Positions 1-32,715 of a stretch of DNA of 32,715 nt are shown piece by piece. Position numbers and translations under genes: made by a program. The stretch spans positions 1 to 32,715 of the forward strand of contig CANHVO010000029.1 of the NCBI GenBank assembly GCA_947463915.1, written 5' to 3'. Position 1 is the stretch's first letter, and every line of letters begins with the position of its first letter. The stretch comes from Planctomycetaceae bacterium. GTDB taxonomy: Bacteria; Planctomycetota; Planctomycetia; Pirellulales; Pirellulaceae. The notes beneath the pieces were generated by a model. The model was given only the letters and a program-made list of their open reading frames with translations. It ran no database searches and was not told the origin of the DNA.

Positions 1-48
1 GCGAGTTGGCGGCTGCGATTCAATCGCGAATGCGATGGCAGTTTTTAG

Positions 49-84
49 CCTGGGGTAAGTTCGCAACGCGAACGCAACCCCAGG
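49..84. repeat. Inverted repeat, 8-bp arms
   Basis: CCTGGGGT at 49-56 pairs with ACCCCAGG at 77-84 across a 20-nt spacer that contains GCAACGCGAACGC. It looks like a dispersed intergenic repeat rather than a terminator, because no T-run follows on either strand. Confidence 0.55.
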
Positions 85-231
85 AAAAATGCCCCACCTG
101 ATACAGAGCTCTGAAGGAGCGACACTGGCCGAAAAGTCCCGCATTCAATGTAATGTTTTTCTACGACTTCCTTACGCACCATCCGGGAATGCCGTCGCTT
201 CGCGACTCTCGCCAAATCGGTGCTATAACTA

Positions 232-250
232 CCACGGATTTCATCCGTGG
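232..250. repeat. Perfect hairpin, 8-bp stem and TTC loop
   Basis: CCACGGAT (232-239), TTC (240-242) and ATCCGTGG (243-250) form a perfect short hairpin. It is probably one copy of a dispersed repeat; no second copy is present in this window. Confidence 0.55.
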
Positions 251-434
251 CTATCAAATGACACTGCTCCGCAGTTCAAGCCAAGCGACAGAATCACATG
301 ACAGAACCTTAACACAACCTCTTTCGGCTGTTCCTGTCCACCAGAACGCGCCCGTCACCTATCCCGCACCGGCGTGTCAAACCGTTGCGAATTGGTGGGG
401 GAACTGAATACCGCGGAGCGGTTACAGCAGGTAG

Positions 435-462
435 CCGGTGGTAAGCGAAGCGCCACCACCGG
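435..462. repeat. Inverted repeat, 8-bp arms
   Basis: CCGGTGGT (435-442) pairs with ACCACCGG (455-462) around a loop containing AAGCGAAGCG. It has the look of a dispersed intergenic repeat. Confidence 0.5.
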
Positions 463-741
463 AACTCTGGCACGCTCAACGCCATGATCCTGAAGGGATC
501 AAAGAACTAAGTCCAACTAATTGCTGTGATCCCTGCCACACTAAGATAGCTTTGCCAGCTATACGTATTTCACGGATCAGAATGAGATAAAAATGCTGCA
601 AGCGCGAAGTTCTTCTATTGTATCTTCCAATGGGAAATTGCTAAATTCCGACCATGGTACAGTGAACACCTGCCGCTTTGCATAACATTGCCAACTTGCA
701 GGTTGAGTAGAGTTTGTCCATTGGAAACGGAAGAAACGAAC

Positions 742-1308
742 ATGTGGAAGTCAGTGGCCGTTGCTCTCATATTTCTTGGTTTAAGCCTAGTTCAGCTGCC
801 TGCCGTTGCTGGCGACTTACCGTCACAAATCCAAGTCGGTGAACATCGCTTGGTTCTCAATGGCGAGGGTGCGCGAACCAAGATGCTGCTTGAGTTGTAC
901 GTTGCAGGGCTATACTTGACGCAGCCAAGCAGCAATGCCGCTCAAATCATCGCGGCCGAACAGCCGATGGCGATTCGCATCCAAATCACGTCAAGCTTCG
1001 TCAGCCAGAAGAGCCTCGTTGACTCGTTGGAAGAGGGCTTCAAAAACGCGACTGGTGGTGACACTCGCGAAATTCGCAAACAGATTGACGCGTTCCGCGA
1101 CTGCTTCAAGGAAGCCATTTCAAAGGGAGATACCTTCGAGATGGTCTACCTTCCAAATCAAGGGGTGATTGTGAACAAAAATGGTAAGCTCAAAGGCTCT
1201 GTAGCTGGCACGAAATTCAAGCATGCCTTGTTTAGTATCTGGCTTTCCAACACACCTGCCGACGCCACTCTGAAACAGGCGCTACTCACCACCGGCAAAG
1301 TCCGCTAA
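742..1308 (+). CDS. Secreted chalcone-isomerase-like protein
   Basis: A 188-residue protein of the chalcone isomerase-like type (Chalcone_3-like). Residues 1-24 form a signal peptide: positive MWK start, hydrophobic VALIFLGLSLV core and a likely AVAGD cleavage area. The mature part has the family pattern of an early segment on oligomer and ligand binding (RTKMLLELYVAGLYL), a helical middle with DSLEEGFKNATGG, and a late LPNQGVIV plus IWLSNTPAD segment near the C-terminus. Bacterial members are periplasmic and probably bind fatty acids or similar ligands rather than being enzymes; that function is inference. The frame is open further upstream to a TTG at 688, but ATG at 742 is preferred because it begins the signal peptide and follows a purine-rich GGAAG. 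It stands alone and is convergent with the RND pump gene. Confidence 0.82.
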   Translation: MWKSVAVALIFLGLSLVQLPAVAGDLPSQIQVGEHRLVLNGEGARTKMLLELYVAGLYLTQPSSNAAQIIAAEQPMAIRIQITSSFVSQKSLVDSLEEGFKNATGGDTREIRKQIDAFRDCFKEAISKGDTFEMVYLPNQGVIVNKNGKLKGSVAGTKFKHALFSIWLSNTPADATLKQALLTTGKVR

Positions 1309-1647
1309 AGCCAGTGGCCTGCTCCGTCGCTTCGCTCTCCGAGGCTGTGCATTTATTCGTAGGACGGCCATTCAAAACCGTCCTTACTGCAAAAAACTGC
1401 CAATTTCGGCCCCCTAAAAAGGCAACTCTGTGACGCATTTCGTAGCGAAACTCGTCAAGAGTTTCGGCAGTTTAGACGATGCAGCCGAAAGTCTTGACGA
1501 CTTTCGCTTCACAAAAACCTGCTTTTAGCAGCGAAAAATGCTTCACAGCGTTGCTAAAAAGGGCGTCCTACATTTTCCTTCAGCCTCTCCGGGGCTGTTT
1601 GGGATGAATCGGCTGAAGCCGATAACTGCCGGCTGAAGGGACTCCAA
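1309..1647. other. Intergenic repeat cluster between convergent genes
   Basis: This gap separates two convergent genes and holds no gene. It contains a short dyad AGGACGG (1361-1367) with CCGTCCT (1378-1384), a double-hairpin repeat at 1442-1507, and ATCGGCT (608-614 of the second kilobase, that is 1608-1614) with AGCCGAT (1617-1623). None is followed by a convincing T-run, so any terminator role is uncertain. Confidence 0.6.
1442..1507. repeat. REP-like pair of inverted hairpins
   Basis: Two 24-nt arms, 1445-1468 and 1484-1507, are inverted copies of each other with 22 of 24 bases matching. Each arm is itself a hairpin: GAAACTC-GTCAA-GAGTTTC on the left and GAAAGTC-TTGAC-GACTTTC on the right. 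GTAG lies at the foot of the left arm (1442-1445). The paired changes in the two stems preserve pairing, as expected for a sequence selected as a hairpin. Confidence 0.7.
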
Positions 1648-4600
1648 CTATTCAAAACTCTCATCGGCCGATTCGATCGCACGTTGCGAGGAACGCAGGC
1701 CGAACAGCCAAAACAAGGCGGGGTGGACAAAGAAATCGAGCAAGGTCGAACTGATCACGCCTCCCAAAATCACTGTCGCCACAGGATACAGAATCTCTTT
1801 CCCCGGTTGCCCAGCCGCGAGCACTAGTGGTACGAGCCCGATCCCGGCAGTCAAAGCCGTCATGAGCACCGGCGCCAATCGTTCCAATCCAGCGCGAACA
1901 ATCATCTCATGACTCCACGACTCCCCCTCGTGCTTCACCAAATGCAAATAATGCTGAAGCAATAAGATGCCATTGCGAGAAGCAATTCCTCCCAACGAAA
2001 TGAAACCGACCATGCTGGCAATTGTCAAGTTTTGACCAGTCAGAACAATCGCTGCCACCGAACCGATAAATGCCATCGGTATCGCTGCCATGACTTGCAA
2101 TGATAGGTTGATACTTCGGAACATCGTGAACAACGTTAAAAACACACCAACCAAAGCGAGCGCAAAAAGGCCGAGAATGGCTTGTGATGCTTTCCGCTGA
2201 CTTTCGAATTGCCCGCTGAACTCAAAATAGTATCCTGCGGGCAATGAACCCTTAATGCCCTCAATTTTAGATTGGATCTCTTCGACCACTTCAACAAGGC
2301 CGCGGTTGGCCGTGTTGCATTGGATGACGATACGACGGCGAATCTGCTCGCGCTGGATTGTGTTGGGGCCGCTTGCTTGCGTAATCTTGGCAACGGATTC
2401 GAGAGGCACCATGCCGCCACTTGGCAACTCCACCGGCAACCGTCGCATCACGTCAAAGTTTTCCCTCGCGTCGTCCTTGAGCCGGACGACCAAATCGAAG
2501 GTGCGTTGCCCTTGCATGACTTCCGAGACAACTTGACCATTCATGGCTGTCTCAATCAGCCGATTCAGCGATTCCACATTAAGGCCAACCGCCAGCAATT
2601 GATCACGGTCGTATTCGATTTTGATTTGCGGAATGAGTGTCTGCTGTTCGACGATCAAATCGCGGACACCTCGGACCTGCTGGATTGCACTTTTGACCTC
2701 ATTTGCCTTGCGTCGCAAAAGATCGAGGTCATCACCATAGAGCTTGATTCCAATTTGCGCTTTCACTCCAGAAAGCATGTGTGAGATCAAATGAGAAATC
2801 GGTTGCTCAACGGCAAAGAAGATACCTGGAATTTCGTTCAAGTCGGTACGAATTTTATCGAGCTGCTGCTCGCGGGTTCGAGAGGAACGCGGATCGAGGT
2901 CGATAATGTACTCGCTCGCACTAACGGGTTCAGCGTGCTCATCTAGTTCCGCGCGGCCTGTTCTCCGAACAAAATTCAGGACGTCTCGATTGCCAACCAG
3001 AGATTGCTCCACAGTCCTGTTGATCGCAATGGTAGTCGAAAGCGAATTGCCTGGCGGCAACAAAACATTGAGTTGAATTGCCCCTTCGTTGAAGGGTGGC
3101 AAAAAATCGCGATCCATTCGGGTTACGGCCCATCCAGCCACCGCGACCATCGCCAGGACCACTCCGATATTCAGAGTGGGGAATCGCAGACTAAATCGAA
3201 TAATCATTGCAACCAATCGCTTTAGAACGCGAAGAACAAGGCCATCCTCCGCATGCGCAACAGCTCTTGAACTCGGCAAAAACCAGTAAGACAAGATCGG
3301 GGTTACGGTGAGCGAAACGATCAAGGAAGAAAGGATTGACACGACATAGGCGACGCCCAATGGCCGGAACAGTCGGCCCTCCATACCAGAGAGGGCGAAC
3401 AATGGTAGAAAAACGAGACAGACAATGATCGTGCTAAAGACAATCGAGCTACGCACCTCTAAGCTCGCTTCATAGACCACGCTTAGCGGCGATTTCGGCG
3501 CCGCGAGATTGGCATTTTCTTTAAGGCGGCGAAATATGTTTTCCACGTCAACGATTGCGTCGTCCACCAACTCGCCAATGGCAACCGCCAATCCCCCTAG
3601 CGTCATTGTGTTGATCGACAAGCCAAATGAATAAAAGACAAGAACTGTCATCAAGAGGGACAGCGGGATGGCAGTCAACGAAATGAATGTCGTACGGAAA
3701 TTCATCAGAAAGAGAAACAAGATGATGACCACCAATACGCCGCCGTCGCGAAGGGCGACCATGACGTTTTCAATGGCGTGGTCGATGAAGTGCTCTTGGG
3801 CATACAGCGACTCGATCCGAATACCGGCCGAAAGTGATGGTTGGACCTCGGCGATGGCCGCATGGATTTGCTTAGTGATGCTGCGAGTGTCCGCGCCGGG
3901 TTGCTTGCTTACGGTTAACACGACAGCTTGTCCGCCGCTAAATTGGCCATCGTTTTCTCGGACAAACGCAGCTGCATCGCCTCGCTTTAACTGAGGAGCT
4001 TCGACGACGTTGGCGAGCATCGACAAGGAAATTGGCCGTCCATTGCGAGGCGTGACAGCGATCCGTTTGAGATCGGCGATTGTTTCGATTCGCCCGATAG
4101 CACGAACGAGCAATTCGTCTGCGCCGCGTTGCTCCAAGTAGCCGCCCGTTGCATTTTCATTGCTGCTCTCGACCGCGGCGCGCACGTTTTCGATCGTTAG
4201 ACCATATCGCACCAATGCTTCTTGATCGATTTGGATTTGAAATTGTTTGCGACCTCCACCCATCGTGAAGACTTGAGCCACTCCCGGGATGGAAAGCAAT
4301 CGCTGTCGAACGATCCAATCCGCTTGAGTGCGCAGCTCCATCGGGTCGACGGAATTCTCCGGACTCCACATACCGAGCACCAAGATTTGCCCCATGATGG
4401 AGGAGATGGGCGCCAGTTGCGGTTTGGCGTTTTTGGGCAGACGATCGGCGACCATGGCAAGTCGCTCGTTGACGATTTGTCGGGCAGTATGCACGTTGGT
4501 GCCGAAGCCAAACTCGACATAGATGATCGATAGTCCAACCGAAGATGTACTCCGCACGGCCTGCACGCCGTTGCCCCCGTTCATGGCCGTTTCAATTGGA

Positions 4601-4800
4601 AAGGTAACGCTGGTTTCGGTTTCTTCTGGAGCCATCCCCGGTGCCTCGGTCATGATAACAACGCGAGGTCGATCTAGATCTGGGAAAACATCGATGGGCA
4701 GGCTAATAGCGGTCCAAGCTCCCAACGCGGACAAAAAGACCGCAACTGCGATAACAAGCAGCCTATCTCTCAGAGCAAATTTCAAAATCGCGTTTAACAT
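1648..4800 (-). CDS. HME-type RND heavy-metal efflux pump (CusA/CzcA family)
   Basis: A 1050-residue inner-membrane RND transporter, the normal length for CusA/CzcA proteins. It exports metal ions from the periplasm or cytoplasm using the proton gradient, together with a periplasmic adaptor. Visible features are the first membrane helix (RLLVIAVAVFLSALGAW), the conserved PIDVFPDLDRPRV segment after it, repeated periplasmic porter domains, and the proton-relay helix AIGELVDDAIVDVEN at about 407-421. That helix fits the AxGx3Dx6EN pattern associated with monovalent-ion (Cu/Ag) pumps rather than the DFGx3DGA pattern of Zn/Co/Cd pumps, so Cu or Ag is a weak inference. A TTG three codons upstream is also possible; ATG at 4800 is chosen. 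It lies 21 nt after the adaptor gene, clearly in one operon. Confidence 0.93.
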   Translation of the reverse strand: MLNAILKFALRDRLLVIAVAVFLSALGAWTAISLPIDVFPDLDRPRVVIMTEAPGMAPEETETSVTFPIETAMNGGNGVQAVRSTSSVGLSIIYVEFGFGTNVHTARQIVNERLAMVADRLPKNAKPQLAPISSIMGQILVLGMWSPENSVDPMELRTQADWIVRQRLLSIPGVAQVFTMGGGRKQFQIQIDQEALVRYGLTIENVRAAVESSNENATGGYLEQRGADELLVRAIGRIETIADLKRIAVTPRNGRPISLSMLANVVEAPQLKRGDAAAFVRENDGQFSGGQAVVLTVSKQPGADTRSITKQIHAAIAEVQPSLSAGIRIESLYAQEHFIDHAIENVMVALRDGGVLVVIILFLFLMNFRTTFISLTAIPLSLLMTVLVFYSFGLSINTMTLGGLAVAIGELVDDAIVDVENIFRRLKENANLAAPKSPLSVVYEASLEVRSSIVFSTIIVCLVFLPLFALSGMEGRLFRPLGVAYVVSILSSLIVSLTVTPILSYWFLPSSRAVAHAEDGLVLRVLKRLVAMIIRFSLRFPTLNIGVVLAMVAVAGWAVTRMDRDFLPPFNEGAIQLNVLLPPGNSLSTTIAINRTVEQSLVGNRDVLNFVRRTGRAELDEHAEPVSASEYIIDLDPRSSRTREQQLDKIRTDLNEIPGIFFAVEQPISHLISHMLSGVKAQIGIKLYGDDLDLLRRKANEVKSAIQQVRGVRDLIVEQQTLIPQIKIEYDRDQLLAVGLNVESLNRLIETAMNGQVVSEVMQGQRTFDLVVRLKDDARENFDVMRRLPVELPSGGMVPLESVAKITQASGPNTIQREQIRRRIVIQCNTANRGLVEVVEEIQSKIEGIKGSLPAGYYFEFSGQFESQRKASQAILGLFALALVGVFLTLFTMFRSINLSLQVMAAIPMAFIGSVAAIVLTGQNLTIASMVGFISLGGIASRNGILLLQHYLHLVKHEGESWSHEMIVRAGLERLAPVLMTALTAGIGLVPLVLAAGQPGKEILYPVATVILGGVISSTLLDFFVHPALFWLFGLRSSQRAIESADESFE

Positions 4801-4821
4801 GAATGGCAATCTTTTTGGATT

Positions 4822-6291
4822 CTAGTGGGAGTGTCCGGCATGAGGATCAACGGCGGCCCCCGACTTGCTCTTGATTGCCATTTGCATCTGATGCGCACCG
4901 CGAAGTGCAACGACATCGCCGGGAAAAATTGCTCCATCGTTTTCGATGACGACATGCGATTGATCGCGGTGCTTTTCGTGGACTGCGATGCGGTTGAAGC
5001 GATCACCATTTTGCTGGAAGACAAAACTCTCAACACCGTCTCGAACGACGGCATCGATTGGAAGCACGATTTGGTCGACCCATTGCGCAACCGGTACACC
5101 GAGTTGCATGCGCTGCCCGACTCGATACTTCCAAGCCACATGGCGTTGACCAGAAGAATTGCGAAGATCGTCGAGCATCTCATTGTTGAGCGTCACGAAG
5201 AACTTAAACGTTCGCGTTGCAGGATCGATTTCGTTGTTCAGCCAGCTAAGCGACAGGTTTTCGATTCTCTCAACATCTGCACCTGCTCCCACGACTGACG
5301 AAAGTGGCCAACCAGCGCTTTTCGCTTTAGCAATCATGCCAGCTTCGGTTTCGAAGGCTTGCCCTTCGATCAATAGCTCTTCGTAGTCAGCCAGGATGCA
5401 AAGAGTCTCACCTGCATTGACGCTTTGCCCCTTCTGCACTTGGATGTCTTGCAGGACCAGCGTGTGCTTTGTTTTGGATCGATGGCTCGCAACCGAATGG
5501 ACCACGCCAGAGTCGTGTTCTTCTTCGGTATGTTCGTCGGGGCCGGGAGCATACACTTTCATCTCTGCCAATAGCCGACGATCGGACTCGATTTTTGCGA
5601 TTTGAACCTCCGTTAATCCGTGCAGACGCAACGATTCCCGTTGGGAACGCAACAAGGAGTCCAGTTTATCGCGACTGTATTGTCGATCAAGCAGCGTCTT
5701 GTTGGAGATCGCCCCAGAATTGGCAGCACCTTCGATCCGTTCGATTTCTTTGAGCTCGATATCGCGATCACCTAGCGATTGCAGGTAGTCTTTTTGAGCT
5801 GTAACGAGGTCTTCGTGAGTCAGCCTCATCTCTAAGATCAAATCGCCTGGCTCGACAGCTTCTCCAGATACGGCATGGATATGGGTAACGATGCCCGTCA
5901 TGGTCGCACTTATTGGCAATCGAGTTCGACCTGGTCTATCCACCACAATCGCAGGAACCGAGATCGTGTGCTGATAGGACTGCAATGCGATCGGCTGCAG
6001 GTACGCTTCGGTCAAGCCGAGGTTTTTTTTAGCCGCTTCGGAGAGTTCCAAGAAGTCACCGGTAGCAAGTTCGGCATGATCGTCGTGAGCATCAGCCTCA
6101 TGGCCGTGATCGTCGTGATTGTGGCCTGCATGGTCATCGTGAGAATCACTTCCTACGGTTGTTTGATCTGCATGGCGATCACCGAAAGGCCAAACCAATT
6201 CAAAGTAGGTACCATGTACCCAGCCAGCGACATAAAGTCCAAAGCAGACCAGAACAGCCGAGAGCCAAAAAAGGGGTGATTTGTTTTTCAT
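4822..6291 (-). CDS. HlyD-type periplasmic adaptor for metal RND efflux
   Basis: A 489-residue membrane fusion protein that couples the RND pump encoded just downstream to an outer-membrane channel. Residues 8-28 form an N-terminal membrane anchor. A striking His/Asp-rich stretch at about 48-73 (SHDDHAGHNHDDHGHEAD) and a DPHAGHSH tail suggest metal capture in the periplasm. A barrel-sandwich half (MTGIVTHIHAVSGEAVEPGD, about 129-148), a coiled-coil hairpin (about 165-245), and the second half (IQVQKGQSVNAGETLCILAD) followed by a beta-barrel domain are in normal order. Another acidic His insert (DEHTEEEHDSG) lies between the coiled coil and the second lipoyl half. Start is ATG at 6291; the ribosome binding site is weak. 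Family assignment is firm, metal identity is not. Confidence 0.9.
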   Translation of the reverse strand: MKNKSPLFWLSAVLVCFGLYVAGWVHGTYFELVWPFGDRHADQTTVGSDSHDDHAGHNHDDHGHEADAHDDHAELATGDFLELSEAAKKNLGLTEAYLQPIALQSYQHTISVPAIVVDRPGRTRLPISATMTGIVTHIHAVSGEAVEPGDLILEMRLTHEDLVTAQKDYLQSLGDRDIELKEIERIEGAANSGAISNKTLLDRQYSRDKLDSLLRSQRESLRLHGLTEVQIAKIESDRRLLAEMKVYAPGPDEHTEEEHDSGVVHSVASHRSKTKHTLVLQDIQVQKGQSVNAGETLCILADYEELLIEGQAFETEAGMIAKAKSAGWPLSSVVGAGADVERIENLSLSWLNNEIDPATRTFKFFVTLNNEMLDDLRNSSGQRHVAWKYRVGQRMQLGVPVAQWVDQIVLPIDAVVRDGVESFVFQQNGDRFNRIAVHEKHRDQSHVVIENDGAIFPGDVVALRGAHQMQMAIKSKSGAAVDPHAGHSH

Positions 6292-6364
6292 TTTGACGAT
6301 TCCAATCTTGGCGTTACCTTGATCATGGCATTTATTTCGTTGCCAGGCTGTGGGACTTATGGGC

Positions 6365-6474
6365 CTGTTGATTTAAAACTTTTCCAAGTGCATTTCGTTT
6401 CACAGACTCCGTAGGCGTACTGTCAAAGGTGCATAGTACGCCTTCGGCTGACTGTTAAACGACTAAATCAACAG
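6365..6474. repeat. 110-bp MITE-like element, copy A
   Basis: Bounded by CTGTTGATTTA (6365-6375) and its exact inverse TAAATCAACAG (6464-6474). The interior carries a near-perfect hairpin in which CCGTAGGCGTAC pairs with GTACGCCTTCGG at 11 of 12 positions. Copy B at 11476-11585 has the same termini and the same 110-bp length but a different interior. The element sits inside the metal-efflux cluster, between the adaptor gene and the His-rich protein gene. Confidence 0.7.
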
Positions 6475-6545
6475 TCCGCTATGCATCGGAGGCTATTGCT
6501 TTCCAAGCGACGACCGGGGACGCGAACAAATCTTGCGCGAAGACC

Positions 6546-7070
6546 TTAGCGTTTCTTCACGGGTTGCGTTGCTGGTTGTTGAGCGTGATTGTGCCCTGAG
6601 TGATCGTGCTTGTGAACAATCTTGACCACATAGGCTTTGTTCCGAATTCGAACGGACAGTTTTGGCTCAGGCTTGGCTGCATGCAAAGCGGTCATCAATT
6701 CGGGATTTACCACGCCAAAACATGACGAGAAACCTTTCGGGTCGGCTTCCTGTGGCATCGACTTCAACTCAATTTGAACTGGCTTTCCAGCCGCTAAAAA
6801 ATTGATCATGACAAAGGGCGCATCGATTGCAATGCTGGACTTCGCATCCTTTTCGAGCAGATAGATGAGGACCTGTTTTTTCCCCTCATCCACAAGCAGC
6901 TCCGCGTGATACTCTTCCTTGCCAATTTCCAACAGTTCTCCATGATGGGGCCCTTGAGTTGGATGGACGTGTGCAACAGATTTGCTAGACGCCTTAGGTT
7001 GTTGCGCAGAAGCCTGGACGGATAGTGACAGGAGAACGACGAGGGGCATAAAACAGAAACGGAAAACCAT
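6546..7070 (-). CDS. Secreted His-rich protein of the metal-efflux cluster
   Basis: A 174-residue protein with a clear signal peptide (MVFRFCFMPLVVLLSLSVQASA, cleavage near ASA-QQ). The mature start has HVHPTQGPHHGELLEIG followed by EEYHAELLVDE, a block I associate with small proteins found beside metal efflux systems in planctomycetes. The C-terminus ends in KHDHSGHNHAQ, a likely metal-binding tail. The middle is beta-rich with no recognised catalytic motif. ATG at 7070 is preferred over ATG at 7091 and an upstream TTG because it begins the signal peptide and has AAAGGA nine bases before it. Periplasmic metal buffering or delivery to the adaptor is inferred from the His content and position. 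It lies between the Cys/His-rich gene and the adaptor, same strand. Confidence 0.75.
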   Translation of the reverse strand: MVFRFCFMPLVVLLSLSVQASAQQPKASSKSVAHVHPTQGPHHGELLEIGKEEYHAELLVDEGKKQVLIYLLEKDAKSSIAIDAPFVMINFLAAGKPVQIELKSMPQEADPKGFSSCFGVVNPELMTALHAAKPEPKLSVRIRNKAYVVKIVHKHDHSGHNHAQQPATQPVKKR

Positions 7071-7112
7071 AGCATACAGTCCTTTGAGCATTGATTCGAA
7101 TGAAAGATACGA

Positions 7113-7130
7113 TCGTTTGCGAGCAAACGA
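7113..7130. promoter_or_regulatory. Short perfect dyad upstream of the His-rich gene
   Basis: TCGTTTGC (7113-7120) and GCAAACGA (7123-7130) form an 8-bp perfect dyad with only GA between the arms. The tight spacing is more like a dimeric repressor site than a hairpin. It lies between the stop of the Cys/His-rich gene and the start of the His-rich gene, so it could be an operator for the downstream genes. No regulator gene is adjacent, and the role is inference. Confidence 0.3.
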
Positions 7131-7134
7131 CAAA

Positions 7135-7608
7135 TCAAATGCGCAGCAGGGCGACCAGGGCTTGAAGCATTAGCAAGCTTGCAATGCCCAGTCCTTGGAA
7201 ATTCCTAGATTGCAGGAGACTGGTACAGGCCGAAATCGGAGTAGAATAGCCAGCAAATGAATCGAACCAAAGGTAATCCAATCGCTGTTCGGCTCTCGTC
7301 TTTGGTTGGTACCGGTGCGAATGATGGTGATGTTGGGGAGAATTGGGTTCGCGTCCAACGCAATGATTGCAACTGAGCGGGAAGCTCTCTGGCAGCCATT
7401 CCTCGTGGATTACTTTGTCATGATGGTTTGCCTTGCCTTCGCAAACCGGTGTTTGATGATGTTCGCATGCACAGCTGGAATGACCAGACGACGATAGGTT
7501 AAGGTCGTGGCCGGAGAGTTCGAAATGGCCAATCGCTCCGCATCCGCAGAAAACTAGCTGCAGTCGAAGCATCGACAAAATCAAAAAACAGGAAACCCAG
7601 CGATTCAA
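7135..7608 (-). CDS. Small Cys/His-rich exported protein, unknown function
   Basis: A 157-residue protein that I do not recognise as a named family. It has a hydrophobic N-terminal segment (WVSCFLILSMLRLQLVFCGCG), then clusters of Cys and His: SGHSSCACEHHQTPVC, SCNHCVGRE and PQHHHHSHRY. A hydrophobic segment near the C-terminus (IASLLMLQALVALL) could be a second membrane anchor. Those features suggest a metal-binding membrane or periplasmic protein at the head of the efflux operon. The start chosen is TTG at 7608, because AGAGGTG lies four bases upstream of it and it begins the signal-like segment; the frame is open further to another TTG at 7647. Real coding status is likely from position and composition, function unknown. 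Confidence 0.6.
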   Translation of the reverse strand: MNRWVSCFLILSMLRLQLVFCGCGAIGHFELSGHDLNLSSSGHSSCACEHHQTPVCEGKANHHDKVIHEEWLPESFPLSCNHCVGREPNSPQHHHHSHRYQPKTRAEQRLDYLWFDSFAGYSTPISACTSLLQSRNFQGLGIASLLMLQALVALLRI

Positions 7609-7612
7609 ATTA

Positions 7613-7619
7613 CACCTCT
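7613..7619 (-). promoter_or_regulatory. Ribosome binding site supporting a TTG start
   Basis: On the minus strand AGAGGTG is followed after four bases by TTG at 7608. It is the best start signal for the Cys/His-rich protein, which has no suitable ATG before its hydrophobic segment. Confidence 0.45.
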
Positions 7620-7945
7620 GTGCCAAGTGTATCGAATCGGGGGCCAATCCGGCTACAGCATCTTTTTTGCAATTGCTTAAGTTGCTCTAATTTGAGCTGC
7701 GGTGCCGAGCAAGCAAAGATCGACCGTGGTGCCACGCATTGGAGTAAAGGGTTGGTACAAGGTTACGTATCAAAATCGATACCTGGTCGAGGACCTGCGG
7801 AATTGCTCGCAAATTACGCGTCGGATTCTGAAAAATCCGCAAAGAAAAGGGAGCTATTTTGATAATTTGTTTCCAAAAAAGCGTAACAATTGCCCGTTTT
7901 TTCTCCCATTCCGACTCAAAAACAGGTATTTTCGGGTTTGGAACT

Positions 7946-7973
7946 GGAACCTGGCCGCGTTGAAGCGATCTAA
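7946..7973 (+). promoter_or_regulatory. Possible ECF-sigma-type promoter
   Basis: GGAACC (7946-7951) is followed after 16 bases by ATCTAA (7968-7973), close to the general ECF pattern of a GGAAC -35 and a TCTAA-like -10. It ends 30 bases before the ATG of the anti-sigma-like gene, which would be a sensible place for an autoregulated promoter. Short motifs like this occur by chance, so this is tentative. Confidence 0.3.
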
Positions 7974-8003
7974 GCCTGCACAACGCTATCCAAGTAAAAC
8001 ACT

Positions 8004-9260
8004 ATGCAACCACCACCAAATATCGATGAACTCTTGACAGGATTGCTTGACGGCAACCTATCCGAGGGAGAACTGCGCCAATTGGAAGCGGCCATGGCTG
8101 CGGATCGTACTCTAGAAAAGCAGTTGGAAACGCTTAGAAAAATGCGATCCGACTTGCTAATCCATCGTCCGAAAGGGCGTTTAGGAGCGGATTTCGCCAA
8201 GCGAGTGACCGCCATGGCGGAGGAGCGGGCGCGTGCCAATGCTCCACATTCGGCTCCCACCGTTGCCCCAAAATTGCGTTTGGCGCCGTGGGTTTATTCT
8301 GGAGTCGCATCCGCAGCGGTCTTTGCTTTCATTATGTTAGCGATGCCCTCGGACTCCAAAGACCAAACGCTCATGGCAAAGACAACCTTGCCAGCGGAAA
8401 TCCAGGCAGCGACGCCAGGGGAAATCCCCTCTGTGGGAGCTTTGGAATCGCAACTGCATGTTGCCGAATCGAAGGTTGCGGAAGGCACGATCCGAAAGCC
8501 GAATTCACCCGCTGTCGTCAAAGAACTTGAGCAGGCAAATTCATTGGCTGGCGTTTTACCGCCATCTCAAAACGATGAAGCCCAGAAGAAAGATCTTGGC
8601 AGCGTTCCGGCCTCAACTGAAAATCCGGATACGTCTAACGTTGCCTCGAATTCGAAAGACAAACTCTACAACGAAAAAAGCCTCAAGAACGCAAAAACGA
8701 AACTTGGTCCTAATCTGCTCACCAAGAATATGTTGACTCTCGTTGTCGATATTTCTCTCACGAAGAGTGCAATTGATAATGAGGTATTGGAATCGATCCT
8801 GTCTCGGCATGACATTGCGATGACCGAGCAGCAAATCTTATCCGTCGAAGAGCTTTCAAATCTTGAAAAGACAAGCCTTGCAGGCAAACCGGTTGACGAT
8901 GGTTCCGGAGAAATAGGAATCATTTTTATTCGAGCCCCGGGAACGAATGTGAACCAAGCGATCGAGGATATCTTGAAGGAAGAGAAGTCCTTTCCACAGG
9001 TTGGCATGGATATCCAAATGGACGATTCGTTGAGAGCGTTTGTTACGGAATTGAGCGCGATCCGCGTCATCGCGGAACGCAAAGGTCAGGCTCGTCATCT
9101 TCGTAGTACCCCTAGAGAATCTCTAATGTCCTTTGCGGAAGGTTCGAAAAAGCTTCCCCCATTGAAACGAAAGACAGAGAAATCGGGTATGTCAGCAATT
9201 CTCAAGGCAGATGGACGTGCCTTGTCGAATGCTCTGCTGATCATTCGCCAGGCAAAATAA
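8004..9260 (+). CDS. Anti-sigma-like single-pass membrane protein
   Basis: A 418-residue protein. Residues 8-60 (DELLTGLLDGNLSEGELRQL onward, then DFAKRV) match the helical N-terminal part of anti-sigma factors that bind ECF sigma factors, but the usual zinc-binding His and Cys residues are absent. A membrane helix at about 95-112 (SGVASAAVFAFIMLAM) divides this cytoplasmic part from a long extracytoplasmic part: a low-complexity linker to about 245, then a folded domain beginning TLVVDISLTKSAIDNEVLESIL. Such proteins normally sit just downstream of their sigma-factor gene, but no sigma gene is beside this one; the upstream neighbour is divergent. The start ATG at 8004 has a poor ribosome binding site. 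A role in transmembrane signalling is inferred from the domain pattern. Confidence 0.72.
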   Translation: MQPPPNIDELLTGLLDGNLSEGELRQLEAAMAADRTLEKQLETLRKMRSDLLIHRPKGRLGADFAKRVTAMAEERARANAPHSAPTVAPKLRLAPWVYSGVASAAVFAFIMLAMPSDSKDQTLMAKTTLPAEIQAATPGEIPSVGALESQLHVAESKVAEGTIRKPNSPAVVKELEQANSLAGVLPPSQNDEAQKKDLGSVPASTENPDTSNVASNSKDKLYNEKSLKNAKTKLGPNLLTKNMLTLVVDISLTKSAIDNEVLESILSRHDIAMTEQQILSVEELSNLEKTSLAGKPVDDGSGEIGIIFIRAPGTNVNQAIEDILKEEKSFPQVGMDIQMDDSLRAFVTELSAIRVIAERKGQARHLRSTPRESLMSFAEGSKKLPPLKRKTEKSGMSAILKADGRALSNALLIIRQAK

Positions 9261-9371
9261 GCCGGCGGACGTTAGCCAAAATGGTACTCTGTCACTCACT
9301 TTGTTAACGGAACGGCTCGCGCCCCGCCGCTTCAAAGCACGATAGTTCCATAATCAGCCGACAGTTCCGGT

Positions 9372-10331
9372 TTACTCTAATCCGTCATGCAGACGGTGCA
9401 ACATTAGCTGTGCCATATCGACCTGCAGTGCTCCAGCGGTCGCACGCCAACCAGGTACCGCATTCAGCTCAAGTAAAATGTTGCGACCATCTCGCGTTGG
9501 CAGAATATCCACGCCAATCATCCAGCCGCCGATGGCCTTGCAAGCTCGAAAGGCAATTGAGATTTGCTCGAAGGTGGGTTCATGTGAAATCGCCTTGCCG
9601 CCACGCGAAACATTCGAACGCCAGTCGCCATGATTCTCTCGGCGAACACAGAATAGTTCCTCCCCGACGACTAACAATCTCAAATCGTAGCCCTCGCTTT
9701 CCAGAAACTCTTGGATGTAGATGACCGATTGAAGTTGCTCTAATGTGCTGAATACACGCCAAGCCATATCCGAATCTGTTACACGCACTATTCCTCGGCC
9801 TTCTCCTCCGAAGATGGGTTTAACGATACAGTCGCCACCGAGCGATTCCCAAGCCTGTAAAGCATCTTCGCGCGTCTGACAGCAAATGGTTCTCGGGGTT
9901 TGAATTCCTGCCCTTTGAGCGATGTCCAACGTCAACCATTTGTCGATTGCCATTTCCAAACATCGAGGTGGATTCAAAATCGGAACACCAGACGCTTGGG
10001 CGGCATGCAACGCGTTCATTCGAAACACGATCTGCTCGACAGAGCCCAATGGCATCGAGCGGACCAGCACTGTATCGCAATCCGAAAGTCCAATCGCTTT
10101 GGACTCGTCTGTACTGTCGCCGGTCTGCGACCACGTTGTCGCTCGCGGTAGGCCTAGCCCAGTCGACCAAACACTTAATTTCTGAAACGACAGTGATTCG
10201 ATGGTCGTCGGTCGGCACGCGGGCATTTCACTGGCTGCGCGTTGCAAATCTCTCATGTACCAGCCGGTCGGCGAACCCAATACACCAACTTTCAATGCGC
10301 GATCCGATGTGGCAGGAAGCCCGCGATTCAT
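9372..10331 (-). CDS. RimK-type ATP-grasp ligase linked to tetrahydromethanopterin
   Basis: A 319-residue ATP-grasp protein. Visible motifs in order: NPPRCLEMAIDKWLT, CIVKPIFGGEGRGIVRV (the ATP-binding lysine and glycine loop), YDLRLLVVG, NVSRGG and the magnesium-binding LLELNAVPGWRA end. These place it with RimK-like enzymes that add an amino acid, often glutamate, to a carboxylate using ATP. Its ATG overlaps the mch stop codon in an ATGA, so the two are translationally coupled. RimK-like enzymes such as MptN add glutamate to tetrahydromethanopterin in archaea, and similar genes accompany mch in methylotrophs; action on the cofactor side chain is therefore the best inference, while another substrate is possible. 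Cytoplasmic, no signal peptide. Confidence 0.85.
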   Translation of the reverse strand: MNRGLPATSDRALKVGVLGSPTGWYMRDLQRAASEMPACRPTTIESLSFQKLSVWSTGLGLPRATTWSQTGDSTDESKAIGLSDCDTVLVRSMPLGSVEQIVFRMNALHAAQASGVPILNPPRCLEMAIDKWLTLDIAQRAGIQTPRTICCQTREDALQAWESLGGDCIVKPIFGGEGRGIVRVTDSDMAWRVFSTLEQLQSVIYIQEFLESEGYDLRLLVVGEELFCVRRENHGDWRSNVSRGGKAISHEPTFEQISIAFRACKAIGGWMIGVDILPTRDGRNILLELNAVPGWRATAGALQVDMAQLMLHRLHDGLE

Positions 10332-11341
10332 ACCGACGCCACTGGATTTGTAGGTTCCACGAACAATTCACCGAACGATTGCTCGAGGATATCTGGTCGA
10401 AGCTTTCCATAGCGGAACGAACGCCCTGACTTGAGATTGACGATCGTAATCATGGCTGGGCTAAACAAGCCTGGGTCGACCTTGTAAAAATCATACTCGT
10501 ATTTTTTGAACGTCTTGGCGAATGGAATGCCATAATCGCGAGACGCGAGACTCGGAACCTTGGAGCCGATCTCTTGAATCTGATCATCGGTCGCGTTGAC
10601 CCAAAGTGTAACGTGTCCGCCATAAAGAATAGCATCGTTGGTCCTACCGATCCCCTGCACAAAGTCCAAAGCTGGTGGCGGCAACGGGGCTGTACCGAAG
10701 CCGGATACAACAGAACACAAATCGAAGCCCAACTCGAATAGCTTATGCATGGACGTTTCGACGCTTCGCGCAACAACTTGGACCGTTCCTGCAATCGATC
10801 GCGTCGGAGCCACACAGATCACGGTGTTTTCGACTGCGACACCGCATTCGGTCGCAATCAATTCTGCAATCGAAGCGTTCGGGATCGAATCGCACTCCAA
10901 TACCCCTACAGCAGACGAGCTTGGATCGGAAAGATGGAGAGTCTGAAGCACATGCTCTTTACCGCGCTTAACTCGCATCGGGCCACTCCCCATCGCAAAG
11001 AATTTATCTTTCTTGACGGGCCATCCCGCGTACTGCGATGCCATGCAAGCGTGAACGGGATCATCGGTAACCACCTGGACAATCCCCCACGGACCAACCG
11101 AAGGATTCGAAGGGCAAAGCGAAATCTCGGCTCGACCGGCCATGCAAATACGGGCAAGTATCAATCCAGCGTTTACTCCACCGGCAGCATTGACTCCGAA
11201 GTCCAAAACGGTTGCGCCGTTGTCTAACTTATGCGATTCAACTCGCCATGCGGTTGCATTGTCGGAAGTTGTTTGGCAAAGTTGGAAGGCAGACTCATTG
11301 AGAAGGTGCGGGGTGGGCGATTGAAGGGGCTCGTGAATCAT
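10328..11341 (-). CDS. mch: Methenyl-tetrahydromethanopterin cyclohydrolase
   Basis: A 337-residue protein with the length and sequence character of Mch, which interconverts 5,10-methenyl- and 5-formyl-tetrahydromethanopterin in the cytoplasm. The middle pathway is used for formaldehyde oxidation or detoxification in methylotrophs and planctomycetes, and for methanogenesis in archaea. Family segments seen include LDFGVNAAGGVNAG, AQYAGWP-like SQYAGWPVKKDKFFAMGSGPMR, APTRSIAGTVQVVARSVETS, GIGRTNDAILYGG and SRDYGIPFAKTFKKYEYDFY. The start ATG at 11341 fits the family N-terminus; no strong ribosome binding site is seen. The other pathway genes (fae, mtdB, fhc) are not in the window. It is the first gene of a two-gene operon with the ATP-grasp ligase. 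Confidence 0.95.
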   Translation of the reverse strand: MIHEPLQSPTPHLLNESAFQLCQTTSDNATAWRVESHKLDNGATVLDFGVNAAGGVNAGLILARICMAGRAEISLCPSNPSVGPWGIVQVVTDDPVHACMASQYAGWPVKKDKFFAMGSGPMRVKRGKEHVLQTLHLSDPSSSAVGVLECDSIPNASIAELIATECGVAVENTVICVAPTRSIAGTVQVVARSVETSMHKLFELGFDLCSVVSGFGTAPLPPPALDFVQGIGRTNDAILYGGHVTLWVNATDDQIQEIGSKVPSLASRDYGIPFAKTFKKYEYDFYKVDPGLFSPAMITIVNLKSGRSFRYGKLRPDILEQSFGELFVEPTNPVASV

Positions 11342-11475
11342 TGGCTACATTGCAGTCTAAGGTTGGAAATGGATCAGAATGCGATTATAGGGGACTTCTT
11401 GGTTACCACCATCCATGGCACGAATCCATGCCCGTTTGGGCAACGCAATTAAGCACTTTCCGGCGAGCATCCAGG

Positions 11476-11585
11476 CTGTTGATTTAATCCTAACCCGAAG
11501 CGTAAGCGAGGGGGCCCTTGCCCCTCGCTTACGCTTCGGGTTGTGATAGGAACTTTGCCTAGCGGCAAACCCATTAAATCAACAG
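11476..11585. repeat. 110-bp MITE-like element, copy B
   Basis: Terminal inverted repeats CTGTTGATTTAAT (11476-11488) and ATTAAATCAACAG (11573-11585) enclose a perfect long hairpin. Its 22-nt arms are 11492-11513 and 11521-11542, with a seven-base loop; the left arm begins AACCCGAAGCGTAAGCG. Copy A at 6365-6474 has the same ends and length but a different interior. Confidence 0.75.
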
Positions 11586-11594
11586 GCCCCATAG

Positions 11595-11665
11595 GTAGCA
11601 GGTTTCGTGAGAAACCTGCGCTCAAGAGCCCTTAATTAAATCAGGTTTCTCACGAAACCTGCTAC
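11595..11665. repeat. Perfect REP-like pair of GTAG hairpins
   Basis: Two 24-nt units, 11595-11618 and 11642-11665, are perfect inverted copies. Each consists of GTAG followed by an 8-bp hairpin, CAGGTTTC-GTGA-GAAACCTG. A foot of GTAG before a hairpin, in head-to-head pairs, is the layout of REP sequences and their paired form (BIME) known from enterobacteria and pseudomonads. Confidence 0.8.
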
Positions 11666-11699
11666 TTCATTGGCGAAAATGCTTTTTCGTTTTCGCGAT

Positions 11700-12122
11700 C
11701 TAAATCGCGAGTTGACTTGCGACATCACCAATCGTCGTCCAGTTCCCTTCGTCGACACGATGAACCCTAGCAACTCGATCCATTTCGCTAAAATCAACCT
11801 GGCTGTAAACTAGCTCCGATTCCTTTGTGAACTTTCCGTGGTCGCGACCGCAAACCACCGAGCATAAGATAATCCATTGCCGAGCGCTGCACGCTCCCTT
11901 GATTTCAACGTATTCCAGTCTCCCGTTCAGATCATACACCATGCCGTCCATTTGGCTGGGCGGAACACTGCCGTGGTCCACCCAGACAAAGGAGCCGTCC
12001 ATTTCAAAGTACATGCCTGGCATTTCCCCCAATCGTTCCGCCAGTTTCTCAAACGATTGCGGTAGTTGTTTGCCTGGATGGGGATGGATTTGGACAAAGA
12101 TTTGCATGCAACTCTCTCGCAT
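11700..12122 (-). CDS. Hypothetical protein
   Basis: A 140-residue soluble protein with no signal peptide, membrane segment or recognised domain. The sequence begins MRESCMQIFVQIHPHPGK, contains a beta-rich GMYFEMDGSFVWVDHG and DLNGRLEYVEIKGACS, and ends IGDVASQLAI. The ATG at 12122 follows AAGGAG after nine bases; the ATG at 12107, giving MQIFVQ, is an alternative with a weaker site. It diverges from the AAA ATPase gene, about 140 bases separating the two starts. No function can be proposed from the sequence. Confidence 0.6.
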   Translation of the reverse strand: MRESCMQIFVQIHPHPGKQLPQSFEKLAERLGEMPGMYFEMDGSFVWVDHGSVPPSQMDGMVYDLNGRLEYVEIKGACSARQWIILCSVVCGRDHGKFTKESELVYSQVDFSEMDRVARVHRVDEGNWTTIGDVASQLAI

Positions 12123-12260
12123 TGGAACGCTCTCCTTGAAGTGGTACACCAAAAGGATAACGGATCGTTTACAATCACAAAGACGTATCCAGAGTCAAAC
12201 CGTTTTATTTCGGCTGGGCCCGTTCGGGCTGCCGCTAAACCAATCGCCACTCGAGACATT

Positions 12261-14051
12261 ATGAGTTCAGTCGTCCAAGTGCCCACCGGGGATTTGCCCA
12301 CAGCCTCCTACCCGTTTTTCGGTAATCTTGCCCGCATTATCAACTCGGGACAAGCTCGATCGATTGTCATTTCAGGCAATATTTATGATTTGTACTTCGA
12401 TGGTAAGCAATACGCCCCCTTGCTCTCTTTTATTCAAACGAAGACCCAGATCCCGGGCCTGATTCAGGTCGTCTATGAATTGAATGGGCCGGTGCGAGTC
12501 TCCGAAGAGGACAAAGTAAAGCTACGTGAAGCCTGGGCTGCTTGGAAAAATGGTGTCTCGATCGACGCCATTCCGATGCGAGAGGTTCTTAACGATGGCA
12601 GCAAGTTTGACTTGAGACGCCGAGAATTCGATCAATATTTGCGAGATGCAATAGGCAACGCAACCCAAGCTCTCGAGTTCTTGCGGCAGCTTACGATATG
12701 CTCACGGACATGCCTCAAGGAAAACCTTTTGATCCTGATCGAGGGGGCGGACATGCTACTCCCTGCGGGTGATGGCGACGTCGCCCGGATGAACGACGCG
12801 CAAGTTCGACGAATTGCGATCGTGACGGATTGGTTTGGTGATCCGACGTTCTTCGGCGGCAAGGACACGGTCCTTCTTTTTGCTGAGTCGCGAAGCCTGA
12901 TTCATCCTCGCATTTCGCGAATGCCTCAAGTGGTTTCCATCGATGTTGCGGCACCCGACCTCGCTTCGCGAAAGCACTTCATTCAATGCCATGGCTCCCT
13001 GGGTAAAGGCTTCGTGCAACCATCCCCGGATACAGTCGCCGAAGCGACGGCTGGCCTGAGTATTCACGCCATGCGGCAATTGCTTCTGGCGGCGGACTAT
13101 GCTCAGAAACCGATCGAGCGACAGGATACGACTCTTCAAGTCGAACAGTTTATTCAATCGCAATTGGGCGAAGATGTTATCGAGTTCAAAAAGCCATCGC
13201 AGGCGTTGAAGGACGTGATTGGATTCTCCAAGCTCAAGGAGTTCCTCAACGTTTACTTGATACCACGCATGAAGCTGCCAGACGATCGTGCTTTGCCGGG
13301 AGCTGCTATTGCCGGACCGATCGGTGGCGGCAAGACATTCATCTTTGAGGCAGTGGCAGCCGAATTGGATATGCCAGTCCTAGTTCTCAAGAACATTCGC
13401 AGCCAATGGTTTGGACAAACCGACGTGATCTTTGAACGGTTGCGGCGCGTGCTGGAAGCGTTAGAAAAAGTAGTCATCTTCGTCGACGAGGCTGACACGC
13501 AGTTCGGCAGTGTTGGCGAAGGAGCTCATGAAACGGAACGACGACTCACGGGCAAGATTCAAGGGATGATGAGCGATCCTCGGTTGCGAGGCAAAGTGAT
13601 TTGGCTTTTGATGACAGCTCGAATCCACTTGCTATCGCCCGACATTCGCCGACCAGGGCGCGTCGGGGATTTGATCATTCCAATCTTGGACCCCATCGGC
13701 GAAGATCGAAAAGAATTTATTCGCTGGATGTTGAAACCGACCAAGATCGACAACGATGAATTGGTGAACTGGTTGGACGCTGAGGGGCTCGAGCAAGACT
13801 TTTCCTCGGCTGGCTATGCCGCACTTAGAAGTCAATTCAAAGCCATTCCACCCAAAGATGAGGATGACCTGAAGAGCATCATTCGAGACTTCATGTCTCC
13901 CGCAATCAAACAGACGCGAAGGTATCAGACTCTCCAGGCCCTCATCAACTGCACGAGACGCTCATTGTTGCCGGACCCAAACATCACGGAAAAGGATCGG
14001 GCCTTAATGGAAGACGAGATCCGAATGCTGGAACTGCAGGGTATCCGTTAG
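12261..14051 (+). CDS. AAA+ ATPase, Ycf46-like
   Basis: A 596-residue protein with two parts. The N-terminal half (to about 260) resembles the degenerate ATPase-like half of Ycf46-type proteins: LLILIEGADMLLP, then a ...SRSLIHPRISRMPQVV segment resembling a remnant sensor region. The C-terminal half is an active-looking AAA+ module: Walker A GPIGGGKT at about 352-359, pore-loop-like SQWFGQT, Walker B VVIFVDEAD at about 404-412, and RRPGR with the likely arginine finger at about 463-467. It is preceded by DVIGFSKLKEFL, equivalent to the GLEnLK linker of Ycf46. Substrate is unknown; cytoplasmic. The frame is open to 12066, but ATG at 12261 begins the conserved-looking part and avoids overlap with the divergent gene. 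Confidence 0.82.
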   Translation: MSSVVQVPTGDLPTASYPFFGNLARIINSGQARSIVISGNIYDLYFDGKQYAPLLSFIQTKTQIPGLIQVVYELNGPVRVSEEDKVKLREAWAAWKNGVSIDAIPMREVLNDGSKFDLRRREFDQYLRDAIGNATQALEFLRQLTICSRTCLKENLLILIEGADMLLPAGDGDVARMNDAQVRRIAIVTDWFGDPTFFGGKDTVLLFAESRSLIHPRISRMPQVVSIDVAAPDLASRKHFIQCHGSLGKGFVQPSPDTVAEATAGLSIHAMRQLLLAADYAQKPIERQDTTLQVEQFIQSQLGEDVIEFKKPSQALKDVIGFSKLKEFLNVYLIPRMKLPDDRALPGAAIAGPIGGGKTFIFEAVAAELDMPVLVLKNIRSQWFGQTDVIFERLRRVLEALEKVVIFVDEADTQFGSVGEGAHETERRLTGKIQGMMSDPRLRGKVIWLLMTARIHLLSPDIRRPGRVGDLIIPILDPIGEDRKEFIRWMLKPTKIDNDELVNWLDAEGLEQDFSSAGYAALRSQFKAIPPKDEDDLKSIIRDFMSPAIKQTRRYQTLQALINCTRRSLLPDPNITEKDRALMEDEIRMLELQGIR

Positions 14052-14070
14052 GCAACGACTGGCTAGGCGA

Positions 14071-14979
14071 ATGACACTCAACCAAGGCTACCGCTATCGA
14101 CAGATCCTTGGTCCCATTGCCACCGGGCAAACAACACTTTCTTATTTAGTGGCCAACTTTGCCCATTCTACAGAGGACCAATGGAGAGATCGCTTGGCTG
14201 CTGGCGAAGTCGAGATAGATCATCGGCTTGCAATCGAGACAGAGTCCTTGCGTCCAGGTATGGAGTTGATTTGGAACCGACCTGGTTGGCTTGAGCCAGA
14301 GACGCCACAGAGCTTTTCGCTGGTGTACCGCGATGAGGACATTGTGGTGGTCGACAAACCGAGTGGATTGCCAACGATCCCTGGCGGAGGATTCTATCTC
14401 AACACGCTGTTGAGTATGGTTCAAGTCACGTTTCCTGAAGCACGTCCATTGCATCGCCTAGGGCGAGCCACGTCCGGCTTGGTCTTGTTCGCGTTGAATA
14501 GCCAGATGGCGTCGCGACTGTCCAAAAACTGGAACAAAGTGCAAAAACAATATCGGGCTTTGAGCGGCTCAGTTGCTGCTGAGGAAAGTTATGACATACA
14601 GGCTCCCATTGGTAAGCTTGAGCATCCAAGACTAGGAACGGTCTACGCAGCCAGCGAAATGGGCAAGCCGTCGCGAAGCGTGGCTAGGGTTCTGGAGCGA
14701 CGATCGGAGTCCACGCTTTTTGAAGTGGACTTGCATTCAGGTCGCCCACATCAGATCCGCATTCACCTTGCCTACCTCGGCCATCCATTACTCGGCGATC
14801 CTTTGTATGCCTCCGGCGGTCAACCATTGCTGAACCAACCCGGCCTACCTGGCGATTCTGGCTACTGGCTACACGCGAAGCGACTTGTCTTTGATCATCC
14901 TTTCACAGGCGAACGGATGGAATTGGATGCACCTCCTCCAACGTTATTGAGAGTTCAATCGAAAGAGGAGGATGAATGA
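14071..14979 (+). CDS. RluA-family RNA pseudouridine synthase with altered active-site motif
   Basis: A 302-residue protein with an S4-like N-terminal part (about 15-70) and an RluA-type catalytic domain starting at LVYRDEDIVVVDKPSGLPT (about 85-102). The late motif GRPHQIRIHLAYLGHPLLGD is typical for the family. In most relatives the active-site motif is HRLDxxTSG with a catalytic Asp; here it reads HRLGRATSG, with Gly at position 131. I recall an HRLG-type subfamily, including plant homologues, so this may be a natural variant, but the nucleophile cannot be assigned from this motif. It starts 19 nt after the ATPase gene and is probably cotranscribed. The RNA target is unknown. Confidence 0.85.
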   Translation: MTLNQGYRYRQILGPIATGQTTLSYLVANFAHSTEDQWRDRLAAGEVEIDHRLAIETESLRPGMELIWNRPGWLEPETPQSFSLVYRDEDIVVVDKPSGLPTIPGGGFYLNTLLSMVQVTFPEARPLHRLGRATSGLVLFALNSQMASRLSKNWNKVQKQYRALSGSVAAEESYDIQAPIGKLEHPRLGTVYAASEMGKPSRSVARVLERRSESTLFEVDLHSGRPHQIRIHLAYLGHPLLGDPLYASGGQPLLNQPGLPGDSGYWLHAKRLVFDHPFTGERMELDAPPPTLLRVQSKEEDE

Positions 14980-15029
14980 TGTTCCAATTGATGCTTAGGC
15001 GGGCGGCGGGAGAGAACACACCACGATTC

Positions 15030-15083
15030 TTAGCTGGATTCGCCAGAATTCAGTACGTTCTGAATTCTGGCGAATCCAGCTAC
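15030..15083. repeat. Long perfect hairpin, REP-like
   Basis: Arms 15031-15053 and 15060-15082 are perfect 23-nt inverses separated by TACGTT. Within each arm GAATTC-type palindromes remain, and CTAC (15080-15083) gives GTAG at the foot of the reverse copy, while the left foot reads TTAG. A related, less perfect copy lies at 25866-25970 inside a coding region. It follows the pseudouridine synthase stop and could terminate transcription. Confidence 0.75.
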
Positions 15084-15171
15084 GGTAGTTTTCCGCCCGC
15101 GGCTCAATTTGACCAAAGTGAGTGCCATTCAGCTTAGATCCAGCGGAATCCTTTTGGGTAGACCTGCCAAC

Positions 15172-15204
15172 AAAAAAAGGAACAACCGAATCGATTGTTC
15201 CTTT
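15172..15204 (-). terminator. Rho-independent terminator
   Basis: Read on the minus strand, AAAGGAACAA (complement of 15195-15204) pairs with TTGTTCCTTT (complement of 15176-15185) across a nine-base loop, and the stem runs directly into seven T residues. It lies 20 bases past the stop of the lipoprotein gene and ends the DUF1559/lipoprotein operon. It is the clearest terminator in the window. Confidence 0.85.
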
Positions 15205-15223
15205 GATCTGTATCTCGACGAGA

Positions 15224-15616
15224 CTACTTCCTTGGCGGTAAATCCGAAGTCGAAACTTTATGAAATTTCCCGTCTTCTTTAATGGCCCATCCATCACCTG
15301 ATTCAGCCTTGGTCTCATACGAGATGACTTGAGGAGATGTTGCGTTGTCCAGGATTTGCTTACCCCATACCATCTTCAACTCGCCATTTTTCAATGCAGC
15401 GATGGCCTTAGGAAAGCGGCTCTCGTATTGATCCAGGTCCTTGACGCTTTTCAGTGGAGCTCCGCCGTAGGTAGACTCCAAAATCAAAGCTTGAGTGTCA
15501 ACGAGAGCTTCCGAGACTCCAGCTGGAACTGAAGGGACTGCGGAAGTTGAAGACGAGCAACCGCCGGCTGCGAATCCCGCTAAACAAATAGCTAAACAGA
15601 AAAGTACTTTTTGCAT
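15224..15616 (-). CDS. Small lipoprotein downstream of a DUF1559 gene
   Basis: A 130-residue predicted lipoprotein: signal MQKVLFCLAICLAGFAAGGC with Cys 20 as the likely lipidation site, a Ser-rich linker, then a globular segment containing LDQYESRFPKAIAALKNGEL and a GWAIKEDGKFHKVS tail. The ATG lies one base after the stop of the DUF1559 gene, so the two are an operon. Small lipoproteins behind DUF1559 genes are common in planctomycetes; their role is not known, and attachment of the prepilin-like protein to the outer envelope is only a guess. The frame is open far upstream but that part is antisense-like shadow of the neighbouring gene. Confidence 0.75.
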   Translation of the reverse strand: MQKVLFCLAICLAGFAAGGCSSSTSAVPSVPAGVSEALVDTQALILESTYGGAPLKSVKDLDQYESRFPKAIAALKNGELKMVWGKQILDNATSPQVISYETKAESGDGWAIKEDGKFHKVSTSDLPPRK

Positions 15617-15617
15617 G

Positions 15618-16715
15618 TTATTCAATTCCTGTAGCGACTTCGCCACCTGCACGACTGCCAAGTGCCTGCCAAGCGGCGAAATCGACGCTGTCGGATACCA
15701 AGCGACAGGAACCATCCGCGTAAGCGATGTTAGCACCGCCCGTATGATAGCTGGATGCAGGAATGTGTGTCTGGGCGAAGCTCGTGTTTCCGCAGCCAAA
15801 TCTCTGCGTGGCGACGGTTTGCGTCTTTCTGTTCCAATTAGGTGGTAGTGTATGGGAGTAAGCGATTGTTGAACTAACTGAGCCACGGTAGTACTGCAAG
15901 CCGACATATCGGAAATAGGTTGAACCATTCGGACCAGGATTGCAAAGCAAAAGGTTTCTTCCGTCAGAAAGCTCAGCAGCGGTGGTGTAGGCAGTTCCAT
16001 TTAGCATGTGAGTCGTGTGGTCGAATCTTCCGGTTTGTGAGTTTTCGAAATTGCCTCGTTTCGTTTCTCCAAACATAGCAGTGTTGCTCGTGCCATCGGT
16101 GATGGCGGCATGAGTAGGGCCCTTGAGCAGTAGTCCCGTCGGCGGATTGGGCATACAGAAAATCCCATCGCCAGGCTGACCACCTCGAAAATCGGCATTT
16201 GCTCCCGTGGAGATCATGTAGTTCGATCGTCCAGCATCCCCTCCAACAACCGGCTGAAACATGATTGATGGGTCAGACGGGCACTGATACATCGGGATGT
16301 TGCCGATCCTAGCCAGGGCATTTACGCCCGTTCTGATTGGGATACTGGAATTGAGAGGTGCGTCACTATTTACGTTGTAGTCCAAATTCCAAAGATTGTT
16401 CAGGTTCCCCTGCTCAACGTAAGCAAGCAAAAAGACTTGTGGAGACGCGTCGGAGTAATAGGTTGTTGGTGCACCAGTTGTTGGAGAGGGAAGTACCTTC
16501 GAGTGACGTCTTGGAGGAAAGTATTTCATCGCGCTCTCAAAGTTGTGAGACGCCAACGCCAACTGTCGAATCGAGTTCTGGCACTGCATTCGCCGTGCAG
16601 CTTCTCTGGCGGCTTGTACTGCAGGCAACAGCAAGCCAACCAAAATTCCTATAATTGCGATGACAACCAGCAGTTCCACCAAAGTGAAACCAAGAGGATG
16701 CGACTTCCGAACCAT
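15618..16715 (-). CDS. DUF1559 prepilin-like protein
   Basis: A 365-residue protein with a type IV prepilin-type N-terminus: [18 protein letters not shown], cleaved and methylated after the Gly, followed by the helix that continues [19 protein letters not shown]. The rest is the DUF1559 domain with the typical CPSD segment and a C-terminal [15 protein letters not shown] motif (the H-x-DG tag). These proteins occur in dozens of copies per planctomycete genome and are processed like type II secretion pseudopilins; their function is unresolved. The start ATG at 16715 follows AAGGAG after seven bases. It is the first gene of a two-gene operon closed by the terminator at 15172-15204. Confidence 0.93.
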
Positions 16716-17286
16716 TCCGAGACTCCTTGATAATCCAAAGTATGATCAAAAATAAAATTGAGAGGAATGAGGTGCTTCGGCGACCGATAGCGAACGTATT
16801 CTAAACATCCACTATGGGCTTTGCCAGACAATGCTCCCGTTTTCGACGTTCACAGCCCGCCTTTCGACCGCGACATCTCATAGGCATAGTGGATTACAAT
16901 CAATCTTTTCTCGACCGCAACCCCTTTGCGGCGTTGCCTGAGCCCTAGCTGCCTTTGGGGGTTCCATAATCTTTTTGCTCGTTTCTGGAGCTTTTCGTCT
17001 CACTGCGTCCATTACGTCGATGCACTTCAATCTTTAAACAAGTCTTCGCACCAAAAAGATGGCTTCAGGCCTCGCGACGCCACCGAAATCGATCGCCAAA
17101 AACTCCGGGAAGGACTCGATGTTGCAGCGGCCAAAGCCATGCCACCCACGTTGGCTAGGGATTTTGAAGCTGCTTTGAAGCTGATTCGTGGGAAATTAGT
17201 AGGAGAAGTCGTGAGACTTCTTCTGGATGAAGATGCCATAATAACACATGCAGAATTCTTACGAATTCTGCTACTGGAAGACGTCC
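16716..17286. other. Intergenic region with hairpin pair and possible gene remnant
   Basis: The left end holds the upstream region of the DUF1559 gene. A plus-strand frame (about 17060-17220) has a protein-like stretch, EIDRQKLREGLDVAAAKAM and FEAALKLIRGKLVGEVVRLL, but its upstream part is not protein-like, there is no credible start, and its end runs into the repeat at 17199-17274. It could be a decayed gene end or chance. No other feature was found. Confidence 0.45.
17199..17274. repeat. REP-like pair of GTAG hairpins, diverged
   Basis: Left unit: GTAG (17199-17202) followed by AGAAGTC-GTGA-GACTTCT (17204-17221). Right unit, inverted: CAGAATTC-TTAC-GAATTCTG (17251-17270) followed by CTAC (17271-17274). 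The two units are clearly related but not identical, and each keeps its own stem pairing. The pair lies just past the stop of the lipoprotein gene. Confidence 0.7.
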
Positions 17287-17844
17287 TTACTTTTCATTCA
17301 CCTTGAATGTAATGAGAACATCGCTCCGGAACCCCAGGTCTTGTGTCCCCTGTCCGGCGTTGAAGTTAAAGATAGCGGTCCGCATTCCGGAATCGCGGCT
17401 CTTTATTTTTAGGGTGCGGAGTTCGTCTCGTTTACCCGTGAGTGCGCCATCGGGGGCAAGTTCGATCTGCAGCCATCGATCCCGCGATGTGTCATCGGCA
17501 TTTTGCATGACTTGCTCCGACTCAATTTTCAAGAGAGCTGTGATTCCCGCAGCGTTGTCAATGTCGATCAAAAAATCTTTCCAGACGCCTTGCTGAAGTT
17601 CCATCGCGATATCTTCAGAGACAGCCTTAACTCTCGATTCTGGTGATATGCTTATCGTGATGAGACGCGGCGGCTTTGCTCGATTGGCTTCGCTTATTTG
17701 GGCCGTTTTTTGTTCGGTACCAGACTTTGGGTCTTGCACGGATGGCAGCCGCGGGTTGCAGCCCGCTGCGATGGAAACCAAGAGTATCGAGGCAGTTTGC
17801 AACACTCCGGAACTTCGCGATGAGCGACTATTCTGTGGCTTCAT
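17287..17844 (-). CDS. Lipoprotein related to the N-terminal domain of the adjacent metallohydrolase
   Basis: A 185-residue predicted lipoprotein; the lipobox is IAAGC with Cys 29. Residues about 84-170 align with residues about 124-216 of the upstream metallohydrolase: QGVWKDFLIDIDNAAGITA against ENGWRAMLVKVINRAGVQS, RWLQIELAPDG against RWLVLSMYDG, and FNFNAG against LEFNAG. It therefore looks like a free-standing copy of that domain. ATG at 17844 overlaps the end of the metallohydrolase gene by 17 nt, so the genes are coupled. Function unknown; a partner or targeting role for the metallohydrolase is inference. Confidence 0.75.
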   Translation of the reverse strand: MKPQNSRSSRSSGVLQTASILLVSIAAGCNPRLPSVQDPKSGTEQKTAQISEANRAKPPRLITISISPESRVKAVSEDIAMELQQGVWKDFLIDIDNAAGITALLKIESEQVMQNADDTSRDRWLQIELAPDGALTGKRDELRTLKIKSRDSGMRTAIFNFNAGQGTQDLGFRSDVLITFKVNEK

Positions 17845-20434
17845 TGAGAATTCTCTGGTAGGTTTTTCTCGCATGTTCGTAATCCAGACGAGCCTGCGGT
17901 TGCTCGTCAGCGGCATAGGTCTTCTGCTTCTCCAGCCAACATTGCTCCAAAGCAGCCAGACACCACTTGGCACTTGCTTTGACACGCACGGGTTTGTCGT
18001 TGACACGAATCCAAATTGGATTGGTGTGGGCCGAGGGGAAAATACGGGCTGCGACCCAGCTGCTTCGATCCAATTTGGGATTCTCAAAACGAAGATTCCG
18101 CTGCTTCCCGTCTGACTTGATCGTTTGAACAGCCACTGGAAATCCGTTCACGATGAGTTCCACTTCGACTTCGGTCGCACCGGGTTGATACGCCGAGGCT
18201 GTTAGCGAGAAAGAGCCATCCTCTTCTTTCTCGAAGTCCATCAAGTGACTTGTTCCGTCACTGACGTAGCTTTCGCCTCGGCGCAGTGCTTCGACCCAAC
18301 TGTCATAGTCCAAAACGCCATCTAGTTTGACGTAAACTCGCCCTATTCCCAAACGCTCACCCGTCATGCACGGGAAATCCGTTTCGCCGCTGGCAACGAC
18401 ATGCGTCCCGCAGTTTAGAACGTGATACCAAATGTTCCATTCGGATTCACGAGGCGTGTTCATGGTCGCGATAAAGTCAATCGCGGGTTGTTTCTTTCCG
18501 TCGGGGCCGTCAACGTCGTGAGTAACCTGCATGATAAACTCATTTGCCCCGATACCATCGAAAGCAGGAATATCAAAATTGGGTAAGCGATGCGGTCCGT
18601 CCTTTCCTTCCACGCGTCCAACACTGCGAGTTAGGCCTGCACCGCTATGCGCTGTTCCTGTGACGGCACCTTGCTGTTTGGCCCAGCGGAGAGTATTCAT
18701 CCCAAGCGTTGGCCAATGATGCTTAGAATTTCCACCTGCTGGGATTTGCTGACGCAGCTTGAGTAGATTTAGGTGCCCTGATTGGTGAGACCCAAATCCG
18801 CTGACTTCGATGTCGTAACGAAGAAGATACGGATAGCGACTCACGTCATCCGGCTTACCACTAAAGAATTGCTTTTGGAAATCGAAACAGGGCCCCCAAG
18901 TGAGACAGCAGCCAACCTTGACGTCTTCGCCCATGATGTGCCTAAGCATGTCTTTGGGCAATACACCCTGCATTGGATTCTCGTAGTGCAAACAACCCGC
19001 AGCATGGATATGGTGATCACCGCTCCAGTAGCCAAGCTTTGCAGTGTCGATCCATCGCTCGACTTGATAGTTCAGCGTTAAAGGTTCGCCACCAACATCC
19101 AGCGACTGCATTTGAACGATGCTTTCGGGGCCATGTGAACACTTCACAGTGTATTTACCTCGCGGCAATCGAATGCTCTCCCCTGACTCACGATAAATTT
19201 GCGTCTGAAAGAAGAAGTCAGGCGCTTGACGTTTGGATTGGTATGGGTAGACACGGCCTTGTTCGTCCCGAATTTCGAACGCACCCATACATGGTGAACC
19301 GTCCGCGTCGATGACTGCGAATTTGACCTCGGTGCTCGGGACCGTCCGAATATCGATATCAGCTCCATTCCAGGTGCCACTTTCGCCTGCTGCATACTCC
19401 AGGTTGACCCAATCAATGCGGAACTTGCCGGGGCCTTGCAAGGGATCGATACGAACACCTTTCAATTCCCCTTCCACCGGAAATTCGATAGCGTATTCAT
19501 GATCGCTACCCGGGTCGAGCTGGAATACCATTTGGCGACCGCCGTCAGGCTGTGGGATCTGCTCGGTCCACCAAAAGACTTGTCCAACTCCTGGCCCATC
19601 GGGACGCCCCCAAAATCGAAGTACCATCCGTCCGCCTCGGGCCGAAACGGGTGCAGAAAAGAAGGGATCATCTCCGGTTGCCTCGAGAAAGAGTGACTGA
19701 TTACGCACAACCATTTTCAAGTCGTTGAGTTCGCCCCATCCATCTGAATTTTTATCAAATCGCCATTGTCGAATGACGGATGAGTTTACGGACCCCGCGA
19801 TGCCGGCGTTGAACTCGAGTCGAGCCTTTCGGTTGCCGACGGTAGTAGAAGATAGCTGAACGATACGGTATTCCAACTCAAGCCCACTGAGATTGGCGTT
19901 GAGAGGCCGTCCGTCATACATCGATAGTACTAACCAGCGATTGTCGATGTCTTCTTTAGGACCGTGCGGGATGGGCCTCGCATTGGGACTATCCACACGT
20001 AATTTGGATTGGACCCCTGCTCGATTGATTACCTTCACCAGCATTGCGCGCCAGCCATTTTCCGCCAAATCAGCAGCTACACCAGGTGTTACTGTCGTCT
20101 CGCCATCGGTACGGATTTCAATGGATGCGATACACATGGGATCTAACATTCGTTGAATGCTGGCAGTGATTTTAGTATCACTCGGCTCATTCTTCAGCAA
20201 GCTAAGAGTATCGATTTGCTCCTTTGTGAAAGGTGCCCCAATCGACTGCATGGCTTCAGCCAGTCGGTTGGTAATTAGCAGCAACGGCTGGGCATCTACC
20301 CGCTCAACATTTGGCATTGCCCCATTCTGTGCCCATATAGCCGAATCAGTAAAGCCAATAGCGATACACATTGCGATTGGCAGGAAACAGCCAGAGACGT
20401 GCCGTATGCGGGTCTTAGGATTTGTTCGTGTCAT
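17828..20434 (-). CDS. CehA/McbA-type secreted metallohydrolase
   Basis: An 868-residue protein with a signal peptide (hydrophobic FLPIAMCIAIGF, then SAIWAQ). An N-terminal domain (about 100-220) is shared with the downstream lipoprotein; a jelly-roll-like middle (about 220-350) and a small beta domain follow. The C-terminal half is a PHP-like metal-dependent hydrolase: SGDHHIHAAGC at about 471-481, GTAHSGAG near 593-600, and ASGETDFPC at about 681-689 supply the probable metal ligands. CehA and McbA hydrolyse carbamates, but distant members have unknown substrates, so only metal-dependent hydrolysis outside the cytoplasm is proposed. ATG at 20434 fits the signal peptide. The gene heads a two-gene operon. 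Confidence 0.82.
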   Translation of the reverse strand: MTRTNPKTRIRHVSGCFLPIAMCIAIGFTDSAIWAQNGAMPNVERVDAQPLLLITNRLAEAMQSIGAPFTKEQIDTLSLLKNEPSDTKITASIQRMLDPMCIASIEIRTDGETTVTPGVAADLAENGWRAMLVKVINRAGVQSKLRVDSPNARPIPHGPKEDIDNRWLVLSMYDGRPLNANLSGLELEYRIVQLSSTTVGNRKARLEFNAGIAGSVNSSVIRQWRFDKNSDGWGELNDLKMVVRNQSLFLEATGDDPFFSAPVSARGGRMVLRFWGRPDGPGVGQVFWWTEQIPQPDGGRQMVFQLDPGSDHEYAIEFPVEGELKGVRIDPLQGPGKFRIDWVNLEYAAGESGTWNGADIDIRTVPSTEVKFAVIDADGSPCMGAFEIRDEQGRVYPYQSKRQAPDFFFQTQIYRESGESIRLPRGKYTVKCSHGPESIVQMQSLDVGGEPLTLNYQVERWIDTAKLGYWSGDHHIHAAGCLHYENPMQGVLPKDMLRHIMGEDVKVGCCLTWGPCFDFQKQFFSGKPDDVSRYPYLLRYDIEVSGFGSHQSGHLNLLKLRQQIPAGGNSKHHWPTLGMNTLRWAKQQGAVTGTAHSGAGLTRSVGRVEGKDGPHRLPNFDIPAFDGIGANEFIMQVTHDVDGPDGKKQPAIDFIATMNTPRESEWNIWYHVLNCGTHVVASGETDFPCMTGERLGIGRVYVKLDGVLDYDSWVEALRRGESYVSDGTSHLMDFEKEEDGSFSLTASAYQPGATEVEVELIVNGFPVAVQTIKSDGKQRNLRFENPKLDRSSWVAARIFPSAHTNPIWIRVNDKPVRVKASAKWCLAALEQCWLEKQKTYAADEQPQARLDYEHARKTYQRILNEATE

Positions 20435-20553
20435 GGCTGGGGCAATAGGATTGTGTTGAAGTGTGATTTGGCACTAACCATCTTACGGTTTGCTTGTTCT
20501 TCCGTGTGGAGAAATAGTGCGTTCCAGTCCGAAACGGGCCGATGTTTACTTCG

Positions 20554-20600
20554 CCTTCAGGCCGGGCTTGTCCCGGTGGAGGCAACAACTGACAGCTACA
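20554..20600. repeat. Outer REP-like repeat, left copy
   Basis: A 47-nt sequence that matches the reverse complement of 21555-21601 at 41 of 47 positions. Its core is the hairpin CCGGG-CTTGT-CCCGG, followed by TGGAGGCAACAA. Together with the right copy it brackets the transposase gene. Confidence 0.8.
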
Positions 20601-20623
20601 ACCAAGGCCCTCAATTTTCTCTC

Positions 20624-20664
20624 TCTCAGGCTCTCCGTCCGGCTTGTCCGGGCGGAAGCGGCGT
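20624..20664. repeat. Inner REP-like repeat, left copy
   Basis: A 41-nt sequence whose 37-nt core matches the reverse complement of the right inner copy (21481-21521) at 34 positions. The core CCGTCCGG...CCGGGCGG folds as a GC-rich hairpin. It ends three bases before the stop codon of the transposase gene. Confidence 0.8.
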
Positions 20665-20667
20665 TTC

Positions 20668-21462
20668 CTACGCCAAACAATGCCTAATAGCTCCGCGATC
20701 ATATTCGCCAAAAGTGCCCAAAGAAAAACTGGTTCGAAACATGGGCTTCATATCTTGCGTGAACACCATGTTGTTCATCAACACCAAAGCCACGTCCATC
20801 GGAGTATCCTCGATGCACGGCCCCACTAAGACATGAATGTGGTTCGACAATAGTCCGATCCTCGACAGCAGCCATCCATGTTTGTGGCAACTAGCAATGA
20901 TCGCTTGACGATACGCGGCCAGAACGCTTGGTCTCACATCATGCCAACCGGATTCCGACTCGATGACAACTTGCAGTGCATATAGGAACTCACCATGGCT
21001 ACTTCGACGAATATTAGTCAGGTCAACTTGCGCCTCATAGAATTGAAGCGATTCAAGAAGTTCTTGAACGCGATGGTCTGCCATGGGATGTCTAACCGGC
21101 TGCCTATCGATGTAGGCGTCCAAAACATCTGCTTTGGCGGAACCAATCGAGATGATTCGATAGTTGCGACGAAACAGAATGGGTTCCGTTGATCGCATCA
21201 GGTATTGCCAGCGACCCTTTATCAATCGAACAATCCCGGCGGGATTCAAATGAGGACGCGAACTGACAAAGAACTGGACGATGTTCGGTGGTTTATGATT
21301 GAATTCCAGGATCTTGATGTGATCTTTCGCAATTGCCTCGCGAAGGTGCTCGATGGAGCTTGCAGGAGATGTAAGGGATTCACGTCCGAAAACGCTGAGA
21401 GACCAATTGAGCTGGTACGCAGCGGACCAGTTATTGAATGTGTATCGAGGTTGTATTTGCAT
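20668..21462 (-). CDS. RAYT-like tandem HUH (Y1) transposase
   Basis: A 264-residue protein of the IS200/IS605-related Y1 transposase type, called RAYT when it accompanies REP sequences. It appears to have two copies of the fold. First copy: strand YQLNWSLSVFGRE, a position where HxH is expected but NIVQ is found (about 60-63), then IKGRWQYLMR and the tyrosine motif AYIDRQ (Tyr about 117). Second copy: strand FLYALQVVIES, then SNHIHVLVG with an intact HIH (about 208-210), ending GTFGEYD with no YxxxQ. One intact active site could form from Tyr of the first copy and HIH of the second. ATG at 21462 is chosen; an upstream TTG at 21501 lies inside the repeat. Both ends are flanked by repeat pairs. 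Confidence 0.82.
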   Translation of the reverse strand: MQIQPRYTFNNWSAAYQLNWSLSVFGRESLTSPASSIEHLREAIAKDHIKILEFNHKPPNIVQFFVSSRPHLNPAGIVRLIKGRWQYLMRSTEPILFRRNYRIISIGSAKADVLDAYIDRQPVRHPMADHRVQELLESLQFYEAQVDLTNIRRSSHGEFLYALQVVIESESGWHDVRPSVLAAYRQAIIASCHKHGWLLSRIGLLSNHIHVLVGPCIEDTPMDVALVLMNNMVFTQDMKPMFRTSFSLGTFGEYDRGAIRHCLA

Positions 21463-21480
21463 GATGCGTTTGGTAGAGCA

Positions 21481-21521
21481 ACGCAGCTTCCGCCCGGCCA
21501 AGCCGGACGGAGAGCTTAGGC
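21481..21521. repeat. Inner REP-like repeat, right copy
   Basis: Inverted counterpart of 20624-20664, with core CCGCCCGGCCAAGCCGGACGG. It lies 19 bases upstream of the transposase ATG, so it may also affect expression of that gene. Confidence 0.8.
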
Positions 21522-21554
21522 TTTTTGGTTAATAGTCATTTCAATCTAGCTCTT

Positions 21555-21601
21555 TGTAGCTGCCAATTGTTGCCTCCACCGGGACGAGCCCGGATGGAAG
21601 G
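21555..21601. repeat. Outer REP-like repeat, right copy
   Basis: Inverted counterpart of 20554-20600, with hairpin CCGGG-ACGAG-CCCGG at 21579-21593. GTAG occurs at 21556-21559 but is separated from the hairpin by about 20 bases. The repeat ends five bases before the stop of the DUF1501 gene, so the element sits tightly behind the operon. Confidence 0.8.
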
Positions 21602-21606
21602 CTCTT

Positions 21607-23007
21607 TCACGCGAGTATTTCCCGAACCACATTGCCATGCACATCCGTCAATCGATAGTCGCGGCCAGCATAGTTGTAGGTGAGCTTTTCGTGATGGATA
21701 CCCATTAGATGCAATATAGTGGCGTGCAGATCGTGCACGTGCACTATGTTCTCTACCGAATGCCAACCAAACTCATCCGTTGCCCCGTGGACCATTCCCC
21801 CTTTGACACCGCCACCCGCCATCCACATACTAAATCCAAAGGGATGATGCTCACGCCCAGTTCCGCTTTCCGCCGTTGGTGTACGTCCAAACTCGCCGCC
21901 CCAAATGACAAGTGTTTCATTCAGTAGCCCTCGCTGTTTCAGATCCGCGAGAAGACCCGCAATTGGCTGATCTGTGCTCTGACAATTATTGGGCAACTCT
22001 GTCGCCAAGTTCGAATGCTGGTCCCACAATTGACACGAAGAACGCTTCGAGGTTTGCGTGTGATAAACTTGGACCATTCGAACGCCTCTCTCAACAAGTC
22101 GTCGAGCCATCAAGCACTGCTTTCCAAAGTGATCCGTCACCGGCTCGTCGACTCCATACAATCTCTTAGTGGTTTCGGTTTCATTCGAAATATCAAAAGC
22201 TTCCGGAGCCTCGCGCTGCATTCGGAACGCCAACTCAAAGGATTCAAGCCTAGCGTTGAGTCGACTGTCGTCGGCACGTTGGGCTGCATGCGATTCATTC
22301 AAGTCTCGCAACCAATCGAGTTGCTGACGCTGAGCCGTTGCATTGAATCGCGTGTTGCCTAGGTTAGAAATCGGATTCTTGAGGTCGTTCACCAAAGTCC
22401 CTTGATACTCGCCGGGCAGAAAACTGCTACTCCACAGAGGTGCACCCTGGGCGGGCTGCGATGGTGAAATGACCACATAGCCCGGTAGGTTTTTGTTCTC
22501 GGAACCTAAGCCGTACAACAACCACGACCCCATCGACGGCCGCGAAAAAGCTTGTTCACCCGTGTTCATTTGCAAACACGCACCGTTGTGATTGATGTTA
22601 TCTGCGACCATAGAACGGATGAGACAAATATCATCAGCGTGCTTGGCTACGTTTGGGAATAACTCGCTGATCTCCATCCCGCATTGGCCATGCTTGGAAA
22701 ACTGGTAAGGCGATGCGAAAAGATTGCCAGTCTTGGTCCGCTCAAGTTTTGGCTTTTCAAACGGCAGCGGCTGTCCGTTCAATCGCGTAAGAGAAGGCTT
22801 CGGATCGAAAAGGTCCACGTGGGATGGACCGCCGGACATGAATAGAAAAATGACATTCTTGGCTTTGGCTGGAAAGTGTGGCGTTGGCTCACCGCCTGAG
22901 GACTCGGCGCACATGGCAGCTAGTCCGAGCATTCCGAACCCGCCCCCAAAACTGGCCAGAGCAGCTCTTCGATTGACTTTTCCTGCAAATGATTGATTAG
23001 TCAACAT
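21607..23007 (-). CDS. DUF1501 protein, Tat-type export signal
   Basis: A 466-residue DUF1501 protein. The N-terminus carries a twin-arginine-like signal (VNRRAALASFGGGFGMLGLAA). Sulfatase-like family segments follow: NVIFLFMSGGPSHVDLFDPKP, the GSWLLYGLGSENKNLPGYVV block, ARRLVERGVRMVQVY, WGGEFGRTPTAESGTGREHH and a C-terminal HDLHATILHLMGI...LTYNYAGRDYRLTDVHG. DUF1501 proteins belong to the alkaline phosphatase/sulfatase superfamily and pair with PSD1-type cytochrome proteins; a role in degrading sulfated or other polysaccharide is often suggested but not proven. ATG at 23007 overlaps the PSD1 stop by 11 nt; ATGs at 23019 and further are alternatives. Last gene of the four-gene operon. Confidence 0.9.
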   Translation of the reverse strand: MLTNQSFAGKVNRRAALASFGGGFGMLGLAAMCAESSGGEPTPHFPAKAKNVIFLFMSGGPSHVDLFDPKPSLTRLNGQPLPFEKPKLERTKTGNLFASPYQFSKHGQCGMEISELFPNVAKHADDICLIRSMVADNINHNGACLQMNTGEQAFSRPSMGSWLLYGLGSENKNLPGYVVISPSQPAQGAPLWSSSFLPGEYQGTLVNDLKNPISNLGNTRFNATAQRQQLDWLRDLNESHAAQRADDSRLNARLESFELAFRMQREAPEAFDISNETETTKRLYGVDEPVTDHFGKQCLMARRLVERGVRMVQVYHTQTSKRSSCQLWDQHSNLATELPNNCQSTDQPIAGLLADLKQRGLLNETLVIWGGEFGRTPTAESGTGREHHPFGFSMWMAGGGVKGGMVHGATDEFGWHSVENIVHVHDLHATILHLMGIHHEKLTYNYAGRDYRLTDVHGNVVREILA

Positions 23008-25999
23008 AGACAAACTCATTGGTGCAAAGGAGTACGTGACAAAGTGGTTCCCAGGATTCCACACGGTTCGAATTACCGACAGCAGCCGATACGAGTGATT
23101 GTTCGGATTGGGTCGGTGGTCGCTGAAACAATCGATCGGTCAGCCAAGCAAGTCGTTGATTCGCATCGCCGTCCTGTTTGACTACTAACGTAGCGAGTGT
23201 ATTGGCCTGAGTTAGAGCAAACGTGTTGTTGAGAAGCCACAAAGCTTGCGGGGCAACGACCGTATCGTTGCGTTTGTCGACGATTGTCTGCGCATTCGCT
23301 CCATCGAACACTGCAAGATAGCCTGACCGATCCGATCGCACGTTGGCGATGTAAAGGGTTCGGCGCGGGACCATGAGGTCGCGAACCGCCGGCCCGCCCC
23401 GAGTCTGATCCAAAGCCCCAGCTGCGAACAGCAGCGAGTCTCGCAACTCCTCCGCGCTTAGCCTCCGTCGTTGCTGATGCGATACGAGTGTGTTCTCGAT
23501 ATCAACCGTACCTGAATTAGACGCAGGTGCCGACGATCGCTTGTAAGCGTCCGAGTTCATCATCAATCGGTGCATCTGTTTGATGCTCCAGCCGCTATTG
23601 ATGAATTTGATCGCCAAGTAGTCCAGCAGTTCCGGGTGCGTGGGCCTTTCCCCCAACTTGCCAAAATTGTTAGGCGTTCGCACGAGGGCTTGGCCGAAAT
23701 GATGTTGCCAAATCCGATTGGCCATGACTCGAGCTGTTAGCGGGTTTTCTGGACGGGTCACCCATTTCGCAAGTTCAACTCGACCACTTCCATCAACGAT
23801 TTTTGGTTGTTCGTTGACAAGTAGGACCGGAAAGCCGCGTGGAACTTCATCGCTGAGTTGATCGTACTGGCCCCGTTTATGGATTCGGGCATTGTGATAT
23901 CCAGCATAGGCCGTATTTTTGATGCCACCGTCTGCCAATCCAACGGCTTTCGGCGCAACGATGATCTCGGCGGCCAATTGGGCACGCTCCGCTTCCAAGG
24001 TCCGGGCGGTTGCATCGTTTTGAATCAGTTGTTGCCCATCACCTTCGCACACCCACCAACCATCTTCACCCGGCTGACGTCCCGTCTTTAGCGATTCCCC
24101 TAAACTCCAATGTTGTGGCTCACTCGTACTTGAGCGTGTGATGACGAAAGTTGTCACAGTTGTATCGCAAGCATGACTGGCTTGAGGCTTGATAATCAAA
24201 CGCAACAATTCGCCTGGTGCAATCGAAAGGTCAGCCTTCACAAACTCCGCCGTGCCGCCGTTCGCTATGGAACCTGAGCCTAGTAGCGTGGTCCCGTGAC
24301 GAAGTTCCCATAAAACACCGTCACCACAATTCGGGTCGGTGTCTACCAGTTTTATATTTGCCTGGTAACTGCCATCCGCCGGGCTAACCCAAGCTGCCGT
24401 GATCGAAGAGATTGGGCCAGGATGAAGCGCAACACCGCTTGGTGGAATACTAAAGGTGAGGACCTTTAATTCCGCGTCAGTCTCATTGAGCATCAGCGAT
24501 GGTGTGTCAGCCCCTTGCTTGATTCGACGCATCAGCCCCTTGGTTCCGAGCGCGTTGTGCTCTACGGTTTGCAGCGGGCGAAGCATGGCTGTCAGGCTTG
24601 TATCGATTTCTGCGATTCGTTTTTGCTTTTGTGTTTGTTGTTCGCGGACGTGCGGTTCGGTCAAATCGATTCGCATCGGTTCTTCGCCCGCACCTGGCGG
24701 TGTAAAATTCTCGAGAATCCGACTGCTGTAAAAGAACCCCGCTAACGCATGGTAATCTCGAGCTGTGAAGGGATCGTATTTGTGGTCGTGGCAGCGAGCG
24801 CACGCCAACGTTATGCCGAGAAATGTACGACTCGTAAAGTCGACTTGGTCGTCTACGATGTCCGTGTGAATCTTTTTTTTGTCGGCATCCCCATTGCCCC
24901 ATTCGCCGATGGCATACGCTCCCGTTGCGATGATCTGCTCGACGTTAAATTGACCATCGCTTGTCCCAAGAATATCACCGGCAATCTGGTCCCTAACAAA
25001 TTGATCGTAGGGTTGATCGCGATTGAATGCGTTCACTACCCAATCTCGATACCGCCACGCTTCCGCAATATCTCCCGCGCCACCATAGGAGCGGGCGTCC
25101 CAGGAGTCGGCATAACGTGCGAGATCCAACCAATGTCGCCCCCAACGTTCGCCGTACTGCGGAGAAGCCAGCAGTCGCTCAATGACCTTCGGAAATGCAT
25201 CAGCACTTGTATCCGCAAGGAAAGCTGACATTTCGCCAGAAGTCGGAGGAAGCCCCGTCAAATCGTATGTAGCACGTCGCAACAGCGTTCGCTTGTCCGC
25301 TTCGGGTGATTTGCCGAGATTCGCAGTCGTTAATTTCGAATCAAGAAAACTGTCGATTGTTGCGGTATCGAAATCAGCCGGCTTTTGAATCGGTTGGAAT
25401 GCCCACCAGGTTTTCGCTTCTGCTTCGTCCATTCCGCCAACTTTTTGCCTCGCGATACGAGGGTCATGCGCCCCTCGACCGATCCAATCCTTCATCAACT
25501 GGATCTCTGCGTTCGGCAATTTGCCACCAGCATCGGAGGGTGGCATTTGCGGACCATCTTCTCCATACTCGATCGCTGCGATGATCAGGCTTTCCATCGG
25601 CTTGCCGGGAACGATCGCGGGCCCCGTGTCTCCCCCTTTCGTCCATCCTAGCTTTGTGTCCAACGCTAGTCCTCCGTGCATCTTGCCTTTGCCTGACGTA
25701 TGACAGCCTTCGCATCGTTGGACCAAAATAGGTCGTATCTTGGATTCAAAGTAGTCGTCATTCTCGTCAGCAAAAACACGTACGTTCCAACCACTTAGAA
25801 ATACTCCGATCGCCATCAGCAATGCTGACTTGGCAGCGGTATGCCTAAGGATTGATCGCAGGGGAGCTAAGGCGGACTGCGGGGAAAAACATACCGCGCT
25901 GAGTAGCTGGATTCGTAAAAATTCAGCTAGTTCGGAATTCTCACGAATTCCGCTACGGTATGTTTCATCCTGATGCTCGCCTAAGGATGCGATATTCAT
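22997..25999 (-). CDS. PSCyt1/DUF1549/DUF1553 (PSD1) protein with repeat-derived N-terminus
   Basis: A 1000-residue protein. Domain order: a heme-c-type segment CEGCH at 96-100 within PSCyt1 (followed by MHGGLALDT and PAIVPGKP), DUF1549/PSCyt2 at about 205-430 with CARCHDHK at 400-407, a beta-rich insert at about 490-630, and DUF1553/PSD1 at about 700-980. It is predicted to be exported. Unusually, the hydrophobic export signal (SALLMAIGVFLSGW) starts only at about residue 58; the codons before it include the palindromic repeat at 25866-25970. ATG at 25999 is supported by a 4-nt overlap with the preceding DUF1501 stop (ATGA) and by GAGAGG seven bases upstream. Function is probably oxidative or electron-transfer chemistry with its DUF1501 partner; unproven. 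Confidence 0.9.
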   Translation of the reverse strand: MNIASLGEHQDETYRSGIRENSELAEFLRIQLLSAVCFSPQSALAPLRSILRHTAAKSALLMAIGVFLSGWNVRVFADENDDYFESKIRPILVQRCEGCHTSGKGKMHGGLALDTKLGWTKGGDTGPAIVPGKPMESLIIAAIEYGEDGPQMPPSDAGGKLPNAEIQLMKDWIGRGAHDPRIARQKVGGMDEAEAKTWWAFQPIQKPADFDTATIDSFLDSKLTTANLGKSPEADKRTLLRRATYDLTGLPPTSGEMSAFLADTSADAFPKVIERLLASPQYGERWGRHWLDLARYADSWDARSYGGAGDIAEAWRYRDWVVNAFNRDQPYDQFVRDQIAGDILGTSDGQFNVEQIIATGAYAIGEWGNGDADKKKIHTDIVDDQVDFTSRTFLGITLACARCHDHKYDPFTARDYHALAGFFYSSRILENFTPPGAGEEPMRIDLTEPHVREQQTQKQKRIAEIDTSLTAMLRPLQTVEHNALGTKGLMRRIKQGADTPSLMLNETDAELKVLTFSIPPSGVALHPGPISSITAAWVSPADGSYQANIKLVDTDPNCGDGVLWELRHGTTLLGSGSIANGGTAEFVKADLSIAPGELLRLIIKPQASHACDTTVTTFVITRSSTSEPQHWSLGESLKTGRQPGEDGWWVCEGDGQQLIQNDATARTLEAERAQLAAEIIVAPKAVGLADGGIKNTAYAGYHNARIHKRGQYDQLSDEVPRGFPVLLVNEQPKIVDGSGRVELAKWVTRPENPLTARVMANRIWQHHFGQALVRTPNNFGKLGERPTHPELLDYLAIKFINSGWSIKQMHRLMMNSDAYKRSSAPASNSGTVDIENTLVSHQQRRRLSAEELRDSLLFAAGALDQTRGGPAVRDLMVPRRTLYIANVRSDRSGYLAVFDGANAQTIVDKRNDTVVAPQALWLLNNTFALTQANTLATLVVKQDGDANQRLAWLTDRLFQRPPTQSEQSLVSAAVGNSNRVESWEPLCHVLLCTNEFVYVD
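25866..25970. repeat. REP-like palindromic element inside a coding region
   Basis: GTAG (25903-25906) starts the left unit, CTAC (25953-25956) ends the inverted right unit; over 22 bases the two units match at 18 positions. Outer sequence also pairs (ACATACCG with CGGTATGT). The whole block resembles the repeat near 15000-15100, including the GGCGG..GCGGG left flank. GCCTAAGGAT occurs directly repeated at 25843-25852 and 25979-25988 around the element. Read on the minus strand it encodes about 30 residues of the PSD1 N-terminus, without a stop. Confidence 0.7.
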
Positions 26000-27414
26000 A
26001 CTAGCACCTCTCGGATCACGTTACCGTGCACGTCGGTTAGTCGATGGTCACGACCGCCATAGCGATAGGTGAGTCGTTCGTGATCAAGTCCCATTTGATG
26101 CAAGATCGTGGCGTGGATATCGTGAACCGTTACGGGATTGATCACAGCGTTGGTGCCGAACTCATCGGTCTCGCCGTAGGTCATTCCTCCCTTAAATCCG
26201 CCACCGGCCATAAAGATGGTGTAGCCGCTCACGTGATGATCGCGACCGGTGGAGTCATTGATGGCACCGACGGCAGGAGTTCTTCCCATCTCGCCCGCCC
26301 ATAACACGATTGTTTCCTCAAGTAAGCCCCGCTGATGGAGATCGGTAATGAGCGCTGCAACGGACTGTTCGGTGACTCGAGCATTCTTCTCGTGGTTCGT
26401 CTTAAGAAGCGTGTGTTGATCCCAGGGCGAATTGTTGCCATCGAAACTCGGACAAGTGATTTCAACAAACCGGACTCCCGCCTCGACCAGTCTGCGAGCT
26501 CGCAACGCCTGCGTCGCATAGAACCGCTGATGTTCATCGGTCGAGTCCACGCCATACATCTTTTGGATGTGTTCTGGTTCATTGCTGATATCCGCAAGGT
26601 CCGGAACGGTGCTCTGCATGCGGAACGCGGTCTCGTAGTTTGCGATTGCGGCTTCAATCTCTTGCGGCTCAGAGGTTTGCTTACCGAAAGCAAGATCGGA
26701 CTCGGCGAGTAAAGCCAGCTTCTGCCGCTGCAAGATCATGCTTTCTTGCGGCGCGATATTGTCGACCGGAGTGCCTTTCGCACGCATCATGGTCGCTTGG
26801 TGACTGGCGGGCAAGAAAGAGCTGCCAAAGTTTTCTAGCCCACCGTTGGGCACCCAATCATTGTTCAGCAGGACATACGCTGGAAGATTTTGGTTCTCTG
26901 TACCGAGTCCATACGATATCCAAGCGCCAATACTAGGTGCTTGTCCCAAAACACGTCCGGTATGCAGGAGGAGATTGGACTGACCATGCAACGGCAACTC
27001 GCCGACCATAGAACGCACGACACAAAGATGGTCGGCGACTTGAGCGAGGTTAGGAAAGAGGTCACTTACCCACAATCCGCTTTCTCCACGTTGTTTGAAC
27101 TCCCAAGGGCATCCCAGCCAGACGCGGCCTGCTGAGTTGTCCGATCGTTTGCTGACCCAACTGGAGCCGATGGGTTGCCCTTGATGCTTCTTGAGCATCG
27201 GCTTGTAGTCGAACGTATCGACGTGGCTCGGTCCACCATCCATGAAACAAAAGATGATGTTTTTCGCCTTTGCGGTAAAACGAGGCGTGGCATTAACTTG
27301 GCTGGAAATCAATCCGTTCAACGCGAGCATGCCAAAGCCACAGGAGGCCTGCTGGAGAAAACCTCGCCGCGTGAACGCAGGTGCGATAGAGCCGGGGCAA
27401 ATCGGGTGTTTCAT
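25996..27414 (-). CDS. DUF1501 protein, Tat-exported
   Basis: A 472-residue DUF1501 protein with a good twin-arginine signal (FTRRGFLQQASCGFGMLAL). Family segments: NIIFCFMDGGPSHVDTFDYK, GAWISYGLGTENQNLPAYVL, ARRLVEAGVRFVEI, LWAGEMGRTPAVG, STGRDHHVSGYTIFMAGGG and the C-terminal HDIHATILHQMGLDHERLTY. It is clearly related to, but well diverged from, the second DUF1501 protein of the operon, so the two are not a recent duplication. It starts 53 nt after the beta-propeller PSD1 gene and its stop overlaps the next PSD1 start by 4 nt. Periplasmic hydrolase function is inferred from the alkaline-phosphatase-superfamily relation. Confidence 0.92.
   Translation of the reverse strand: MKHPICPGSIAPAFTRRGFLQQASCGFGMLALNGLISSQVNATPRFTAKAKNIIFCFMDGGPSHVDTFDYKPMLKKHQGQPIGSSWVSKRSDNSAGRVWLGCPWEFKQRGESGLWVSDLFPNLAQVADHLCVVRSMVGELPLHGQSNLLLHTGRVLGQAPSIGAWISYGLGTENQNLPAYVLLNNDWVPNGGLENFGSSFLPASHQATMMRAKGTPVDNIAPQESMILQRQKLALLAESDLAFGKQTSEPQEIEAAIANYETAFRMQSTVPDLADISNEPEHIQKMYGVDSTDEHQRFYATQALRARRLVEAGVRFVEITCPSFDGNNSPWDQHTLLKTNHEKNARVTEQSVAALITDLHQRGLLEETIVLWAGEMGRTPAVGAINDSTGRDHHVSGYTIFMAGGGFKGGMTYGETDEFGTNAVINPVTVHDIHATILHQMGLDHERLTYRYGGRDHRLTDVHGNVIREVLV
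26007..26012 (-). promoter_or_regulatory. Ribosome binding site that decides the PSD1 start
   Basis: GAGAGG on the minus strand lies seven bases before the ATG at 25999. With the ATGA overlap it argues that translation really begins upstream of the palindromic element, so the element is translated. Confidence 0.6.
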
Positions 27415-27467
27415 GGCTAGTCAGGAGTTAGCGAAAATAGGCGGGGTGGACGGCGCATTCGATTGGG

Positions 27468-30400
27468 TTAGCGGTAGTGAATGAATTCTTGGGTGTTGAA
27501 AATAGCGTGGGCCAGTTGGGTCCACGCAGCTTCATCATTCTGGATATCTGCCGTGGTTGCAAAGGAACGAACAGCTGCCGTCCATTGCTGCAATTCTTGC
27601 GGGCGTGGTGCACGGGCGTAGGAAGCCAGAAACATGCTCGTCACACGTTCTTCTACAGTGGTATGCGGGTCTTTGATAATCTGCATGGCCCAATGTTTGG
27701 CAAGGGTGCTAACCAACGGGTCATTGAGCATCATCAGCGATTGCGATGGAACGTTCGTTACGTTGCGTCTACCGCTTGGGAGCCGTAGATCCGGCAAGTC
27801 GAACGTTGTCAAAACTTTAGGAGGAGCCATGATCGACATGGTCAAATAGAGTGACCGACGACCATCGCCATCCAATGGGCCAGAATACAGTCGCTTGGTT
27901 GCATCTTCTGCGGGCCGGAACGGATTGATCGATCGTCCGTAGAGTCGGCCATCGAGACGCCCGGAGACCATGAGCATAGCATCGCGAATCGACTCTGCTT
28001 CTAAACGGCGAGTTGGATAATGATGACGCAAACGATTGGCTGGATCTCGCTGCTTCGCGTCGTCATTTCCGATGCCCGATTGGCTGAAAGTTTCCGTGAG
28101 CAGTAGTTGCCGAACCAACTTCTTCGTCGACCAGCCTTGACGAACAAAATCTCGCGCTAGCCAATCAAGTAATTTCGGATGCGAAGGCTTGTCCCCCAGT
28201 CGTCCAAAGTCGTCGGGCGTCGTGACGAGCCCCGTCCCAAACACCCATTGCCATACGCGGTTCACATAGACTCGCGAAGTCAGTGGGTGCTCTGGGGTCA
28301 ACAAGGAGTCGGCAAGTTCTAATCGCCCGCTCCCTGCGCTCTTGGCGACATCGTTCCGGCCTGCAAACATTTGCAAGGAATCGGGCATAACCAAATCACC
28401 GAGCGAATCGTAATTGCCACGTATATTGAGATGCAATCCCGATCTGGCAACTTCACGTTCATCCATGCTGTTGACCGAACGCGGAAATGCGATGGACTGC
28501 TCGATCGCCCGATACTCCAACGTCAACTGCGAGAGAGGACTATCCGCGGTTGCTTGGTTTGGTAGCAGTTTGTGAGAAATCAACCAATCGATGATTTGGC
28601 GGTCACCCAAGCGAATTTGTCCATCGCACCATCGACGAATCGCATCGTTGAACCATGCGCTCACAATCGTGTTGATTTCGTCGCTACTTTTGGGAGTCGC
28701 GTTTGCATACAACGATTCGAAGGCATCGAGCGTATCCTGCGGTGTTCCTCCCACATCATGCGTCACGATGCCGGAAACGCTGAACCAACTCCGTTTGTCA
28801 AAACCCAAGTCGCTGTTCGGCAAGCCGGGTATGACGCCCACTCGAGCCGGGAAATTCGGGTTGAGCGACGAAGTGACGAAATCGATAGTCACCTTCGTAA
28901 CGCCCCCTTTCATGGGAGTATCTCCAATGGTTCGCCATGTCGGCTGAATCTGATTGACGATGCTGACACCTTCATTCAGAAGTGCGTTTTCATCCATTTG
29001 AAGGTACCCGCCAAATTCGCCACCTGCGAGTTTAAGGCTTACGAATTGACCGGGAACTAAGTGTTCTGGGGGCATTCGAAGTGCACCGGGCAATTTGGAA
29101 GAAAGCGAATGCGTATGGTAGCCTCGGGGTAATAACCGCTGGATGACCAAATCGCGGTCCAAGGCAATGAGCGGTGTGGCCTCGTCGACCCAACCGTGCT
29201 TCATGCCATCACCATCGGTGACCCAGCCTGCGGGTAGGTGAGGCTGGGCAAAGTCGGCCAGAATTTGGAACGACTCGTTCCCTTTGATTCGTGCCTCTCT
29301 AGCCGCTTTCCATTCCGCAGTGAGCGCATTCCAAGTCGATTCCATTTCGCTTTTAGCAGCAGCATTGGCTGCGATCAGTTTTGCGAGCGGATATGCGACG
29401 TCTTCGATCGTTGGTGGTGGCATTGGCGGTGTCGCGCTCGGAACTTCCAGCAGAGCGCGCCAGCTTGACGGTTGAAGGGCTACGGCACGCCAAAGCTTTG
29501 CAACCTCGCCACGAATCGCCGTTCGCAGTTCCTTTAGCTTTGCGATCGCCGCGTCGTTCTTACCCGGCGCATCCGCAGGTCGGCTAACCCATCGCGGGGT
29601 CATGAACGCGGCTCCCAATGCGTAGTAATCTTTTTGCGATACCGCTTCCAGTTTGTGATCGTGGCACTTCGCACAAGCGACGGTGGTGGCCAGGAAAACT
29701 TTTGAAAAGGCATCAATCTTGTTGCTGACCATCTCCTGATGGACACCGTTGTAAGCCAAACTACTGCCATGCCGATGCTCGCCCAAATGATAAAACATCG
29801 GACCAATAATGCTCTCGTTGATTCCTAAATCGACATCGACTCGCGGTTGAGGCAAAAGGTCGCCGGCCAACTGCTCGCGCAGGAAGACATCAAATCCGAC
29901 GTCACCATTGAAGGCGCGGATCAGATAGTCACGGTACTCATAGGCTCCTTTCGCAGGGACATCCCATTCGTAACCATAAGTGTCGGTGTATCGAACGGCG
30001 TCCATCCAATGTCTCGCAAAATGCTCACCGAAATGAGGCGAATCAAGAAACTCGTCGATCAGCTGCTCCATTGCCAACTTGCGATCGACTTGCCATTTCT
30101 CCAGAAACGATTCACGCTGTGCAGACGTTGGCGGCAATCCGGTCAGGACAATCGCAACCCTCCGAAGCAACACCTCAGGCTCTGCTGCAGGAGCAGGCTT
30201 TAGTTTCGCTTGTTCAAGTGCAGCTAGGACGAATCGATCGACGGGTAGATCGGACCAATGGTTTTCAGCAACGATTGGCGGCTCCGGATTGGCCAGCGGC
30301 TTTAGACTCCACCAATCCAGTCGTTTTTGAAACTCTTCGGCCCAAGTGTTCGATGTGGGTGAAACAGCAGAACCCGCATCTCGTCTCGGGTCGATAGCAC

Positions 30401-31604
30401 CTTGTCGAATCCATTTGGCGAGCAAGGCGACTTCATCCATCGACAATTGTTTGTCTGGTGGCATCTTGAGATCTTTGTCGGTGTATTGAACAGCCTTGAT
30501 CAACAGACTGTCATCAGGCTTGCCAGGATGAATCGCGGGGCCAGACTCACCACCGCGTTCCCAAGCGTGGCGAGTATCCAGACGCAGGCCACCTTCCTGC
30601 GAAGCTTCTCCATGACATTCGTTGCATCGTGCAATGAGGAGCGGCCGAATCTTTGCCTCAAAGAACGCAAGCTTTTCGGAGGCGTCCGCGGTCTCTTTGG
30701 TGGGTGGTGTGTATGCAAACTCTTCGGTCGGCGATTTTGATGTAAACGCGAAACTGATCGGAGATTTCATTTCGGGACCGCCGAGCTGTCGCAACGGACC
30801 GCTACTGCTGGCACGATCACTTGGCCAGACGCTGACTGTTCCGTTCAAATTCGCAGCATAGATCAAACCATCTGGTCCGATCGTCAGACCTACGGGTGTA
30901 TTCAGCTCGCCACCAACTCCAGCCCATTCGATGGTTTCTTTTCCATCGAAACGAAGAATACGATTGGCGGAAGTGCTCCAGAATGCATTTCCTTTTGTAT
31001 CGAATGCCAGCCCCCAAGGAGCTTGCGGTGTACGCTGTGCCCAGATTTCGCTCATGGATCCATCGAGCTTGTCCGATGCGCGTCGCAGCGCCTGTGCCAC
31101 ATAGTCGGTAATGACTAATCGCCCATCATGAATGGCGATTTGAGTGATGCCTCCGGGGGACGCGAGCGCGGAGTCCGCTTTCCATTCGCCTGACGGATAG
31201 GAATAGCGTTTGACTTTGCCATCCCCCTGACTGGCGACCAACAAGTCACCTTCGTACCAGGTCATCCCGGTTGCTCGAAAGAGCCTGCCGCCGTAGCCTT
31301 CAGGGATATCGAGCAGAGTCTCCATGAGTCCATCACCGCGTGGGTCGAAACGGAGCACAGTACCCGCGCCGCCAGGCAATCCAGTCGATATCAGTAGCCG
31401 GCCGTCTGAGTCGAAAAGGATGGCGTTCGAAGGAGGCAATCCGCTGAGCACGGTTCCAAGATGGTTGCCCCTAGCTAGGCTATAACGTTCCACTTTGCCC
31501 GAGCTATTCATGAGCACCAGCATCTCATCGCTATCGGCCGCATCAACGCGGGCCAACATGAGGATGCAAAGCAACATCAAGATTGGGGCAATCAAAGATC
31601 GCAC
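27468..31604 (-). CDS. Beta-propeller / PSCyt1 / DUF1549 / DUF1553 fusion protein
   Basis: A 1378-residue exported protein. Signal peptide: RSLIAPILMLLCILMLARVDAA. Residues about 25-290 form NHL-like propeller repeats (NSSGKVERYSL, PWGLAFDTKGN, PVGLTIGPDGLIYAANLNG). PSCyt1 follows with CNECH at about 327-331 and PAIHPGKPDDSLL, then DUF1549 with CAKCHDHK at about 644-651, a variable middle, and DUF1553 at the C-terminus ending FNTQEFIHYR. GTG at 31604 is preferred over ATG at 31700 because GAGAAGGA lies seven bases upstream and the signal peptide then starts at the N-terminus; the longer form would add 32 proline-rich residues before it. First gene of the four-gene operon with both DUF1501 genes. 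Confidence 0.88.
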   Translation of the reverse strand: MRSLIAPILMLLCILMLARVDAADSDEMLVLMNSSGKVERYSLARGNHLGTVLSGLPPSNAILFDSDGRLLISTGLPGGAGTVLRFDPRGDGLMETLLDIPEGYGGRLFRATGMTWYEGDLLVASQGDGKVKRYSYPSGEWKADSALASPGGITQIAIHDGRLVITDYVAQALRRASDKLDGSMSEIWAQRTPQAPWGLAFDTKGNAFWSTSANRILRFDGKETIEWAGVGGELNTPVGLTIGPDGLIYAANLNGTVSVWPSDRASSSGPLRQLGGPEMKSPISFAFTSKSPTEEFAYTPPTKETADASEKLAFFEAKIRPLLIARCNECHGEASQEGGLRLDTRHAWERGGESGPAIHPGKPDDSLLIKAVQYTDKDLKMPPDKQLSMDEVALLAKWIRQGAIDPRRDAGSAVSPTSNTWAEEFQKRLDWWSLKPLANPEPPIVAENHWSDLPVDRFVLAALEQAKLKPAPAAEPEVLLRRVAIVLTGLPPTSAQRESFLEKWQVDRKLAMEQLIDEFLDSPHFGEHFARHWMDAVRYTDTYGYEWDVPAKGAYEYRDYLIRAFNGDVGFDVFLREQLAGDLLPQPRVDVDLGINESIIGPMFYHLGEHRHGSSLAYNGVHQEMVSNKIDAFSKVFLATTVACAKCHDHKLEAVSQKDYYALGAAFMTPRWVSRPADAPGKNDAAIAKLKELRTAIRGEVAKLWRAVALQPSSWRALLEVPSATPPMPPPTIEDVAYPLAKLIAANAAAKSEMESTWNALTAEWKAAREARIKGNESFQILADFAQPHLPAGWVTDGDGMKHGWVDEATPLIALDRDLVIQRLLPRGYHTHSLSSKLPGALRMPPEHLVPGQFVSLKLAGGEFGGYLQMDENALLNEGVSIVNQIQPTWRTIGDTPMKGGVTKVTIDFVTSSLNPNFPARVGVIPGLPNSDLGFDKRSWFSVSGIVTHDVGGTPQDTLDAFESLYANATPKSSDEINTIVSAWFNDAIRRWCDGQIRLGDRQIIDWLISHKLLPNQATADSPLSQLTLEYRAIEQSIAFPRSVNSMDEREVARSGLHLNIRGNYDSLGDLVMPDSLQMFAGRNDVAKSAGSGRLELADSLLTPEHPLTSRVYVNRVWQWVFGTGLVTTPDDFGRLGDKPSHPKLLDWLARDFVRQGWSTKKLVRQLLLTETFSQSGIGNDDAKQRDPANRLRHHYPTRRLEAESIRDAMLMVSGRLDGRLYGRSINPFRPAEDATKRLYSGPLDGDGRRSLYLTMSIMAPPKVLTTFDLPDLRLPSGRRNVTNVPSQSLMMLNDPLVSTLAKHWAMQIIKDPHTTVEERVTSMFLASYARAPRPQELQQWTAAVRSFATTADIQNDEAAWTQLAHAIFNTQEFIHYR

Positions 31605-31611
31605 AAATTTA

Positions 31612-31619
31612 TCCTTCTC
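31612..31619 (-). promoter_or_regulatory. Ribosome binding site supporting a GTG start
   Basis: GAGAAGGA on the minus strand is followed after seven bases by GTG at 31604, directly ahead of a signal peptide. It is the strongest ribosome binding site in the window and decides the start of the propeller-PSD1 gene. Confidence 0.6.
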
Positions 31620-31841
31620 GGAAATCCGAAATCGGCTGGCGACTGGCGCAAATACGAACCAATCAGGGAGGTGGGGACAAGGCGGGGTGGGTTGGGGCAT
31701 GTTGGGCCAAAGGCGTAGCCAACTCTATTATAGCCCAATTTGGTAAGGCTGGGCGACCGAAAAGCAAGCCGAATTCAAACACCGTAGCACGACGCGCAAT
31801 CTAGTGAATCTACTAATCAATTAGGGGCATAGCCCCGGTCG

Positions 31842-32028
31842 TTTACATAGCCCAGCCTGCAGGGCTGGGTCAAATCAAGCAAAGGTATTGACAGGGCCAA
31901 CGGCCCGGCAGTTTGCTTCGGTCGGAAACGTTAGTCAACAAGCGGTCGGACCTTTGGCCCTTAAGAGCAATAGCAACGAATACCCAGCCCGTTGGGCTGG
32001 GCTATGTAAATTGCTGGGCCGTTGGCCC
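31842..32028. repeat. Composite inverted repeat with four hairpins
   Basis: TTTACATAGCCCAGCC (31842-31857) and its exact inverse at 31995-32010 enclose about 137 bases. Each end carries its own hairpin, CCCAGCC (31851-31857) with GGCTGGG (31863-31869), and CCCAGCC (31983-31989) with GGCTGGG (31995-32001). Two more hairpins use GGGCC and GGCCC, at 31894-31906 (loop AAC) and 32016-32028 (loop GTT), themselves in opposite orientation. It reads like two adjoining repeat units facing each other. Confidence 0.7.
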
Positions 32029-32155
32029 GACAGCACAGAAAACGTGCAACTTCAAAACTTGCGCATCGTGCTAAGCATGTTCGAACCCTTTTTCACGCCC
32101 AAGCGAATGCTTAGTGGCGATACACCGAGGGCTGCCTTGGCTGGCAATCGAAGAA

Positions 32156-32713
32156 TCAATTTTCAAGCGTACACACGGAAAACGTGGTCACGTATTGAGA
32201 TTTACTGACCATCGATTGCTGGTACAGGGAGACCACCCAAGTGTCATCCGATAGAACGGCATCTTGAACGCATGGTTGGAAGGGGTCTGTATCCTTATGC
32301 AGCACAATCAATTCACCAGAACGGCGGTAGACAAACGGTGGGAAGTCCCGGTCAATCGGTGGAAAGTTTCGGTTGTTCGTTTTCGCCGGAACACTTGGGA
32401 CGATAGAGTAATCCTTGGGCGACTCAGCAAACGAAAGCACTCCTCTCTCACCCCATCTTGGAAAACCTGCATCCTTACGCCGAAGCGCCAAAACATGTAT
32501 AGGATCAAGTCCAATGTTTTCGTGTTCTGCGTGTTGTGAATGCAACGGTTGGTTCGTCCATTCAATGAAGCGTCGGACGTCACCTGATTTTAGCCCTCTC
32601 AGTCGAATGACCCGCATGTCCATCGGAGTCAGGCTTAAATTGGAGAACTGTGACGGAAGTGCTCGCTGCATACGAGTCACTTTTTCGTACTTAGAGTCGA
32701 GAACTCCTCGCAT
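32156..32713 (-). CDS. Hypothetical protein, possibly 5'-truncated by the window
   Basis: A 185-residue frame starting at ATG 32713, two bases from the window edge, so the true start may lie outside. No signal peptide, membrane helix or known domain was recognised. The sequence has RVIRLRGLKSGDVRRFIEWT, a GLDPIHVLALRRKDAGFPRWGERGVLSF stretch when read across its middle, and FPPIDRDFPPFVYRRSGELIVLH. The composition looks protein-like (soluble, mixed charge), which is the main evidence that it is coding. It is on the same strand as the four-gene operon but separated from it by 551 bases of repeats. Confidence 0.5.
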   Translation of the reverse strand: MRGVLDSKYEKVTRMQRALPSQFSNLSLTPMDMRVIRLRGLKSGDVRRFIEWTNQPLHSQHAEHENIGLDPIHVLALRRKDAGFPRWGERGVLSFAESPKDYSIVPSVPAKTNNRNFPPIDRDFPPFVYRRSGELIVLHKDTDPFQPCVQDAVLSDDTWVVSLYQQSMVSKSQYVTTFSVCTLEN

Positions 32714-32715
32714 GA

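Follow-up and report, generated by a model that had tools for sequence, protein, structure and literature searches.

Introduction

In Y1 transposases, the classic example of identical subunits sharing an active site in trans, the switch model has rejoining depend on both sites and on a switch of the tyrosine helices between them. A solved dimer of this kind is that of TnpA from IS608.

According to the accessible text on that enzyme, the site is built in trans, with Tyr127 and Gln131 of one chain acting together with His64 and His66 of the other, and the tyrosine helix is exchanged between the subunits of Y1 dimers (PMC5934647). Other tyrosine transposases have been grouped by their motifs. 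In the available portions of Quentin et al. (2018), class 2 (RAYT / TnpAREP) is characterized by a YxxxNP motif and one Y1 core, and class 3 TnpA-Y1 is found mainly in planctomycetes, acidobacteria and proteobacteria. Class 3 proteins are described there with a median length of 178 aa, a Gln-type Y motif (Y----Q), one core of 155 aa holding both HUH and Tyr, and atypical flanking hairpins; five of the first ten members are without conserved HuH or Y motifs. The E. coli RAYT enzyme is presented, in the part of the report at hand, as an apparent monomer with a HuH-Y core (PMC6006769). For TIRYT proteins, encoded by TIRtrons, the accessible part of a survey of GTAG/CGTC repeats states that HUH and Tyr are both conserved (PMC3733652), and 20 of the 26 TIRYT proteins belong to subclass 2.1, part of the YxxxNP class, in the available text of Quentin et al. 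(2018).

Here we describe a planctomycete gene which, judged from its sequence, encodes two Y1 domains in tandem with complementary loss of their active-site motifs, and we compare it with these systems.

Results

Two Y1 halves in one open reading frame

The window, by which we mean the whole 32,715-nt stretch of DNA analysed, is contig C29 of a host genome of 7.6 Mb in 618 contigs. The initial annotation, made from the letters alone, had read a tandem HUH transposase at 20668-21462, and these coordinates proved to be right; the gene is on the minus strand, with YIDRQ at residues 117-121, NIVQ at 60-63 and HIH at 208-210. The gene has the following features.

20668-21462, minus strand: tandem Y1 transposase gene, an open frame of 264 aa with ATG at 21462 and a TAG stop at 20668-20670
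21049-21462, minus strand: half 1, residues 1-138, a Y1 domain with the Tyr helix kept and HUH lost (profile against PDB 2f4f, 2ec2 and 2a6m; Pfam Y1_Tnp)
21274-21285, minus strand: NIVQ, residues 60-63, at the D-H-u-H place of half 1 (alignment to 2f4f and 2a6m; HxH in 0/69 relatives)
21100-21114, minus strand: YIDRQ, residues 117-121, with the predicted catalytic Tyr117 and metal-binding Gln121 (71/71 relatives; aligns with YIENQ of IS608 TnpA)
20671-21048, minus strand: half 2, residues 139-264, a Y1 domain with HUH that stops at the expected place of the Tyr helix (profile against PDB 2f4f, 2ec2 and 2xm3)
20833-20841, minus strand: HIH, residues 208-210, the HUH motif of half 2 (71/71 relatives)

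The two copies of the Y1/HUH fold suspected in the initial annotation were confirmed by profile comparison, in which each half separately matched solved IS200/IS605 transposases. The half-1 profile matched 2f4f (E 7.6e-14), IS608 TnpA 2a6m (8e-13), 2xm3, an ISDra2 chain (5.4e-12), and also 2ec2; the half-2 profile, built like the first from 36 relatives, matched 2f4f (6.8e-20), 2a6m (3.9e-8) and also 2ec2 and 2xm3. The halves also aligned with each other in hhalign over 109 columns (E 5.1e-8, probability 94.8). When half 1 was aligned to 2f4f, the profile letters e-v-v-q stood opposite D-H-I-H (N60-I-V-Q63 in the window protein) and YIxxQ was matched.

On the window protein itself, Pfam Y1_Tnp recognized half 1 only (42 bits, cut-off 23), and the C-terminal half alone gave no Y1_Tnp match in Pfam at E up to 1. 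A PHROG transposase profile found one stretch in the window protein and two in the divergent relatives L036 and L107. The half-2 tyrosine place is Cys262 in the window protein, whose chain ends at residue 264. Structure predictions reached a mean pLDDT of 35.4 for the window protein alone and 40.2 together with L032, too poor for use.

Four invariant residues divided between the halves

The search for relatives took in 147 relative genomes, of which 24 had a match, 392 genomes drawn from the phylum (at least 12 with a match, 8 of these with single-domain Y1 only) and 241 genomes of the family (at least 48 with a match), the window's own genome being counted in each set. Whole-genome searches with the window protein covered genomes of the same phylum, and a search for type B relatives (see below) around G275 covered two genomes. 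From the fetched loci we retained 71 distinct open frames spanning profile positions 70-225; identical copies were dropped, and pieces of open frames that did not span these positions were left out, among them L002, L028, L049, L117, L120-L124, L145 and L146. Within the 71, L005 and L020 are without the C-terminal part, and L119 and L144 are without the HUH region of half 1. Five scans of viral contigs returned no relatives, nor did tblastn against phages and plasmids; a scan of genome contigs returned one named relative, in a Pirellula MAG.

Tyr117 and the HIH residues His208 and His210, which the initial annotation had singled out as the catalytic residues to follow, are unchanged in all 71 relatives, as is Gln121. 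When columns with residues in 68 or more rows are considered, Gly107 is the sole further invariant position. At the HUH columns of half 1, HxH is found in none of the 69 relatives with residues there, in agreement with the earlier proposal that this half has lost its HUH motif; the second His is replaced by Gln in 51 of the 59 type A relatives, and three carry a His in the second column only. Nine sequences do have HxH triplets in half 1, but away from the HUH columns. The complementary loss suggested from the window alone, namely Tyr-xxx-Gln without HUH in half 1 and HIH without YxxxQ in half 2, is therefore family-wide.

Tyr117 and His208 stand 90-92 residues apart in every one of the 59 type A relatives and 88-90 apart in the other 12. 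Values of dN/dS lay between 0.08 and 0.29 in both halves for 13 of 14 relative pairs, including 0.11-0.17 in the two pairs with the window gene, and dS was saturated in the fourteenth (L001-L006). Both halves are under purifying selection.

Three types and the origin of the tandem

The end of half 2 divides the relatives into type A (n=59, the window's own), type B (n=8) and type C (n=4). Among the 57 type A relatives with data, 19 stop short of the half-2 tyrosine place, YxxxQ at the half-2 site occurs in none, and L026 alone has a Tyr there, without Gln. Type B (L111, L036, L112-L116 and L119) has kept the half-2 helix, with Tyr in 8/8 and Trp in place of Gln in 8/8 (YxxxW). Type C has kept the start of the helix, with Tyr in one of four (L108) and Gln in none. 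The initial annotation had read half 2 as lacking YxxxQ and counted a conserved Tyr motif in this half of homologues as evidence against its reading. YxxxQ is absent from the half-2 site in 57 type A, eight type B and four type C relatives. A tyrosine at this place, which goes in part against that reading, is present in 8 of the 71 (type B, YxxxW), and a lone one in L026 and in L108. Because the tyrosine is kept in half 2 of all eight type B relatives, a second nucleophile is possible in this type.

A tree with an arbitrary root was built on 155 columns from both halves of 34 relatives out of the 71, with 12 single-domain Y1 sequences added. Half 1 formed one group (support 99/95), as did half 2 (99/96), and types A and B were separate groups within both. 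Since each half is one group and the two types are separate in both, the tandem joining probably happened once, long ago, before the types parted. The tree would be compatible alike with the doubling of one gene and with a fusion of two Y1 genes.

The window's own genome has 14 Y1_Tnp places (L050-L063), the window's included, and the set includes ordinary single-domain proteins with HUH and YxxxQ as well as YIDLNP proteins. One of these places, on contig C41 (L055, about 1200-1870), is a broken type B relative, in which half 2 (HVH, YxxxW) is in another frame than the beginning of half 1 and the Tyr part of half 1 is gone. Besides the window gene, this genome has two pieces of the family, which are only 32% and 42% identical.

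A two-gene form with split subunits was considered for L028 and L121-L124, whose frames seemed divided at or near the linker, and was rejected: stops, frame changes or an inserted stretch were seen there, and we regard these loci as broken copies. In L121, L123 and L124 the frame changes in the linker between the halves.

Inverted hairpins around the gene

The gene lies in an element of 1.05 kb (20553-21602) with outer and inner inverted repeats, each of which can form a short hairpin.

21554-21602, minus strand: outer inverted repeat on the gene-5' side, a REP-like hairpin with loop CTCGT, then GCAGCTAC
20553-20601, plus strand: outer inverted repeat on the gene-3' side, 49 nt, 88% complementary to its partner
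21480-21515, minus strand: inner inverted repeat on the gene-5' side, a hairpin with loop CTTGG
20630-20665, plus strand: inner inverted repeat on the gene-3' side, 36 nt, 94% complementary to its partner

Taken as complete single strands, the two ends of the element show no striking tendency to fold: 21 of 200 shuffles folded as well as or better than the gene-3' end (z -1.30), and one of 200 did so for the gene-5' end (z -2.63).

The flanks of many relatives follow the same plan with other stems, that is stem, loop CTYGY, stem, about 15 nt and CTA. With stems of at least 6 pairs, and with loop and CTA criteria chosen after looking at the flanks, the stretches up to 350 nt from the 71 genes (48,046 nt in all) contain 222 such hairpins, 168 of them in the inverted sense, and the more distant 62,482 nt contain 25. 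A hairpin of the expected sense is present on both sides at 33 of the 65 loci with at least 300 nt of flank on each side (27 of 53 in type A, 6 of 8 in type B, 0 of 4 in type C); such hairpins are absent from the flanks of all four type C relatives. Of 163 units, 104 have CTA at 28-30 nt from the start of the loop and 114 have it within 22-33 nt, a number for which shuffling gives a mean of 22.6 and a maximum of 34; units of the same locus are not independent of each other. This excess at a fixed distance beside the loop makes CTA a candidate cleavage site.

The element sits between two large minus-strand genes (17828-20434 and 21607-23064). Among seven close relatives of the first from the genus, L151-L157, one has the second gene beside it within the available flank: L156 alone has a DUF1501-like neighbour, with about 1.25 kb holding other open frames in between. 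No empty site was found among these relatives of the element-adjoining gene, six of the seven having been compared.

Hairpin units away from the gene

In G078, a genome with the gene, its own hairpin pattern at no more than one mismatch occurs in 41 units genome-wide, against 0 for the reversed pattern as control. The G078-specific pattern gave 0 hits in G532, a same-genus genome without the gene among the matches listed, and 0 in G006, likewise without the gene; in other gene-bearing genomes it gave 2 in G083, both at the gene, and 0 in G604, G661 and G533. Away from the gene, G078 holds 37 units at 18 places, 11 of which have two or more units, and at 10 of these 11 the plus units come first and the minus units follow, in the order seen around the gene. 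Where stems vary, both sides change together. Five places were read, and all are inverted pairs or clusters. At least one relative thus carries these units as inverted pairs resembling REPINs.

The outer-hairpin pattern of the window, at no more than two mismatches, has only two hits in its own genome, both at the gene, ten in G015 (four at the gene), three in G017 and none in the gene-bearing G022. Same-genus genomes without a gene match also gave hits at two mismatches, eight in G019 and one each in G005 and G021. Given these hits in genomes without the gene and their absence from G022, the tie between gene and hairpin is not strict. Five of the eight similar hairpins of G019 have a different loop (TTCAT or TTTAT). 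At the five gene-free places read in G015, one further hairpin was seen at three and none at two.

In the window's own genome, the sole other copy of the ends is a diverged, gene-free composite of about three hairpin units on contig C308 (L078, 1370-1610). This composite resembles an internally deleted derivative of the element.

Discussion

By analogy with IS608, we consider it likely that the window protein is an IS200/IS605-like Y1 transposase in which a homodimer has turned into a single chain with one composite site. Two Y1 domains would have been joined in tandem, probably once. Half 1 would then have lost the HUH metal site while retaining the helix at its C-terminal end, which carries the catalytic Tyr along with the Gln that binds the metal, and half 2 would have retained HUH and lost the Gln, plus the entire Tyr helix in most relatives. 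The half-1 helix would reach the HUH of half 2, giving one composite site per chain as opposed to two per dimer, and we infer that Tyr117 meets the HUH motif in space within one chain. If the halves pack like the subunits of IS608 TnpA, the second place would be without HUH and, in type A, also without a Tyr helix. The predicted binding targets of the protein are the REP-like hairpins on either side of its own gene, and we infer that the protein may cut single-stranded DNA at or near the CTA often present after each hairpin and may mobilise the hairpin units, moving or copying them often as small gene-free inverted pairs.

The same residues would be conserved if the sites were formed between chains, half 1 of each serving half 2 of the other with two composite sites as the outcome, and an exchange of the Tyr helix between subunits is what the accessible text describes for Y1 dimers (PMC5934647). 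However, the Tyr117-His208 spacing is almost constant (90-92 in 59/59 type A) and each half matches a Y1 domain, so that an internal pseudo-dimer is the simpler arrangement, and we regard sites between chains as unlikely. It is less probable still, in our judgement, that half 1 is only a DNA-binding and dimerising relic with Tyr117 and Gln121 kept for folding, the nucleophile being another residue of half 2. Candidates for such a residue exist, as all eight type B relatives have a half-2 Tyr, and Tyr254 of half 2 is a tyrosine in 54 of the 57 type A relatives with data. Yet position 254 is Phe in three type A relatives, and the 12 relatives of types B and C all have Leu, Ile or Ala there. The type B Tyr comes without Gln and has its like within type A in L026 only, and 19 of 57 type A chains end before the half-2 Tyr place, whereas none of the 71 relatives departs from the Tyr and Gln of half 1.

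Broken copies do occur in the family, through stops, shifts or insertions in L028, L121-L124 and on C41 of the window's own genome, as might be expected of a transposase in decay, in which two Y1 genes, fused or joined by read-through, were losing their motifs by drift. But 71 distinct relatives have a frame that is open across the two halves and retain all four residues, each half shows a dN/dS of 0.08-0.29 in 13 of 14 pairs, and the losses are complementary throughout. Decay is refuted at the level of the family, and we give it next to no credence as an explanation.

Returning to the single chain with one composite site, we are inclined, with somewhat less confidence than for the window protein itself, to see here a natural group of Y1 transposases, each a single chain with exactly one composite site, that spreads REPIN-like repeats in planctomycetes and has type B as its living intermediate. 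If this is true, single-stranded DNA would be cut and rejoined without the paired sites that the IS608 strand-exchange model needs, and type B would hold a second tyrosine beside the sole HUH site. With a single Tyr/Gln helix and a single HUH in each chain, such a conserved natural form would separate the parts of the active site genetically, so that two questions become testable: whether one composite site is enough for cleavage and for strand transfer, and whether an encounter of two chains is required. The REP-like repeats of planctomycetes would also gain a candidate enzyme. The consequence for the Y1 mechanism would be unusual, and the interpretation draws its support from sequence.

Among the titles and abstract openings surveyed, few of them from subscription journals, none dealt with a Y1 transposase that is tandem or pseudo-dimeric. 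As far as the available text tells, Quentin et al. (2018) restricted their analysis to proteins whose complete core bears both the HuH and the Y motif and set aside those longer than expected, and these selection rules may be why the tandem Y1 family was passed over.

Among described systems, the family resembles TnpA of IS200/IS605 (IS608, ISDra2; class 1) in the Y1 fold found by profile for each half, in HUH and YxxxQ, in carrying the residues of the predicted active site on two domains, and in the hairpins at the ends. Pfam Y1_Tnp matches 26/26 members of A1, and the NCBI IS200/IS605 equivalog model matches the same number at E up to 0.01, although the window protein scores 31.8 bits, below the cut-off of 55. 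Unlike those transposases, the family has two domains per chain with complementary loss and probably one composite site: HUH and YxxxQ do not occur within one domain, as all 71 relatives carry YxxxQ on half 1 and HUH on half 2. The ends of the element are inverted hairpin repeats, and the copy number is low, which also sets it apart from IS200/IS605.

With the REPtrons of RAYT / TnpAREP (class 2), the element shares a gene between inverted REP-like hairpins, a low copy number and dispersed gene-free hairpin pairs, clear in G078 with its 41 units and weak in the window's own genome. It differs from them in the motif, which is YxxxQ in 71/71 relatives and not YxxxNP. Class 3 TnpA-Y1, as the accessible text presents it, is similar in its planctomycete hosts, Gln-type Y motif and flanking hairpins; however, the Y---Q motif and tandem halves of the window family differ from that description, and the family is not a member of this class. 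Finally, the tyrosine transposase gene between terminal inverted repeats recalls TIRYT and the TIRtrons, but while HUH and Tyr are both conserved in the TIRYT proteins described in the available text, in the present family they are split between the two halves of one chain.
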